DNA of 64,000 nucleotides from Chlorobium sp. (GTDB taxonomy: Bacteria; Bacteroidota; Chlorobiia; Chlorobiales; Chlorobiaceae), in NCBI GenBank assembly GCA_005862285.1, contig SZXW01000002.1, positions 62,001-126,000 of the forward strand, read 5' to 3'. Position 1 is the stretch's first letter. Every line of letters begins with the position of its first letter. Shown one piece after another: positions 1 to 64,000 of this stretch. The notes beneath the pieces are model-generated. The model was given only the letters and a program-made list of their open reading frames with translations. It was not told where the DNA came from and did not search any database. Both the position numbers and the translations under genes were made by a program.

Positions 1-329
1 TACTGTTCGGCGGCGGGCATGGAAAAGGGTATGTCTATGAGCAGGGTGTGCTTGTGGGCCAGTCAAAAATAACCCAGCTCAATGTGGGCCCTCAGCTCGG
101 CGGCCAGTCTTTTTCCGAAATCATATTTTTCAAGGACAAACCCGAGCTCGACAATTTCAAGAAAGGTCATTACGAGCTCAATGCCCAGGCAACGGCTATA
201 GTCATCAAATCGGGGACGGCGACCAGTACCGATTACTCCCATGGTGTTGCTGTATTTATCAAGCCCAAGGCAGGTCTCATGGCGGAACTGACCGTAGGCG
301 GCCAGAAGTTTTCCTACAAGCCTAACTGA
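1..329 (+). CDS. SYLF/Ysc84-type lipid-binding domain protein, C-terminal part
   Basis: The reading frame is open from the left edge (frame starting at base 3) and ends at TAA-like stop near 329, so the gene begins outside the window. The visible 109 residues start with LFGGGHGKGYVYEQG and continue through a GGQSFSEIIFF stretch and a C-terminal FIKPKAGL segment. This glycine-rich opening, the VG.S and GGQ motifs and the closing beta strand are typical of the SYLF (DUF500/Ysc84) domain, which binds phosphoinositide-type or other acidic lipids in characterised members. Bacterial members are usually exported and their role is poorly known. No N-terminus or signal peptide can be judged here. Family call is from motif recognition. 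Confidence 0.7.
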   Translation, partial: LFGGGHGKGYVYEQGVLVGQSKITQLNVGPQLGGQSFSEIIFFKDKPELDNFKKGHYELNAQATAIVIKSGTATSTDYSHGVAVFIKPKAGLMAELTVGGQKFSYKPN

Positions 330-396
330 ACGTTGTTTTATGCAGATGCATGGTGCCGCCGGTCAATGGTTTTTATCAATACGTTAATTACTGTTA

Positions 397-1824
397 ATGA
401 AGTATGAATTAGTGGTGGGCCTCGAGGTCCATTGTCAGCTCAGCACAAAGAGCAAAGCATTCTGCGGTTGTTCGGCACAGTTCGGCACACCGGCAAACAG
501 CAATGTCTGTCCGGTATGCCTCGCTCTTCCAGGGGCCCTGCCTGTCCTTAACCGTCAAGTCGTTGAAGATGCCGTCAAGCTCGGCCTGGCGCTCGGGTCC
601 ACGATAGCTCCTCATTCCGTGCTTGCCAGGAAAAACTACTTTTACCCCGATCTTCCGAAAGGGTACCAGATTTCGCAGTACGAAGAACCGATCTGCGGCG
701 AAGGTTCCATCCATATCGATGCAGGTGAGGGTATAAAGGAGATCAGGCTGATCAGGATCCATATCGAAGAGGACGCCGGCAAATCGATCCACGACATCGG
801 CGACGATACCTACATCGACCTCAACCGCAGCGGTGTTCCCCTGCTCGAGATCGTCAGCTATCCCGACATGCGGACGCCGAAAGAGGCTTCCGCATATTTG
901 CAGAAACTGCGCCAGATTGTCCAGTACCTCGGTATTTCGGACGGAAACATGGAAGAAGGCAGTCTGCGCTGCGATGCGAACGTGTCGCTGCGCCCGATAG
1001 GTTCTGTGGAATACGGCACCCGGACCGAGATCAAGAACATGAACTCCTTCAAAAACGTCGAAAAGGCGATTGAATACGAAGCTTCGCGCCATGAGGAGAT
1101 CCTCGAAAGCGGAGGCACCATCGTGCAGGAAACCCGCCTCTGGGATGCCGACAAGGGCGAGACCCGTTCGATGAGGGGAAAAGAGCATGCCCATGACTAC
1201 CGGTATTTTCCCGATCCCGACCTTCTGCCGGTGCTTGTCGATCAGGATATGCTCGACAGGATGCTGTCGGAACTTCCTGAGTTTCCGGAAGCACGTGCAA
1301 GCCGCTTTGTTTCCGAGTACGGCATTCCTGCATACGACGCGGGAGTTCTGACGGTCGAGAGGCTCATGGCCGATTATTTTGAAGAGACGGTAAAGATCTC
1401 GGGTGACGCAAAGGTGTCGTCGAACTGGGTTATGGGCGAAGTGATGCGCACTCTCAAGGAGAAGTATCTTGACATAGAGGAGTTTTCGATTGAACCTGAA
1501 AGGCTTGGCAGCCTGATCCGCCTGATCGGTTCGGGCACCATCAGCAACACGATTGCCAAGCAGGTGTTCGAACTGATGCAGACAAGTTCTCTTTCTCCTG
1601 CGGAAATTGTTGAAAAGGAAGGGCTTGCCCAGGTTTCCGATACCGGTGCGATCGAGTCTGTCGTACAGGAAATTATCGATGCCAACCCGAAACAACTCGC
1701 TGATTATCGGGCGGGAAAAACCAAGCTGCTCGGCTTTTTTGTCGGCCAGTGCATGGCGAGGATGAAAGGCAAGGCAAATCCGCAGGTGGTGAACGAAGTG
1801 CTGATGAAGAAGCTCGAAGGGTAA
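397..1824 (+). CDS. gatB: Aspartyl/glutamyl-tRNA amidotransferase subunit B
   Basis: GatB of the GatCAB complex, which converts misacylated Glu-tRNA(Gln) and Asp-tRNA(Asn) to Gln- and Asn-tRNA in the cytoplasm, using ammonia from GatA. The 475-residue length is normal. The start [15 protein letters not shown] carries the signature near the N-terminus. Zinc-type cysteines are at C23, C25, C38 and C41 (CxC...CxxC). The C-terminal YqeY-like helical domain ends at LMKKLEG. The gene stands alone; gatA and gatC are not in the window. It converges on xseB, whose stop lies six bases downstream, with no clear terminator between them. Confidence 0.97.
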
Positions 1825-1830
1825 GGGTTT

Positions 1831-2088
1831 TCAGGATCCGGTGTCGAAAAGGTCTTTGGTGCGGGGAGATTCAGGCCACTCTTTGGCAAGATCGGGATTG
1901 ATGACTTCAATTTTTTTTCTTGCTTCCTGAAGTCTTTTTTTACATTGTTCCGCGATCGAAAGGCCTTCTTCGTACATCGAGATCGAACTTTCAAGACCTG
2001 TATCGGGATTTTCGATCTTTCTGGTGATTTCCTCGAGCCTTGTTATGAGCTCTTCGATGGAAAGTTTTGAGGAATGTGATAAAGCCAT
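1831..2088 (-). CDS. xseB: Exodeoxyribonuclease VII small subunit
   Basis: An 85-residue protein with the conserved XseB core (EELITRLEEITRKIENPDTG, then SMYEEGLSIAEQC). XseB forms a small helical hairpin that binds several copies to the large subunit XseA; the enzyme degrades single-stranded DNA into oligonucleotides. XseA is not in this window. The gene is convergent with gatB and divergent from obg, so the ~70 bases between 2088 and 2162 must hold promoters for both directions. Length and motif fit the family well. Confidence 0.93.
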   Translation of the reverse strand: MALSHSSKLSIEELITRLEEITRKIENPDTGLESSISMYEEGLSIAEQCKKRLQEARKKIEVINPDLAKEWPESPRTKDLFDTGS

Positions 2089-2161
2089 GGCCGCAGAGGG
2101 TTTGATTGTTGATGGCTAAGATAGATAATGCAAAGGATTATTTCAAAAGGAAGGAGCAGAG

Positions 2162-3175
2162 GTGAAGTTTGTAGACAGTGCGTCCATATTTATTCAGGCC
2201 GGTGACGGCGGAAACGGGTGCGTGAACTTCCGCAGGGAGAAGTACGTGCCGAAGGGAGGTCCCGAAGGCGGTGACGGAGGCCGGGGCGGCCATGTATGGC
2301 TTCGCACCAACAGCCATCTGACAACGCTTCTCGATTTCAAATACAAGAGAAAATATCTGGCCGGCCGCGGGGTCAACGGTATGGGTGCCCGCAAGACAGG
2401 GCGGGACGGTGCGGATATCGTTATAGAGGTTCCACGCGGAACAGTCGTCAGGAATGCCGAGACTCATGAGATTATCGCCGATCTGACAGGGGATGATGAA
2501 AAAATCCTTGTTGCGAAAGGCGGACGGGGGGGGCGCGGCAACCAGCATTTCGCAACATCGACCCGGCAGGCGCCGCGCTTTGCGGAACCCGGTCAGAAAG
2601 GTGAGGAGTTCAATCTCGAAATGGAGCTGAAGCTCATGGCCGATGTCGGGCTTGTCGGATTTCCCAATGCAGGCAAATCCACAATGATTTCATCGATCAG
2701 CGCCGCAAAACCGAAAATCGCCGACTATCCTTTTACGACGCTGGTACCGAACCTCGGCATCGTGCGCTATGAGGATTACAAATCCTTCGTGATAGCGGAT
2801 ATTCCGGGAATCATCGAAGGCGCTTCGGAAGGAAGAGGGCTCGGCCTGCAGTTTCTCCGCCACATTGAACGGACGAAGATACTCGCGGTGCTTGTTTCAG
2901 CCGACAGTGCGGATATTGTCCATGAATACAAAACCATTCTTTCGGAACTTGAAAAATTCAACAGGGGCCTTCTCGAAAAACCGAGAATTGCCGTCATTAC
3001 AAAGATGGATATTGCGGGAGAGGATTTTACAATTCCTTATCTTGAAGAGGGAGTGAAGGTGATTCCGGTTTCAAGTGTTACAGGTTACGGACTGAAGGAA
3101 CTCAAGGATGAACTCTGGAAAGAGGTATCGAACCGGCCGAGGGCAGTCGAAACAATTTTCGGCGATCCGGCTTGA
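2162..3175 (+). CDS. obg: Obg-family GTPase
   Basis: Essential GTPase of the Obg/CgtA group that associates with the 50S ribosomal subunit and links ribosome assembly to growth state. The protein is 337 residues. The N-terminal Obg fold is glycine-rich (residues 13-45 contain AGDGGNGC and [12 protein letters not shown]). The G domain has the P-loop GFPNAGKS at 166-173, DIPG at 213-216 and a TKMD specificity motif near 278. It starts with GTG at 2162, preceded by an AAGGAGCAGAG ribosome site. The short C-terminus lacks the OCT domain. Its stop overlaps or abuts the start of the acetyltransferase gene, so the two are probably co-transcribed. Confidence 0.97.
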
Positions 3176-3177
3176 GC

Positions 3178-3642
3178 ATGCAGAATGAAGTGGTCATAAG
3201 GCATGCGCGTCTTGCGGATGCTGCGGCGATTTCCGCTATCACGGCGGAGTATGCCCGTCTGGGAATCATGCTCGAACGATCGGGTGAGAATATTATCGAA
3301 AATATTCGTAATTTTTTTGTTGCGGAGTATAACGGCGAGGTGATCGGATGCTGCGCTATTGCATTCTATACCCTCAAGTTTTCAGAAATACGTTCGCTTG
3401 CAGTCTACAACCGCTTCAAAAAGATGGGAATCGGCAGGCTGCTGGTTGAAAAGGCGGAATCGGTTTTGCGGGAGGAAGGGGTGAAGGAAGTGTTTGTCCT
3501 TACACTCAATCCCGAGTTTTTCAGACGTGTCGGTTACAGTGAGATCAAAAAGGAGTACTTTCCCCAGAAAATATGGAGGGATTGCGCCCACTGTCCGAAG
3601 CTCATGGCCTGCGATGAGATTGCCATGGTGAAAAAGCTGTGA
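3178..3642 (+). CDS. GNAT-family N-acetyltransferase (ArgA-like)
   Basis: A 154-residue single GNAT domain using the ATG at 3178; a TTG at 3172 overlaps the obg stop but adds only two residues. The acetyl-CoA pyrophosphate loop is visible as RFKKMGIGRLLVEKAE, preceded by the IRSLAVY strand. The C-terminal half has the FFRRVGYSEI and CxxC-like DCAHCPKLMAC segment found in short ArgA-type N-acetylglutamate synthases and related YhbS-like proteins. It may catalyse the first step of arginine synthesis, but substrate assignment from sequence alone is uncertain. It overlaps obg upstream and touches the ptsH frame downstream. Confidence 0.75.
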   Translation: MQNEVVIRHARLADAAAISAITAEYARLGIMLERSGENIIENIRNFFVAEYNGEVIGCCAIAFYTLKFSEIRSLAVYNRFKKMGIGRLLVEKAESVLREEGVKEVFVLTLNPEFFRRVGYSEIKKEYFPQKIWRDCAHCPKLMACDEIAMVKKL

Positions 3643-3695
3643 TACGGTTCTCCCTTTCGAATGTAAAACAAGACTACAAACAGGAATCTCAAGTC

Positions 3696-3962
3696 GTGAT
3701 CATACAGGAAGTTGTCATCAGAAATAAAGCCGGCCTCCATACAAGACCGGCGGCTGCGGTCGTCAAACTGGCATCCCGCTTCAAATCCGATTTTTATATC
3801 GAGATGGAAGGCGTTGAAATCAACGCGAAGTCGATCATCGGCGTCATGAGCCTTGCCGCTCCGAAAGGGACCCGGCTTACGCTGAAGCTTGACGGTGAGG
3901 ACGCCCAGGAAGCTGCCCGGCAGCTGGTGGAGTTTTTCGAACAGGGGTTTGGAGAGCAATAG
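3696..3962 (+). CDS. ptsH: Phosphocarrier protein HPr
   Basis: HPr, the small phosphorelay protein of the PTS. With the GTG at 3696 the protein is 88 residues, the usual length, and the catalytic histidine in NKAGLHTRPAA falls exactly at His15 and the regulatory serine in NAKSIIGVM at Ser46, which argues for this start over the upstream GTG at 3639. A plausible ribosome site (AGGAA) lies about ten bases upstream. No EI or EII sugar transporter genes are in the window, so a regulatory role through HPr kinase is possible; that is inference. The gene follows the acetyltransferase directly. Confidence 0.93.
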   Translation: MIIQEVVIRNKAGLHTRPAAAVVKLASRFKSDFYIEMEGVEINAKSIIGVMSLAAPKGTRLTLKLDGEDAQEAARQLVEFFEQGFGEQ

Positions 3963-3986
3963 GCCAGAAATCTACCGGATTGTTTA

Positions 3987-5129
3987 TTGAAACCGCTCAG
4001 GATAGCATTCATCAGCCCTTTTTATCCGTTCAAAGGCGGAATAGCAAAGTTCAGCTCGCTTCTGCTGGACGCCCTTCGTGCACAGGGATATGATGTGCTT
4101 CCGGTTTCCTTCAAAGCCCTTTACCCCGGATTTTTAACCGGCGGTTCTTCGGAGGGTGACAATTTCTCAAAAGATAAACGCAGCTTCGAGCCCGGACTGG
4201 TCCTTTACAATCCTTTTTCCTGGTTCAGGACTGCCAGGTTCATCCGTTCACTGCAGCCAGATATCGTTCTTGCGGCTTACTGGACCGGTTTCCTTGCACC
4301 TTTATACCTGCTGATCCGCCGCATGGCCGGAGTCCGGACGGTTGTGCTGCTGCACAACTATGCCGCCCATGAATCCTTTTTTTTCGAGCCGTTCATGCAG
4401 AAGCTTCTCGGCGTCTGCTCGGATGCTTTCATAACGCTTTCCGGGGTCGTTTCCCGGGAGCTCGAAACAGCTGTTCCCGGTGTGCCCCGCCTGCAGCTCT
4501 ATCATCCGGTCTATGAACCGGCAGGGAAGAGCGTTTCCGCCGATGTGGCACGAAAAGAGCTCGGTATCGGCCCGGATGTCCCTGTTCTGCTTTTTTTCGG
4601 GTATGTCCGCAGATACAAAGGGCTCGATCTTCTGCTGCAGGCAATGCCTGCAATCCTGAAAAAAGAACCTTCGCTGAAGCTCGTCGTTGCAGGGCATTTC
4701 TTTGAAAATCCCGCCAGATACAGGGATCTGGTGAGGCAGCTCGATATAGCCGGGAACGTCGAGCTCTATCCGGGCTACGTGCCTGCTGAGCGTACCGGTG
4801 TGTATTTCGCCGCAGCCGATGCTGTCGTGCTTCCCTACAGAAGCGCGACACAGTCCGGAGTGGTCCAGCTCGCCTACGGATACGGGCTTCCGGTTATAGC
4901 CACGCCGGTTGGTTCCCTGCCTGACATGATTCGGCCGGGAAGAAGCGGCTGGATCGCCGGGGATGTTTCTCCCGAAAAGATTGCCGAAGCGGTTTCACAG
5001 TTTCTCGACAGCAGCGGCAGGCTCGATGCTCTGGCGGATGAGATCCGCTCGATCTCGCGGGAATGTTCATGGGAAGCTTTTTCCGAAGCAGCCGGACGTT
5101 TTCTCGAAGATGAAGCCGGACGCCGATGA
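3987..5129 (+). CDS. Glycosyltransferase, GT-B fold (GT4 family)
   Basis: A 380-residue GT4-type transferase, likely adding a sugar to a lipid-linked glycan at the inner membrane. The N-terminal Rossmann half begins MKPLRIAFISPFYPFKGGIA, the classic GT4 start with a GG loop. The C-terminal nucleotide-sugar half has LLFFGYVRRYKGLDLLLQA and a donor-binding PYRSATQSGVVQLAYGYG segment. The first glutamate of the usual EX7E motif is replaced here, which is common in this subgroup. The start is TTG with a weak ribosome site. It opens the polysaccharide cluster and its stop overlaps the next gene. Donor and acceptor are unknown. Confidence 0.85.
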   Translation: MKPLRIAFISPFYPFKGGIAKFSSLLLDALRAQGYDVLPVSFKALYPGFLTGGSSEGDNFSKDKRSFEPGLVLYNPFSWFRTARFIRSLQPDIVLAAYWTGFLAPLYLLIRRMAGVRTVVLLHNYAAHESFFFEPFMQKLLGVCSDAFITLSGVVSRELETAVPGVPRLQLYHPVYEPAGKSVSADVARKELGIGPDVPVLLFFGYVRRYKGLDLLLQAMPAILKKEPSLKLVVAGHFFENPARYRDLVRQLDIAGNVELYPGYVPAERTGVYFAAADAVVLPYRSATQSGVVQLAYGYGLPVIATPVGSLPDMIRPGRSGWIAGDVSPEKIAEAVSQFLDSSGRLDALADEIRSISRECSWEAFSEAAGRFLEDEAGRR

Positions 5130-5968
5130 GTATGCCGCCGCTTACCTGCATTGTCGTCCTCAACTGGAACGGCGCAAACGATACCCTTGCCTGTCTTGGT
5201 TCCCTCGAAGCTGCAGTTTCCCCTTCATGCACGGTGCTTGTGGTCGACAACGGTTCCACAGACGGCTCTGTGGAGAAGATACGGAGCTTTTTTCCCGGTA
5301 CGGAGATCCTCGAACTGCCTGATAACAGGGGCTATTCGGGTGGTAACAATGACGGTTTCAGAAAGTCGATGGAGATGCAAGCAGAATTTGTGGTATTTTT
5401 AAACAACGATACCATTGTCGACAGGAATTTCTGCGCGCCCCTCGTCGAAACGCTCATGCGCAAACCGGAAGCGGGGATAGCCGTTCCGAAAATACTCTAT
5501 CTCGATCATCCGGACACGCTCTGGTATGCGGGAGGGATCGCGAGATTGTCGACCGGGCTGGTGAAGCATGTCGGCATCCGCGAAAAAGATGCGCCGCGCT
5601 TCAACCGGCCGGGCATGACAGGGTATGCGACCGGGTGCTGCTTTGCCATGAGATGCCGGGATTTCCGTAAAGCCGGAGGTTTCGATGAAGGGTTCGGGAT
5701 GTATGCCGAAGATGTCGATCTTTCCCTGCGGGTCAGGGAGATGGGCATGAGCATCGAGTATGTGCCCGCTTCGAAGGTGTGGCACAAGGTTTCGGCATCG
5801 CTTGCCGGAAACCCGATGAAAAAGCAGTTCAGGAAAAGCGTTGCGCTCTGGAGGCTTTTCAGGAAACACCGGGCATGGGGCGGGATGGCGCTTTACCCTC
5901 TTCTTCTGCCTTTCAGGGCTGTGATGAGCATCGCCAGTGCTTCGATGAGGAAAATAATGGAACAATAA
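5126..5968 (+). CDS. Glycosyltransferase family 2
   Basis: A 280-residue GT-A fold enzyme resembling rhamnosyltransferases of the WbbL/RfbF type. The N-terminus has CIVVLNWNGANDTLACLGSL and VVDNGSTDGS; the metal/nucleotide site is LNNDT (in place of DxD) near residue 91; and the acceptor region has GGFDEGFGMYAEDVDLSLR. The C-terminus is basic and hydrophobic and may associate with the membrane. The start ATG overlaps the previous gene by four bases, which points to translational coupling within the polysaccharide operon. The exact sugar cannot be told. Confidence 0.88.
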   Translation: MSMPPLTCIVVLNWNGANDTLACLGSLEAAVSPSCTVLVVDNGSTDGSVEKIRSFFPGTEILELPDNRGYSGGNNDGFRKSMEMQAEFVVFLNNDTIVDRNFCAPLVETLMRKPEAGIAVPKILYLDHPDTLWYAGGIARLSTGLVKHVGIREKDAPRFNRPGMTGYATGCCFAMRCRDFRKAGGFDEGFGMYAEDVDLSLRVREMGMSIEYVPASKVWHKVSASLAGNPMKKQFRKSVALWRLFRKHRAWGGMALYPLLLPFRAVMSIASASMRKIMEQ

Positions 5969-5991
5969 CCATACAGGAGGATGGAGAGATC

Positions 5992-6555
5992 ATGAACGAG
6001 AGCTTCAGGACGGTTATCGACGAGAGCTACCTCAACGAAGAGGCCCATAAAATCCGCTGGCGGAAAACGCTCGATTTCCTCAAAGGTTCATCCTCTAACG
6101 AAAAAGGACTGAAAAGAGGCCTTGACCTTGGAGGCAGGACCCCTCTGACCGATTCGATGGAACGGCTTTTCAACTGCCCCTTCGACAACAGTTCGGTCGA
6201 TCTCGATACCGGCGGGCTCGAAGGGAGCTATGACATCGTTACGGCCTTCGAGGTGCTCGAACATCTCTTCAACCCGCTCCATGCCATGCTCGAAGTCGGC
6301 AAGGTGCTCATGAGGCCGGGAGGCAGGTTTTTCGTTTCCATGCCTCTTCTGAAACCGCAATGCCTTGCAAGTTCCGGCCATTTTCATGAAATGAGCCGCA
6401 GTTCCGCCTCCCGGCTTTTTCATCGGGCCGGTTTTTCGGTCGAGAGGAAACGGGAGTTCAGGGTCAGGGAACCGTTGTTTTATCTAACGGGAGTGAAACC
6501 ACTCATGCGGGCTTTTTATGAAAAGGTTCAGATTTATGAGCTTTTCCTTTTATAA
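5992..6555 (+). CDS. Class I SAM-dependent methyltransferase
   Basis: A 187-residue methyltransferase. A longer frame extends upstream to 5779, but the ATG at 5992 follows a strong AGGAGG at 5975-5980 and avoids overlap with the GT2 gene, so it is preferred. Motif I is RGLDLGGRTPL, and the post-II region DIVTAFEVLEHLFNP is typical of Methyltransf_11/23 proteins; LMRPGGRFFVSMP follows. It probably methylates a sugar or lipid acceptor in the same pathway, which is inference from neighbours. Its C-terminus overlaps the start of the next glycosyltransferase by about 38 bases. Confidence 0.82.
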   Translation: MNESFRTVIDESYLNEEAHKIRWRKTLDFLKGSSSNEKGLKRGLDLGGRTPLTDSMERLFNCPFDNSSVDLDTGGLEGSYDIVTAFEVLEHLFNPLHAMLEVGKVLMRPGGRFFVSMPLLKPQCLASSGHFHEMSRSSASRLFHRAGFSVERKREFRVREPLFYLTGVKPLMRAFYEKVQIYELFLL

Positions 6556-7702
6556 GCGGAGTCATGGGGACCGGTACCGCCTCGTCTGGTTTTCGGAAAT
6601 TCAGTGGGATTTCCTGTCGACCCGCAAACAGCGGCTGCTTTCCCGTTTTCCCGAAAACTGGAAAATCCTTTTCATCGAGCCTTACGCTGTCGGGCGCCGT
6701 CATCACTGGCTTCCTGTAAAAAGGGGCAGGGTTTGGGTAGTCAGCGTCCCGTTCCTGAAAAGCGTTCCTTACAGGATCGGGCGGCTGCTCGACAACCCGG
6801 TGGTGCGTTCGTTCGTTTCCATGCCCGGGATCATTCTTGCTCTCAGCTGGATCACGCTTCTCGGTTTCGCTTCCCGCAAGAGGATAATCGGGCTTTCGAA
6901 CGTCTACTGGGGCAGGGTTGCCGCCATGCTGCCGTGCCGGTTCAGGTTTTACGACGCGAATGACGATCACCTTGCCTTTCCCGGGGTGCCGGCGTGGCTG
7001 AAAGGCTATCTCGAAACCTGGCTTTCAAAGACCGACCTGCTCTTCAGTGTGAGCTCCGAGCTGACGGCAAGGCTTCCGGTGCCTGCCGGAGTACGCTGCG
7101 TGGAACTCGGAAACGGTGTCGAGTTCGATCATTTTGCCGTATTCCGTCCTGTGGCTTCTGAACAGCTTTCGGGACTTGGAAAACCGGTGCTCGGCTATGC
7201 AGGAGCCATGGACTGGCTCGATACGGAGCTTGTCGCCGATGTGGCCCGGGCATGGCCCGAGAGCAGCATCGTCCTCCTCGGTCCCGCGTATGACAGGGGA
7301 TGGTGGCAGAGGCAATCGGACCTTAAATCGCTTCCGAATGTTCATTATTTCGGAAAAATTGAGTACGATGAACTTCCGGCCTGGGTGCAGCGCTTCGATC
7401 TCGCGCTCATCCCGCTTCCCGGAAACCGCCTGAAGGGGGTTTCACATCCGAACAAGCTTTACGAGTACTGCGCCGCAGGAGTTCCGGTGCTTACAATGAA
7501 TTACTGCAGCGCGGTAGACCGGGCAAGGAATGTCGTGCATGTGGCCGATACTCGGGAAACGTTCGTGGAAATGGTGCCACTGGCCCTCGCCGACAGGCGC
7601 CGGGACGAAAGGCAGGCATTCGCACGAGAGCACAGCTGGGATGTCCTCGCCCGGCAAATGGTTGAAGAATTGACAAAAGCCTATCAGAAGAGCAGCAGAT
7701 GA
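6518..7702 (+). CDS. Glycosyltransferase, GT-B fold
   Basis: A 394-residue GT-B glycosyltransferase. The start may be the ATG at 6518 or the one at 6536 (MSFSFYKRSHGDRYRL). The N-terminal half has WKILFIEPYAVG and a hydrophobic segment near residues 95-115 (IILALSWITLLGF) that suggests membrane association. The C-terminal half has LGYAGAMDWLDTELV and a donor-site segment SHPNKLYEYCAAGVPVL, typical of GT4 proteins of the teichuronic/exopolysaccharide kind. It overlaps the flippase gene downstream by four bases (ATGA). Specificity is unknown. Confidence 0.8.
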   Translation: MKRFRFMSFSFYKRSHGDRYRLVWFSEIQWDFLSTRKQRLLSRFPENWKILFIEPYAVGRRHHWLPVKRGRVWVVSVPFLKSVPYRIGRLLDNPVVRSFVSMPGIILALSWITLLGFASRKRIIGLSNVYWGRVAAMLPCRFRFYDANDDHLAFPGVPAWLKGYLETWLSKTDLLFSVSSELTARLPVPAGVRCVELGNGVEFDHFAVFRPVASEQLSGLGKPVLGYAGAMDWLDTELVADVARAWPESSIVLLGPAYDRGWWQRQSDLKSLPNVHYFGKIEYDELPAWVQRFDLALIPLPGNRLKGVSHPNKLYEYCAAGVPVLTMNYCSAVDRARNVVHVADTRETFVEMVPLALADRRRDERQAFAREHSWDVLARQMVEELTKAYQKSSR

Positions 7703-9189
7703 GCCGCAATATTGTCATAGCCGGTCAGGCTGGTTTCTCCTACGGAGGGTTTCTGTTCGGCCAGGCCGCAAGGTTCGGGTACAACCTGCTTGTAGCCAGG
7801 CTGCTCGGCGCCGAATTCCTCGGAGTCTACGCCCTTGCCGTCGCCGTCATACAGATAGCCGAGATGATCGCCGTGATCGGCCTCGATTCGGCACTGCTGC
7901 GGTACATCAATGTGTATTCAGACGACTCGGCCCGGCAGAGGAAAGTGATCGGGTCAGCCCTGAAAATATCGCTTTTCGTTTCCCTTTCGGTATCAACACT
8001 TCTTCTTGTTCTGTCTCAGGATATTGCTTCGACGCTTCATGGAAAAGGTCTGCTCAGGCTTGCAATCTGCTGCTACGCCGCGGCTGTGCCCTTCAATGCC
8101 GCAACACTGCTTTTCGGGCATGCTATCCAGGGGTTCCGGCGCCTTCAGCCCAAAGTCACGGCAACCCAGGTCGTGAGCCCGCTGCTTCTGCTGCTGCTGA
8201 CCATTGTTCTGCGCTACACGGCCGGGTTCGAAGCGGCGCTGCTTTTTCCTTTCGCCCTTTCGGCGGCCGGAACGTTTTTATGGATCCGCCCCTATCTTGC
8301 GGAATACACCGGTACGACGGGCAAAGACATTGCGGCGGCGCCTTTCGACAGCACGATCCTTGCTTATGCCCTGCCGTTCATGTTCATATCGCTCCTGAGC
8401 ATGATCATGCACTGGCTCGATATCGTCATGCTGGGCGCGTTTACCGATACGGCGACGGTCGGCCTGTACCATCCGGCGGCACGTACCGCCGGCATCGTGC
8501 GTTCCGTTTTTCTCGCATTTTCAGGCATTGCCGCGCCGATGATCGCCGAGCTCCATACAGCGAAGAAATACATCGAGATCGCAAGAATATTCAGGATGAT
8601 CACTCGCTGGATCATTACCCTTATCATTCCGCCGGTCATTCTTTTCATCTTCATGCCGGAGACCGTCCTCGGCATGTTCGGCCCGCAGTTCACATCGGGC
8701 TCAATGGCGCTGATACTGCTTTCGATATCGGCTTTTTTTCAGGCCGGCCTCGGACTGTCGACAACTGTGCTGGCCATGACGGGCTACTCGAAGCTCAGCC
8801 TTGCCAATTCCCTCGGGGCACTTCTGCTCCAGATCGTCCTGAACCTTTTGCTGATCCCCCGCATGGGTTTCAACGGCGCGGCCCTCGCCAATCTGCTGGT
8901 TTTCTTTCTGCTTGCCGCTGTTCGACTCATGCAGGTGCATAACCTCTTCGACATCCATCCTTTCGTAAAGTCTTTGTGGAAGCCATTCATCGCGGGCCTC
9001 ATCACTGCGGGGACACTCATAGCCGTACGCCCGTGGCTCGTCACCTTTCCGTTCATAGGGGGGTTGATACCGGGTGCGTTCGTAACCGTGGCAGTCTACA
9101 CGGCCTTGCTTCTGGTTCTGAAGTTGGAAGAGGATGAAAGGGAGATTATTTTAAAAATCTTCCCCTTCCTCAAAAACGAAGCCGGGTGA
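7699..9189 (+). CDS. Polysaccharide flippase (Wzx/MVF superfamily)
   Basis: A 496-residue, strongly hydrophobic protein with about twelve to fourteen predicted membrane helices. The N-terminal block FGYNLLVARLLGAEFLGVYALA is typical of Wzx/PST exporters (RFG..LGAE..G.YALA). Such proteins flip undecaprenyl-linked oligosaccharide units across the inner membrane. Its position after three glycosyltransferases and a methyltransferase fits that role. No Wzy polymerase or Wzz is visible in the window. Start ATG overlaps the preceding stop. Confidence 0.88.
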   Translation: MSRNIVIAGQAGFSYGGFLFGQAARFGYNLLVARLLGAEFLGVYALAVAVIQIAEMIAVIGLDSALLRYINVYSDDSARQRKVIGSALKISLFVSLSVSTLLLVLSQDIASTLHGKGLLRLAICCYAAAVPFNAATLLFGHAIQGFRRLQPKVTATQVVSPLLLLLLTIVLRYTAGFEAALLFPFALSAAGTFLWIRPYLAEYTGTTGKDIAAAPFDSTILAYALPFMFISLLSMIMHWLDIVMLGAFTDTATVGLYHPAARTAGIVRSVFLAFSGIAAPMIAELHTAKKYIEIARIFRMITRWIITLIIPPVILFIFMPETVLGMFGPQFTSGSMALILLSISAFFQAGLGLSTTVLAMTGYSKLSLANSLGALLLQIVLNLLLIPRMGFNGAALANLLVFFLLAAVRLMQVHNLFDIHPFVKSLWKPFIAGLITAGTLIAVRPWLVTFPFIGGLIPGAFVTVAVYTALLLVLKLEEDEREIILKIFPFLKNEAG

Positions 9190-9196
9190 CAGCACC

Positions 9197-11584
9197 ATGA
9201 ATAAAAAGATCCTGCAGGTTTTCATCGTCTACCTCTGTTATACGTTTTTCATCGTGCTCCTGTTTTACCCGATTGTTTTCCAGTCGATGGTCCCGGTTGC
9301 GCCCGATGCGCTGGTGCCGCGTGCTTCGTCAATCGCGCTCGACAGGCTCGCAGGGGCGACGGGAATGTACCCTCTCTGGCAGCCCTGGGTGTTTTCAGGC
9401 ATGCCGACGGTCGAGGCTTTCAGCTATCTGAGCGGCCTCTACTATCCCAATATGCTCTTCAGCCTCTTTCATGCCGACGGAATGTTCCTGCAACTCCAGC
9501 ACCTTGTTTTCGCCGGTCTCGGGGTGTTTCTGCTCCTCAGGGACCTTCGCGTGAAAACACTGGCGGCGGTTTTCGGCGGCGCGGTGTTCATGCTCAACCC
9601 CTACATGACGGTCATGCTGGTGCACGGTCACGGAAGCCAGCTCATGACGGCCGCATACATGCCGTGGCTGCTCTGGGCAACAGGCAGGGTATTTGAAAGG
9701 CGGGGGCTTGCCGATGCTGGCCTGCTCGCGGTCATTGCCGGGTTCCAGCTGCAGCGTGCGCATGTGCAGATCGCTTACTACAGCTGGATGCTTGCGCTGC
9801 TGTTCGCCCTGTTTCTCCTCGTGTCGCGAAAGGAAACGCCTGCAGCGAAGCTGCGCTCTTCAGGTCTCTTTCTGCTTTCCCTTGTGCTTGGTGTTGCGAT
9901 GTCGGCATCGATCTACCTTCCGGCTTCGCAGTATGCGGCCTCTTCGGTGAGGGGTGCAGCGCAGCAGGGCGGTGCGGCGTCGTGGGAATACGCAACCCAG
10001 TGGTCTATGCATCCTTTCGAGCTCCTGACTTTCCTCGTGCCGGGCGGTTTCGGTTTCGGCGGCGTAACCTACTGGGGGTTCATGCCTTTCACGGACTTTC
10101 CGAACTATGCGGGCATTATCGTCCTGCTGCTTGCGGTTGCAGGATTGTTTCTTTCCCGCAAGGAGCCGGTTTCCTGGTTCCTCGCTGCGGCGCTTCTGCT
10201 TTCGCTGCTCCTCTCGTTCGGCAGCTTTTTCTCGCCCGTTTTTTCGCTCTTCTATCATGCAGCACCTCTCTTCAGCAGGTTCAGGGTGCCGTCGATGGCG
10301 CTCGTCATGGCATATCTTGTCCTTTCGATACTTTCGGCGAGGGGCTTGCATGAACTGCTCCTTGCAGACAGGGAAAAGCTGCTGAAGCCGCTGAAGACCG
10401 CAACCATCGCTCTTGCCGCCGTCGCACTGCTTTTTCTTGCTTTCGGGCAGCCTCTCGAGGTTTTTTTCCGTTCGGTTTTTCCTCCGCCTCCGACGGACAG
10501 TTTCGATGCCGCTTTCCTGATCAACAAGGTGCGTTGGGAAACCTTGCAGGGCAGCGTCTGGACGGTGGTGCTGTTTGCAGGCTGCTCCCTTGCGGCGCTC
10601 TGGCTTCTTTACGGAAAACAGCTCAACAACCGGATTGCTGCATCGCTGATTCTCCTGTTCGCAGCCGGTGACCTGCTCTGGTGCGATGCGCAGATCGCCT
10701 ATCCTTCGGAAAGCTCCCTCCGTTCTCCGGTGCTCGCACAAAGCGCCCAGGTGGAGCGCGCATTCGAGCCCGACGATATCACCTCGTTTCTCGCTTCCCG
10801 CCCGGGAGCGTTCAGGATTTATCCCGGCGGACCACTTTTCGGGGAAAACAAGTTTTCGCTGTTCGGCTTTGAATCGGTCGGGGGGTACCATCCTGCGAAA
10901 CTCAGGATTTACGAGGAGTTTCTGAAGAGGACCGAAAACATCTCTTCGATCACTGCATTGAAGATGCTCAACGTCGGATATATCCTCTCTCCTGTCCCGA
11001 TCGAGCATCCGGAGCTTGAACCGGTCAAAGAAGGCAAACTTCAGCTTGCAGGCGGTGATACCGATGTCCGGGTTTACAAGCTGAAAAATAGCTGCCCTAG
11101 GGCATGGTTCGCCACCACGGTCACTGGCGTCGAGGGACGGGACGAACTGTTCAGACGTGTGCTTGGCGGGAAGAATGTCAGCGATTCGGTCTTTGTCGAC
11201 GTGCACTGGCGGGAGAGCTGGAACTTCGCCAGGGGAATGGTCCTTTCCATGCAGAGGACAGCCGAACGCATGACGCTGAAAGTCAGCGCGCCTGCCAAAG
11301 CGTTTCTCGTGGTGAGCGAAGTGTACTATCCTTCGCGCTGGAAGGCGCAGCTTGACGGCAAGGATGTGCCGGTGCTCGAAGTCAACGGCCTCATCCGCGG
11401 CGTCCGCATTCCGCCCGGAGAGCACGAAGTCGTCTTCGCCTACGACCGCTCCCTCTTCGACCAGGGCCGCATGATCTCGTTTGCTGCATTTGGCATTGCG
11501 ATGCTGCTGATTGTGGGAGGAGTTATTGTCAGCCGTTCCGGCGGGAAGAAGGACGGGGAGAAACGTGTTTTGAGTTCCAGATAA
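9197..11584 (+). CDS. YfhO-family large membrane protein
   Basis: A 795-residue protein with a multi-spanning N-terminal two thirds (first helix at residues 5-28, many more to about residue 490) and a soluble C-terminal part. The loop after the first helix has DRLAGATGMYPLWQPWVFSG and the C-terminus has SEVYYPSRWKAQLDG followed by PPGEHEVVFAYD, both typical of YfhO proteins. Bacillus YfhO is implicated in glycosylating lipoteichoic acid, and the GT-C-like topology suggests a polyprenyl-sugar transferase. A last helix lies near residues 765-783. The stop codon at 11582-11584 touches the left end of the first attI-like repeat. Confidence 0.85.
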   Translation: MNKKILQVFIVYLCYTFFIVLLFYPIVFQSMVPVAPDALVPRASSIALDRLAGATGMYPLWQPWVFSGMPTVEAFSYLSGLYYPNMLFSLFHADGMFLQLQHLVFAGLGVFLLLRDLRVKTLAAVFGGAVFMLNPYMTVMLVHGHGSQLMTAAYMPWLLWATGRVFERRGLADAGLLAVIAGFQLQRAHVQIAYYSWMLALLFALFLLVSRKETPAAKLRSSGLFLLSLVLGVAMSASIYLPASQYAASSVRGAAQQGGAASWEYATQWSMHPFELLTFLVPGGFGFGGVTYWGFMPFTDFPNYAGIIVLLLAVAGLFLSRKEPVSWFLAAALLLSLLLSFGSFFSPVFSLFYHAAPLFSRFRVPSMALVMAYLVLSILSARGLHELLLADREKLLKPLKTATIALAAVALLFLAFGQPLEVFFRSVFPPPPTDSFDAAFLINKVRWETLQGSVWTVVLFAGCSLAALWLLYGKQLNNRIAASLILLFAAGDLLWCDAQIAYPSESSLRSPVLAQSAQVERAFEPDDITSFLASRPGAFRIYPGGPLFGENKFSLFGFESVGGYHPAKLRIYEEFLKRTENISSITALKMLNVGYILSPVPIEHPELEPVKEGKLQLAGGDTDVRVYKLKNSCPRAWFATTVTGVEGRDELFRRVLGGKNVSDSVFVDVHWRESWNFARGMVLSMQRTAERMTLKVSAPAKAFLVVSEVYYPSRWKAQLDGKDVPVLEVNGLIRGVRIPPGEHEVVFAYDRSLFDQGRMISFAAFGIAMLLIVGGVIVSRSGGKKDGEKRVLSSR

Positions 11585-11760
11585 TTGCCGGTTTAGGCTG
11601 ATCTGTATAAACCGCCAGGCTTAAAGAGCTGTTAATGTTGTTATATTGTTTATAATTAATCAATTGACTGATCTGAGATTATGATTTTGAAGTTGTCTTA
11701 TACAGAAAGAAGCTTTCTGCTTCTCCTGAATTAGGCAGATCAGCCTAAACATTGTTGGGC
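11585..11760 (+). other. attI-like site, copy 1
   Basis: An AT-rich ~170 bp sequence repeated with roughly a dozen differences at 13891-14067. A perfect 15 bp inverted repeat lies at 11591-11605 and 11736-11750 (GTTTAGGCTGATCTG and its complement). The right end reads CCTAAAC-ATT-GTTGGGC, matching the layout of the attI1 simple site (CCTAAAAC-AAA-GTTAGGC) with the crossover G/TT at 11754. CTGATCTG also recurs near 11668, comparable to the extra integrase-binding repeats of attI. It begins immediately after the YfhO stop, with no integrase next to it, so it is a duplicate or displaced attI. Confidence 0.75.
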
Positions 11761-11835
11761 GGCCCCAAAGACAATGGAACAGAGGTTAATTTATTAATTC
11801 GTTTAAGAGTTCAAGCTAAAATATTTAGAGGATAA

Positions 11836-12792
11836 ATGAGAATGGTTAAACTTGGGCAACAAGGTCTAAAGGTTCCTGCCGTTGGACTGGGCTGCATGGG
11901 CATGTCGGATTTTTATGGTCACTCCGATGATACTGAAAGCCTAAAACTACTCGATGAAGCCTTAGAAATCGGCTGCAATTTTTGGGATACGGCTGACATG
12001 TACGGTCCGTTTACCAACGAAGCATTACTTGGTAAAGCGCTGGTAAATCGCCGTGAAAAAGTCATTTTGGCCACAAAGTTTGGCATTAAACGCGGACAAG
12101 ATGGCGCCTGGCTTGGTATTAGCGGTTCACCAGAATACGTTAAAGCTTGCTGCGACGCTTCGCTGAAGCGTCTGAACACCGATTATATCGACCTTTACTA
12201 CCAGCATCGCCTCGACCCGGAAGTCCCCATTGAAGAAACAATCGGCGCGATGGCCGAACTGGTCCGCGCAGGTAAAATTCGCTACATCGGCCTATCAGAA
12301 GCCAGTGCCAAAGACCTGGAAAAAGCACACCATACCCACCCAGTTTCGGCGCTACAAACTGAGTTTTCACTCTGGTCGCGAGACGTTGAAGAAAGTATTT
12401 TGCCCAAAGCGCGTGAACTTGGAATTGGCTTTGTCGCCTACAGCCCGCTTGGCCGCGGATTTTTAACGGGCACTATCAAAGAGCGCGCTGATCTTGAACC
12501 GGGTGACTGGCGATTAAGCACCCCGCGTTTTAGTGAAGAAGCTATGGCACACAACCAAAAACTGGTCGAAAAAGTCAAAGAAATCGCGACTGAAAAAGAC
12601 ATCACCCCTTCACAAGTGGCCTTGGCATGGGTGCTTGCCAAAGGTGATGATATCGCTACGATACCGGGAACACGCCGCTCAAAATATTTAAATTTAAATT
12701 GGGCAACTCAGGCAAATATTTTGAGTAAAAATGAGCAAGCAGAGTTAGACGCTTTTTCTCGGGATTTTAAGATCGTGGGTGAGCGCTATTGA
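11836..12792 (+). CDS. Aldo/keto reductase (cassette gene)
   Basis: A 318-residue NADPH-dependent aldo/keto reductase of the AKR13-like group (start LGxxGLxVxxxGLGCMGMS). The catalytic tetrad is present: D51, Y56, K81 and H124. The C-terminal NADP site has IPGTRRSKYL. The substrate is unknown. Two starts are possible, 11836 and 11842, behind TTTAGAGGA. Codon choice is visibly more AT-rich and less Chlorobium-like than the polysaccharide cluster, which suggests transfer. It is the sole gene of the cassette running from the GTTGGGC at 11754 to the attC at 12867. Confidence 0.92.
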   Translation: MRMVKLGQQGLKVPAVGLGCMGMSDFYGHSDDTESLKLLDEALEIGCNFWDTADMYGPFTNEALLGKALVNRREKVILATKFGIKRGQDGAWLGISGSPEYVKACCDASLKRLNTDYIDLYYQHRLDPEVPIEETIGAMAELVRAGKIRYIGLSEASAKDLEKAHHTHPVSALQTEFSLWSRDVEESILPKARELGIGFVAYSPLGRGFLTGTIKERADLEPGDWRLSTPRFSEEAMAHNQKLVEKVKEIATEKDITPSQVALAWVLAKGDDIATIPGTRRSKYLNLNWATQANILSKNEQAELDAFSRDFKIVGERY

Positions 12793-12866
12793 AAGCCTTG
12801 GTGATTCACCGTTTTTCGACGCAGAGTGCGCCCACCGATAGAATGCACTCACAACAACATCACGCC

Positions 12867-12934
12867 GCCCAACAACGCGCTCCAGCCGACTTGCTTTGCT
12901 ACGCTTCGCAAGCAGCTGAGCGCGACCGTTGAAC
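12867..12934 (+). other. attC site 1 (68 bp)
   Basis: The site starts with R'' GCCCAAC (12867-12873), the exact complement of the GTTGGGC that opens this cassette at 11754, and ends with R' GTTGAAC (12928-12934). Between them CGCGCTC-CAGC pairs with GCTG-AGCGCG and TTGCTT with AAGCAG around a short loop, giving the imperfect palindrome of an attC folded bottom strand with an unpaired base in the arm. Confidence 0.85.
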
Positions 12935-12997
12935 AAATGTTAATGAACAGGTGGACGTGCCTCCGTTTAACCAGCAACTTGTTTTTGGAAAAACTCC

Positions 12998-13429
12998 GTT
13001 TCACGAACCCGAAATTCATCCGGTCAGTCGGAACTGACGGGAGGCGGGCTGATCCGGTCGATAGGTGGTTGGTCGGAAGTGAAGTCGTTGAGGAAGCGGC
13101 AGGAGAAACAGTACAGCGACGAGCGGATTCTCGGGAGCGGTGAGTTCGTCAAAGAGATTCTCGATGACGTTGATGAAGCGGTAAAGGAACGGTTGCCTGC
13201 GAAAGCCGCAGAAACGGAAGCACGGGAGCGATTGGTGCAGGTGTGCGAGCATGCTGAGGTAACCGTAAAGGCATTGCAGGGAGGCAGCAGGAAACGGGAG
13301 TGTTCTGAACTGCGGAAACAGCTTGCATTGGAGTACGTGCTTGAGCTCGGAATGACCTATGCCGGAGCAGCGCGTTTGCTCGGTGTTTCAGCAGCAGCGG
13401 TGAACCGGATTGTGAACCGCATTGGGTAA
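12998..13429 (+). pseudogene. RAYT (REP-associated, Y1-type) transposase, C-terminal relic
   Basis: Reading in the frame of 13031, the translation has ELTGGGLIRSIGGWSEVK, then QYSDERILGSGEFV and a C-terminal helix-turn-helix (GMTYAGAARLLGVSAAAVNRI). These are the C-terminal hallmarks of RAYT/IS200-like TnpA-REP proteins. The N-terminal Y1 transposase domain with the HUH motif is missing; the frame upstream of about 13020 has no recognisable homology, so the gene was cut at its 5' side, probably when the cassette array or neighbouring DNA was rearranged. The stop is TAA at 13427. It is not expected to be active. An ATG/GTG at 13079 could still give a 116-residue peptide. Confidence 0.75.
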
Positions 13430-13437
13430 TAAGTTTA

Positions 13438-13569
13438 CGTCGTTACGAGCGCCCCCCTCTTTACAAACTCGAGCCGAACGAGCTTGCCAATGTCGATGCT
13501 TCGAAGATTGCCGAACTGATACCGGATTTCAGGTTATCCCCCGAAGCGGAGCAGCTGGTGTTGTTTTAG
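13438..13569 (+). pseudogene. Unidentified protein C-terminal fragment
   Basis: The frame from about 13441 reads RYERPPLYKLEPNELANVD and ends PEAEQLVLF before TAG at 13567. It has the composition of real, GC-balanced Chlorobium coding sequence and no start codon or ribosome site, so it looks like the tail of a gene whose front was lost. I do not recognise the family. From 13570 to about 13780 I see no gene: the sequence is AT-rich and stop-rich in all frames. Confidence 0.4.
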
Positions 13570-13785
13570 GAATAAACGGCAAATGACCTGTTCCTGTATC
13601 TTTTCGCGGGATTTAAGTGCTGCGATAAACCTGATATAGAAACTTTGTAAGATGTAAGTTTAATAATTGCGAACGACCCCGAGTTTATTGTATCGTAGCG
13701 TAGTTATTGCCTCCTTGGTGCAGTGATATTTTGATGACTTGTCGTTGTTTCGCTATATTTTCTATAAGCGATTATTGTGACAGGA

Positions 13786-13907
13786 CAAGCAGGGCTTTTG
13801 CATAAGATGGATAAGAGTACCTCCAAAATGGTTTATACGCATGTTTTAAACAAGGCGGTCATGGAGTAAAAAGTCCGGTTGACCTGTTTCTTGCCGGTTT
13901 AGGCTGA
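13786..13907 (+). pseudogene. Integron integrase (intI) 3'-end relic, frameshifted
   Basis: Translating from 13786 gives QAGLLHKMDKSTSKMVYTHV then LNK, which aligns with the IntI C-terminal box (VQELLGHKDVSTTMIYTHVLN). The tyrosine at 13834-13836 is the catalytic nucleophile position. Loss of one base near 13855 breaks the frame; in the +1 frame the sequence resumes GHGVKSPVDLF, the normal IntI tail. Everything upstream of about 13780, including the other catalytic residues and the IntI-specific domain, is absent. The relic runs toward the attI copy on its right, so intI was on the same strand as the cassettes, unlike class 1 integrons. Confidence 0.8.
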
Positions 13908-14067
13908 TCTGTATAAACCGCCAGGCTTAAAGAGCTGTTAATATTGTTATGTTGTATATAATTAATCAATTGACTGATCTGAGATTATGATTTTGAAGTT
14001 GTCTTATACTTAAAGATGCTTTCTCTTTTTTTCTGAATTAGGCAGATCAGTCTAAACATTGTTAGAT
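13891..14067 (+). other. attI-like site, copy 2 (adjacent to intI relic)
   Basis: Near-identical to 11585-11760. The inverted arms are GTTTAGGCTGATCTG (13897-13911) and its complement with one mismatch (14043-14057). The right end is TCTAAAC-ATT-GTTAGAT, an attI-type simple site with the crossover at 14061. A TATAAT hexamer is kept in both copies near 13956, a possible -10 of a cassette promoter, but no convincing -35 is seen. The 3' end of the integrase relic overlaps its left edge, so this is likely the original attI. Confidence 0.8.
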
Positions 14068-14083
14068 TTACGAGGAGAACAGG

Positions 14084-14965
14084 GTGAGACGTGGAAGATA
14101 CTACCTCGGAAGAGTAATCAAGCTTGGTGAACTGAATCATCAAAAGCTTTTGGACGCCATTCGAGAACCAAAGGTTGTAAATTTTGGTCAGTTTCAATGG
14201 ACGTTTACCGATACCGTCGATGAAAGCGAATCTAGTGAGCGTTTTATATTTTCCCGATTGTCCAAGTATTCAAAAGAGGGTCACGTTACGGTGGTCGATA
14301 CTTCCACGAAATCCCAGAAGGATTCTGTTGCAGAAAATCTACTGATTGCTAGTGCGCCTTTTGTTTACCTGCCTGAGTTTTCTGGAATCGCCTATCTTCA
14401 TGTTTGGAATGGTATCGAAGAGGCTGTGTTTCGTAGGCGGTTTTCTGCGCTAGTTGAAGAAACTTACGATAATTTCTTTGTCACATGTGAAATTGATCCA
14501 ATATCCGATTACCAAGCTTTTGTAACAAAGCTAAAGGCTCTTGATAGCTTTTCTGAAATACGAGCGAAGGTTCATCCGCCGAACCCTTTATTCGGGGATT
14601 TATGGAAGGATCTCAACGAGTACATAAAATCAAGAAATGCAAGCGAAATTCAAGTTGCCGAAATATCAGATGCAAAGGATGGCCTTACAACAAAACTGGT
14701 AGAGTTGATTAAGGCGATTATTGAGGAAAGAATCGGGGAAATATCCAAGCCCGCGTCGTTGACTGATGCCGCCCTTCTTATGGCGGCAGATGGTTATGGT
14801 TCAGGGAAGGTAATAGGAATCTCTCGCTCTGAAACAGTAATTATTCGAACTTCTGACACGCAAAAAAGCTTTCTCTATGACAAGGAACCAGAAGTTGGCG
14901 AATTGGCGGCCGAAGCGAAGAAAAAGTTCAAAGCTATTTCAAATGAACGAGATATGCAGCATTGA
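14084..14965 (+). CDS. Cassette protein of unknown function (soluble, 293 aa)
   Basis: First gene of the cassette opening with GTTAGAT at 14061. It starts at GTG 14084 after GAGGAG. The 293-residue product has no signal peptide or membrane segment. It begins RRGRYYLGRVIKLG and contains a conserved-looking EIRAKVHPPNPLFGDLW block near residue 165 followed by a charged stretch. I do not recognise the family with confidence. Its stop overlaps the TTG start of the next gene by four bases, so the two are translated as a unit and were acquired together. AT-rich codon use differs from the backbone. Confidence 0.8.
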   Translation: MRRGRYYLGRVIKLGELNHQKLLDAIREPKVVNFGQFQWTFTDTVDESESSERFIFSRLSKYSKEGHVTVVDTSTKSQKDSVAENLLIASAPFVYLPEFSGIAYLHVWNGIEEAVFRRRFSALVEETYDNFFVTCEIDPISDYQAFVTKLKALDSFSEIRAKVHPPNPLFGDLWKDLNEYIKSRNASEIQVAEISDAKDGLTTKLVELIKAIIEERIGEISKPASLTDAALLMAADGYGSGKVIGISRSETVIIRTSDTQKSFLYDKEPEVGELAAEAKKKFKAISNERDMQH

Positions 14966-15438
14966 GAGAACTAATTGATTTTTTTAGAAGAGCCGTAGTA
15001 TCTCCAGAATTCCTGGTTGTAGTTCTCTCAGTTTGGGTTCTCTTTGCGGAGCCGCAATGGTTAGGAATCGTCACGAAGATTCTGGCAGGTGCTCCAGAGG
15101 GGGTTAAGTATATTTCGCTCGTGCCTGTTGCTGTCGCCGTATGGAGCATTCAACAGTCAAAGGCCATTTTGTTTCCCGCAGAAGATACCAAAGGCATACT
15201 TCAACAATGGCCTAAATTTCAAAAACTAAAAGAGCGAGTGATTATTGGCTTACTGTTTCAAGCCGTCTTTTGCGCGCTCGGGATAGGGGCTTGGATCATC
15301 TCTCCTAGCCTAAGCAACGGAACCGCAGTAATAGTCATGGGCATGTCAATTGCCGGAGCGTTGGTTGGCGCGTCTACTTTTTATCTTGCTGGAATAATGT
15401 CCGCTGAAATAACGAAACACCATGCAACAAAAATCTAA
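14962..15438 (+). CDS. Cassette membrane protein, four predicted helices
   Basis: A 158-residue protein starting at TTG 14962, coupled to the upstream gene. Hydrophobic segments lie at about residues 12-27, 45-61, 90-109 and 116-140, giving four likely membrane helices with short loops and a basic tail. No enzymatic motif is visible. Paired with a soluble partner in one cassette, it could be a membrane effector or pore controlled by that partner; this is inference from architecture only. Its TAA stop lies inside the attC R'' box, typical of cassette genes. Confidence 0.78.
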   Translation: MRELIDFFRRAVVSPEFLVVVLSVWVLFAEPQWLGIVTKILAGAPEGVKYISLVPVAVAVWSIQQSKAILFPAEDTKGILQQWPKFQKLKERVIIGLLFQAVFCALGIGAWIISPSLSNGTAVIVMGMSIAGALVGASTFYLAGIMSAEITKHHATKI

Positions 15439-15504
15439 CAATCACATCCAGCCGTTCCAAAAACCGCTGCGCGTTTTTCGGTCGGCTGATGTGTGGTGTT
15501 AGCA
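15433..15504 (+). other. attC site 2 (72 bp)
   Basis: R'' ATCTAAC (15433-15439) is the exact complement of the cassette-opening GTTAGAT at 14061. R' is GTTAGCA (15498-15504). Arms CACATC-CAGCCG and CGGTCGGCTGATGTG pair with one extrahelical base; the centre carries AAAAACCGCTGCGCGTTTTT, nearly shared with attC 6 and attC 7. Confidence 0.92.
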
Positions 15505-15523
15505 ACTACAAAAGGAGTAACAG

Positions 15524-16078
15524 ATGAAAACATACACATATATTGATAATTCGAATTTGTTTATCGAAGGGCGTCGCGTATCTGCCGTTGCCAAGGGCAT
15601 GGCTCCTTCAATTTATGATGCGATGAACCATTACATTCTTGATCATGATTGGGAGGTGAGTTATCGCGAACTGCATAATTTTCTTTGTGGTCAAAATAAA
15701 AGTGAAATTGGCGGTGCAAAACTTTGGGGCTCACCTCCTCCAGGTGATACATTCTGGAGTTATGTGGAGAAGCAAGGGTTTGAGAAAACAGTTTTTGATA
15801 AAAATTATCAGGGTAAAGAAAAGAAGATTGACGTAGCAATTGCCCACTCAATCACAAAAGACGCTTACACAATTATCGATAAAGAAAAAGATGAAATTGC
15901 GCTTGTTGCTGGAGATAAAGACTTTGTGCCAGTTGTCGAAGATTTGGTAAAAGAAGGTTACAACGTGCAGGTTGTGTTTTGGGACCATGTTGCGAAGGAA
16001 TTGAGAGATGCGGCTTCAAATTTTCTTTCTTTGGATAAATATTTAACTGTTATCGGTAAGTATAAAACTGGTTGCTAA
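15524..16078 (+). CDS. NYN-domain (PIN-like) ribonuclease, cassette gene
   Basis: A 184-residue NYN-domain protein, a PIN-like fold family of metal-dependent RNases (LabA/MARF1 relatives). The N-terminal strand YIDNSNLF carries D8 and N11; KKIDVAIAHS carries D103; and LVAGDKDFVPVVEDL carries D131 and D133, which together make the acidic metal site. The start ATG at 15524 follows AAAGGAGTAA. It is alone in its cassette with no antitoxin partner. It may cut RNA in defence or stress, which is inference. Its stop lies within the attC R'' region. Confidence 0.85.
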   Translation: MKTYTYIDNSNLFIEGRRVSAVAKGMAPSIYDAMNHYILDHDWEVSYRELHNFLCGQNKSEIGGAKLWGSPPPGDTFWSYVEKQGFEKTVFDKNYQGKEKKIDVAIAHSITKDAYTIIDKEKDEIALVAGDKDFVPVVEDLVKEGYNVQVVFWDHVAKELRDAASNFLSLDKYLTVIGKYKTGC

Positions 16079-16147
16079 CAACTGCTTGCATGGGACATCC
16101 AACCGCGTTGTCGCACGGCCGGCTGCCCATGAAGCAGAGCGTTATAT
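16073..16147 (+). other. attC site 3 (75 bp)
   Basis: R'' TGCTAAC (16073-16079) is the exact complement of GTTAGCA at 15498. R' is GTTATAT (16141-16147). The arms CTGCTTGCATGGG and CCCATGAAGCAG pair with one unpaired G, and the inner part forms a second short stem. Confidence 0.9.
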
Positions 16148-16161
16148 TAAGGAGGCATTTT

Positions 16162-16572
16162 ATGGATTCCGAACGTCTGTCATGGTTATTGTCTCGGTTA
16201 GAATTATATGCTCAAAACGAGCAGAGGTGCGACATAACATTATTTTCTGACAAACCAAAAATTGATGTGAAAATTGATCCCAAATTTTCATTTGCTTTAA
16301 TGTACGGGGGAGGAGTCAAGGCAATTAAACCCTTATTGGAAAAGCTTCAACTATCAGATGGTTCATGTGTTAATGCATTCGATATATGGACAATTAATCA
16401 AATGCCAGAAAAAGGATTTAAACCGGATGAATTGGAGGCCGTGGACCTAAAAGATGGTGATCAAGAAGTACAAGGTACTGGAAAAACGATTAGGGAAATT
16501 ATTAGAGAAACTTACAAATGCGAGAACAAAAGTGAAGAAGAGAAGTTTCTATGTCGTTTTTTGGCCTCATAA
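16162..16572 (+). CDS. Small cassette protein of unknown function
   Basis: A 136-residue protein read from the ATG at 16162, which sits seven bases after a strong AAGGAGG. A longer frame to 16072 would run through the attC and is not used. The product is acidic, soluble, and has no motif I recognise; notable segments are KPKIDVKIDPKFSFALMYGG and the glutamate/lysine-rich tail with two cysteines. It is the only gene in its cassette. Confidence 0.78.
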   Translation: MDSERLSWLLSRLELYAQNEQRCDITLFSDKPKIDVKIDPKFSFALMYGGGVKAIKPLLEKLQLSDGSCVNAFDIWTINQMPEKGFKPDELEAVDLKDGDQEVQGTGKTIREIIRETYKCENKSEEEKFLCRFLAS

Positions 16573-16580
16573 TTATTTGA

Positions 16581-16642
16581 ATATAACATCGGCATTCAGC
16601 GGAGTGTAAACAACTCGCGCCCACTGATGTCAGGCGTTCACC
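16581..16642 (+). other. attC site 4 (62 bp, degenerate)
   Basis: R'' ATATAAC (16581-16587) is the exact complement of the cassette start GTTATAT at 16141. R' is GTTCACC (16636-16642), off the RRRY consensus. The arms GGCATTCAGCGG and CCACTGATGTC pair imperfectly. Confidence 0.75.
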
Positions 16643-16655
16643 CGCCCTGCGGGCG

Positions 16656-16788
16656 AGTGAACGTGGCTGCGGATAGGGCATCCGCCTGCCTGCCCGCAGG
16701 TGGGCGAACAAGCGGCTGGATCAGACACTCTGCGTCGTCAAATAAATTTTCCGCCGAGGAGCGCTGCTCATCCGCGGCCACGTTAACC
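16656..16788 (+). other. attC site 5 (133 bp) of an ORF-less cassette
   Basis: R'' AGTGAAC (16656-16662) matches the complement of GTTCACC at 16636 in six of seven bases; R' is GTTAACC (16782-16788). Outer arms ACGTGGCTGCGGAT and ATCCGCGGCCACGT pair almost perfectly over a long variable terminal structure. The cassette from 16636 to 16782 is thus little more than its own attC; the frame across it (16627-16812) has no ribosome site and is not called. Confidence 0.7.
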
Positions 16789-16808
16789 CATAATAAACAG
16801 GAATCGCG

Positions 16809-17252
16809 ATGACTTCAAGCGGAAATCAAATATTTCTGTCTTACTCGGGAGAAGACTCTTTCGAAGCAAGTCTTCTTCAGTTTGCAGTGGAAAAGTTGCT
16901 AGAGGAAACAGGTGTTTCAGTTTGGACGTATGAGCGAGATCAGAACAAGGACGAAAAACAAATTTCAAAATGCCTAAAAGAAAAGATCAAAGAATCTAAG
17001 GCTACAATATTTTTAGCATCTCCAACGACCATGAATTCTGGTGCAACACAGTGGATGGAGCTAGCGTACTCAGATGCATTTAATGTGCCAACCTACATTC
17101 TTCTTCATCGAATGACATATCAAGATTTAAAAAAGCGGGAAAAAGGGGTTCCGCCATTAGTGTTGTCAAGCCAATGTAATAGCGCTATGGAGTGGAAGAA
17201 TATTGGCCTTAAAATTGGTAAAAATCTTGACAACCGGGGGAGCGAAGAATGA
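16809..17252 (+). CDS. TIR-domain protein A (cassette gene)
   Basis: A 147-residue protein that is essentially one TIR-like domain. The first strand and loop are IFLSYSGEDSF (residues 8-18); the ATIFLASP strand follows at 65-72; and ATQWMELAYSD places a glutamate at E84 where NAD-hydrolysing TIR enzymes have their catalytic residue. No sensor or membrane domain is fused. The stop overlaps the start of a second, different TIR gene by four bases, so both are made as a unit. TIR proteins of bacteria act in NAD depletion or cyclic-ADPR signalling in anti-phage systems; activity here is inferred. Confidence 0.85.
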   Translation: MTSSGNQIFLSYSGEDSFEASLLQFAVEKLLEETGVSVWTYERDQNKDEKQISKCLKEKIKESKATIFLASPTTMNSGATQWMELAYSDAFNVPTYILLHRMTYQDLKKREKGVPPLVLSSQCNSAMEWKNIGLKIGKNLDNRGSEE

Positions 17253-17611
17253 AAAACAAGATATTCATATCTTATGCCTACCAAGATAACAATGAGATCA
17301 ACAAGCTCAAATCCGCCTTAACGGAAAAAGGCATCATTTCTGATGAGGCCGATTTAATGGTAGACTCTCAAATGCCGTTGGTACCTGGGTCGAGCTTAAG
17401 AGGAGCTATTCGTAGCGCAATGGAGTCTGCAAGTACAGTTGTCGTTTACTGGACAAAAAATAGTGCATCATCAGACTTCGTGAACTATGAAATGGGTATG
17501 GCTGACGCGCTTGATAAGAAAGTGGTTGTAGTAACTCCGAAAGGCGAAAAACTGGACTTGCCGTCAAATATTGCTGATATTCAGGTATTAGAATTAGACA
17601 TTGAGGGCTAA
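17249..17611 (+). CDS. TIR-domain protein B (cassette gene)
   Basis: A 120-residue TIR_2-type protein. It opens KNKIFISYAYQDN, has a central GSSLRGAIRSAMESASTVVV strand-helix unit, and SSDFVNYEMGMAD with the putative catalytic glutamate at E81. It shares only the fold with the upstream TIR protein; the two are not a recent tandem duplication. It ends in GG with the TAA inside the attC R'' box. Two unfused TIR proteins in one cassette is an unusual pairing, since most known systems combine a TIR with a sensor protein. Confidence 0.87.
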   Translation: MKNKIFISYAYQDNNEINKLKSALTEKGIISDEADLMVDSQMPLVPGSSLRGAIRSAMESASTVVVYWTKNSASSDFVNYEMGMADALDKKVVVVTPKGEKLDLPSNIADIQVLELDIEG

Positions 17612-17679
17612 CAAAAAAATCCAGCCGACCCCAAAAACACTGGCGCGTTTTTTTTGTCGGCTGATTTTAAGCGTTGGGC
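17606..17679 (+). other. attC site 6 (74 bp)
   Basis: R'' GGCTAAC (17606-17612) matches the complement of the cassette start GTTAACC (16782) with one mismatch; R' is GTTGGGC (17673-17679). Arms ATCCAGCCGAC and GTCGGCTGAT pair with one extra base, and the core has CAAAAAC...GCGTTTTT, closely like attC 2. Confidence 0.92.
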
Positions 17680-17728
17680 ACCTTAACTAATCAAATTACC
17701 AATTGGATCTGCGGAGGACACAGTAAAA

Positions 17729-19369
17729 ATGCTAACGATGGACGAGGCGTTGGATTTATTGCGCGATGGTGAGCGTAGACAGTGGCTCATTGCAGACTGG
17801 AGTTGGCATATAAGTGGTCGAGGAAACGGCGGCGTCTATGTTGGACTCGTTCGTGGAAATACAGCGGAAACCTGCATAGATGATGCAAGCTGGACCGTCA
17901 GTAAGGGGGATGGGTTGACCGGCTTCAGCATGTGGTGGGAAGACGGAGAAGAACGTACCGAATATTCTTACGCCCCTGTATCGGGCGAGTCATGGCCTCT
18001 TGTTATTCATCGAGATTTTCACGGAATGGAGCAAGATCAATACGATTTGCTGGAGGAGTTTCGTTTATTTCACAACCTGTGGCATGACCGGAGAACTGAT
18101 AACTACTTCAAAATTCTAGAAGATGGTACAAAGCAAAAGGTCGTCTTCCGGGATAATTCTGGCGCGATGCTCGTGGATACAGCGGAACTTAGAAAATTTT
18201 GTGCGGCACGGGGGCTAATGATTCTCCTTCAAGTGGATTCGGTGCAGTTTTTTGAAACGCCCCAAGAGGAAATCTCTGAAGAAATAGTGGATTCCGGACT
18301 TTGTGCCAGTCGGCATGTTACTAACGATTCCTTTTCTGGTAAACCTGCTTTTGGTCGACTCCTTGGAAAGCGGTTGATCGATGCGTTACCTATAGAGAGA
18401 TGCGGAATCTGGCCATATGAGGGCGATAAGTCATACGAATTATTCATCATCGGTGCCTTGGATGATGGCTCTGATGCACTTTTTTCATCCGATCCCGATC
18501 ACCTCGCAGACTATTTCGGGAAAAACTCAGACAACCCTAACTACCTCACCCCTGTGCATTTTCGAAAGGATGTGCTGAAGAAATATTTGGAAAAGCCAAG
18601 CCTTTATTCGGTAGAGGATGGATATCTACGCTGCGGGAGTATGTGGGGGCTGCGTATGGATAACGATCACGCAGATAAGGTAGTGGTATTCTTGGGGGAT
18701 TTGGGGCGAGACCTGCCAGAAACTGAACAAAGGTACTGGCGCTCCTTTAATATCCGACCTGATGGAGGACTGAGCGAGACGTGTTTTAAACGGTCTTTTC
18801 TGGCGGAGTTCACCGATCCGAATAGCCCTGAGCTAGCTATCAAATTCGAGCGCCGTAAGCTTTTGAAGAAATGGCATGCCGCGTTTGGTTTTGATTTGTA
18901 TGTGGAATTCCATAAAAACGATTCCGGTGTGCTCTCCGATGTCCGTGCGCCCATTTCCGACGAATGGACCGAATTCGACCGATGCACTATTGCGGCAACT
19001 AAAGTGTTTATTGACTATCTGAACGAGTCGCAACTAGCAAAATTGGCCGCAACAGAAATCGCGAAAATGAAAGAGGCAGCACCTGAAAAGCCAATCAGGG
19101 GCATCGACAAGTTACAGGCATGGCTACATCAAAATGGAGACGAAAAATCTCCAGTGGGTCTGGTCTCCTCACTACGACTATTGCAAGAGTTAAGGTCAAA
19201 ATCCGCCGCGCATCGTAAGAGCAGCGCGTTGACGGCATTATTGAAGGACAAAGGGCTGGATGACGAATCGCCGAGGGAAGTGTATCGCCAGCTGATATTG
19301 GAGCCTATGCTCGATTATTGCCGACAGCTTTCAGGGTTTGCTGAAACCCATCTTCAAGGCGTGAAGTAA
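17729..19369 (+). CDS. Large cassette protein of unknown function (546 aa)
   Basis: A 546-residue protein starting at ATG 17729 (a second ATG three codons on) after GGAGGACACAG. It is soluble, with no signal peptide or helix long enough for a membrane. The N-terminal third is tryptophan-rich (WLIADWSWHISG, FSMWWEDGEE). The C-terminal part is helical and ends in a region (HRKSSALTALLKDKG) resembling helical bundles that count as AbiEi/HEPN-like only by eye. I do not recognise a family. At over 1.6 kb it is long for a cassette gene. It fills the cassette opening at GTTGGGC 17673. Confidence 0.8.
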   Translation: MLTMDEALDLLRDGERRQWLIADWSWHISGRGNGGVYVGLVRGNTAETCIDDASWTVSKGDGLTGFSMWWEDGEERTEYSYAPVSGESWPLVIHRDFHGMEQDQYDLLEEFRLFHNLWHDRRTDNYFKILEDGTKQKVVFRDNSGAMLVDTAELRKFCAARGLMILLQVDSVQFFETPQEEISEEIVDSGLCASRHVTNDSFSGKPAFGRLLGKRLIDALPIERCGIWPYEGDKSYELFIIGALDDGSDALFSSDPDHLADYFGKNSDNPNYLTPVHFRKDVLKKYLEKPSLYSVEDGYLRCGSMWGLRMDNDHADKVVVFLGDLGRDLPETEQRYWRSFNIRPDGGLSETCFKRSFLAEFTDPNSPELAIKFERRKLLKKWHAAFGFDLYVEFHKNDSGVLSDVRAPISDEWTEFDRCTIAATKVFIDYLNESQLAKLAATEIAKMKEAAPEKPIRGIDKLQAWLHQNGDEKSPVGLVSSLRLLQELRSKSAAHRKSSALTALLKDKGLDDESPREVYRQLILEPMLDYCRQLSGFAETHLQGVK

Positions 19370-19374
19370 GCGGT

Positions 19375-19450
19375 GCCCAACAGAACAAATTAACTCGGAC
19401 CGCAAAAACCGCTGCGCGTTTTTTACGCCCGGTTATTTGCGGCGTAGGAG
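19375..19450 (+). other. attC site 7 (damaged right end)
   Basis: R'' GCCCAAC (19375-19381) is the exact complement of GTTGGGC at 17673. The centre again carries AAAAACCGCTGCGCGTTTTT. The right box should read GTT-like but is GCGTAGGAG here, so the R' side is degenerate. It marks the right end of the recognisable array. Confidence 0.75.
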
Positions 19451-19497
19451 TAGGGGACGTCCTGTAAGCGCCGATGAAAACCGGCAGAGAGTAGAGA

Positions 19498-19596
19498 ATG
19501 CAAGTTTCTTACATGAAAGGTCCAGCCAGCCATCATGGCCCCGAGTCATGCCTCGATATTCAGCAAGGAAGGAAAGTTGGGGACGCCCCTCAATAA
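19498..19596 (+). other. Short reading frame resembling a group II intron-associated segment
   Basis: A 32-codon frame begins MQVSYMKGPASHHGPESCLD. The GPESC-containing segment resembles short frames often seen in the 5' part of bacterial group II introns, as I remember them. No reverse transcriptase, domain V or intron 3' end is visible nearby. It may be a remnant just beyond attC 7. The rest of 19451-19685 shows no gene. Confidence 0.2.
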
Positions 19597-19685
19597 ATCA
19601 AAAAGTAGTGTTATTTTTTATGATCGTCAATTGACGTTATCTAATTACATCATAAACATTAAAGAACAATGGGGGTCGCCATATC

Positions 19686-19952
19686 TCAGGATACCCGGTA
19701 TCCTTCAATCACAGCCTGTTCCATACGGTTAACCTCATCATCGCTCAGAAAACTGAAATGAGCCTCCCTTTTCTTTGCAGAAAGGTGACCATGGTTTTGC
19801 AGGCAGAGTCTGATAAAAAGATTGATTTTTTGATCGGGCATATCGACGATATCCTGAATTGCTGCTTTGACCCGGTCATAACTCACAAGAAAATCAAGTT
19901 CTTCTTTCAATTCCTCATCGACCGTTTACATGACAAAATCATAGAGGGCCTG
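19686..19952 (-). pseudogene. Fic-family protein, C-terminal relic
   Basis: On the minus strand the translation reads DEELKEELDFLVSYDRVKAA, then VDMPDQKINLFIRLCLQNHG and SFLSDDEVNRMEQAV, the typical C-terminal winged-helix end of class II Fic proteins. The catalytic Fic core (HPFxxGNGR) is missing, and an in-frame TAA lies at 19926-19928 between QALYDFVM and TVDEEL. The remaining N-terminal part has been replaced by the methyltransferase gene starting at 19958. Fic enzymes AMP-ylate proteins; this remnant cannot. Confidence 0.75.
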
Positions 19953-19957
19953 AGCTG

Positions 19958-20689
19958 ATGCCAAACCCAAGGGATATCGGAATGCGTCCACCCACAATAG
20001 CGGAACGTCGGTTTGAAGAGTTTCGTGACAAACTGCAGGGACTTTCGACACAGGATATATTCGATTTCATTTATCGGAACAATCTCTGGGACAGTCCTGA
20101 GTCATTATCAGGATTAGGGTCGCAACTCGATGCTACAACACAATTGCGGTCTCAACTGCCCCTCATGCTTGCCCGGCTGGGGATTGAAACCCTCCTCGAT
20201 ATTCCATGCGGTGATTTCTCCTGGTTGAGCACCGTCAACCTCAATGTCAATTGCTACATCGGAGCCGACATCGTTCCGGGAATTGTTGAGCGGAATATCT
20301 CAAGATATCGGGATTCGCATCCTTTCGCAGAATTTCGTGTGCTTGACCTGACGAAGGATCCGCTTCCTGAGGGTGATGCTCTTTTGTGCCGGGATTGTCT
20401 CGTGCATTTACCCTACTCTTTGATTGCAGATGCATTGAAAAACATAGCACGTTCCCGGATCCGGTATGTTCTTCTCACGACATTTGTGGGAAGCGAACGG
20501 GTAAATGCTGACATTGAGGCCGGCAACTGGAGACCGTTGAATTTTGAAAAGCCGCCGTTTTCATTTCCGAAGCCCGAGATTGTTCTCATCGAGGGCTGTA
20601 CTGAAGAACAGGGAGCGTATGCCGACAAGGCACTTGGTGTATGGGGCGTAGATCAACTTCGTGAATTTGCGGGGAAGGGAAGCCTGTGA
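19958..20689 (+). CDS. Class I SAM-dependent methyltransferase
   Basis: A 243-residue methyltransferase. Motif I is TLLDIPCGDFSWL (residues 78-90), followed by CYIGADIVPGIVERN (acidic residue ending strand beta-2) and DALLCRDCLVHLPYSLI as the post-II region. The start is ATG 19958 or the internal ATG at 19982. The C-terminal half reads NFEKPPFSFPKPE, as in a family of stand-alone bacterial methyltransferases linked to glycan or small-molecule methylation. The substrate is unknown. The gene is isolated, between the Fic relic and the toxin-antitoxin pair. Confidence 0.85.
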   Translation: MPNPRDIGMRPPTIAERRFEEFRDKLQGLSTQDIFDFIYRNNLWDSPESLSGLGSQLDATTQLRSQLPLMLARLGIETLLDIPCGDFSWLSTVNLNVNCYIGADIVPGIVERNISRYRDSHPFAEFRVLDLTKDPLPEGDALLCRDCLVHLPYSLIADALKNIARSRIRYVLLTTFVGSERVNADIEAGNWRPLNFEKPPFSFPKPEIVLIEGCTEEQGAYADKALGVWGVDQLREFAGKGSL

Positions 20690-20751
20690 GCTGACCATTT
20701 TATATTATTGTTCCGGCAACAATAAGTCGCAAGGAAATCCATGCAACGGGC

Positions 20752-20843
20752 CTGTCATTCCGCAATGAAGCGTAGCGGAATGAAGAATCCATCATATTAC
20801 TAAACAATAAGTTATGGATTCTTCGCCTTGCTCAGAATGACAG
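20752..20843. repeat. Inverted-repeat (REP/MITE-like) element
   Basis: About 92 bp bounded by CTGTCATTC and GAATGACAG, with inner arms GAAGAATCCAT and ATGGATTCTTC. It would fold into a long hairpin in RNA or single-stranded DNA. Similar elements with TGTCATTCTGA arms are dispersed in many bacterial genomes. It may also act as a transcription end for the upstream methyltransferase gene. Of the interval 20690-21005, this and the operator below are the only features seen. Confidence 0.7.
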
Positions 20844-20971
20844 AATCGAGCTATTGTCAGCTAACCGGGATTGACAGTTTTAATCACCGGATTAATACTG
20901 AAAATGTTAAAAGTGCTGGGCTTTTCCTGACTACGGCAGCACTTTCGTGATGCTGATGAAAACTGTATATT

Positions 20972-20990
20972 TCTGTCTATAATGGACAGA
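20972..20990. promoter_or_regulatory. Palindrome over a -10 hexamer, probable toxin-antitoxin operator
   Basis: TCTGTC-TATAATG-GACAGA is a near-perfect 19 bp palindrome containing a consensus TATAAT. It ends 15 bases before the antitoxin gene. Phd/YefM antitoxins bind such palindromes to repress their own operon, so this is the likely autoregulatory site. No clear -35 is seen. Confidence 0.6.
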
Positions 20991-21011
20991 TTATAAGAGG
21001 AAAGGATGGAT

Positions 21012-21260
21012 ATGGAAAATTGGCAGATACAGAAAGCGAAAAATCATTTTAGCGATCTGGTACGGAAAGCGCAGGAAGCCGGACCGCAGACAATCACGAA
21101 GCATGGAAAGGCACAGGCAGTGCTGATTTCAATGCAGGATTATTGTAACCTGATGAGAAAGCAGGAGTCTCTGGTGGAGTTTTTTCAAAGGTCGCCATTG
21201 AAAGGGGTAACTCTTGATCTTGAGAGACGGAAGGATAAGGGCAGGGAGATCGAGCTGTGA
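21012..21260 (+). CDS. Phd/YefM-family antitoxin
   Basis: An 82-residue antitoxin read from the ATG at 21012, which sits about seven bases after AGAGGAAAGG; the ATG at 21006 is too close to that site. The N-terminus WQIQKAKNHFSDLVRKAQ followed by GPQTITKHGKAQAVLIS is the DNA-binding Phd fold. The C-terminal part (LVEFFQRSPLKGVTLDLER) is the toxin-binding tail. It neutralises the PIN toxin next door and represses the operon. It overlaps the toxin gene by four bases. Confidence 0.93.
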   Translation: MENWQIQKAKNHFSDLVRKAQEAGPQTITKHGKAQAVLISMQDYCNLMRKQESLVEFFQRSPLKGVTLDLERRKDKGREIEL

Positions 21261-21682
21261 GTTTTCTGCTGGATACCTGCGTGATTTCCGAAATGGTACG
21301 CCCCGTTCCTGATGCCGGGGTTGTCCAGTGGATCGAGAAGCATGACGAGTTCGATCTTTACCTGAGTGTCATAACCCTCGGCGAAATCCAGAAAGGCATC
21401 TCCAGACTATCATCCGGCAAAAAGAAATCCCGGCTTACGGCATGGCTGAAAGAAGAACTGGAAGTCAGATTTTCCGGGAGAATTATTCCTGTTACCGCAG
21501 ATATCGCTGTAAAGTGGGGTTCCATGCTTGGATTGGCTGAAAATAACGGTCAGCCGCTATCCGTTGTCGACGCCCTCATTGCCGCAACGGCCTCTGTGCA
21601 TAATCTGATCCTCGTAACAAGGAACATCAGCGACTTCTGTGGTTGCTCTATCGATATTGTGGACCCATGGAGCGTTGCCTGA
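21257..21682 (+). CDS. PIN-domain toxin, VapC/FitB family
   Basis: A 141-residue PIN-domain RNase. The acidic residues are in place: D6 in FLLDTCVISE, a glutamate in ITLGEIQKGI, and aspartates in LSVVDALIAATA and ISDF. VapC/FitB toxins cleave tRNA or rRNA to stop growth. The pairing with a Phd-type antitoxin rather than VapB is common in this subgroup. GTG start overlaps the antitoxin stop. Both genes appear intact. Confidence 0.93.
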   Translation: MSFLLDTCVISEMVRPVPDAGVVQWIEKHDEFDLYLSVITLGEIQKGISRLSSGKKKSRLTAWLKEELEVRFSGRIIPVTADIAVKWGSMLGLAENNGQPLSVVDALIAATASVHNLILVTRNISDFCGCSIDIVDPWSVA

Positions 21683-21743
21683 AAGGGACATGGCGCCCCT
21701 TCAGTAACTTAAATCAATACCCGAAAAGCATTCGCTCCCCGCA

Positions 21744-22622
21744 TCAGAGGGGGAGCGTTTTGCACTGGCTGAAGAAATCGCGCAGGCGATGGGTGCCGTA
21801 CTTCGGCGAGACGAAATCCATCTTGCTGAGCGTGGTGGCGAAGAGCGCGACATCATGCACGTCACGGTTGAATATCCCGACAATTCCGACCAGACCGTCG
21901 GCGAGCCAGAAGGGCAGGGGCACCAGCGCAGGCTTCGTTCCGGCGATTTCGCACGCCAGGTCGACCATTTCGCGATAGGTGAAGACTTCCGGACCGCCAA
22001 CTTCGATTTCCCGTTCCTTGCTGTCGACCGCATCGGCACAGACTTTGGCGAGGTCGGCTCCGTGGATGGGGTTCTGACGGCAGTAGCCGTCGCCGATCCA
22101 GAGCATGAAGCCCCGGCGGGCGCGGGCGACGAACTGGCCGATCTCCGAGAAGAAGCCGTTCGGGCGGATGATCGTGCTTTCGATCTTTGCGGCCTGAAGC
22201 TCTTTCACGAACTTTTCATGCGCCTGTATGTTGGGAATGTTCATCATGCGGTGCGCATCGAAGGCCGAGACGTAGATGAATTTCTTCACCCCGGCTTTCA
22301 GCGCGAGATCGAGGATGTTCATGTTTCCCTGGTAGTCAACATCGAAGTTCGAGTGCTTGAAATCGGGCTTGATCATGCCGAGGGACGAAAAAACCACATC
22401 GATGCCGTCGCAGAGCCCCGCGAGGGTTTCAGGTTTCGTGGCGTCGCCGAAGACCACTTCGTCGACAAGGGTGTCGATTGACGGCGCGAAGAACGGTCCG
22501 GGTTTTTTGAACTTTTCGGGATTACGCACCAGGGCGCGCACGAAGTAACCGCGGTTTTTGAACTCCTGAACCGCATAACGGCCGAGATAACCGGTAGCGC
22601 CGGCTACAAGAACTTTCTTCAT
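21744..22622 (-). CDS. NAD(P)-binding atypical SDR / NmrA-like oxidoreductase
   Basis: A 292-residue protein from the ATG at 22622 (the frame extends to 22670 without a good start). It begins MKKVLVAGATGYLGRYAVQE with the GATGYLG dinucleotide-binding loop and continues ALVRNPEKF. This is the NmrA/atypical SDR class, which includes reductases, epimerases and redox sensors. No YxxxK catalytic pair is evident (FIYVSAFDAH is at the position), so it could bind cofactor without classic SDR chemistry. In phototrophs similar proteins include divinyl reductases and Ycf39-like factors, but I cannot assign one. Confidence 0.82.
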   Translation of the reverse strand: MKKVLVAGATGYLGRYAVQEFKNRGYFVRALVRNPEKFKKPGPFFAPSIDTLVDEVVFGDATKPETLAGLCDGIDVVFSSLGMIKPDFKHSNFDVDYQGNMNILDLALKAGVKKFIYVSAFDAHRMMNIPNIQAHEKFVKELQAAKIESTIIRPNGFFSEIGQFVARARRGFMLWIGDGYCRQNPIHGADLAKVCADAVDSKEREIEVGGPEVFTYREMVDLACEIAGTKPALVPLPFWLADGLVGIVGIFNRDVHDVALFATTLSKMDFVSPKYGTHRLRDFFSQCKTLPL

Positions 22623-22787
22623 TGATTGCACGGGATAAGAGTGATGTAATAAAGCTGTTTCAGCCGTCACACCGGAAGGGGACTGCTTGATTGGCTGTCA
22701 ATATACGAATTTCGAAAAGGATAACTGCACGGATGGATGCGGGTCATAAGGATAGCAGCGCTGATACCGGCCAGGAAAAGAAAAGCG

Positions 22788-23732
22788 TCATGACCTGAAA
22801 AATTTCTCGTATCCCTTTCCCGCAGCATATCCTGCCAGCAGCCCTGCGAGCATATACGGTATGTTCAAAGACCATAACGGCGTGAGAAAATAGAGGAAAT
22901 CGAAGACCCAGAAGACATCGATAAAGGTCCTGACCGTTCCGACGATGCCGCCGGCCAATCCCCCGGCAATGAATATCGTTCTTCCGGTACAGGACCCCAG
23001 TCCGAGAAAAGGTTTTGCAAGTACCTGGCGTCCGGCATAGGCAAGGATGATGTATGAAATTGCAAACCAGACCGAAAAGGGAGTCAGGATGAGGATACTG
23101 CCCGGGCTCAGGAAGTAAGCCCATGGCACCGTAGGCTTTCCGATCGATGAAAGGTAGAGTTTCACTCCGGCGCCGACAAGCCATGGCAGTACCAGACCGG
23201 TAATGATGATTGCACGAAGGAAATAACGGTACCATGATCCTTCTGCACATTCGTCCCGTTGTTTCCGCACGGTTTCGCCGGCAGCCTCTTCGCCCGATGT
23301 CTCGTTCCATGAGCCCGTATCCCGGAGCAACTGCAGTGCGAGAACTGCGATAACACACGGAATGGCCACTCCGGCCATTGGGGCGACCATTGAAAGGATA
23401 GAGGGTTGTGTTAAACCGAGGGATGTAATTTTACCTAAAGACAACAGGATTGACACCGCGGAAGTGATATATATAAGTATGTCAGCACCGGCAGCGGCCA
23501 TTGTCGTCAAGGCACCCCAGCGGCGCAGCATGAAAAAACCGCCGCCGCCGGCAAGATACATGAACAGGAGAAAGGGGTGGGAAACGGTATAGGCGGCAGC
23601 AAGATAATCAGTCAGCTGTTCGAGCGGCTTATGCGGCATGGTCAGGAACCCTACAGCTGCAAAAGTGCCCCAGAGATGCGCTGCAAGTGTATAGATGATG
23701 ACAATAATGCCGAACGTCCTTGGTTTTTGCAT
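22788..23732 (-). CDS. Integral membrane protein of unknown function
   Basis: A 314-residue protein from the ATG at 23732, which has AAAAGGAT at a good distance; the frame extends to 23837 but without a ribosome site. About eight hydrophobic segments are seen: TFGIIVIIYTLAAHLWG at the start, then helices around residues 50, 80, 110, 140, 185, 225 and 270. A short hydrophilic loop with EETSGEEAAGETVRKQ-like charge lies mid-protein. No family is recognised. It may be specific to green sulfur bacteria. Confidence 0.75.
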   Translation of the reverse strand: MQKPRTFGIIVIIYTLAAHLWGTFAAVGFLTMPHKPLEQLTDYLAAAYTVSHPFLLFMYLAGGGGFFMLRRWGALTTMAAAGADILIYITSAVSILLSLGKITSLGLTQPSILSMVAPMAGVAIPCVIAVLALQLLRDTGSWNETSGEEAAGETVRKQRDECAEGSWYRYFLRAIIITGLVLPWLVGAGVKLYLSSIGKPTVPWAYFLSPGSILILTPFSVWFAISYIILAYAGRQVLAKPFLGLGSCTGRTIFIAGGLAGGIVGTVRTFIDVFWVFDFLYFLTPLWSLNIPYMLAGLLAGYAAGKGYEKFFRS

Positions 23733-24027
23733 TGATATGATCCTTTTGATGACAGAGTGTATAAAGTCGAGCAGTCTTGAATTTCCGGAAAACGATTTCT
23801 TCCCGGTAATCGCCTTGAATTGACTGACACTTTTCAAGGACTTCCATGTATCATCTTTATAAAATATACGTTAATAAAACTATCCATTTTCCATGGCAGA
23901 CGCCGGGAAATGTGAAAAGCTCGTCACGAATATCCAGGTCATGAGGTGCGAATCAAATGCACAGCGATGATGCATCATGTATTTACAAGCTGCATTTTTT
24001 AAGCGATATGATTGATGTAAATTATCA

Positions 24028-24168
24028 GGCACATCTATTTATTTGTTCCGAAGCCCTATTGCTGCGTTGGGCGGTGCTCGAAATCCTCATGTACTACGTG
24101 TACACTCCGGTTTCTCCACTCCGTCCGCCTTGCACTAGTGCTTCTCACGACAATAAATAGATGTGCCC
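24028..24168. repeat. MITE-like element with 15+ bp terminal inverted repeats
   Basis: About 140 bp bounded by GGCACATCTATTTATT and AATAAATAGATGTGCC. The interior is almost palindromic (GAAGC/GCTTC, GGGCGG/CCGCC, GAAATCC/GG-TTTC, centred on GTACTACGTGTAC), so the whole element can fold as one hairpin. It has no gene. It is the only structured feature in the gap 23838-24265. Confidence 0.7.
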
Positions 24169-24265
24169 TATTGAGAATTACCAGGGATTTCAGCAAGCCA
24201 AGGCCATGAACCATGGAGGGGATACTCGATGCGTTGAATGACTGTAACAATCAAAAAGAAGCGTT

Positions 24266-24832
24266 ATGAAAAAATTACTGGTTCTTCCGTTGATCATGCT
24301 GATGCTGGCAGGATTCAGCACCGTCGGTATTTCAAAGAATCCAGCAGGCAAAGTTCGGAAGCCCTGTCAGTATGAACAGATAGGATTTGCAGACTACCCT
24401 TATCGCAGTTTTCTGAAAAACTGGAATGATGATGCTCATCCGGTATTTTATGCTCTGATCCGGTCTGCGGAAGAGTATGATACCTTTTTCGCTCCTGCCG
24501 CCGTCATGGGGAATAAAAGTCCCTATGCGCCGGACCCTGATTTATACAAAAAGTACAATCTTCTTGTAGTGGCGCGCGTCACAAAACCGGCGCAAAACGG
24601 GAAATCCATGTTTTCGATCGAGAAATTTGTGAAGCAAAATGATACCGTCTGGCTTTACTACAAGCTTGGCCGCCCGGACCGGAAAGCGACCTGGACGATC
24701 AAAGACGGCCTGGTTATAAAAATCGATAAAGCACCCATAAGGAAGATCGTTATCCGCGAGAATAACCGTACGGTCGGAGAGCTCGATATCGAAAACAGCG
24801 TTCTCTCTGTGGAGAAGCCTCCGGTGAAATGA
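24266..24832 (+). CDS. Secreted protein of unknown function
   Basis: A 188-residue protein with a clear signal peptide (MKKLLVLPLIMLMLAGFSTVGIS, cleavage after about residue 23). The mature part has YEQIGFADYPYRSFLKNW, a YNLLVVARVTKP strand and a C-terminal region with several short beta strands (TWTIKDGLVIKID). No known domain is recognised. Export to the periplasm is likely. It has an RBS AAGAAG upstream and a hairpin after it, so it is probably a single-gene unit. Confidence 0.75.
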   Translation: MKKLLVLPLIMLMLAGFSTVGISKNPAGKVRKPCQYEQIGFADYPYRSFLKNWNDDAHPVFYALIRSAEEYDTFFAPAAVMGNKSPYAPDPDLYKKYNLLVVARVTKPAQNGKSMFSIEKFVKQNDTVWLYYKLGRPDRKATWTIKDGLVIKIDKAPIRKIVIRENNRTVGELDIENSVLSVEKPPVK

Positions 24833-24843
24833 TCGCCTGAATA

Positions 24844-24878
24844 CTTTGCCGGGCTGGGGCCTGGCGCTCCCGGCAAAG
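24844..24878 (+). terminator. Hairpin after the secreted protein gene
   Basis: CTTTGCCGGG at 24844-24853 pairs perfectly with CCCGGCAAAG at 24869-24878 over a 15-base loop. No T-run follows, so it is either a Rho-type/weak terminator or an mRNA-stabilising hairpin. Confidence 0.45.
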
Positions 24879-24976
24879 CAAAGGGTATGCCCAAAAGGTA
24901 AATAAGTTTATATTGAACACGCTGCAGGGCAGGGTCCTGAAAGAGCTGTTTCAATATTTTTTTTTGACTGGTTGCA

Positions 24977-26038
24977 ATGAAACTGAGCGATTTTGGTTTT
25001 GACCGGTGGTTCGCGGCACATACCGGTGATATCTGCCGCGAAGGGCAGGAAATTGCTCGTGTTTCAGCAGTCGACCGCAACTCTTTTCTTGTCAGGAATG
25101 AAAATGGAGAGTTGCCCGCTGAACTTTCAGGAAAGTTTCTCTACGCCGTCGATTCCCCGGTCGATATGCCCTGCGTCGGCGACTGGGTTGCCGTGCAGTA
25201 TTACAACGAGGGGGCATCGGCAATCATCAATGGTCTTTTTCCTCGAAAGTCCTTTCTGCGCAGGAAAAGCGCCGGTGCGGCCGTGGATTACCAGATGATC
25301 GCGGCGAACATCGATACCGCGTTCATTATCCAGTCCTGTCACTTTGACTTCAATCTGCCAAGGCTGAACCGGTACCTCGCCATGGTCGCCGACGGCGATG
25401 TGGAGCCAGTTGTCATCCTTGCCAAAACAGATCTGATCTCCTCCGATGAGCTGAACGAGAAGCTTGCCGCTGTAAGAGAGGCAGGAATCACGGCCAGGGT
25501 TATCACGCTCAGCAACCTCACCGGAGAAGGGTGCGACAAATTCCGGCAGATGCTGCAGCCGGGACGGACCTGTTGCCTGCTAGGGTCGTCAGGCGTCGGA
25601 AAGACGACACTGCTCAATCGCATGATCGGACGGGACGAACTCTATACCGGAGCGGTAAGCGGAACAGGTGAAGGTAAACATACGACAACGCGCCGGCAGC
25701 TGATTATTCTCGATAACGGCGTCATGTTCATCGATACTCCGGGCATGCGGGAGCTGGGTCTGCTGGGTGCGGGAGAAGGGCTCGACAAAGGGTTCGAGGA
25801 TATCTTAGAGCTTTCAAAAACCTGTCGGTACACCGATTGCACCCATACACAGGAATCCGGTTGCGCCGTGCTCGCGGCGATTGCCGGCGGCGAACTGGGC
25901 AGGGAGCGTTATTCCGGTTACCTGAAGCTCAGAAAAGAGTCCGAATACCATGAGATGTCCTACCTCGAGAAACGGAAAAAAGAACGGGAATTCGGACGCT
26001 TCGTCAAAAAAGTGAAGAAAGATATGAACAAGTGGTGA
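24977..26038 (+). CDS. rsgA: Ribosome small-subunit biogenesis GTPase RsgA
   Basis: A 353-residue circularly permuted GTPase that acts in late 30S maturation. G4 AKTDL comes first (149-153), then the P-loop GSSGVGKT (203-210), then DTPG (253-256). The C-terminal zinc finger has C283, C288, H290 and C296. An OB fold occupies the N-terminus. The order of motifs is diagnostic. It lies just upstream of the ribosomal supercluster but is separated by a 287-base gap that should hold the str operon promoter. Confidence 0.97.
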   Translation: MKLSDFGFDRWFAAHTGDICREGQEIARVSAVDRNSFLVRNENGELPAELSGKFLYAVDSPVDMPCVGDWVAVQYYNEGASAIINGLFPRKSFLRRKSAGAAVDYQMIAANIDTAFIIQSCHFDFNLPRLNRYLAMVADGDVEPVVILAKTDLISSDELNEKLAAVREAGITARVITLSNLTGEGCDKFRQMLQPGRTCCLLGSSGVGKTTLLNRMIGRDELYTGAVSGTGEGKHTTTRRQLIILDNGVMFIDTPGMRELGLLGAGEGLDKGFEDILELSKTCRYTDCTHTQESGCAVLAAIAGGELGRERYSGYLKLRKESEYHEMSYLEKRKKEREFGRFVKKVKKDMNKW

Positions 26039-26325
26039 AGCTGAAAAGCTCTTGCGATGGCCGTACTTGGTTTAAGCTTTAATATTCCATACCTTCCATT
26101 CCTCCCGGGCAGGATCGCCGTATCCCCCTTGCGGCACTTCCGGAAGTGGCCGTTTGTCACCCCGCGAACGGGAAAGCGAATGACAATACATTTTTTATGA
26201 AACAGGAAAAAATGTTGCTTTGCGTTTTGTTTTTTTGCCGATTTCGCTTACATTGTTCGTCCTTATAGATTTTTTATACATCGCATTTTGTAATCAGTGG
26301 ATTTTAAATAGAAAGAAAACAAAGT

Positions 26326-26730
26326 ATGCCGACGATTCAGCAGCTCATCAGGCTCGGAAGAAGTGTGAAAGCGTCCAAAACAGCGTCACCGGCGCTTGAA
26401 AAATGTCCGCAGAAGCGCGGGGTTTGCACTCGTGTTTATACAACGACGCCCAAAAAACCTAACTCCGCCTTGAGAAAGGTTGCTCGTGTAAGGTTATCCA
26501 ACAAGATCGAGGTTACGGCCTATATCCCGGGTGAAGGTCACAACCTGCAGGAGCACTCGATCGTTCTGATCAGGGGTGGTAGGGTGAAGGATCTTCCCGG
26601 TGTACGTTATCATATCGTTCGCGGTTCTCTGGATACATCCGGGGTTGCCGACCGCAAACAGAGTCGTTCGAAGTACGGTGCAAAGCAGCCGAAAGCTGGA
26701 GCGCCTGCTCCTGCAAAAGGAAAGAGATAA
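26326..26730 (+). CDS. rpsL: 30S ribosomal protein S12
   Basis: S12, 134 residues, at the decoding site of the 30S subunit. The conserved [11 protein letters not shown] start and [15 protein letters not shown] block, where streptomycin-resistance changes occur, are present and normal ([33 protein letters not shown]). It opens the str operon; the AT-rich 26180-26325 leader should contain its promoter. The C-terminus has an Ala/Pro/Lys-rich tail. Next is rpsG, 27 bases on. Confidence 0.98.
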
Positions 26731-26757
26731 GGTTGAATCATAAATCCTGAGAATAGT

Positions 26758-27225
26758 ATGTCGAAAAAAGGTAGCTATAAAAGAATCGGTGGTGATTTTC
26801 GTTTCGGCGATGAAAGTGTTGCTCGTTTCATCAATGCGGTGATGCTTGACGGCAAGAAAGCTGTTGCTACGAAATTGGTCTATGATGCCTTTGGTATCAT
26901 TGCCGAGAGGACAAACGGCGAGGACCCACTGGAGGTTTACCGCAAGGCGATCGCGAATATTGCTCCGGTTGTGGAGGTTCGCAGTAAGCGTGTTGGTGGC
27001 GCGACCTATCAGATTCCAATGGAAGTCAAGCCTTCAAGAAGGTCCGCTCTTGCGTTCCGCTGGCTCAAGACATATGCTTCCAGGCGCGGTGGAAAGTCAA
27101 TGGCTGAAAAACTTGCTGCTGAGCTGCTGGATGCTGCGAGCGAGCAGGGTGCGTCGGTGAAAAAGCGTGACGAAGTGCATAAGATGGCTGATGCCAACAA
27201 GGCTTTCGCTCATTTCAGGTTCTAA
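26758..27225 (+). CDS. rpsG: 30S ribosomal protein S7
   Basis: S7, 155 residues, the primary binder of the 3' domain of 16S rRNA. Typical blocks are present: [40 protein letters not shown] and [17 protein letters not shown] at the C-terminus. Second gene of the str operon, between rpsL and fusA. Confidence 0.98.
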
Positions 27226-27265
27226 ATTGTTTTTGAAAGTGTAGATAATCGTCCAATATTTTTTT

Positions 27266-29374
27266 ATGACAAGGCTCGTTGATTTAGATAAGGTTCGGAA
27301 TATCGGTATCATGGCTCACATCGATGCCGGTAAGACTACGACTACGGAGAGGATTCTTTATTATACCGGTCGTCTCCACCGCATGGGTGAAGTTCATGAA
27401 GGTGGTGCCACAATGGACTGGATGGAGCAGGAGAAGGAACGCGGCATTACGATTACCTCTGCGGCGACTACCTGTTTCTGGAAGCCCAAGTACGGCAATT
27501 ACGCCGATGTCCGCCACAGGATCAATATCATCGATACGCCGGGTCATGTCGACTTCACGGTCGAAGTGGAGCGTTCGCTTCGCGTGCTTGACGGGGCGGT
27601 CGCGCTGTTCTGTGCGGTCGGCGGTGTGGAGCCTCAGTCAGAAACGGTGTGGCGTCAGGCTAACAAGTATGGTGTTCCCCGTATTGCCTATGTCAACAAG
27701 ATGGACAGGACCGGGGCGAACTTTTTCGATACCGTGAAATCGATCAGGGAGAGGCTTGGTGCCAATCCGGTACCCCTTCAGATACCTATCGGTGAAGGCG
27801 AGATGTTTGCAGGGTTCGTTGATCTTATAAGAATGAAAGGTATCATCTACAACAAGGAAGATGGCAGTACCTATGATGAAGTTGAAATTCCCCATGACCT
27901 TGTCAATGAGGCGAGGACCTGGAGGATCAATATGCTTGAAGCGGTTTCGGAGCTTGATGAGTCCCTTCTCGAAAAATATCTGAATGGCGAAAACATCACT
28001 GAAGAAGAGGTGCGGAATATTCTTCGTCAGGCGGCCCTGAAGGTTGATATCATTCCTGTTCTCTGTGGTTCATCTTTCAAGAACAAGGGTGTGCAGTTCA
28101 TGCTCGATGCGGTTGTGGAGTACCTCGCTTCGCCGGTTGATGTCGGTGCAGTAGAGGGTCACCATCCGCGTACCGATGAGCCTGTGACCCGTTCACCGAA
28201 AGATGAGGAGCCGTTTGCCGCTCTTGCTTTCAAGATCGCTACCGATCCGTTTGTCGGTAAACTGACCTTCTTCAGGGTTTATTCCGGTGTGCTCAATGCC
28301 GGAAGCTATGTGCTCAATACCATGACCGGCAAGAAAGAGCGTATCGGGCGTGTGCTTCAGATGCACTCCAATAAAAGAGAGGATATAGATTGTGTTTACT
28401 GCGGCGACATCGCTGCGGCGGTAGGATTGAAGGATGTCAGGACCGGCGATACGATCTGTGACGAAAACCATCCGGTGGTTCTCGAGAAAATGGTTTTTCC
28501 CGAGCCGGTTATCCAGATTGCGATCGAGCCGAAGACAAAGAGTGACTCCGACAAGCTTGGCATGTCACTTGCGAAACTTGCAGAGGAGGATCCGACCTTC
28601 AAGGTCAAGACTGATGAAGAAACCGGCCAGACCCTTATTGCGGGTATGGGCGAGCTTCATCTCGAAATCCTTGTGGACAGGCTGAAGCGTGAGTTCAAGG
28701 TCGAGGCGAATGTCGGTCAGCCGCAGGTTGCCTATCGCGAAACGATCAGAAAAGAGGTCGAGTTCGAGGGCAAGTTTGTCCGTCAGTCCGGCGGTAAAGG
28801 CCAGTTCGGTCTCGTTGTGCTCAGGGTCGAGCCGCTCGAGGAAGGGAAGGGTTACGAGTTTGTCGATGCCGTCAAGGGTGGTGTCATTCCGAGGGAATAT
28901 ATTCCCGCAGTCAATGCCGGTATTCAGCAGGCCATGAAAGATGGTGTTGTTGCAGGTTTCCCGATGCAAGATATCAGGGCTACCCTGATCGATGGTAAAT
29001 ACCATGAGGTTGACTCTTCGGAAATGGCCTTCAAGATTGCCGGATCCATCGGTTTCAAGGGAGCGGCCAAGAAAGCTAACCCTGTTCTGCTGGAGCCGAT
29101 CATGAAAGTTGAGGTTGTTACGCCTGAAGAATATCTCGGTGACGTGATGGGAGACCTTTCAAGCCGCCGCGGCCATATAGAAGGTATGGGACAGCGTGCA
29201 GGCGCCCAGTTTGTCAATGCGAAAGTGCCGCTTTCCGCTATGTTCGGTTATTCTACCGATCTTCGTTCTATGAGCCAGGGACGGGCCAATTATTCTATGG
29301 AATTTGATTGTTACCGCGAAGTGCCGCGCAATATCGCGGAAGCTTTGCAGGAGAAGAGGGTAGGCAAGGAATAA
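27266..29374 (+). CDS. fusA: Elongation factor G
   Basis: EF-G, 702 residues, the translocase GTPase of translation. P-loop [10 protein letters not shown] near residue 18, switch [10 protein letters not shown] near 90 and NKMD near 143 are all present. Domains II-V follow, with the C-terminal [20 protein letters not shown] motif of domain V. Full length and unbroken. Lies between rpsG and tuf. Confidence 0.98.
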
Positions 29375-29445
29375 ACGAAGAAGGCGTTCACGCAAGCAGA
29401 TTTAATTATTACAAACAATAACAGATAACCGATACGGAGAAAGTT

Positions 29446-30627
29446 ATGGCAAAAGATACTTACAAGAGGGATAAACCCCACGTAAATATAGGAACCATCG
29501 GTCACGTCGACCATGGCAAGACAACCTTGACGGCGGCGATCACTTCCGTCCTTGCAAAGCAGGGTCTTGCCCAGCAGCGCGATTTCGGCAGCATCGACAA
29601 GGCGCCGGAAGAAAGAGAACGTGGTATCACCATCTCTACCGCACATGTCGAGTACCAGACTGCCAAACGTCACTATGCGCACATCGACTGTCCGGGTCAC
29701 GCTGACTATATCAAGAACATGATCACCGGTGCTGCCCAGATGGACGGTGCTATCCTCGTTGTGGCGGCGACCGACGGCCCGATGCCCCAGACCCGTGAGC
29801 ACATCCTGCTCGCTCGTCAGGTCAACGTTCCTGCGCTTGTGGTTTTCCTCAACAAAGTTGATATTGCTGATCCTGAACTTATCGAGCTCGTAGAGCTCGA
29901 ACTGAGAGAGCTCCTTACCGAGTACAACTTCCCCGGCGACGATATTCCCATCATCAAAGGTTCCGCTCTTAAAGCCCTCGATGGCGATCCGGAAGGCGAG
30001 AAATCCATCCTCGAGCTTATGGATGCAGTAGATGCATTCATTCCTGAGCCGGTCCGCGACATCGACAAGCCGTTCCTTATGCCGGTCGAAGACGTGTTCT
30101 CGATTTCAGGCCGCGGTACCGTCGGTACCGGAAGGATCGAAAGGGGCCGTATCAAGATCAACGAAGAGGTCGAAATCGTCGGTATTAAACCGACCCGCAA
30201 ATCCGTCGTTACCGGCATCGAAATGTTCCAGAAGCTGCTCGATGAAGGTCAGGCGGGTGACAACGCAGGTCTTCTGCTCAGGGGTGTCGACAAGACCGAA
30301 CTCGAGCGTGGTATGGTTATCGCCAAACCTGGCAGCATCAAACCGCACACCAAGTTCAAGGCAGAGGTCTATATCCTGAGAAAGGAAGAAGGCGGCCGTC
30401 ACACTCCGTTCTTCAACGGCTACCGTCCGCAGTTCTACTTCCGTACCACAGACGTTACCGGTTCGGTAACCCTGCCGGAAGGCGTCGAGATGGTCATGCC
30501 TGGCGACAACCTCTCCATCGAGGTCGAGTTGCTCGCTCCTATCGCTATGGATGAGAACCTCCGCTTCGCTATCCGTGAAGGCGGCCGTACAGTCGGTGCA
30601 GGTTCCGTAAGCAAGATTATCGAGTAA
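29446..30627 (+). CDS. tuf: Elongation factor Tu
   Basis: EF-Tu, 393 residues, delivers aminoacyl-tRNA to the ribosome. Motifs: [10 protein letters not shown] near residue 19, [12 protein letters not shown] near 81 and NKVD near 136. Domains II and III are complete. RBS GGAGAAAG precedes the ATG. It is followed by a hairpin before rpsJ. Only this copy is in the window; many green sulfur bacteria have one tuf, though that cannot be checked here. Confidence 0.98.
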
Positions 30628-30645
30628 CAAGGTCGTATGCTTTCC

Positions 30646-30671
30646 GGGACGGGGCAGAAAAACCCCGTCCC
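30646..30671 (+). terminator. GC hairpin between tuf and rpsJ
   Basis: GGGACGGGG (30646-30654) pairs perfectly with CCCCGTCCC (30663-30671) over an A-rich 8-base loop. It is followed by ATTTATT, a weak U tract. It could partly terminate str transcripts, stabilise the tuf message, or set the tuf to ribosomal-protein ratio. Confidence 0.55.
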
Positions 30672-30703
30672 ATTTATTGATAACAAAGAAACAGGGTTGA
30701 CAA

Positions 30704-31015
30704 GTGGCTGTACAGCAAAAGATCAGGATAAAGCTCAAGTCTTACGACCATAGTCTGGTTGATAAGTGGGCGTTAAGGATTATTGACGTGGTCAAGCAGA
30801 CGGATGCCATCATCTTTGGTCCAATACCGCTGCCCACAAAAACACATGTGTATACCGTCAACCGGTCTCCGCATGTTGACAAGAAGTCACGCGAGCAGTT
30901 CTCCTTCTCCTCTCACAAGAGGCTGATCGAGATTGTAAACCCGACTTCCAGAACTATTGATATGCTTATGAAGCTCGAGCTTCCAAGCGGTGTGGATGTT
31001 GAAATCAAGTCTTAA
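30704..31015 (+). CDS. rpsJ: 30S ribosomal protein S10
   Basis: S10, 103 residues, starting at GTG 30704. The core [20 protein letters not shown] and the [20 protein letters not shown] loop are typical. First gene of the S10 block, continuing the str operon without a clear new promoter in the ~75-base gap. Confidence 0.98.
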
Positions 31016-31038
31016 AGAATATTTGAAAAGCTAATTTT

Positions 31039-31668
31039 ATGGGTGCGATTCTTGGAAAGAAAATCGGCATGACCCGTTTATACAATGACAAACGCGAGGC
31101 TGTTTCCTGCACGATCATCGAAGCGGGACCATGCTTTGTGACGCAGGTTAAACGTGTTGATACGGATGGCTACGATGCTTATCAGATCGGTATCGGAGAA
31201 AGAAAGGAAGCGAAAGTAAGCAAGCCATTGCAGGGTCATTACAAAAAGGCCGGAGTCACACCAGGCTTTATGATGGCGGAGTTTGACTTCTCACAGGTAG
31301 GAAGCGAGCTTGAACTTGGCAGTCCTGTCAGTGTGGAATCCTTCAAGGTAGGTGAAAAAATCAAAGTCCTCGGTGTTTCGAAAGGTAAAGGTTTCGCCGG
31401 TGTCGTAAAACGTTATAACTTCGGCGGCGGTTCCAGGACCCACGGTCAGTCTGACAGGCTCAGGGCTCCGGGTTCGGTCGGCGGCTCTTCGGACCCTTCG
31501 AGGGTTTTCAAGGGTACCAGAATGGCCGGGCGCAAAGGCTCAGACAATGTGACCATCAGGAACCTCGAGATTTTCAAGATCATGCCTGAATCGAATCTGA
31601 TCGTTGTCAAGGGTGCTGTACCAGGTCCGCGCAATTCCTATGTAAAGATTGTTTCTATAAAAAAGTAA
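31039..31668 (+). CDS. rplC: 50S ribosomal protein L3
   Basis: L3, 209 residues, near the peptidyl-transferase centre. The start [16 protein letters not shown] and the [20 protein letters not shown] loop are diagnostic. The loop reaches toward the A-site. Overlaps nothing; rplD follows within eight bases. Confidence 0.98.
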
Positions 31669-31675
31669 ATGCTGA

Positions 31676-32314
31676 ATGTTCGAAGCTATGGAACTTAAAG
31701 TCTTAAATACCGGCGGCAAAGAAACCGGGGAAACAGTAACGCTCCGTGACGATATATTCGGCGTTGAAGTGTCCGAGCACGCAATGTACCTTGATGTAAA
31801 GGCGATACTTGCAAACAAACGCCAGGGCACGCACAAGGCCAAAACCCGCGCCGAAGTCAGAGGCGGCGGTCGGAAGCCGTTCCGACAGAAAGGAACAGGC
31901 AACGCCCGCCAGGGTTCGAGCCGATCTCCCCTGCACAGCGGCGGTGGAACTATTTTTGGACCTGTTCCCCATACCTACGAGCAGAAAGTGAACAAGAAAG
32001 TTAAACTGCTCGCACGCCGTTCCGCCCTGAGTGCAAAAGCACAGGCAGGAATGATCGTCGTGGTCGAGGATTTCAGGTTCGATTATATAAAGACAAAACC
32101 TTTTGCGGAAATTCTCAGGAATCTCGGACTCTCCGAGAAGAAAACATTGCTGCTTACTCCGGAATATGACATGATCATTGCAAGATCCGGAAGAAACATC
32201 GACGCATTGAATATCATGACTGCCGACAAGGCATCAACCTATGATATTCTTCACAGTCAGACCGTGCTTGTCCAGAAAACAGCGCTGAAAAAAATAGAAG
32301 AGACGTTAGGATAA
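31676..32314 (+). CDS. rplD: 50S ribosomal protein L4
   Basis: L4, 212 residues from ATG 31676, or 208 from the ATG at 31688 ([10 protein letters not shown]), which looks closer to the usual N-terminus; neither has a strong ribosome site. The exit-tunnel loop [20 protein letters not shown] is conserved. L4 of E. coli also represses its own operon; no such leader is recognisable here. Confidence 0.97.
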
Positions 32315-32346
32315 TTGCAGATTTCCAGAAAAAAGGAGTTAAAGAG

Positions 32347-32658
32347 ATGAAAAACCCGTTGTTACGCCCCTGGTTGACGGAAAAAAGTACCGGGCTGACA
32401 GAGCAGAAAGGACAGTATGTCTTCAAAGTTAAGCCGGATGCTGATAAAGAGGATATCAAAAAAGCGATCGAGCAGAAATTCGGCGTACAGGTAAAGTCGG
32501 TCAGAACGATTAACTGCCTTGGGAAATCCCGCGTCCAGCATACGAGGAAAGGTTTGATCACGGCAAAGAAGAGCGACTGGAAAAAAGCGGTCGTCACCCT
32601 TGCCAAAGGTCAGGCGATAGATTATTACTCTGGTTCGGCCCAGAAGAGCGAAGGATAG
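32347..32658 (+). CDS. rplW: 50S ribosomal protein L23
   Basis: L23, 103 residues, at the tunnel exit where trigger factor and SRP dock. [20 protein letters not shown] and the [20 protein letters not shown] segment are typical. It lies between rplD and rplB with an RBS AAAAAGGAG. Confidence 0.97.
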
Positions 32659-32688
32659 AACTTATAAAAGGATAGATCATACATTCAA

Positions 32689-33528
32689 ATGGCTATAAGG
32701 AAATTAGCGCCGGTTACTCCAGGGTCCAGATACATGTCTTACCCTGCTTTCGATGAAATCACGAAAAGCGAGCCAGAAAAAAGCCTGCTCGTTCCTCTGA
32801 AGAAATCAGGAGGAAGGAATGCGGCGGGAAGGAAAACTTCCAGGCACAGGGGTGGTGGACATAAAAGGTTTTACAGGATCGTCGATTTCAAGCGCAACAA
32901 GGATGGAGTGCTTGCAACTGTCGCCGGAATTGAGTATGATCCGAACCGCTCATCAAGAATTGCATTATTGCATTACAATGACGGAGAAAAACGTTATATT
33001 CTCGCCCCGAAAGGTTTGAAAGTCGGCGACAAGGTCGAAAGTGGCGAGAAGGTCGAGATCAAGGCCGGAAACACCATGCCGCTGAAGAACATCCCGCTCG
33101 GGACCGATGTGCACAACATTGAGATGAAGGCAGGAAAAGGCGGACAGATCGTCAGGTCTGCGGGAACATTCGCAACACTTGCCGCACGTGAGGGCGATTA
33201 TGCAACCCTGAAGCTTCCTTCGGGCGAGATCCGCAAGATCAGGGTAGAGTGCCGTGCCACCATAGGTGTCATCGGCAACGCCGATCACGAGAATGTCGTT
33301 CTCGGCAAGGCGGGAAGAAGCCGCTGGCTTGGTATCAGGCCGCAGACAAGAGGTATGGCCATGAACCCGGTCGACCACCCGATGGGCGGCGGTGAAGGTA
33401 AATCGAAATCCGGCGGTGGAAGAAGGCATCCGAAATCACCGTGGGGCCAGCTTGCAAAGGGCTTCAAGACAAGGAACAGGAAAAAAGCTTCACAGAAACT
33501 GATTGTACGCGGCAGAAACGCCAAATAA
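32689..33528 (+). CDS. rplB: 50S ribosomal protein L2
   Basis: L2, 279 residues, needed for subunit joining and peptidyl transfer. The C-terminal [20 protein letters not shown] block with its conserved histidine is present, as are [18 protein letters not shown] near residue 52. Complete. Confidence 0.98.
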
Positions 33529-33558
33529 CTATAGAGGAAAACATCAAGCAGAGAAACT

Positions 33559-33855
33559 ATGCCAAGATCACTCAAGAAAGGACCTTTTATCGATATCAAA
33601 CTTGAAAAAAGGATCCTTGATATGAACAGCAAAGGAGAAAAGAAGGTTGTCAAGACCTGGTCAAGAAGTTCAATGATCTCTCCGGATTTTGTCGGTCATA
33701 CCGTAGCCGTACACAATGGCAAGAACCACGTGCCTGTCTATGTCAGTGATAACATGGTTGGTCACAAGCTTGGTGAGTTCGCTCCGACAAGATTGTATCG
33801 CGGTCATGCCGGCGGAAAGAGCGAAAAGGGTGGTTCGGCACCTCGAAAAAAATAA
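33559..33855 (+). CDS. rpsS: 30S ribosomal protein S19
   Basis: S19, 98 residues, in the head of the 30S subunit and in bridge contacts. [19 protein letters not shown] and [20 protein letters not shown] are family hallmarks. The tail is basic with many lysines. Confidence 0.98.
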
Positions 33856-33884
33856 ATAGATAAACGCGAAAGGGTAAAGATATC

Positions 33885-34244
33885 ATGCAAGCTAAAGCAG
33901 TTTTACGACATACGCCGACATCACCGAGGAAAATGCGTCTGGTTGCAGGCCTCGTTCGTGGCAAGCAGGTCGATCAGGCAAAAGCTATTCTGCTGAACTC
34001 GACAAAAGCGGCATCCCAGAATGTTATGATGACACTGAAGTCAGCCGTCGCAAACTATGCACAGCTCAACCCTGATGACAGGGCTAGCGAGCAGGAACTG
34101 TTCATCAAAGAGGTTTTCGTCGATCAGGGCGTTACCATGAAGAGGACTCTTCCCGCTCCGATGGGGCGTGCCTATAGGGTTCGCAAAAGATCGAATCATC
34201 TGACAATAGTGGTTGACAAGGTTAACAATCCAGTAACAAAATAA
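33885..34244 (+). CDS. rplV: 50S ribosomal protein L22
   Basis: L22, 119 residues, lines the exit tunnel. The N-terminus has [20 protein letters not shown] and the tunnel hairpin region [20 protein letters not shown] is intact. Confidence 0.97.
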
Positions 34245-34259
34245 AACAAGGAGAGCGCA

Positions 34260-35015
34260 TTGGGTCAGAAAGTTAATCCTACTGGATTCAGGCTTGGAAT
34301 TATCAAAGACTGGACTTCCCGCTGGTATGATGACAGTCCTGTGATTTCTGAAAAAATCATGCAGGACCATATTATCCGCAACTATGTCCTTGCAAGGCTG
34401 AAAAAGGAAAGGGCGGGTATTGCTCGCATCGTTATCGAAAGAACGACGAAGCATGTCAAGATCAATATCCATGCTTCCCGTCCCGGTGCTGTTGTCGGAA
34501 GGAAAGGCGAAGAGATCAACAATCTCTCCCAGGAACTGAGCCGCATCACCGGAAAAGAGGTGAAGATCGATGTCGTGGAAGTTATCAAACCGGAAATCGA
34601 AGCACAGTTGATCGGTGAAAATATCGCCTACCAGCTCGAGAACCGAGTCTCTTTCAGAAGGGCAATGAAGCAGGCTATCCAGCAGGCAATGCGTTCCGGT
34701 GCGGAAGGCGTCAGGATCAGGTGTGCAGGCCGTCTCGGAGGCGCCGAGATCGCACGTGCCGAACAGTACAAGGAAGGAAAGATTCCTCTTCACACTATTA
34801 GAGCCAATGTCGATTATGCAAGTGTAACGGCACATACCATCGCAGGTACGATCGGTATCAAGGTATGGGTATATAAAGGCGAGGTCCTTGTTCAGCGTAT
34901 CGATGCGATCGAAGAGGACGAGCAGAAGAGAATGAAGGAAAGACGCAGCGATTCAGGTGCGAGAGGCCGCGAAGGACGCGGTGGAAAGCGCCGCCACCGC
35001 GCAAAGCGATCATAA
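34260..35015 (+). CDS. rpsC: 30S ribosomal protein S3
   Basis: S3, 251 residues, at the mRNA entry. The start is TTG 34260 after AAGGAGAGCG, giving [17 protein letters not shown]. The KH domain has [17 protein letters not shown] basic C-terminal extension rich in Arg and Gly ([13 protein letters not shown]) is longer than in E. coli. Confidence 0.97.
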
Positions 35016-35057
35016 TATAAAGGACCACACAATCAGAAAAAGAATGGAGTTGCCGGT

Positions 35058-35477
35058 ATGTTAATGCCCAAGAAAGTTAAATATAGAAAGACACAACGAG
35101 GCCGGATGAAAGGCAATGCCGGGCGCGGTACAGCTGTATCTTTCGGTTCTTTCGGTCTTAAGGCCACAGAACCGGCATGGATCACCAGCCGTCAGATTGA
35201 GGCTGCCCGTATTGCGATGACCAGGTTCATGAAGAGGGACGGTAAAATCTGGATCAGGATTTTCCCTGACAAGCCGGTAACGAAGAAAGCCGCAGAAACA
35301 AGGATGGGTTCCGGTAAGGGTTCGCCAGAGTTCTGGGTAGCCGTTGTGAAGCCGGGAAGGGTCATGTTCGAGGCCGACGGTGTTTCGCAGGAAGTTGCAA
35401 CCGAGGCATTCCGCCTTGCCGCAAAGAAGCTTCCGATCAAGACGAAGTTTGTTGTGCGTCCTGATTACGAAGGATAA
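35058..35477 (+). CDS. rplP: 50S ribosomal protein L16
   Basis: L16, 139 residues, near the A-site t[22 protein letters not shown] and the [20 protein letters not shown] loop, whose conserved arginine is hydroxylated in some bacteria, are present. Confidence 0.98.
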
Positions 35478-35512
35478 CGAAGCCATTAATTCGACAAGAA
35501 GGTTTATATACT

Positions 35513-35719
35513 ATGAAAAAATATGAAATAGAGGCCTTGAGCAGGCAGGAGCTGACCCAGAAGCTCAGACAGCTGGAAGACAGACTTGCAGATATCAATT
35601 TCTACAAGGTATTGGAGCAGCCGCAGAATCCGATGGTTTTCAAGAATTCGAAACGTGATATCGCGCGGATCAAAACAAGGCTCCATAAGCTCGCTGCCGC
35701 TGAGAAAGTTCAGGGCTGA
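35513..35719 (+). CDS. rpmC: 50S ribosomal protein L29
   Basis: L29, 68 residues, two helices at the tunnel exit. KYEIEALSRQELTQKLRQLE and NSKRDIARIKTRLHKLA are typical. Between rplP and rpsQ. Confidence 0.95.
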   Translation: MKKYEIEALSRQELTQKLRQLEDRLADINFYKVLEQPQNPMVFKNSKRDIARIKTRLHKLAAAEKVQG

Positions 35720-35746
35720 GGGTAGGGCAATCATAATTTTATTTAC

Positions 35747-36046
35747 ATGGCAGAAAATAAAAAGGGCAGTGCATCAATGGAAAATAGTGCCGAGGTTAGG
35801 GGTAGAAAAAAGAGCTGGCAGGGCCGTGTCGTGAGCGACAAGATGGACAAAGGCTGCATAGTTGCCGTAGAACGCAGGGTACCGCATCCCGTTTATAAAA
35901 AGTATTTCAAGAAAACTACAAGGCTGATGGTTCACGATGAAAAGAATGAAGCCGGAATCGGTGATCTTGTAAAAGTCGTCGAATGCCGTCCTCTCAGCAA
36001 GAGGAAAAGCTGCCGGTTGGTGGAGATTATCGAGAAAGCCAGGTAA
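35747..36046 (+). CDS. rpsQ: 30S ribosomal protein S17
   Basis: S17, 99 residues, an OB-fold 16S rRNA binder. [20 protein letters not shown] and [20 protein letters not shown] are characteristic. The N-terminal 15 residues ([16 protein letters not shown]) extend beyond the usual start; an internal ATG at 35777 is the alternative. Confidence 0.96.
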
Positions 36047-36082
36047 GAGCAGATTTTATACACTTATTAACGTTTTAGAAGG

Positions 36083-36451
36083 ATGATCCAGAAAGAAACA
36101 AATCTGGTTGTTGCCGATAACAGCGGAGCCAAGAAAGTACGCTGCATTCATGTTTTCGGCGGAACCGGCAGGCGTTATGCCTCATTGGGCGATCAGGTTA
36201 TCGTATCAGTGAAAACAGCCGTACCTGGCGGCGTCGTAAAGAAGAAGGATGTATGCAAGGCCGTCGTCGTCCGCTGCGTGAAAGAGTCGAGAAGAAAGGA
36301 TGGTTCATACATCCGCTTCGATGAGAATGCCGTAGTGCTTCTCAATGCGCAGGGTGAGCCGAGAGGTACCCGTATTTTCGGACCTGTTGCAAGAGAGCTT
36401 CGCGACAAGAAATATATGAAGATTGTTTCTCTGGCGCCTGAAGTATTGTAG
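36083..36451 (+). CDS. rplN: 50S ribosomal protein L14
   Basis: L14, 122 residues, at an intersubunit bridge. [20 protein letters not shown] and the C-terminal [20 protein letters not shown] motif are diagnostic. It is followed directly by a tRNA gene before rplX. Confidence 0.98.
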
Positions 36452-36460
36452 GCGTCACAT

Positions 36461-36533
36461 GCGGGAGTAACTCAGTTGGTAGAGTCACAGCCTTCCAAGC
36501 TGTTGGTCGCGAGTTCGAGTCTCGTCTCCCGCT
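36461..36533 (+). tRNA. tRNA-Gly (anticodon TCC)
   Basis: A cloverleaf fits 36461-36533: acceptor GCGGGAG pairs with CTCCCGC, the D arm contains CTCAGTTGGTAGAG, the anticodon stem is CAGCC/GGCTG-like with loop CTTCCAA giving anticodon TCC, and the T arm has GCGAGTTCGAGTCTCGT. It is located ten bases after rplN and 35 bases before rplX, on the same strand, so it should be cut from the ribosomal-protein transcript. CCA is not encoded. Confidence 0.93.
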
Positions 36534-36567
36534 CAGGATTTTATGAATAATACCATATCAGTGAAAA

Positions 36568-36810
36568 ATGAAAACTGGGATCAAGAAAGTTAAGCTGCAT
36601 GTCAAAAAAAACGATAGCGTAGTCGTTATCAGCGGCAACGATAAAGGAAAGAGCGGAAAGATTCTGAAAGTGTTCCCGCAGAAATCCAGAGTCATTGTCG
36701 AAGGGGTAAATATCCGCAAACGTCACATGCGTCCGACCCAGAGCAGGCCACAGGGTGCCATTATCGAACGGGAATTTCCCATTCATGCATCCAACGTCAA
36801 GAAGAGCTGA
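36568..36810 (+). CDS. rplX: 50S ribosomal protein L24
   Basis: L24, 80 residues, an assembly initiator with a KOW motif ([20 protein letters not shown]). The C-terminal half ([20 protein letters not shown]) is normal but the protein is shorter than the usual 100 residues. First gene after the tRNA. Confidence 0.96.
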
Positions 36811-36868
36811 GTGTTTTCAATAAGGAAAGGATGACAAAGACCATCCTTGTAAAAAAGTAAAGGAAAGA

Positions 36869-37462
36869 ATGGCTAAAAATAAGGAAAAAGAAGCAGCTGC
36901 ACCCGCGGATAATTCCAGGGCGAGGCTTGACACTTTTTATCATGAAAAAGTAGTACAGAAACTTACCGAGCGCTTTCAGTACAAAAATCGCATGAAAGTG
37001 CCCAGGCTCAATAAAATCTGCATAAATATCGGTGTAGGCGATGCCGCTGCGGAACCGAAACTTCTCGATACCGCCATGCAGGAGCTTGCACAGATCACAG
37101 GGCAGAAACCCCAGATCCGGAAAGCGAGAAAAGCTATTTCAAACTTCAAACTCCGTGAAGGACAGGCGATCGGCTGCAGGGTCACCCTCCGCCGCAAGGC
37201 CATGTACGAGTTCTTCGACCGTTTCGTAAGTCTCGCCGTACCGAGGATCCGCGATTTCCGCGGGCTCAGTGATACAAGCTTCGACGGCCGCGGCAACTAC
37301 ACTGTCGGCGTGAAAGAGCAGATCATTTTCCCGGAAATTGATATCGACAAGGTGCCGAGGATCTGCGGTATGGATATCAGTTTTGTAACATCAGCCCCAA
37401 CAGACGAAGAGGCATATGCACTTCTTTCAGAACTTGGAATGCCATTTAAAAAGAAAAACTAA
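36869..37462 (+). CDS. rplE: 50S ribosomal protein L5
   Basis: L5, 197 residues, binds 5S r[23 protein letters not shown] and [20 protein letters not shown] are typical. The first ~17 residues are an Ala/Lys/Glu-rich extension ([15 protein letters not shown]) not seen in E. coli L5. The RBS AAAGGAAAG supports this start. Confidence 0.97.
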
Positions 37463-37478
37463 ATAATTCAGAAGAGAG

Positions 37479-37748
37479 ATGGCCAAGAAAAGCGTTGTAG
37501 CGAGGAACGAGAAAAGGAAAAAGCTTGTGGAGAAGTATGCCGCCCTGCGTGCTGAGCTGATAAAAGCCGGAGATTACGAAGCCCTTCGCAAACTGCCGAG
37601 GGACAGTTCCGCGACAAGAGTTCGCAACCGCTGCGTCCTCACCGGCCGCGGAAGGGGTATCAGTGCCAAGTACGGTCTGTGCAGGCAGATGTTCCGTAAA
37701 TATGCTCTTGAAGGAAAGCTGCCCGGTGTTAAAAAAGCCAGCTGGTAA
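37479..37748 (+). CDS. rpsN: 30S ribosomal protein S14
   Basis: S14, 89 residues. This is the zinc-independent long form: [20 protein letters not shown] has no CxxC pairs. [20 protein letters not shown] is the usual start. It lies between rplE and rpsH. Confidence 0.97.
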
Positions 37749-37809
37749 ATCAGCGGTTTGAAGTTAAAGAAACATATTTGATCATTTTCGAAAGTAACCA
37801 ACGTTCGCT

Positions 37810-38205
37810 ATGCCTGTAACGGATTCTATTGCAGATTATATCACCCGTATCAGAAATGCGGGAAGAGCTAAAAACAAAACTACCGATATCCCGTATTCGA
37901 AGCTCAGGGAGAATATCTCTCAGCTTCTTCTTGAGAAAGGATACATCAAGAATTTCACGGTGATAACCGCCGAGAAATTTCCATTTCTGCGTATTGAACT
38001 GAAATATACGCAGCTGGGCGAGCCGGCGATCAAGGAGATTACCAGGGTCAGCAAGCCCGGACGCCGTGTATATGACGGAAAGGACATCAAGAAATATCTC
38101 GGTGGTCTCGGCTTGTACATCCTTTCCTCATCGAAGGGGATTATTACCGACAAGGAAGCGAGAGCACAGGGTCTCGGCGGTGAGATTCTGTTCCGCATCT
38201 ATTAA
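37810..38205 (+). CDS. rpsH: 30S ribosomal protein S8
   Basis: S8, 131 residues, binds the central 16S domain. [20 protein letters not shown] and [20 protein letters not shown] are diagnostic. In E. coli S8 is the repressor of the spc operon; no matching site was recognised here. Confidence 0.98.
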
Positions 38206-38232
38206 TCATAAGTCACAGAGCATAGGAATACC

Positions 38233-38772
38233 ATGTCAAGAATAGGAAAAATGCCAATATCCCTGGGCAATCAGGCGAAAATAGAGTTACAGGACCAGCA
38301 GATCAGGGTATCGGGACCAAAGGGTGTACTTGAACAGCAGCTTACGGATCAGGTTCAGGTTAAAGTCGAGGATGGCATCGTAACCGTTCAGCGGATCGAT
38401 GACTCGAAAAGAGCGAAAGCTCAGCACGGCCTTTACCGCATGCTTATCAGCAATATGGTTGAAGGCGTTACTAAGGGTTTCACAAGGAAACTTGAAATTG
38501 CGGGCGTCGGTTACCGTGCGGAAATGAAAAACGATCTGCTTGCATTGACACTCGGCTATTCGCACATGATCTATTTCAAGGCTCCTGACGAGATCAAGAT
38601 AGAAGTTCCGGATCAGGTTACCATTCTGGTGAGCGGGATCGACAAGGCGCTTGTCGGCCAGATAGCGGCAAAGATCCGTTCGTTCAGGAAACCGGAACCA
38701 TATCGTGGCAAGGGTATCAAATATGCAGGCGAAGTAATCCGCCGCAAGGAAGGCAAGGCCGCAGGCAAGTAA
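38233..38772 (+). CDS. rplF: 50S ribosomal protein L6
   Basis: L6, 179 residues, near the sarcin-ricin loop. SRIGKMPISLGNQAKIELQ, the GVTKGFTRKLEIAGVGYRAE hinge and the PEPYRGKGIKYAGEVIRRKE C-terminus are typical. Confidence 0.98.
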   Translation: MSRIGKMPISLGNQAKIELQDQQIRVSGPKGVLEQQLTDQVQVKVEDGIVTVQRIDDSKRAKAQHGLYRMLISNMVEGVTKGFTRKLEIAGVGYRAEMKNDLLALTLGYSHMIYFKAPDEIKIEVPDQVTILVSGIDKALVGQIAAKIRSFRKPEPYRGKGIKYAGEVIRRKEGKAAGK

Positions 38773-38829
38773 AGAGTGAATGAACAGCCCAAAAAGTAAG
38801 GCAATAACATTATACAACGGTTCAAGAGA

Positions 38830-39189
38830 ATGAGTCAAATCGATAAAGCCGCAAGAAGGCAGAAAATCAAGGACAGAAGCAGAGGCAGTGTCAAAGGGAC
38901 GATGGAAAAGCCGAGACTCTGCGTCTACAGGAGCCTTACCCAGATTTACGCACAGCTCATCGATGACGTGAACGGAAAAACAATCATGGCCGCGTCATCC
39001 ATGTCCAATGTAAACAAGGACCTCAAAAGTACGAAGACCGAAGTATGCCGTATCGTAGGACAGCAGATCGCTGAAAAGGCGCTGGCCGGCGGTATCACGC
39101 ATGTCGTATTTGACAGGAACGGATTTCGTTATCATGGAAGGGTCAAGGCATTGGCCGATGGTGCGAGAGATGCTGGACTGATCTTTTAA
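38830..39189 (+). CDS. rplR: 50S ribosomal protein L18
   Basis: L18, 119 residues, a 5S rRNA binder. [20 protein letters not shown]-like core (here [20 protein letters not shown]) and [20 protein letters not shown] are present. Normal length. Confidence 0.97.
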
Positions 39190-39212
39190 AATATATTTCA
39201 ACGAGAAATTAC

Positions 39213-39731
39213 ATGGCGAAAACATCTGCTAAGAATATCAGGCCCGGAGAGCTTAATCTGAAGGAAAAGCTGGTTCATATCAACAGGACGGCAAAGGTTG
39301 TTAAAGGCGGTAAACGTTTCGGTTTCAATGCCATCGTGGTAGTCGGCGACAAGGAAGGTCATGTCGGTTACGGCCTCGGAAAAGCGAACGAAGTACAGGA
39401 TGCCATTGCGAAAGGTGTAGAGGACGGCAAGAAAAACGTCATCAAGGTGCCTATCGTAAAAGGGACCATTCCGCATATGATCATTGCAAAATATGGTTCA
39501 GCAAAGGTAATGATGAAACCAGCCACACCAGGTACCGGTCTCATTGCCGGCGGTGCCGTCAGGGCTGTACTTGAAATGGCCGGTGTTCATGATGTTCTGA
39601 CCAAGTCGCTCGGTTCTTCAAATCCGCATAACGTTGTGAAAGCCGCAATCAAAGGTCTGCAGAGCATATCGGATGCCTATGATGTCGGTGAAAGACGCTC
39701 CAAGAGCCTGAAGGATGTTTTTGAAAGCTAA
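39213..39731 (+). CDS. rpsE: 30S ribosomal protein S5
   Basis: S5, 172 residues, in the decoding region. [20 protein letters not shown] and [20 protein letters not shown] are diagnostic; the loop [15 protein letters not shown] is where ram and spectinomycin changes occur in other bacteria. Confidence 0.98.
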
Positions 39732-39748
39732 AAAGAGAAAAAGCGATC

Positions 39749-39934
39749 ATGAGTGAGAAAAAATTGAAAATTACCCAGGTGCGCAGCGTCATCGGCGGTA
39801 CGAAGAAACAGAAAGACACTATCAAGGCTCTGGGGCTCGGCAGACCGAACTATCAGGTCGAAAAGGTTGACAACGCATGCACAAGAGGTCAGATCAGGGT
39901 TGTACAGCACCTTGTCAAGGTTGAGGAAATATAG
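39749..39934 (+). CDS. rpmD: 50S ribosomal protein L30
   Basis: L30, 61 residues. KKLKITQVRSVIGGTKKQKD and the ALGLGRPNYQVEKVDN block are typical of the family. Some bacteria lack L30; it is present here between rpsE and rplO. Confidence 0.96.
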   Translation: MSEKKLKITQVRSVIGGTKKQKDTIKALGLGRPNYQVEKVDNACTRGQIRVVQHLVKVEEI

Positions 39935-39966
39935 ATTTTTCTAATAGCAAGTCGGGAATTGAAACC

Positions 39967-40524
39967 ATGGATTTAAGTTCACTTCGTCCAGCGAAAGGCG
40001 GCGCAGTTAAAAACAAGAAAAGGGTAGGCCGCGGTCAGGGTTCCGGGAACGGAACGACTGCAGGAAAAGGAAATAAAGGTCAGCAGTCCAGAAGCGGCTA
40101 CGGCAGGCCTATCATGGAAGGCGGACAGATTCCCGTCTACCGGAGACTGCCGAAATTCGGATTCACTCCCGTAGACAGAAAACCGGTCAATACCGTCAAT
40201 CTTTCGCAGATTGCCCAGTGGATCGAGGACGGAGCGATTGAAAATGATCTTACGCTTCAGGACCTCAAGTCGCTCTGCCATGCAAGCAATGCCGATTATT
40301 TCAAGATTCTCGGCAATGGAGAGCTCGGCGCAGCGATTACCGTTACGGCACATGCATTCAGCAAGAGCGCGGAAGAAAAGATCACTGCCGCAGGCGGCAA
40401 AGTTGTCAAAGCATTCCGTACGCTCGAGGAAGCAGCAAAAGTCAGGGACCACTCTCTGGAAGAGGCACTTTTGAAACCGAAGGTAAAGTTTGTCAAGAGT
40501 GGGAAAAAATCAAAAAAGCCCTGA
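39967..40524 (+). CDS. rplO: 50S ribosomal protein L15
   Basis: L15, 185 residues. The glycine-rich N-terminus (KRVGRGQGSGNGTTAGKGNK) and MEGGQIPVYRRLPKFGF are conserved. The C-terminus is longer than in E. coli (144) with a lysine-rich tail. Confidence 0.97.
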   Translation: MDLSSLRPAKGGAVKNKKRVGRGQGSGNGTTAGKGNKGQQSRSGYGRPIMEGGQIPVYRRLPKFGFTPVDRKPVNTVNLSQIAQWIEDGAIENDLTLQDLKSLCHASNADYFKILGNGELGAAITVTAHAFSKSAEEKITAAGGKVVKAFRTLEEAAKVRDHSLEEALLKPKVKFVKSGKKSKKP

Positions 40525-40542
40525 ATTCGTTAAAAGGATAAT

Positions 40543-41874
40543 ATGAAGCTTACTGAAAGTATAAGGAACATAAATAAAATCCCTGAACTCCGTCAGAGGA
40601 TACTTTATACGCTTCTTCTCTTATTTGTCTACAGGCTTGGTTCGCACATCACAATTCCCGGAGTTGACGCCGCAGCGGTAGCAGCTGCGGGTCAGTCCCA
40701 TGCAAATGACCTTTTCGGTCTTTTCGACCTTTTTGTCGGTGGTGCTTTTGCGAGAGCATCCATATTCTCTCTCGGCATCATGCCCTATATTTCTGCCTCG
40801 ATCATCATCCAGCTTCTCGGAGCTGTCACGCCGTATTTCCAGAAACTGCAGAAAGAGGGTGAAGACGGACGGCAGAAAATAAACCAGATGACCAGGTACG
40901 GTACGGTTCTTATTGCCGCACTGCAGTCTTGGGGTGTATGTGTCTCTCTTTCAAGTTCGGCTTCTTTCGGCAAGGTAGTCGTTCCGGATCCCGGAATCCT
41001 GTTCACCATTTCCGCCGTCACCATTCTCACCGCATCGACCATGTTCGTCATGTGGCTTGGCGAGAAGATAACCGACAGGGGTATAGGAAACGGTATATCA
41101 CTGATCATCATGATCGGTATTCTTGCACGATTCCCGCAGGCGGTTGTCAACGAGTTCCGGTCCGTATCGCTCGGAAGCAAGAACTGGATCATTGAAATCA
41201 TCATTATCGCGATGATGGTCGCAATCGTGGCATTCGTCGTCGTTCTCACCGTAGGTACCCGGCGCATACCGGTGCAGCATGCGAAAAGGGTGGTCGGCCG
41301 CAAGGTATACGGCGGTTCGACACAGTACATTCCCATGAGGATCAATACTGCCGGAGTCATGCCTATCATCTTTGCGCAGTCCATCATGTTCCTGCCAGGC
41401 ACATTCCTCTCCTTTTTCCCGGACAACGAGGTCATGCAGAGTGTCGCTGGTATTTTCGCTTACGATTCATGGTGGTATGCACTCATGTTCGGTTCCATGA
41501 TTGTATTTTTTACCTATTTCTATACAGCTATTGCATTCAATCCCAAGGAAGTTGCCGACACCATGCGCCGCCAGGGTGGTTTTATTCCCGGTGTTCGCCC
41601 TGGGAAGAGCACATCAGATTTCATAGACAACATTCTGACAAGAATTACCCTTCCGGGTGCTATTTCGCTGGCAATCATTGCCATTCTTCCGACGTTTCTG
41701 ACAAAATTTGCGAACGTGACACAGGCATTCGCTCATTTCTTTGGAGGCACGAGTCTCCTGATCGTTGTCGGTGTCGGACTCGATACACTGCAGCAGATCG
41801 AGAGCCACCTGCTTATGCGCCATTACGACGGGTTCATGAAATCCGGCAAGACTCGAGGCCGTCAGGGCAGGTGA
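40543..41874 (+). CDS. secY: Preprotein translocase subunit SecY
   Basis: SecY, 443 residues, the channel of the Sec translocon, with ten membrane helices. Helix 2/plug region has LFDLFVGGAFARASIFSLGI and GIMPYISASIIIQLL; TDRGIGNGISLIIMIGI is helix 4-5; and GFIPGVRPGKSTSDFI near residue 350 is the cytosolic C5 loop. Lies at the end of the spc block before map. Confidence 0.98.
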   Translation: MKLTESIRNINKIPELRQRILYTLLLLFVYRLGSHITIPGVDAAAVAAAGQSHANDLFGLFDLFVGGAFARASIFSLGIMPYISASIIIQLLGAVTPYFQKLQKEGEDGRQKINQMTRYGTVLIAALQSWGVCVSLSSSASFGKVVVPDPGILFTISAVTILTASTMFVMWLGEKITDRGIGNGISLIIMIGILARFPQAVVNEFRSVSLGSKNWIIEIIIIAMMVAIVAFVVVLTVGTRRIPVQHAKRVVGRKVYGGSTQYIPMRINTAGVMPIIFAQSIMFLPGTFLSFFPDNEVMQSVAGIFAYDSWWYALMFGSMIVFFTYFYTAIAFNPKEVADTMRRQGGFIPGVRPGKSTSDFIDNILTRITLPGAISLAIIAILPTFLTKFANVTQAFAHFFGGTSLLIVVGVGLDTLQQIESHLLMRHYDGFMKSGKTRGRQGR

Positions 41875-41884
41875 CGTATCAGTT

Positions 41885-42673
41885 ATGATTACGATAAAAA
41901 GCGAACGTGAAATCGAATTGATGAGGGAATCAGGTGCGATTGTTGCAAAGACACTCGACCTTCTTGAGTTGGAAATAAAGCCAGGGATGTCCACAAAGGA
42001 TCTTGACATCATGGCCGAGGAATTTATACGGGATCATCATGCCGAGCCGAGTTTTCTGAATTACGCTCCAAAAGGTGATCCCGATGTCACTCCTTATCCT
42101 GCCACGCTCTGCGTTTCGATCAATGAAGAGGTCGTTCATGGGGTCCCGAGCCGAAAACGCATCATGAAGGAAGGTGATATTGTTTCTGTCGATTGCGGGG
42201 TTTACAAAAGCGGTTACCATGGCGATGCGGCGAGGACATTCATACTCGGTACGGTAGACGAAAAGGTGAGACAGCTTGTAGATGTGACCAGAGAAAGCCT
42301 CGAAAGGGGTATAACGATGGCTGTCGAAGGAAACAGACTTCATGATATTTCAGCTGCTATCGAGGAATATGCGCGATCGTTCGGTTTCAGCATCATCGAG
42401 AACATGGTCGGCCACGGCATCGGAAGCGAGCTGCACGAAGAGCCTGCAGTTCCGAACTACGGAAGACGGCATACCGGTGTGAAACTTCGTGAAGGAATGA
42501 CGCTGGCAATAGAACCGATGATCGCCATCGGCAGGTCGAGAAGGGCGGTAAGCCGCAGAGGGGCCTGGGTTGCAGTGACGGAAGACGGAAAGCCTTCAGC
42601 GCATTTTGAACATACTCTAGTCATAAGGCCCGGCAAGGCGGAAGTCCTGACACGGTCCTTCCTTCAGGGTTGA
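41885..42673 (+). CDS. map: Methionine aminopeptidase, type I
   Basis: MetAP, 262 residues, removes the N-terminal methionine. The metal ligands sit in VSVDCGVYKSGYHGDAARTF (two Asp), GHGIGSELHEEP (His), and the glutamates in LAIEPM and HFEHTLVI. In many bacteria map follows secY, as here; infA comes next. Confidence 0.98.
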   Translation: MITIKSEREIELMRESGAIVAKTLDLLELEIKPGMSTKDLDIMAEEFIRDHHAEPSFLNYAPKGDPDVTPYPATLCVSINEEVVHGVPSRKRIMKEGDIVSVDCGVYKSGYHGDAARTFILGTVDEKVRQLVDVTRESLERGITMAVEGNRLHDISAAIEEYARSFGFSIIENMVGHGIGSELHEEPAVPNYGRRHTGVKLREGMTLAIEPMIAIGRSRRAVSRRGAWVAVTEDGKPSAHFEHTLVIRPGKAEVLTRSFLQG

Positions 42674-42718
42674 AACTCTGAAAGCAACAAACATTTATAG
42701 CTTAAAGGAGAAGAAAAG

Positions 42719-42937
42719 TTGGCCAAGGAAGAATCAATTGAGATTGAAGGTGTCATTCTGGAAGCACTTCCGAATGCGCAGTTCAAGGTAAAACTCGAAA
42801 ATGGTCTTGAGGTATTGGCACATGTATCAGGCAAGATAAGAATGCACTACATCAGGATTCTACCGGGTGACAAGGTCAAAGTCCAGATATCTCCATACGA
42901 TATCTCAAAAGGGCGGATTACCTATCGTTATAAATAA
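42719..42937 (+). CDS. infA: Translation initiation factor IF-1
   Basis: IF-1, 72 residues, an S1-type OB fold that occupies the A site during initiation. The start is TTG 42719 behind [27 protein letters not shown] and [20 protein letters not shown] are diagnostic. Confidence 0.97.
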
Positions 42938-43047
42938 GTTGAGAAATATCTGTTTGTGATGTTGATTGTTCGATCAATATTTATTACATTAAAAACCTTT
43001 TCAGATTTCGGGCTGGCCTGTAAAATAATTGTACGCGAGGATTTATC

Positions 43048-43164
43048 ATGAAAATATATTCTTCTATCAAAAAGCGTTGTGAACATTGCCGTATTGTTAA
43101 ACGTAAAGGCAAGCGATTTGTGATTTGCAAAGTGAATCCAAGCCATAAACAGCGCCAGGGTTGA
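43048..43164 (+). CDS. rpmJ: 50S ribosomal protein L36
   Basis: A 38-residue protein beginning [20 protein letters not shown] and ending SHKQRQG, clearly L36. The zinc ligands C11, C14, C27 and H33 are kept, so this is the zinc-binding form. It lies in its standard place between infA and rpsM. Short frame found by reading the sequence. Confidence 0.96.
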
Positions 43165-43198
43165 TCTTGAGTAAAAACATTAGAACTTTTAAGAGCTT

Positions 43199-43576
43199 AT
43201 GAGGATAGCTGGGGTAAATTTGCCGCTAAACAAGCATGCTGTTATTGCATTAACACATGTTTATGGTATTGGAAGGACATCAGCAGAGGATATTCTGCGG
43301 AAAGCCGGTATCGCGCCAGACAGAAAAATCTCTGATCTGAATGACGAAGAAGCGCATGCGATCAGGGAAATAATCGCCGAGCATTACAAGGTTGAAGGTC
43401 AGGCCCGCGGTGAACAGCAGCTTTCCGTCAAGCGCCTCATGGATATCGGTTGTTACAGGGGTCTTCGTCACAGACGCTCACTTCCCGTACGCGGCCAGAG
43501 AACCCGGACGAACGCAAGGACAAGAAAAGGTAAGAGGAAGACGGTTGCCGGAAAGAAAAAGGCAGCCAAGAAGTAA
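43199..43576 (+). CDS. rpsM: 30S ribosomal protein S13
   Basis: S13, 125 residues, in the head of the 30S subunit. [20 protein letters not shown] and [20 protein letters not shown] are typical; the tail is lysine-rich. First gene of the alpha block. Confidence 0.98.
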
Positions 43577-43619
43577 TAGGGTTCATGTAATAATTTCTGA
43601 TACTTAAGAATCTACGTTC

Positions 43620-44003
43620 ATGGCTACAATAAGCAGGAAGAAAAAGAAAGTAAAGGTTACCCCTGAAGGTGCCGTACATATCAAGGCGTCGTTCAACAAT
43701 ATTATGGTGACCATTACCGATGTTCAGGGTAATACGGTTTCCTGGTCGAGTGCTGGTAAAAACGGCTTCAAAGGATCGAAAAAGAATACACCCTATGCAT
43801 CTCAGGTGACTTCAGAGGCAGCTGCCAAGGAAGCGTATGACCTTGGGATGCGGTATGTGAACGTTTATATCAAAGGCCCTGGCGCAGGCCGTGACGCGGC
43901 TATTCGTGCTTTGCAGGGTGCCGGCCTCGATGTGCGTTCCATAAAGGATATCACGCCACTCCCGCATAACGGATGCAGGCCTCCGAAACGCAGAAGGGTC
44001 TGA
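43620..44003 (+). CDS. rpsK: 30S ribosomal protein S11
   Basis: S11, 127 residues, near the mRNA exit. [20 protein letters not shown], the [20 protein letters not shown] block and the [12 protein letters not shown] end are diagnostic. Confidence 0.98.
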
Positions 44004-44038
44004 TTTTATATTCATAGAATTTCAATGAAACAATTGAT

Positions 44039-44650
44039 ATGGCACGATTCAGAGGCTCAATAACAAAAGTATCCCGCAGGTTAGGCATTGCGCTTTCTCC
44101 GAAAGCCGAGAAATATCTCGAAAGACGTCCGTTCCCTCCAGGCCAGCATGGACAGTCCCGAAAAGGAAAAGTTTCCGAGTATGCGCTCCAGCTGAGAGAA
44201 AAGCAGAAGATGAAATATCTTTACGGACTTATGGAAAAACAGTTCAGGAACTGTTATAAAAAAGCCGTATCACAGAGAGGTGTTACCGGTGACAACCTTG
44301 TCAAGATCCTTGAAAGACGTTTTGACAACGTTGTTTTCCGTTCAGGTTTTGCTCCGTCAAGAGCAGGTGCGCGTCAGCTTGTCACTCACGGTCATCTTCT
44401 TGTCAACGGCAAGAAAGTGAATATTCCTTCATATCAGGTTTCTCCCGGCGAAACAATCGAGTTCCGTCAGAGAAGCAAAAAGATGGATGCCGTAGCTGAT
44501 TCGCTCAACAAAACCCCGGAATCACGCATTCCTTCATGGATCCAGGTTGACAAGGCAAATCAGAAGGCGGTTTTTCTGAGCGTGCCGGAAAGAGAGGAAG
44601 TACAGGAGCAGTATAACGAGCAGTTGGTTGTCGAGTTGTATTCGAAGTGA
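44039..44650 (+). CDS. rpsD: 30S ribosomal protein S4
   Basis: S4, 203 residues, an early 16S rRNA binder. [20 protein letters not shown] and the S4 RNA-binding domain [20 protein letters not shown] are typical. The N-terminus has no zinc cysteines (C- form). Confidence 0.98.
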
Positions 44651-44678
44651 TCTTAATGAATTCTAAGGCATAAATACT

Positions 44679-45662
44679 ATGATATATCAGATGCAGATGC
44701 CTGCGAGAATAGATATTGACGAAGCCACTCATACCGATAGGTTTGGACGGTTCATAGCCCAGCCGCTGGAGAGAGGTTACGGAGTTACGCTGGGTAATGT
44801 TATGAGAAGGGTACTGCTTGCATCGCTTCCGGGAACAGCGATCACCGGGATAAAGATCGACGGCGTTTTCCATGAGTTTTCCACAATCGACGGAGTCCGC
44901 GAGGATGTGCCTGAAATTGTCATGAACTTCAAGAAAGTGCGTTTCAAATCGAACTGCAAGAGAAACTGCAAAACAACAGTTTCCATTACTGGGCCGGCTG
45001 AACTGACTGCCGGGAATATCCAGGCACAGGAAGGCGAGTTCGAGGTGCTGAATACCGATATGCACATCGCTACAGTTAACAGCGGAGTTACCCTGAAAAT
45101 GGATGTTTTCATCGGCCGGGGCAGAGGTTATGTTCCCGCAGAGGAGAACAGGCCTGAAGGAATGCCGATTGGTTATATTTCAATTGATTCAATTTATACG
45201 CCGATCAGAAATGTCAGGTTCACGGTCGAGAATACTCGTGTCGGTCAGCGTACCGACTACGAAAAGATGATCCTTGACGTCGAGACCGACGGCTCGCTCA
45301 CTCCTGATGATTCGGTCAGCCTTGCTGGCAAGATCATCACGGAACATGTGACATTCTTCGCCAATTTCTCACCGACAGAAGAGGAGTTTGCTGAAGAGGA
45401 GTTCAAGCAGCAGGATGACGAGTTCGAGAATATGAGAAAGCTCCTGCAGACAAAAATCGAGGATCTCGACCTTTCGGTCCGTTCCCAGAACTGTCTCAGG
45501 CTTGCCGAGATCGACACCATCGGAGACCTTGTTTCACGCAAGGAGGATGAGCTGCTTAACTACAAGAATTTCGGCAAGAAATCGCTTACGGAACTCAGGG
45601 AGCAGCTGGAAAAGTTCGACCTGAAGTTTGGTATGGATATAACAAAGTATCAGGTGAAATAA
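44679..45662 (+). CDS. rpoA: RNA polymerase subunit alpha
   Basis: Alpha subunit, 327 residues. The N-terminal domain has [20 protein letters not shown] for dimer formation, and the C-terminal domain has [20 protein letters not shown] and [19 protein letters not shown], which contacts promoter DNA and activators. An acidic linker ([14 protein letters not shown]) joins them. Confidence 0.98.
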
Positions 45663-45708
45663 GACAACAGTAACCGTTTTTTTGAATTTTTGAGATCAGA
45701 ACACACTC

Positions 45709-46167
45709 ATGCGTAAAGTAAAGCCGGCAAGAAAACTCGGGAGAACCGCTGCCCATAGAAAGGCGACGCTTGACAATCTCTCTACCCAGCTGTTTTTGTA
45801 CAAGAGGATAGAGACCACCGAGGCAAAAGCGAAAGAGACCCGCAAAGTCGTAGAAAAAATCATTACCAAGGCCCGTAAAGGTACGGTTCACGCTCAGCGC
45901 GAAATTTTCAAGGATATTCGCGACAAGCAGGCGATAAAAATTCTTTTTGAAGAGATCGTTGGTAAAGTCGGTTCGCGCAACGGTGGTTATACCCGTGTCA
46001 TCAAGATGGTTCCCCGTCTTGGCGATGCAGCCAAAATGGCTGTTATCGAGCTTGTTGATTATGCCGAAGCACCTGCCGCAGCAACGAAGGTCAGCAAGCA
46101 GGACCGTGCAAAACGCGTCAAAGGTTCGAAGAAAGCCGTCGAAGCAGCTTCAGCGAAGGCCGAATAA
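45709..46167 (+). CDS. rplQ: 50S ribosomal protein L17
   Basis: L17, 152 residues. [19 protein letters not shown] and [20 protein letters not shown] are diagnostic. The C-terminus extends with an Ala/Lys-rich tail. Last gene of the supercluster; a strong terminator follows. Confidence 0.97.
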
Positions 46168-46192
46168 AGGTCCTGAAACAGATCGTCATTTC

Positions 46193-46245
46193 ATTAGTCA
46201 TTGCCGTAAGGATAAATTATCCGAAGGCAATGACTAATTTTTTTT
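46193..46245 (+). terminator. Intrinsic terminator of the ribosomal supercluster
   Basis: ATTAGTCATTGCC (46193-46205) pairs perfectly with GGCAATGACTAAT (46226-46238) and runs into a T tract to about 46245. The loop contains the stop codon of the convergent rsmG, so rsmG's last codons form half the hairpin. Confidence 0.9.
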
Positions 46246-46888
46246 CCTCAAAATAGGGACTGCAGGAACTGATCGGGTGCTGTTCCACCCGTTCAGGAAA
46301 TCCGTTGTGCTCCTTTTTCATTGACATTGCTTTTGAAACCTCTTCATCGAGATTTCCTCCTTTAAGGCAGATAAGTACCCCTCCAGTTTTGAGCAGGTTG
46401 CCGGCGTAACCGCAGAGCTGGTCCAGCGGCGCTACCTGGCGCGACAGAACGGTATCGAAAACGACCCCTTTCAGTTCTTCGACACGGGAATGCATGGCAA
46501 GGGCATTGGGGATGCCGAGCTCTTTGATCATTGCTTTGCAGGCAGCAATTTTTTTCCCGGTTGCATCGACAAGCAGAAATTGGGTTTCGGGAAAAACTAT
46601 GGCGAGAGGTATGCCGGGAAGGCCGCCACCGGTCCCGAGATCGAGCACTTTTTCATCAGGTCTGAACCTATGGTGGAGGCATATAAGGAGCGAGTGAAAA
46701 ATATGTTTTACTATTACCGGAGCATCCTCCTTACGGCTGATGAGGTTGACTTTCCTGTTCCATTGTTCGAGAAGAGAGCAGTAACGTACAAGCTTTTCAA
46801 GCTTTTTATCGTCAAGTTCAATTCCGTTTCCGGCGCACAGGTCCTGAAGTATTGCCTGCTCATCTTCCTTTTGTACCATTGGTGTCAT
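46217..46888 (-). CDS. rsmG: 16S rRNA (guanine-527-N7) methyltransferase
   Basis: RsmG (GidB), 223 residues, methylates G527 of 16S rRNA. Motif I is [17 protein letters not shown] (residues 85-101 approx.), with [14 protein letters not shown] following. The N-terminal region [12 protein letters not shown] is also typical. Loss of this gene gives low-level streptomycin resistance in some bacteria. It is convergent with rplQ and divergent from the manC-like gene. Confidence 0.96.
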
Positions 46889-47053
46889 CTTTCTTGATAG
46901 TTGTTACCAAAAAAACAACTTTTTATTCTGATTGGCAAACCGGTTGCGCTGATTGCCGACGAAACGGGAAAACTAATGAGAAGAAATAATTGTAAATTCA
47001 TGAGCTGAAATATTTGGGCACTGTTTTCGGGAAAAAATTAAGGTAATGATACT

Positions 47054-48175
47054 ATGATCGGTCATTCGGGAGGAAATGTTTATGCTGTGATCATGGCCGG
47101 AGGTATTGGCAAGAATTTCTGGCCATTGTCACGAAAAAAAGTGCCGAAACAGTTTATCGACCTGTTTGATGAAGGTACGATGATAGGGAAAACGGTCGAT
47201 CGTATCAAAGCTACCGTTGCGGAAGCAAATATATTGATCATTACAACGCCTCAAGGGCGTGAAAAGCTTGCCGGAACCCTTGAACATTTTCCGCAGGGCA
47301 ATATCATTGTAGAACCGGGAATCCGCAATACCGCTCCTTGCATCGCTCTGGCCACCGCATACATAAAAAAAAGAGATGACGATGCCATAACAGTTGTGCT
47401 TCCTTCGGACCATCTTGTGGATGACGATGATACATTCAACCAGATCGTGAGGGAGGGAATTACCCTCGCTGCTGAAAAAAAAGGGCTTGTGACAATCGGG
47501 ATAAAGCCGGACAGGCCGGAAACAGATTACGGATATATACAGGCCGATGAGCAATATCCGTTGCCGCATCCCTTTTCTGATGGCAATGATTTCAAGCTCT
47601 ACAAGGTCAGGGCCTTCGCTGAAAAACCGGATTATGCGACAGCCGAGCAGTTTCTCGAGAGCAGGGATTTTTTCTGGAACAGCGGCGTTTTCATCTGGCA
47701 TATCGACGCGATCGCACGGGAGTTCGAGCGTTCCATGCCCGAGCTTTACAAGGATATGCTGCATATCTACGACAACCTCGGCACAGAGAATGAAAGGAAA
47801 GTCATCGAAGATGTCTACTCATGGCTGCATCCGATTTCCATCGATTACGGGATCATGGAGAAAGCCGAGATCGTTTTTGTTCTGACGGGAGAATTCGGAT
47901 GGACCGATCTCGGCAACTGGGACGAAGTGCTGAAGGTCGCTGCGGAACGGCTTTCATTCAACGGGCGGCATCAGGACAAACAGCTCGTGAAGATCGAATG
48001 TGAAAATGTTTATGTTAAAAAATCTGCAGGCAAGGTGGTCTGTGCAATAGGGCTGAACGATATCATCATTATCGATACGGACGACGCCCTGCTTGTCTGC
48101 GGCAAAGGGTATTCACACCTGGTCGGGGGTATTGTCGATACCCTGAGACGGGAAGGAATGGAGGAATATCTTTAG
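47054..48175 (+). CDS. manC: Mannose-1-phosphate guanylyltransferase
   Basis: A 373-residue single-domain enzyme that makes GDP-mannose for surface glycans. The start is YAVIMAGGIGKNFWPLSRKK, with KKVPKQF and the downstream EPGIRNTAPCIALA and FAEKPDYATAEQFLE blocks of the family. It lacks the C-terminal phosphomannose isomerase domain. The usual GxGTRxWP arginine is replaced by asparagine (GIGKNFWP). Its stop overlaps the convergent cysS by four bases. Confidence 0.88.
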   Translation: MIGHSGGNVYAVIMAGGIGKNFWPLSRKKVPKQFIDLFDEGTMIGKTVDRIKATVAEANILIITTPQGREKLAGTLEHFPQGNIIVEPGIRNTAPCIALATAYIKKRDDDAITVVLPSDHLVDDDDTFNQIVREGITLAAEKKGLVTIGIKPDRPETDYGYIQADEQYPLPHPFSDGNDFKLYKVRAFAEKPDYATAEQFLESRDFFWNSGVFIWHIDAIAREFERSMPELYKDMLHIYDNLGTENERKVIEDVYSWLHPISIDYGIMEKAEIVFVLTGEFGWTDLGNWDEVLKVAAERLSFNGRHQDKQLVKIECENVYVKKSAGKVVCAIGLNDIIIIDTDDALLVCGKGYSHLVGGIVDTLRREGMEEYL

Positions 48176-49626
48176 CAGCCCGATTTTTTCGTCCAGGTTG
48201 CACCTTCGCGTGTATCCTTGATTTCTATTCCGGCATCGAGCAGCCGGTCACGAATGGTATCGCTGAGGGCGAAATTCCTGTTTTTCCTGGCTTCGGCCCG
48301 CAGGTCGAGCAGGATATCCATAACAGTTGACAGGCTTTTTCCAGTCTCGATGGTTTCTCCCTCTTTCCCATCTCCGCCTGGGTTAAGGATTCCGAGCACC
48401 TCCGCTCCTGTCTGTTCAAGAAAAAGCATCGCAGCGAGACGCGCTTCTTCAGTAATGCCTTCACTGCCGTCGAGTGCAGTATTGAGGGCTTTGGAGAATT
48501 CAAAAAGAACCGAAATGGCTACAGTTGTATTGAAATCATCGTTCATGGCTTCAATGAACCTCTGCTTGAACGGTTCTACCGCAAACAATCCGGTTCCGTT
48601 ATTGCTTTCTGTGACCCTTTTCCTGGTCTGACGAAGCTTGTCAAGCCCGGTGGTTGAAGCCTTTATGGCGACTTCTGAAAAGTCGAGAGGTGAACGATAA
48701 TGGGATTGCAGAATGAAAAACCGGATGGCAAGAGGGTCGTATTCCCTGAAGAGTTCCTTGAGGTTAACAGAATTTTTCAGGGACTTGCCCATCTTTATAC
48801 CGTTTACCGTCACCATGTTGTTATGCATCCAGAATCGTACATACGGTTTGCCGGTCGCAGCCTCGGACTGGGCTATTTCACAGTCGTGGTGAGGGAAACG
48901 GTTTTCCATGCCTCCGCCGTGGATGTCGATTGTCTCGCCGAGGTATTTCATGGACATCGCCGAACATTCGAGATGCCATCCGGGGTACCCTTTGCTCCAG
49001 GGTGAATGCCATTTCATAAGGTGGCTTTCATCCGCTTTTTTCCAGAGCGCGAAATCGGAAGGGTCGCGCTTTTCCGAGCGGATCTCCACTCTTGTGCCAG
49101 TCTGCTGCGCTTCCTGGTCCGTACGGCCGGAAAGTTTGCCGTAACCCTGAAAAGAGGAGACCGAAAAATAGACGTTCCCGTTCACTTCATATGCATGCCC
49201 TTTTGCTATCAGTCGTTCTATCAGCTCGATCTGTTCCGGTATGTGACCGGTGGCGAGAGGTGCAATATTGGGCCGCTGGACTCCGAGCATATCCATGTCT
49301 TCATAGTAGCTTCGGGTATAGAACTGCGCGATTTCCATTGGGTCGGTCTTTTCAAGCCTTGCCTGCTTCATGATCTTGTCTTCCCCCTCGTCGGCATCGT
49401 CGGTCAGGTGCCCTACATCGGTGATGTTCTGCACATACTTCACCCGGTACCCGATGTGGCGGAGCCAGCGGACAACTACGTCGAAGGAAACGTAGCTTTT
49501 GGCATGGCCGAGATGGGAATGGCCATAAACAGTCGGACCGCAGACATACATGCTGACAATACCGGGAAGAAACGGTTCGAATTGCTGTTTTGTCCTGCCG
49601 AGTGAGTTGTATATGAAAAGTGACAT
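48172..49626 (-). CDS. cysS: Cysteinyl-tRNA synthetase
   Basis: Class I synthetase, 484 residues. The HIGH-type motif is in CGPTVYGHSHLGHAKSYV; KMGKSLKNSVNL is the KMSKS region; and the zinc cysteine is the C of MYVCGPT together with WHLECSAM and HHDCE. The anticodon-binding C-terminus is present. It is followed convergently by the manC-like gene. Confidence 0.97.
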   Translation of the reverse strand: MSLFIYNSLGRTKQQFEPFLPGIVSMYVCGPTVYGHSHLGHAKSYVSFDVVVRWLRHIGYRVKYVQNITDVGHLTDDADEGEDKIMKQARLEKTDPMEIAQFYTRSYYEDMDMLGVQRPNIAPLATGHIPEQIELIERLIAKGHAYEVNGNVYFSVSSFQGYGKLSGRTDQEAQQTGTRVEIRSEKRDPSDFALWKKADESHLMKWHSPWSKGYPGWHLECSAMSMKYLGETIDIHGGGMENRFPHHDCEIAQSEAATGKPYVRFWMHNNMVTVNGIKMGKSLKNSVNLKELFREYDPLAIRFFILQSHYRSPLDFSEVAIKASTTGLDKLRQTRKRVTESNNGTGLFAVEPFKQRFIEAMNDDFNTTVAISVLFEFSKALNTALDGSEGITEEARLAAMLFLEQTGAEVLGILNPGGDGKEGETIETGKSLSTVMDILLDLRAEARKNRNFALSDTIRDRLLDAGIEIKDTREGATWTKKSGC

Positions 49627-49750
49627 CTTCCGTTGTTTCGACTATTGTTGAATTCCATGCCTGAAAACCCGATGAAAGTTAAACATTTGGGTTTTTAACA
49701 CAAGGTTTTTAGCTTCCTTTTTATTGCTCTTTTTATGATCGTTTTTTTGT

Positions 49751-50332
49751 ATGAATATCAGACAAGCCGACTTTCTCATAAGTGTTTCCAGTATTTCCGG
49801 ACTTCCGGAAGAATCGCTGCCTGAAATCGTGTTTGCAGGCAGATCGAATGTCGGCAAATCATCTCTTCTGAATTCGCTCGCTGCAGTGAAAGGGCTTGCC
49901 AAAACAAGCTCGACTCCCGGAAAGACAAAACTGATCAATTATTTTCTGATCAACAGTGAACTCTATTTTGTCGATCTTCCCGGGTACGGTTACGCATCGG
50001 TCAGCCATCAGGAGAAGGCCGTCTGGGGAAAACTGCTCTCTTCCTATATCGAACGCCGGAGCAGCATCGCGCTGGTCGTGCTGCTTGTCGATTCGCGTCA
50101 TCCCGGCATGCAGTCCGACCGGGCCATGATGGAATTCCTCGAGTTCCACGACAGGCCTTACGGGATTGTACTGACCAAGTATGACAAGCTGACGCAAAAA
50201 GATAAGGTGGCAACCCGTCGAATGATGGAAAAATCCTCTTCCAAAGCCGAATTTATTGTAAATTATTCATCTTTTTCCGGCACCGGCAGGAATGAACTGC
50301 TCGCCCATATAGAACACTATTTCCGTCAATAA
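49751..50332 (+). CDS. engB: Ribosome biogenesis GTPase EngB/YsxC
   Basis: A 193-residue small GTPase for 50S assembly. P-loop [16 protein letters not shown], then [21 protein letters not shown] and LTKYDKL are in order. The divergent cysS gene begins 125 bases upstream. purA follows 11 bases on. Confidence 0.96.
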
Positions 50333-50343
50333 ACATAACCGTC

Positions 50344-51648
50344 GTGGAATCAAAACCATACAGTACCCCGTCACGGCCTGCGACCGTCATCATCGGTACG
50401 CAGTTCGGCGATGAAGGCAAGGGAAAGCTCGTAGATTATCTTTCAGACAAATACGATATTGTCGTCCGCTACCAGGGTGGGGCAAATGCAGGCCATACCA
50501 TCTGTTTCGATAATAAAAGCGTCGTTCTTCATCTTATTCCCTCGGGGATTTTCCACAAAGGGTGCGTATGCGTAATAGGGAACGGTGTCGTGATCGATCC
50601 GGTTGCACTGCTCGACGAGATCAGGAAGGTTGAGGAACTTGGTTATGAAGTCAAGGGGCGTCTGTTTATCAGCCACAACGCCCACCTGATCATGCCCTAC
50701 CACAAACTGCTCGACTCACTTCATGAAACAGCCCAGGGTGACCAGAAAATCGGTACGACCGGGCGGGGAATCGGGCCAAGCTACGAAGATAAATTCGCCC
50801 GCAAGGGCATCAGGGTTGTCGACCTTCTCAGCCTCAAAGTGCTTCAGGAGAAGCTCAGGGAGAACCTTGCAGCCAAGAACAAACTTCTTAAGAATGTTTA
50901 CGAAAAGGACGAGATCGATGTCGAAACGATGGTGCATGAGTATGGCGAGTTCGACAAGATCATCGATCCTTATGTCAAGAATACCCAGCTCTACCTGAAC
51001 CGCCAGATCAGGGAAGGTAAGACCGTGCTGCTCGAAGGGGCGCAGGGGTGCCTGCTCGATGTCGATCACGGCACCTATCCCTATGTCACCTCTTCCAACC
51101 CGACATCAGGCGGAGCCTGTACGGGGTCGGGCATTGCTCCGAACTATATCGGCAAGGTGATCGGTGTAGTCAAGGCATACATGACCAGGGTGGGCAACGG
51201 CGCATTTCCTACGGAACTGTGCGATGAGGCCGGAGAAGCTCTCGGCCGGATCGGACACGAATTCGGTGCGACAACCGGCAGAAAACGCAGATGCGGATGG
51301 ATCGATCTTGTGGCCCTTCGCTATTCTCTTACCGTGAACGGAGTGACGGAGATAGCCCTTACGAAGCTCGATGTGCTCGATACGTTCGATGAAATCAAGG
51401 TATGTATGTCCTATATGCTCAACGGCAAAGAGCTTCATGATTTCCCGACAGACCACCAGACACTTTCGCAGGTAACCCCGGTTTATAAAACCCTGAAAGG
51501 CTGGCAGGCATCGAATGCCCATGCAAGGAGTTTTTCCGACATGCATCCGGAAGCGCAGAACTATGTCACCTTCCTTGAAAAAGAACTTGGGGTTCCGGTG
51601 ACCTTCGTTTCCGTAGGTCCGGGAAGGGAAGAAACGGTTTTCCGGTGA
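50344..51648 (+). CDS. purA: Adenylosuccinate synthetase
   Basis: PurA, 434 residues, makes adenylosuccinate from IMP, aspartate and GTP. The P-loop-like GTQFGDEGKGKLVDYL opens the protein; GGANAGHTI, GTTGRGIGPSYEDK and TTGRKRRCGWIDLVALRY are further hallmarks. The start is GTG 50344. Probably co-transcribed with engB and the small protein after it. Confidence 0.97.
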   Translation: MESKPYSTPSRPATVIIGTQFGDEGKGKLVDYLSDKYDIVVRYQGGANAGHTICFDNKSVVLHLIPSGIFHKGCVCVIGNGVVIDPVALLDEIRKVEELGYEVKGRLFISHNAHLIMPYHKLLDSLHETAQGDQKIGTTGRGIGPSYEDKFARKGIRVVDLLSLKVLQEKLRENLAAKNKLLKNVYEKDEIDVETMVHEYGEFDKIIDPYVKNTQLYLNRQIREGKTVLLEGAQGCLLDVDHGTYPYVTSSNPTSGGACTGSGIAPNYIGKVIGVVKAYMTRVGNGAFPTELCDEAGEALGRIGHEFGATTGRKRRCGWIDLVALRYSLTVNGVTEIALTKLDVLDTFDEIKVCMSYMLNGKELHDFPTDHQTLSQVTPVYKTLKGWQASNAHARSFSDMHPEAQNYVTFLEKELGVPVTFVSVGPGREETVFR

Positions 51649-51658
51649 TTTCCGACTT

Positions 51659-51979
51659 ATGGCTTTAATGGATATAACGGTTATTCCGCTCGACCATTCC
51701 CAGGGAAGCCTGAGCGGTTTTGTGGCTTCGCTGCAGGAACTGCTTGCCGGGAGCGGCAGCCGCTATTCTCTTCACGACATGGGGACAACGGTTGAGGGGC
51801 CGGCCGGCGATCTCTTTGAGCTTGCGTACAAACTGCATGAACATTCTTTCAGCCAGGGAGGAAACCGGGTATATACCGTTGTAAAAATCGATGACCGGCG
51901 TGACCGTGAGGTACACCTTGGTGAAAAAACCTCTTCGGTAAAAGTGAAAATAGCCTCTGCAGCAGGGTCGCAGGAGTAG
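51659..51979 (+). CDS. MTH1187-type thiamine-binding protein
   Basis: A 106-residue DUF77/MTH1187 protein, a ferredoxin-like fold that binds thiamine in characterised members. MDITVIPLDHSQGSLSGFVA and YSLHDMGTTVEGPAGDLFEL are typical. Its physiological role is not established. It lies at the end of the engB-purA unit, 115 bases before bchN. Confidence 0.8.
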   Translation: MALMDITVIPLDHSQGSLSGFVASLQELLAGSGSRYSLHDMGTTVEGPAGDLFELAYKLHEHSFSQGGNRVYTVVKIDDRRDREVHLGEKTSSVKVKIASAAGSQE

Positions 51980-52094
51980 GGAGATTGGTGAAAATATTAT
52001 ATCTTCAGTTTCTTAAAATTTGACCGTTGTAATGCTTTTACCGCACCTCGTCAGTACGGAGATGCGGGTAGTAACTACTTAGGAGAAAAACTTC

Positions 52095-53366
52095 ATGATG
52101 CCTGTTTCAGGGGATATTCAGATAATCAAGGAGGATAACGTTACACACAGCTTTTGCGGACTTGCCTGCGTCGGATGGCTCTATCAGAAAATCAAGGACA
52201 GCTTTTTCCTTATCCTCGGAACCCATACCTGCGCCCATTTTCTGCAGAATGCTCTCGGCATGATGATTTTTGCCAAACCTCGCTTCGGCATCGCCCTCAT
52301 CGAGGAAGGTGACCTCTCGAAAAGCGAACCGACCCTCGAGGAAATTATCGCTGAAATCAAGGCCGACCATAACCCGTCGGTGATCTTCCTGCTTTCCTCA
52401 TGCACGCCGGAAGTCATGAAGGTGGATTTCAAGGGGCTTTCCGAGCATCTCAGCACTCCTGAACTGCCGGTGTTGTTCGTGCCTGCCAGCGGCCTTGTCT
52501 ATAATTTCACCCAGGCGGAGGATTCAGTTCTCCACGCACTTGTTCCATTCTGTCCGGCAGCTCCGGCTGGAGAGAAGAAGGTGGTTTTTCTCGGGTCTGT
52601 GAACGATGCAACGGCGGACGACCTCAGGGCTGAGGCTGAAGAGCTCGGCATTCCGGTCGGAGGCTTCCTGCCCGAGTCGCGTTTCGACCGTATGCCTGCC
52701 ATCGGTCCCGATACCATTCTTGCTCCGGTACAGCCCTACCTTTCGAGGGTTGCCGTCAAGCTCGAGCGCGAGCGCGGCGCAAAGGTGCTTGCCTCACTTT
52801 TCCCCTTCGGTCCCGACGGTACGAGGGTGTTCTGGGAGGATCTCGCAAAGGAGTTCGGTATTACCGTTGACCTTCGTGACCGGGAAAAAGCCGCATGGGA
52901 GAAAATCAGACCGCAGACCGAGCTGCTTCGCGGCAAAAAAGTATTTCTCACAGCCGATACCATGATGGAGCTTCCTCTTGCGAGGTTCCTGAAAGGCGCC
53001 GGTGCAAACGTGGTCGAATGCAGCAGCGCCTATATCAACAAGAAGGCGCTCGGACGCGAACTCCAGGCGCTTGAAGGCATAAAGGTTGTCGAACAGCCCA
53101 ACTTCCACCGTCAGCTCGAGGATATCAAGAGGGAACGGCCCGACATGATCGTTACCTCGCTCATGACCGCAAACCCCTTCGTGGGCCACGGCTTTATCGT
53201 GAAATGGAGCATGGAGTTCACCCTCATGCCGATCCACAGCTGGTCAGGGGTGTTCACCCTTGCCAATCTTTTTGTTTCGCCCTTCAACCGCCGGAGCAAG
53301 CTGCCTCCGTTCGACGAGAAGGTATGGCTCGAAGGTGTCATGCCGAGCGCGGAACAGGTACATTGA
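52095..53366 (+). CDS. bchN: Light-independent protochlorophyllide reductase subunit N
   Basis: BchN, 423 residues, half of the NifDK-like catalytic component that reduces ring D of protochlorophyllide in the dark. The cluster cysteines are C21, C46 and C103 ([23 protein letters not shown]). The start ATG 52095 follows TAGGAGAAA. With bchB and bchL it forms one operon. Confidence 0.97.
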
Positions 53367-53397
53367 ACAGAATTGCAACACTAACGGAACACAGGGT

Positions 53398-55002
53398 ATG
53401 CGCTTAGCTTTCTGGCTTTACGAAGGTACCGCACTGCATGGTATCAGCCGGGTCACAAACAGTATGAAAGGGGTTCACACGGTTTACCATGCCCCCCAGG
53501 GAGACGACTATATCACCGCAACCTATACCATGCTTGAACGTACTCCGGAATTTCCGGGCCTTTCGATCAGTGTGGTGCGCGGGCGTGACCTTGCCCAGGG
53601 TGTTTCGAGGCTTCCCGCCACTCTGCAGCAGGTAGAACGGCATTATAGCCCGGATCTTACGGTCATCGCGCCGAGCTGCAGCACCGCGCTGCTCCAGGAA
53701 GACCTCCGCCAGCTGGCCATGCATTCCGGCGTGCCGGAAGAAAAACTCCTCGTGTTTGCACTAAACCCGTTCCGCGTCACGGAAAACGAGGCTGCCGACG
53801 GTCTTTTCACCGAGCTGGTGAAACGCTATGCGAAAGAACAGGAAAAAACCGCCGGACCTTCGGTCAATATTCTTGGCTTCACCTCTCTCGGGTTTCACCT
53901 GCGTGCGAACCTGACGAGCCTCAGGCGCATGCTCCAGACCCTCGGCATCAGTGTCAATGTCGTCGCTCCCTGGGGTGCCGGCACGGCCGATCTTGAAAAA
54001 CTTCCGGCGGCATGGCTCAATATTGCTCCGTACCGAGAAATCGGCGCCACAGCTGCCGGGTATCTCGGTGAGCGTTTCGGCATGCCGACGATTTTCGATG
54101 CACCTCTCGGGATCGAACCGACTCAGCGATGGCTCGGGGATATCGTCGAAATAATCAATGACCTCGCAGCCAAAAAAGGTGTTCCGGGAATTACCATGCC
54201 GCCGCTCAGGGCATTTTCTCTCGACGGCATAAGCGCACCCAGCGGTGTGCCATGGTTTGCGCGAACGGCTGACATGGAAAGCTTCAGCGGCAAGAAGGCC
54301 TTTGTGTTCGGCGACGCAACCCATACGGTGGGTGTCGTCAAGTTCCTGCGCGACGAGCTCGGCATGCAGATTATCGGGGCCGGTACCTACCTGCACCGTC
54401 ATGCAGATTGGGTCCGCGAGCAGCTCAAGGGGTATTTTCCGGGAGAGCTTGTGGTCACCGACCGTTTCCAGGAGATTGCTTCGATCATAGAAAACGAAAT
54501 GCCCGACCTTGTCTGCGGCACCCAGATGGAGCGGCACAGCTGCCGCAAGCTCGATGTTCCCTGCATGGTCATCTCGCCGCCGACCCACATCGAAAACCAC
54601 CTGCTCGGCTACTATCCGTTCTTCGGGTTCGACGGCGCAGACGTCATGGCCGACCGTGTCTATCTCTCCTGCAAGCTCGGCCTCGAGAAGCACCTGATCG
54701 ACTTTTTCGGCGATGCGGGCCTCGAGTACGAAGATGAGGCAGGGGGACATACCATCAAGGCTGTATCCGTAAACGGTGATGATAACGGGTTCGAGGAGAC
54801 CGGTTCTGAAGCGGCACCTTCGGTTGCAACGGTGACGGACGGCATGAGATGGACCGACGATGCGGAGAACATGCTGAAGAAAGTTCCGTTCTTCGTAAGA
54901 AAGAAGGTGCGCAAGAACACGGAAAATTTTGCGCTCGAACAGGGCGAGAACTGCATTACGGCAGAAGTCTTCAGAAAAGCCAAGGAGCATCTCGGCGGTT
55001 AA
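53398..55002 (+). CDS. bchB: Light-independent protochlorophyllide reductase subunit B
   Basis: BchB, 534 residues from the ATG at 53398 ([20 protein letters not shown]); an upstream frame overlaps bchN and is not used. D36 in HAPQGDDY is the aspartate that serves as the unusual fourth ligand of the NB cluster in Rhodobacter BchB. The C-terminal helical cap ([20 protein letters not shown]) typical of BchB/ChlB is present after a ~40-residue linker. Confidence 0.97.
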
Positions 55003-55035
55003 GGATTTTATTCAACTACATTTTCCAGTTGCATT

Positions 55036-55866
55036 ATGAGTTTAGTTTTAGCGGTATACGGCAAGGGCGGTATCGGAAAAAGCACGACAAGCGCCAATAT
55101 CTCTGCAGCACTGGCCCTGAAGGGCGCCAAGGTACTTCAGATCGGCTGCGACCCGAAACATGACAGCACCTTTCCCATTACCGGAAAGCTGCAGAAAACC
55201 GTGATCGAAGCCCTTGAGGAAGTGGATTTCCACCACGAGGAGCTCAGCCCGGAAGATATCATCGAAAAAGGTTTTGCGGGCATCGACGGCCTCGAAGCGG
55301 GCGGTCCCCCGGCGGGCAGCGGCTGTGGCGGCTATGTCGTTGGCGAAGCAGTCGCACTGCTCCAGGAGTTCGGCCTTTATGACAAATACGACGTTATCCT
55401 CTTCGACGTGCTTGGCGACGTTGTCTGCGGCGGTTTCAGCGCTCCGCTGAACTACGCCGACTATGCCATCATCATCGCCACCAACGATTTCGACAGCATC
55501 TTCGCGGCGAACCGCCTCTGCATGGCGATCCAGCAGAAAAGCGCCCGCTACAAGGTCAAACTTGCCGGAATCGTGGCCAACAGGGTTGACTACGCGAAAG
55601 GCGGAGGCACCAACATGCTCGACCAATTCGCCGAAAAGGTCGGCACCCGCCTGCTCTCCAAGGTGCCCTATCACGAACTTATCCGCCAGAGCCGTTTTGC
55701 CGGAAAGACGCTGTTTGCCATGGATGACAGCGAGCCCGGCAAGGAAGAGTGCCTGAAGCCCTACAACGAGATCGCCGAGGATATTCTTTCGAAGGACACT
55801 AAATCATCCGTTCCCGTCCCGATCGGCGACCGCGAGATCTTCGAGATCGTCGGCGGCTGGCAGTAA
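55036..55866 (+). CDS. bchL: Light-independent protochlorophyllide reductase ATP-binding subunit L
   Basis: BchL, 276 residues, the NifH-like ATPase that feeds electrons to BchNB. P-loop [10 protein letters not shown] (8-17), switch II region [13 protein letters not shown], and the bridging 4Fe-4S cysteines C97 and C131 are all present. Last gene of the operon, followed by a hairpin terminator. Confidence 0.98.
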
Positions 55867-55900
55867 GTCGGTTTTGCATGTACAATTATAAATAAACAAA

Positions 55901-55930
55901 CAAGCGGGCTTTCGGCCCGCTTGCTGTTTT
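55901..55930 (+). terminator. Terminator of the bchNBL operon
   Basis: CAAGCGGGC (55901-55909) pairs perfectly with GCCCGCTTG (55915-55923) over TTTCG, followed by CTGTTTT. The upstream side is A-rich, so it may also serve the convergent bchJ-like gene. Confidence 0.8.
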
Positions 55931-55944
55931 ACATGTTTTTCCGG

Positions 55945-56517
55945 TCAGATCGTACAGGTATAAGTACAGAGGATCGAGCCGCTCTCTTTTTTAATCGAAG
56001 CTTTGATGGCGGTTTTCGGGTTCACCAGTTCTTCGAGCAGAGCCTCGAAGGTTCCGAGATAGAAATTGCCTACGACAGGCCTGCCCGGATAGGTGACTTT
56101 AACGGTTATGACCGGTTTTTTGCCGGTGGTATAGCTGAACTCTCCGCTGCCGGCAAAAGTCCATGCGTTTTTGCTGATCGCGAAAAGAAGAAGTTTGAAG
56201 GCTATTCCTGGCGGAAGCGGTTTCAGGATTTTCTGGAAGAATCCCGGAATACGAACCCTGAGCAGGTAGGCGGCGGTACGCCGTCCCGATTCCTCGAGGA
56301 TTGCCGCGGTTTTGTATTCACCGATCTCGTTATCGAGAGCGCCGACAAGCGCGTGAAATTTCGACTCTTCCGTCATTTCGGATGGAAGGTTGCCAATCCA
56401 GTGCCCCTGGCCGCATCGCTTGAGTATAGCCTCAGCTTCTGTTTTGCCGAACATGGCTTCAAGGGATGTTACTGTCTGTATGATTGAGTTGGGACCGATT
56501 TTTGAGGAACTGTTCAT
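55945..56517 (-). CDS. bchJ: BchJ-like protein (V4R domain), bacteriochlorophyll synthesis
   Basis: A 190-residue V4R-type protein. IGPNSIIQTVTSLEAMFG at the start, RRTAAYLLRVRIPGFFQKIL and NAWTFAGSGEF match BchJ proteins. BchJ was first named a 4(8)-vinyl reductase; in Chlorobaculum tepidum the true 8-vinyl reductase is BciA and BchJ is thought to help deliver intermediates. The end CTYTCTI has two cysteines. It converges on bchL, placing it in the pigment region. Confidence 0.85.
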   Translation of the reverse strand: MNSSSKIGPNSIIQTVTSLEAMFGKTEAEAILKRCGQGHWIGNLPSEMTEESKFHALVGALDNEIGEYKTAAILEESGRRTAAYLLRVRIPGFFQKILKPLPPGIAFKLLLFAISKNAWTFAGSGEFSYTTGKKPVITVKVTYPGRPVVGNFYLGTFEALLEELVNPKTAIKASIKKESGSILCTYTCTI

Positions 56518-56541
56518 CCTGTAAAGCTAGTGGTTTATGTT

Positions 56542-58281
56542 TTATTTCGTAATGAAGATATCGATGTTTTCCGTGGTCCATTTTGCTCGTACCTTGACTG
56601 GATCAGGATATATGCCGAAAGGTTCAGATGGACGGAAAGGTTTCAATGATCCCGGGTTCCAGGGAATCCAGACATCGCCATCCTTTGCTGATGCAGGCAC
56701 GAATGCACTCACGGTATAGTTGCCGGGAGGAAGCTCCGGGAAAGTGAAACGCAACGAGCCGTTCCTGTCGCGTGTTGCCATTGTGCGGTAAATTGAAGAC
56801 GGCGAACCAGCCTCTCTTGCTTCGACTATGACTATCGGGGTGTCGGCAAAACATCTGCCTGAAATGGTTCCGTAATCTTCTGAAGAAGCTGCTGTGAACC
56901 GTGATTCCGCAGGCTTTGTTTTATCGGTGTAGGCCTGCGTTCCGATAGCTGCAGTATTTACAGTAACTCTATAAGTGTGCCCGGGCTTGAAGCCGTTAAC
57001 CGGTTTCAATGCATAGGTTCCGGGATCAAGGGCGGTCAGGGAAAAGGGCAGCTTGTAGCGATTGCTGTTATCGATCTCTTCTATGAAAGTGATTCGGCTG
57101 ATATCCGATTTTTCTGCTGAAGTGGAAAACTGCAGGATGGCAGCTCTGCCGGCCGATGGCCAAATCTTGTCGAGATAGCCGGGATCGCTGCCGTTTTCGG
57201 GAAGAATTTTTACTGAAAGAGGCTGATGCGCCTGGGTTTCACTGATTCCGTAAAACTCAAGAGAGCTATTTGCGGTATTGTTTTCTCCTTCATGAAAGCT
57301 TATTCGGTACCGCTGCCTGCTTTCAAGAATACCGGTAATGAGAGTGAACCGGTTGTCCTGGAAAGAGCGGTTGGTGCTGTACCATGAGATAACAGGAACC
57401 TGCATGTTCGTGACAACATTGCGGATTTCGATTTTTCCTGTGTCGAACGAAGATGTGCTGATGGGTCTTGCCAGCGTGATTTCAAGCGTCCTGCTTCCGA
57501 TGGGCCTGCATGTTGCGAGCATACCCGGGGTGCCGAGCAATCCGTTGAAACGAAATGTCAGGTTTCCGGAACCTGTCATTACGGTGGTTCTGTTGCTCAG
57601 TGCGATCTCCTCCGTATTTTCGTCATAGCGCATGTCCCTGTTGCGGTCATCTATTGCGAAAATCCTGTAGGTTCCGGGAACGATATTGCCAAGTCTGAAA
57701 GCTCCAGTTGCATCGGTCTGCGCAATATAATCGGCTTCTTTGTGAAGAAGGCCGATCTTATTGTCTGAGATGTTGTTTGAAGGCCCTGAAGCATAGGCGA
57801 GGATGAGAGCATTGTCCGCCGGGCTTTCGTCCTGATTGAAAACCCTTCCTTCGATAATGCCTGAATCGATCGTACTGCCGGTCGAAAATGTCAGATTGAA
57901 TGGCTTTGAAAAGCTTCTGCCGCGGATGTCTTTCAGGTTTTTGTCGATAGTGAGCGTATAGGTGCTGTTTTTCTCGAGCGGTTGTGCAAATGTTATCGTG
58001 ACATGCTTTCCGTCTGTATCTATGTCGTATTTGCCGGCAGGTGGTGAAAACGCAAGAGTTCGTAATATTTGACGTCCAACTATATAGTTATTGAATGTCA
58101 GTTCTATTCTATTATTGGAAACATTTGTTTGCAGCGGTGCCGGAGATGAATTGACCACCTCCAGGGGAGTTGTATCATGAGGTCCGCCCGCAGGAGGACG
58201 GTCTGAAGCACATCCTCCAGCCAGCAGGATCAGCAGTGCTGCGAAAATGTTCAGCATGCGGAATTTATCATGCATCGACAT
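56542..58281 (-). CDS. Lipoprotein with bacterial Ig-like (Big_5) domain
   Basis: A 579-residue predicted lipoprotein: signal segment FAALLILLAGGC with the lipobox cysteine at about residue 24. After PPAGGPHDTTPLEVVNSSPA comes a Big_5 Ig-like domain (residues ~40-133, ending NLTFSTGS). Two later stretches with GRVFNQDESPADNAL and GNIVPGTYRIFAIDD resemble carboxypeptidase-regulatory-like beta sandwiches. Such proteins are common in Bacteroidota/Chlorobiota envelopes. Role unknown. It diverges from glgA. Confidence 0.85.
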   Translation of the reverse strand: MSMHDKFRMLNIFAALLILLAGGCASDRPPAGGPHDTTPLEVVNSSPAPLQTNVSNNRIELTFNNYIVGRQILRTLAFSPPAGKYDIDTDGKHVTITFAQPLEKNSTYTLTIDKNLKDIRGRSFSKPFNLTFSTGSTIDSGIIEGRVFNQDESPADNALILAYASGPSNNISDNKIGLLHKEADYIAQTDATGAFRLGNIVPGTYRIFAIDDRNRDMRYDENTEEIALSNRTTVMTGSGNLTFRFNGLLGTPGMLATCRPIGSRTLEITLARPISTSSFDTGKIEIRNVVTNMQVPVISWYSTNRSFQDNRFTLITGILESRQRYRISFHEGENNTANSSLEFYGISETQAHQPLSVKILPENGSDPGYLDKIWPSAGRAAILQFSTSAEKSDISRITFIEEIDNSNRYKLPFSLTALDPGTYALKPVNGFKPGHTYRVTVNTAAIGTQAYTDKTKPAESRFTAASSEDYGTISGRCFADTPIVIVEAREAGSPSSIYRTMATRDRNGSLRFTFPELPPGNYTVSAFVPASAKDGDVWIPWNPGSLKPFRPSEPFGIYPDPVKVRAKWTTENIDIFITK

Positions 58282-58401
58282 TATCCTTTGGCTTGTTGAA
58301 AAAGGCTTGGATTGTTTCTAACCATGAAAATTCGTAAATTAAAAACTAATGGCGTTCTATGAAAGCTTTTGATGAAAAATTATAGATGGATTTTCTTATA
58401 G

Positions 58402-59871
58402 ATGTCTATACGAAATTTTAAGGTTCTTTATGTCTCCGGCGAAGTTTCACCTTTTGTAAGAGTCAGCGCACTTGCTGATTTTATGGCATCATTTCCCCAG
58501 GCACTCGAGGAAGAGGGTTTCGAAGCCCGTATCATGATGCCGAAATATGGTACGATCAATGACCGAAAATTTCGGCTCCATGATGTTTTACGCCTTTCAG
58601 ATATCGAGGTGCCTCTCAAGGATAAAACAGATCTGCTTAATGTCAAGGTGACAGCATTGCCTTCGAGCAAGATCCAGACCTATTTTCTCTACAACGAGAA
58701 ATATTTCAAACGTAACGGTCTGTTTACCGATATACATAATGGCAGCGACCTCAAGGGAATCGCTGAAAAGGTTGTTTTTTTCAATGTCGGGGTGCTTGAA
58801 ACTCTCGAAAGGCTTGGATGGAAGCCTGATATCATTCATATCCAGGACTGGTATGCCTGTCTTCTGCCGCTGCTTCTGAAAAGCGTCTATGCCTCGCATG
58901 ATTTTTTCAAGGATATAAAAACGGTACTTACCATTCACAACGTTTACCGTCAGGGAATCCTTCCTTTCAAGGTTTTCCAGAAGATGCTTCCTGAAGAAGT
59001 GTGTTCGTCACTGCATAGGAATAACGACGAAGTGAACATGCTTTATACCGGTGTAGAGAATGTCGATCTGTTAACGACGACTTCGAAACGATATGCCGAG
59101 GAGATTTCAAAGAGCAGCATGGCTTCATTCGGCCTGGACAGGCTTCTCGGAGAGCAGCAGGCCAAATTTCACGGTATTCTGAACGGTATCGATACAAGGC
59201 AGTGGAATCCTTCAACTGACAAGCTTATCAAGAAGCGCTACAGTATCGAGAATATGGAGGGCAAACTTGAAAACAAGAAATTACTGCTTGAGGAAGCTGG
59301 TTTGTCCTGCATGGAGGGAGTTCCTGTTGTCGGTGTGATTATCAACTTTGATGAATATCAGGGAGCGGAGTTGCTTCATCAGAGCCTCGAGGAGCTTGCA
59401 GCCCTCGATATGCAACTGATCATCTGCGGTTCCGGTGACAAAAAGTATGAAGAAATATTCAAGGATTTTGCTGCCGAACATCCCGAAAAAGTGAGCTTCC
59501 ATACTGAATTTTCGGACAGTTTCCTGCATCTCGCGATAGCCGGTCTCGATATGCTGCTGATGCCGGGCATGATCGAATCATGCGGTATGATCCAGATGTT
59601 TGCCATGAGCTATGGTACCATACCGGTTGCTTATGCCGGTGGCGGTATCGTGGAAACCATAGACGAACTTGCCGAAAAAACGGGTTCCGGTTTTATTTTT
59701 CATGATTATACCCGAGAGTCTTTAATCAGCAAACTCAGCGAAGCGCTCGAACTTTACAAGGATAGTGACCGCTGGCTGCAGATCGTGACTGCCGCGATGA
59801 CCCGTGATTTTGCCTGGAAAAATTCCGCAGAGGAATACGATCATCTCTACCGCGAACTTCTTGGAAAATAG
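58402..59871 (+). CDS. glgA: Glycogen synthase-like protein, GT5
   Basis: A 489-residue GT5 enzyme that would extend alpha-1,4-glucan from ADP-glucose. The family fold is clear: VLYVSGEVSPF, DIIHIQDWYACLLP, LTIHNVYRQGIL, ILNGIDTRQWNP and the C-terminal SCGMIQMFAMSYGTIPVAYA. Two key sites deviate: the KxGGL substrate loop near residue 20 reads RVSAL, and the usual E-P-C-G is E-S-C-G. These changes look shared within green sulfur bacteria rather than random decay. The start ATG 58402 is preceded by a weak ribosome site. Confidence 0.88.
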   Translation: MSIRNFKVLYVSGEVSPFVRVSALADFMASFPQALEEEGFEARIMMPKYGTINDRKFRLHDVLRLSDIEVPLKDKTDLLNVKVTALPSSKIQTYFLYNEKYFKRNGLFTDIHNGSDLKGIAEKVVFFNVGVLETLERLGWKPDIIHIQDWYACLLPLLLKSVYASHDFFKDIKTVLTIHNVYRQGILPFKVFQKMLPEEVCSSLHRNNDEVNMLYTGVENVDLLTTTSKRYAEEISKSSMASFGLDRLLGEQQAKFHGILNGIDTRQWNPSTDKLIKKRYSIENMEGKLENKKLLLEEAGLSCMEGVPVVGVIINFDEYQGAELLHQSLEELAALDMQLIICGSGDKKYEEIFKDFAAEHPEKVSFHTEFSDSFLHLAIAGLDMLLMPGMIESCGMIQMFAMSYGTIPVAYAGGGIVETIDELAEKTGSGFIFHDYTRESLISKLSEALELYKDSDRWLQIVTAAMTRDFAWKNSAEEYDHLYRELLGK

Positions 59872-59880
59872 GGGAAAAAG

Positions 59881-60468
59881 GTGGAGAAGATAAAGGTGCT
59901 TTTTCTCGACAGGGATGGTACGATCAACAAGGATTCCGGCAGCTATATTTCTTCGAAAGAGCAGATTGTGCTTATCGACCGTGCCGACGAAGCGATAGCG
60001 CTGGCCCGCAAAGCAGGTTTCCGGATCGTTGTCATTACCAATCAGGCGGGTATTGCCAGAGGGATTACAACGGTTGAGGAGGTCGAGGAGGTCAACCGTT
60101 ATCTCTATGACCTTCTTGCAGTCCGGAACGCCCATTATGACCTGTGCTATTTCTGTCCGTCCCATCCCGATTACCCTCATCCAGACTACGACAGGTTCAT
60201 GGATTGCAGGAAGCCGGCGACCGGTATGGTAGACCTGGCCATCAGGGATTTTCTCCTGGAAGGGTACGAGGTTGACCGGAGCGCATCGTTTTTTATCGGT
60301 GACAAGACCGTCGATATCGAGTGCGGACTGCGTGCCGGGCTAAGGCCTGTACTCGTAAGGACGGGCCATAACGAGGAGGAGCTCTGCTATCAGAGAAATA
60401 TCCTTCCTGAATTTGTGGCAGACGATCTTTATCAGGCGGTTACCGGGCACATTCTTTCCGGCAGCTGA
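59881..60468 (+). CDS. gmhB: D-glycero-D-manno-heptose 1,7-bisphosphate 7-phosphatase family
   Basis: A 195-residue HAD phosphatase of the GmhB/HisB-N group. The nucleophile motif is FLDRDGTINKD, motif II VITNQAG, and FFIGDKTVDIECGLRAG is motif IV. The zinc loop CPSHPDYPH...DCRKP keeps a cysteine-histidine set. Likely in heptose synthesis for LPS, but histidinol-phosphate phosphatase is a related alternative. GTG start, nine bases after glgA. Confidence 0.88.
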   Translation: MEKIKVLFLDRDGTINKDSGSYISSKEQIVLIDRADEAIALARKAGFRIVVITNQAGIARGITTVEEVEEVNRYLYDLLAVRNAHYDLCYFCPSHPDYPHPDYDRFMDCRKPATGMVDLAIRDFLLEGYEVDRSASFFIGDKTVDIECGLRAGLRPVLVRTGHNEEELCYQRNILPEFVADDLYQAVTGHILSGS

Positions 60469-60502
60469 GGTTTTTTCCCAAGCGGCTCATTTCCATCAGC
60501 AT

Positions 60503-61627
60503 ATGCTGAGTCTCTATGTCCATATACCGTTCTGCCGGTCGCGTTGCAACTACTGTGATTTTTTTCTTGTAACGCGCCTCGATCATCTCGATGCTTATTT
60601 CAAAGCCCTTTCTCTGGAAACCGCATTGCGGTCAGGAGAACTGAAAGGACGAACGGTGAATGCCATTCACTTCGGTGGCGGCACCCCCTCTCTTGTTCCT
60701 CTTCATTATCTTGTCGCCTGGCTTGAACAGATATCTGCACTGTGCACGTTCGCTGACGATATTGAAATAGCGTTCGAAGCGAATCCTGAAGATCTCGAAG
60801 ACCGTGTAATGAAAGATATGAGGGCCGCAGGGATAACCCGGATGAGCCTCGGAGTCCAGTCGTTCGTTCCGGAAAAGCTTGCCTCTCTCGGGCGCAGGCA
60901 TACCTCTTCGCAGGCAGCGGATGTAACGAGTGCGGCGTCAGGAATTTTCAATTCGGTCAGTGTCGATCTGATCTGCGGGGTTCCGGGAGAAACCGCCGCT
61001 ATGTGGGTGTCCGATCTCCATGCCGCTCTCGAGTTGCTTCCCCAGCATATATCGGTATACATGCTTTCCCTCGAGCCGAAAACCCTCCTTCACCGGAATG
61101 TTTCGACGGGATTGGTTACCGTGCCTGATGAAGGGGTTCAGGCATCGATGTACGAGCTTGCGCTCGCGAAACTGGAGCCGCAGGGCTATCTTCATTACGA
61201 GGTTTCAAATTTCTGCCTGCCCGGTCATCATTCCCGGTACAACCTTGCAAGCTGGAAACGTGAGGAATATCTCGGTTTTGGACCTTCGGCGCACAGTTTT
61301 CTGCGATCATCCGCAGAGGAAATCCGTTTCGCGAACGTCTCCAGCCTGCTGCGTTATATTGCCAAACCCGGAAAAGTTCTGGCATTCAGGGAAAAGCTGT
61401 CGGACGAGGAGCGATTCACCGAGCAGGTTTTTCTTTCATTGCGAATAAACAGCGGACTTGATGTTGAGTTTTTAAGAAAAGAAAATAAATTAGGGCATCG
61501 ACTTTCACAGACAATCGACCGTTTTGCAGGCAAAGGATGGGTCCGGTTGCATGATGGGCGTCTTTACCTGACCGGGAAAGGTTTTTTATTTGCCGATCTC
61601 ATTGCCGGGGAGTTGATTTTCGGATAA
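60503..61627 (+). CDS. hemW: Radical SAM heme chaperone HemW-like
   Basis: A 374-residue radical SAM protein from the ATG at 60503; the longer frame to 60413 overlaps gmhB and is rejected. The cluster motif is CRSRCNYCDFF: the HemW form (CxxxCxxC-x-F) rather than the extra cysteine of true HemN. HFGGGTPSLVP and RMSLGVQSF follow. HemW inserts heme into respiratory enzymes; older annotation is oxygen-independent coproporphyrinogen oxidase. Confidence 0.9.
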   Translation: MLSLYVHIPFCRSRCNYCDFFLVTRLDHLDAYFKALSLETALRSGELKGRTVNAIHFGGGTPSLVPLHYLVAWLEQISALCTFADDIEIAFEANPEDLEDRVMKDMRAAGITRMSLGVQSFVPEKLASLGRRHTSSQAADVTSAASGIFNSVSVDLICGVPGETAAMWVSDLHAALELLPQHISVYMLSLEPKTLLHRNVSTGLVTVPDEGVQASMYELALAKLEPQGYLHYEVSNFCLPGHHSRYNLASWKREEYLGFGPSAHSFLRSSAEEIRFANVSSLLRYIAKPGKVLAFREKLSDEERFTEQVFLSLRINSGLDVEFLRKENKLGHRLSQTIDRFAGKGWVRLHDGRLYLTGKGFLFADLIAGELIFG

Positions 61628-61656
61628 GCCACACTTTTTCAGACTACGTTTCGCGT

Positions 61657-64000
61657 ATGACACACCGGGCCACAAACCGTCTTTTTGCGATTTCACTTTT
61701 TGTCGCTGCCGAAATTCTCTATCTCAGCACGATGGCGCCGACGCTTTCTTTCTGGGATTGCGGCGAAACCATCACTACCTCGTATACACTTGGCATACCG
61801 CATCCGCCCGGCGCGCCGCTTTTTCTTCTGCTCGGCCGCCTGTTTACGATGATCCCTTTTTTCAGCGGTACGGCTGCGAGGGTCAACCTGATCAGCACTC
61901 TTGTCAGTTCATCGACGGTCATGCTGACCTATCTGATCACCGTCAGGCTGATTATTCTCTATCGCGGAACCGATCCGGACAGATGGGATGCAGCTGAAAA
62001 GCTCTCTGCTTATGGCGGGGCTGCTGTAGGAGCCCTTGCTCTCGCCCTCTCCGACAGCTTCTGGTTCAATGCCGTCGAAACAAGCCTCTGGTCATCATCG
62101 CTGTTTTTCATCGCCATGATAACCTGGCTGATTTTCCGCTGGTACGAAGAAGACCCGAAACCTGGCAACGAACGGTGGCTGATGCTTGTCATGTATATGA
62201 TCGGGCTTTCGATCGGTGTCCATCTGCTCAGCCTCCTGACGATATTCGCTGTCTGCCTTGTTTATTATTTTAAAAGATACACGGTTACGAGAACCTCATT
62301 CGCTCTGCTGGTTGTTGGATCCGGCAGCCTGTTTTTTCTGATCTATCTCGGAATAATCAAAGGCCTTCCCATTCTTGTGCATTATTCTTCATGGTGGGGG
62401 TTTCTGCTGCTTGTCGCGCTCCTTGCATTCGCTACCTGGTATACCCACAAAAATCGGATGGCACTGCTCAATACTGCTTTTGTCTCGATTTTTCTCATAA
62501 TCATCGGGTATACATCGTATGGGCTGATTTATGTCAGGGCCAATGCCGGGCCGCCGGTCAACGAAAACAATCCATCGACACCGGCAGCGTTTTTTTCCTA
62601 TCTCAACCGTGAACAGTACGGCGATATGCCGATCTGGCCGAGGAGATGGTCGCCCGAGCCGGTGCACCAGTACTTTTATCAGCAGTATTCGAGCGATCTT
62701 GACTATTTTCTGCGCTACCAGATGCAAAAGATGTACTTCCGGTATTTCGGATGGCAGTTTATCGGCCGAGAACACGATATGGAAGGTGCAAATGTCGACT
62801 GGTCGATGCTCTGGGGGTTGCCGTTCCTGCTCGGTATGGCTGGTGCAGTAACTCATTTCAGGCGACAGTGGAAAATGGGCCTTGTTGTGACGGCCCTGTT
62901 CGTCATGACCGGCGCTGCGCTCGTAGTCTACCTGAACCAGACCGAACCCCAGCCGAGGGAGCGTGACTACAGCTATGTAGCAAGTTTCTTCGCATTTGCG
63001 ATGTGGATAGGCATAGGTGTCGAGAGCATCTGGTGCAATGCCGCTGAAAAATTGAAAGCCGCAGGGCGTAACAATGCTCTTTTTCCTGTTGCAGTAATGA
63101 CTGTTGCTCTCTCCATGCTTCTCGTCAATGGCAGGATGCTCCAGGCAAACTACAGGGTGCACAACCGCTCAGGAAATTATGTCCCCTGGGACTGGGCATG
63201 GAACATGCTTCAGAGCTGTGAAAAGGATGCTATTCTGTTCACGAACGGCGACAATGACACTTTTCCGCTGTGGTATCTGCAGGAAGTTGAACGTATAAGG
63301 ACTGATGTGCGTGTTGTTAATCTCAGCCTCGCCAACACGGGCTGGTATCTTGCCCAGTTGAAAAATACTTCTCCACGCGGGGCCAAAAAAGTTGCCTTCA
63401 GTATGGACGATGAAGAGATTGCGGGTATCACCTACGAGCCGATCGATTCGGTCACAGCCGCACTGCCTTCATTGAAAGCGAAGCAGGATCTTTTACGGCT
63501 CTCAAGAGAGAACGGCCTCAAACTGCCGGAACTTCCTGCAGATTCCATTGCATGGATGCTCAAGCCGGGTCTCACCCTGGATGGTCAGGGGTACTTCCGC
63601 CCCCAGGACAAAGCCGTTTATGATATTGTCATGAATAATTTTGCCGGTCGGCCGATTTATTTTGCCCTGACAGTTGACCCTGAAAACATGATCGGTCTTG
63701 AAAAATTCCTCAGGCTTGACGGACTTGTTTACAAGCTTGTGCCGTTGAAAAGTGCCGATCCGATGAGTTACGTCGATTCTTCACTGCTTTTCAGGAACCT
63801 CCTCACGGTTTACCGGTTCAGAAATCTCAACAATCCGGGAGTTTATCTTGAAGAAACGTCGAGAAAACTCTGCGGAAACTATGCGCCGCTTTTTGTCAGG
63901 CTTGCGCTTGAACTGGCGGTTGAACCGGAAAGTACCATCAGGATAACCGATGTTTCAGGCCGCTGGAATACTGTCCAGCAGGGATCGCTTGCTTTGCAGG
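61657..64000 (+). CDS. DUF2723-family membrane protein, 5' part
   Basis: The frame starts at ATG 61657 and is open to the window edge (781 residues visible), so the 3' end is missing. LSFWDCGETITTSYTLGIPH and PHPPGAPLFLLLGRLF near residues 30-65 are the DUF2723 signature, a GT-C-like fold related to protein O-mannosyltransferases. About ten membrane helices are followed by a large periplasmic part from about residue 490 (SCEKDAILFTNGDNDTFPLW). Role probably glycan transfer at the membrane; substrate unknown. Confidence 0.87.
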   Translation, partial: MTHRATNRLFAISLFVAAEILYLSTMAPTLSFWDCGETITTSYTLGIPHPPGAPLFLLLGRLFTMIPFFSGTAARVNLISTLVSSSTVMLTYLITVRLIILYRGTDPDRWDAAEKLSAYGGAAVGALALALSDSFWFNAVETSLWSSSLFFIAMITWLIFRWYEEDPKPGNERWLMLVMYMIGLSIGVHLLSLLTIFAVCLVYYFKRYTVTRTSFALLVVGSGSLFFLIYLGIIKGLPILVHYSSWWGFLLLVALLAFATWYTHKNRMALLNTAFVSIFLIIIGYTSYGLIYVRANAGPPVNENNPSTPAAFFSYLNREQYGDMPIWPRRWSPEPVHQYFYQQYSSDLDYFLRYQMQKMYFRYFGWQFIGREHDMEGANVDWSMLWGLPFLLGMAGAVTHFRRQWKMGLVVTALFVMTGAALVVYLNQTEPQPRERDYSYVASFFAFAMWIGIGVESIWCNAAEKLKAAGRNNALFPVAVMTVALSMLLVNGRMLQANYRVHNRSGNYVPWDWAWNMLQSCEKDAILFTNGDNDTFPLWYLQEVERIRTDVRVVNLSLANTGWYLAQLKNTSPRGAKKVAFSMDDEEIAGITYEPIDSVTAALPSLKAKQDLLRLSRENGLKLPELPADSIAWMLKPGLTLDGQGYFRPQDKAVYDIVMNNFAGRPIYFALTVDPENMIGLEKFLRLDGLVYKLVPLKSADPMSYVDSSLLFRNLLTVYRFRNLNNPGVYLEETSRKLCGNYAPLFVRLALELAVEPESTIRITDVSGRWNTVQQGSLALQ

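Follow-up and report, generated by a model that had tools for sequence, protein, structure and literature searches.

Two overlapping genes on the forward strand of the window (the whole stretch of 64,000 nucleotides analysed here) encode the small proteins TIR1 and TIR2 (Table 1), and a ribosome-binding-like GGGGGAG lies upstream of the second gene, ending at about position 17241. The ORF coordinates and the TIR profiles given below both agree with the preliminary description of this DNA, which had reported two different stand-alone TIR proteins whose genes overlap by four bases. The host genome comprises 2.6 Mb in 15 contigs, and bchN/bchB/bchL-like genes are located at 52-56 kb of the window, by which we read the host as probably a green sulfur bacterium (Chlorobiaceae-like).

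Table 1. Coordinates of the TIR gene pair, its inferred cassette and attC sites (positions of the window, except for the last two lines, which refer to locus L018)
Feature	Position	Strand	Basis
TIR1 ORF, 147 aa, ATG start	16809..17252	+	ORF list
TIR2 ORF, 120 aa, ATG start	17249..17611	+	ORF list
ATGA, 4-nt overlap of TIR1 stop and TIR2 start	17249..17252	+	sequence
attC closing the TIR cassette, bottom-strand hairpin (R'' GGCTAAC, R' GTTGGGC)	17606..17679	+	folding
Probable attC ending the preceding cassette, long hairpin (R'' GTGAAC, imperfect; R' GTTAACC)	~16657..16788	+	folding
Inferred cassette: 26-nt leader, TIR1, TIR2, attC	~16783..17673	+	two attC sites and ORF list
attC of the upstream aldo/keto reductase cassette	12867..12934	+	attC search
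attC-like repeat D2 (ATCTAAC ... GTTAGCA) of an upstream cassette	15433..15509	+	repeat search
attC site of L018	5909-5971 (approximate, by eye)		
attC site of L018	6822-6890		

The attC sites were recognized by an R'' box (RYYYAAC), an R' box (GTTRRRY), their location at the 3' end and a foldable bottom strand, a combination found at the end of the window cassette and at the second of the two L018 sites. The site closing the TIR cassette, which is common to both genes as had been proposed, has the TIR2 stop codon inside its R'' box, and its bottom strand folds with -16.0 kcal/mol (shuffle mean -6.5, sd 2.2). The likely attC of the preceding cassette is less canonical (-34.4 kcal/mol; shuffle mean -22.0, sd 3.1). 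No gene other than TIR1 and TIR2 was present on the forward strand of the cassette delimited in this way, and the promoter scan returned nothing beyond chance. Repeat D2 and the attC of the TIR cassette have inner sequence in common, and the array genes near the pair encode an aldo/keto reductase, an NYN protein and several orphans; given these further attC sites and cassette genes, the TIR cassette belongs to an array. Because no integron integrase above the TIGR02249 cut-off was found in the genome, this array is best called integrase-less (CALIN-like). At G000:C1:912996-913139 a remnant-like stretch of 48 aa matches the C-terminal part of integron integrases and is possibly a pseudogene of the missing integrase. 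In a groundwater bacterium (L018, 5909-6890) the same pair stands alone exactly between two attC sites and is followed by a deaminase gene with an attC-like end of its own. The pair has thus been captured as a cassette in two unrelated bacteria, which speaks for a transferable unit that consists of these two genes and nothing else.

Other parts of the array were noted separately. At positions 14084-15438 a further overlapping two-gene cassette candidate encodes a protein of 293 aa and a membrane-like protein of 158 aa (4-nt overlap), and directly 3' of the TIR cassette there is an orphan cassette protein of 546 aa (17729-19369) with a degenerate attC near 19398; neither the two proteins of the former nor the latter had a Pfam or PADLOC match. 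A block of about 170 nt is duplicated at 11585-11756 and 13891-14063 (92-96% identical, with internal inverted repeats ending in TTGTTGGGC / TTGTTAGAT), and the two copies may represent att-like sites or the ends of mobile elements in the array.

Both proteins were assigned to the TIR family using the Pfam model TIR_2 (cut-off 28 bits), with 33.1 bits and an E-value of 9e-8 for TIR1 and 46.3 bits and 7e-12 for TIR2. The ThsB_TIR profile was likewise above its cut-off (9e-7 and 3e-9, respectively), and the match to Nuc_deoxyrib_tr was below its own. The two proteins are only distantly related to each other as TIRs (14% identity, hhalign E 1e-8). Their AlphaFold models have a TIR-type beta/alpha fold (TIR1: pLDDT 83, pTM 0.79; TIR2: pLDDT 82.6, pTM 0.76), so the TIR fold on which the preliminary description depended is retained in the structure prediction of both. 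Foldseek matched both models to TIR structures (E about 1e-4, TMq 0.57-0.73), with the TIRs of RPP1, SPARTA, SpbK, ThsB and MyD88 intermixed with the N-glycosidases DNPH1, MilB and NDT; SpbK and the SPARTA TIR were matches of both models and ThsB was among those of TIR2.

The glutamates first named as candidate catalytic residues, E84 of TIR1 and E81 of TIR2, are both the sixth residue of helix C in the models, and alignment together with helix position gives the Phe/Glu pairs F9/E84 and F6/E81. All 11 of 11 members of the TIR1 family have E84, and among the TIR2 relatives long enough to include this position only the decayed second gene of L019 lacks E81; as candidate catalytic residues the two glutamates are thus conserved. 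TIR NADases have a catalytic Glu on helix C with a Phe, Tyr or Ala opposite (PMC11312562); TIR1 and TIR2 both have residues of this kind and are candidate NADases. Besides F9 and E84 the key residues of TIR1 include H100 and C123, with TQWMELAYxDAF as signature, and the motif DFVNYE of TIR2 corresponds to the canonical WVNYE type. In the hhalign comparison the helix Trp and the Glu of TIR1 are two residues closer together than those of TIR2 and of the canonical WxxxE, and the TIR1 pocket may therefore be altered.

The scan for relatives was performed with TIR1 as the only query against 84,980 species genomes and retrieved ten relatives with 48-63% identity, from Betaproteobacteria (including Thauera, Ideonella and Piscinibacter), Acetobacteraceae (two), Methylococcaceae, Latescibacterota, Binatia and an unclassified groundwater bacterium. 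An eleventh (L031), from the same phylum as L012 and near-identical to the locus there, was found after the pairing of TIR1 and TIR2 had been noted and also has a TIR2-like gene. Homologues are thus few (12 loci including the window), and wider sampling with TIR1, which covered about 1,400 additional genomes, yielded a single new case, from which it follows that the family is rare. In the 11-member alignment of TIR1 29 positions are invariant, among them F9, S11, Y12, W39, D44, Q45, W82, M83, E84, H100, PPL115-117, C123 and W129. TIR1 members formed a single clade (100/99) with a very long stem in a tree that contained one out-of-frame row (L035) and from which only strong clades were used. 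The TIR1 profile had no match in the PDB at an E-value of 0.01, and the TIR2 profile matched bacterial TIRs and Toll-like receptors. As judged from sequence, TIR1 is a rare, very divergent and separate TIR subfamily.

The best PADLOC matches of both proteins are ThsB models, which one of 11 TIR1 members reached at 1e-5 and which TIR2 matched partially. The pair was not named as a system by PADLOC, and its earlier designation as a candidate undescribed system stands within the reach of the tools used, as no known annotated system was returned. TIR2 also matched Csm3/RAMP models in PADLOC and NCBIfam over a short segment near GSSLRGAIR, a resemblance that we dismissed as fortuitous.

A TIR2-like gene directly follows TIR1 in all 11 relatives (nine complete, one cut by a contig end, one decayed), so that the search for co-occurrence in other genomes, suggested at the outset, gave a strongly positive result. 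Among the first ten relatives TIR2 is full in eight, cut in L016 and decayed in L019. With the upstream start chosen for L018, the intergenic distance between the two genes lies between -11 and +12 nt. The pair spans at least four bacterial phyla. Since TIR2 was absent from the query its presence is an independent test of the pairing, and because generic TIR_2 domains occur in 97 of the 238 genomes sampled from the phylum, mostly with one to a few per genome, the adjacency in every relative is not due to chance. The distance matrices of TIR1 and TIR2 are weakly positively correlated (Mantel r 0.34, p 0.03) and L011, L012 and L015 group together in the trees of both families, which is consistent with co-inheritance; a single origin of TIR2 was recovered in only 62% of bootstrap trees. 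No relatives were found on viral contigs using TIR1, TIR2, one TIR2 relative or the TIR1 alignment, nor in phages using one TIR1 relative as query. The plasmid scan with TIR1 was likewise negative, and that with TIR2 retrieved distant TIRs only, with no TIR1 in the four neighbourhoods inspected.

Another TIR-TIR pair was observed in a member of the Bacteroidota (L008:1420-2264, reverse strand), between peroxiredoxin genes. Like the window pair it consists of two bare TIR proteins, of 143 and 138 aa, whose genes overlap by 4 nt, but it is outside the TIR1 family and did not group with TIR2 in the tree; TIR-TIR operons may recur with other TIR subfamilies.

The genomic context of the relatives contains no common third gene, the downstream neighbours varying by locus. 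A ThsA gene of either the SIR2-STALD or the TM-macro type is absent from the operon, the cassette consisting of two genes only, and no Argonaute, STING or cyclase was found among the neighbours in the window or the scanned neighbours of the relatives. At the genome level, STALD-type ThsA was absent from 11 genomes in a search that had no positive control and in which most hosts were incomplete MAGs, and ThsA_Macro was present in one of 12 genomes, on a contig other than that of the TIR pair. Other defence-type genes occur within about 6 kb at six of ten loci (a raw count with no control set): SLATT and a TGT/glycosylase/QueC/TIR cluster in L011, McrBC in L012, a DRT8-like reverse transcriptase in L013, further TIRs in L015, GmrSD/HEC-05 in L018 and DUF4062 in L019. 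The cluster in L011 (1211-5424), which also occurs in L035 (a Rhizobium plasmid), combines an HhH glycosylase, a QueC-like protein and a ThsB-like TIR, in L011 additionally with TGT-like and SLATT proteins, and looks like a separate defence cluster.

The two genes differ in constraint. A comparison of L012 with the closely related L031 gives a dN/dS of 0.12 for TIR1 and 0.31 for TIR2, the amino acid divergence of TIR2 being about 3.5 times that of TIR1, and mean pairwise identity in the family is 52% for TIR1 and 34% for TIR2. The residues F6, Ser8, Tyr80 and E81 are nevertheless kept in nearly all TIR2 members. The second gene of L019 (6422-7270) has decayed from TIR2 (hhalign link 76%) and carries an additional stretch of about 160 residues that matches no Pfam family; it has a Thr at the Glu position, and the TIR1 of L019 keeps E84. 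The constraint on TIR1 and the loss of Glu in L019 favour TIR1 as the putative enzyme and TIR2 as sensor or activator, on the basis of one decayed TIR2 and one dN/dS comparison; both may be enzymes, because the Glu of TIR2 is also kept in nearly all members.

The nearest characterized relative is the ThsB1/ThsB2 pair of staphylococcal Thoeris, two different TIRs that are encoded together and both required there. After binding of ThsB1 to the capsid protein, ThsB2 is recruited by ThsB1, and the ThsA-activating signal depends on residues E81 and F6 of ThsB2 (PMC12578639, PMC11312562). The statement that known TIR systems pair a TIR with a non-TIR sensor was therefore incomplete, although the staphylococcal system has thsA as its third gene, the product of which contains a STALD domain and which the window cassette lacks. 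ThsB2 and TIR2 have the same active-site residues at the same positions (F6/E81), but ThsB1 is far larger (catalytic-site numbering to E318) than the proteins described here, and TIR1 is a separate divergent subfamily; as the ThsA gene is absent from the operon we did not file the pair as Thoeris. SpbK of Bacillus subtilis, which acts alone as TIR protein and NADase effector with the active site between TIR domains (PMC12847820), resembles the role proposed below in that a TIR consumes NAD+ with no ThsA, but it is one protein whose N-terminal domain reads the phage portal, in place of two bare TIR domains. The TIR of SPARTA (TIR-APAZ/pAgo) is among the best structural matches of TIR1 and TIR2, but this system requires an Argonaute partner and neither protein has APAZ. 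With the anti-phage cassettes of Vibrio integrons the pair has in common the streamlining of a one- or two-gene system to cassette size; anti-phage systems account for about 10% of the integron cassettes of V. cholerae, and the review of these systems mentions no TIR or Thoeris (PMC12409362).

The pair is probably a compact virus-defence system acting on the NAD+ of the cell. We tentatively propose, with slightly less than even confidence, that the two TIR genes form a defence module that is sufficient in itself, acts without ThsA and is mobile as an integron cassette. In its favour are the TIR fold and Glu positions of both proteins, the constant pairing with no common third gene, the rarity of ThsA in these genomes, the two-gene cassettes of the window and L018, the unequal constraint on the two genes, the loss of Glu in the second gene of L019, the defence-type genes nearby, and the precedents of SpbK and the V. 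cholerae cassettes. TIR1 and TIR2 would assemble on infection, with the faster-evolving TIR2, the Glu of which has been lost in L019, as sensor or activator, and the strongly constrained TIR1 with its invariant E84 as an NAD+-consuming hydrolase or cyclase; the loss of NAD+ would then abort the infection, and no ThsA effector would be needed. The active site of TIRs forms between two TIR protomers, so that the contact of TIR1 with TIR2 could itself complete it.

The same data could be explained by a division of labour like that of ThsB1 and ThsB2, with one TIR sensing the phage and the other making an ADP-ribose signal for an effector encoded elsewhere, the cassette being a Thoeris-type front half. 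The requirement for two different TIRs in staphylococci (PMC12578639, PMC11312562), the F6/E81 positions that TIR2 shares with ThsB2, the ThsB models as best PADLOC matches of both proteins and the match of TIR2 to ThsB structures all agree with it. We consider this doubtful, as ThsA was found in none (STALD, the search having no positive control) of 11 and one (ThsA_Macro) of 12 genomes, the loci have no common neighbour, a single TIR1 member of 11 reaches the ThsB model at 1e-5, and an effectorless sensor half is unlikely to spread alone as a cassette. Toxin-antitoxin integron cassettes are usually laid out as small overlapping genes. The pair has this layout, and it could be an addiction cassette in which a toxic NADase TIR is restrained by a catalytically idle one and perhaps released by phage; the faster evolution of TIR2 and its ability to lose the Glu would fit. 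To our knowledge there is no TIR antitoxin, and the retention of F6, Ser8, Tyr80 and E81 in nearly all TIR2 members would be needless for a pure inhibitor, which makes this explanation improbable.

The remaining alternatives concern the chemistry. TIR1 and TIR2 would be non-catalytic scaffolds with signalling or non-immune roles if the conserved Glu were structural, and the short Trp-E84 spacing of TIR1 might indicate a different pocket; the (near-)invariance of F9, E84, H100 and C123 across 42-57% identity and the matching helix position render this quite improbable. A pair of nucleotide N-glycosidases of the DNPH1/MilB/NDT kind, acting on free (e.g., modified phage) nucleotides and not on NAD+, is suggested by the best Foldseek matches of TIR2 (CMP N-glycosidases and DNPH1), by the matches of TIR1 to nucleoside deoxyribosyltransferases and by the same fold and helix Glu in these enzymes. 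It is very improbable, given that TIR_2 and ThsB_TIR are above and Nuc_deoxyrib_tr below the cut-off, that FISYA and FLSYS in the first strand, followed by Asp, are a TIR box, and that TM-scores to TIRs (SPARTA, MyD88, SpbK) are equal or higher.

Returning to the self-sufficient module, its more specific form, in which TIR1 and TIR2 are an obligate heteromeric enzyme whose NAD+ site is completed only at their interface on infection, is conceivable but unlikely. It would amount to a ThsA-free TIR immunity of two proteins, based on a TIR subfamily not described before and mobilized by integrons. Should the defence module be confirmed, two bare TIR domains would suffice as a complete defence unit, and with 267 residues in total it would rank with the smallest known immune systems of the TIR kind. 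The pair would then also allow a direct test for obligate heteromers among bacterial TIR enzymes, a mode in which some TIR pairs of plants and animals work. The presence of this TIR module in two unrelated cassette arrays adds to the candidates for integron-borne defence.
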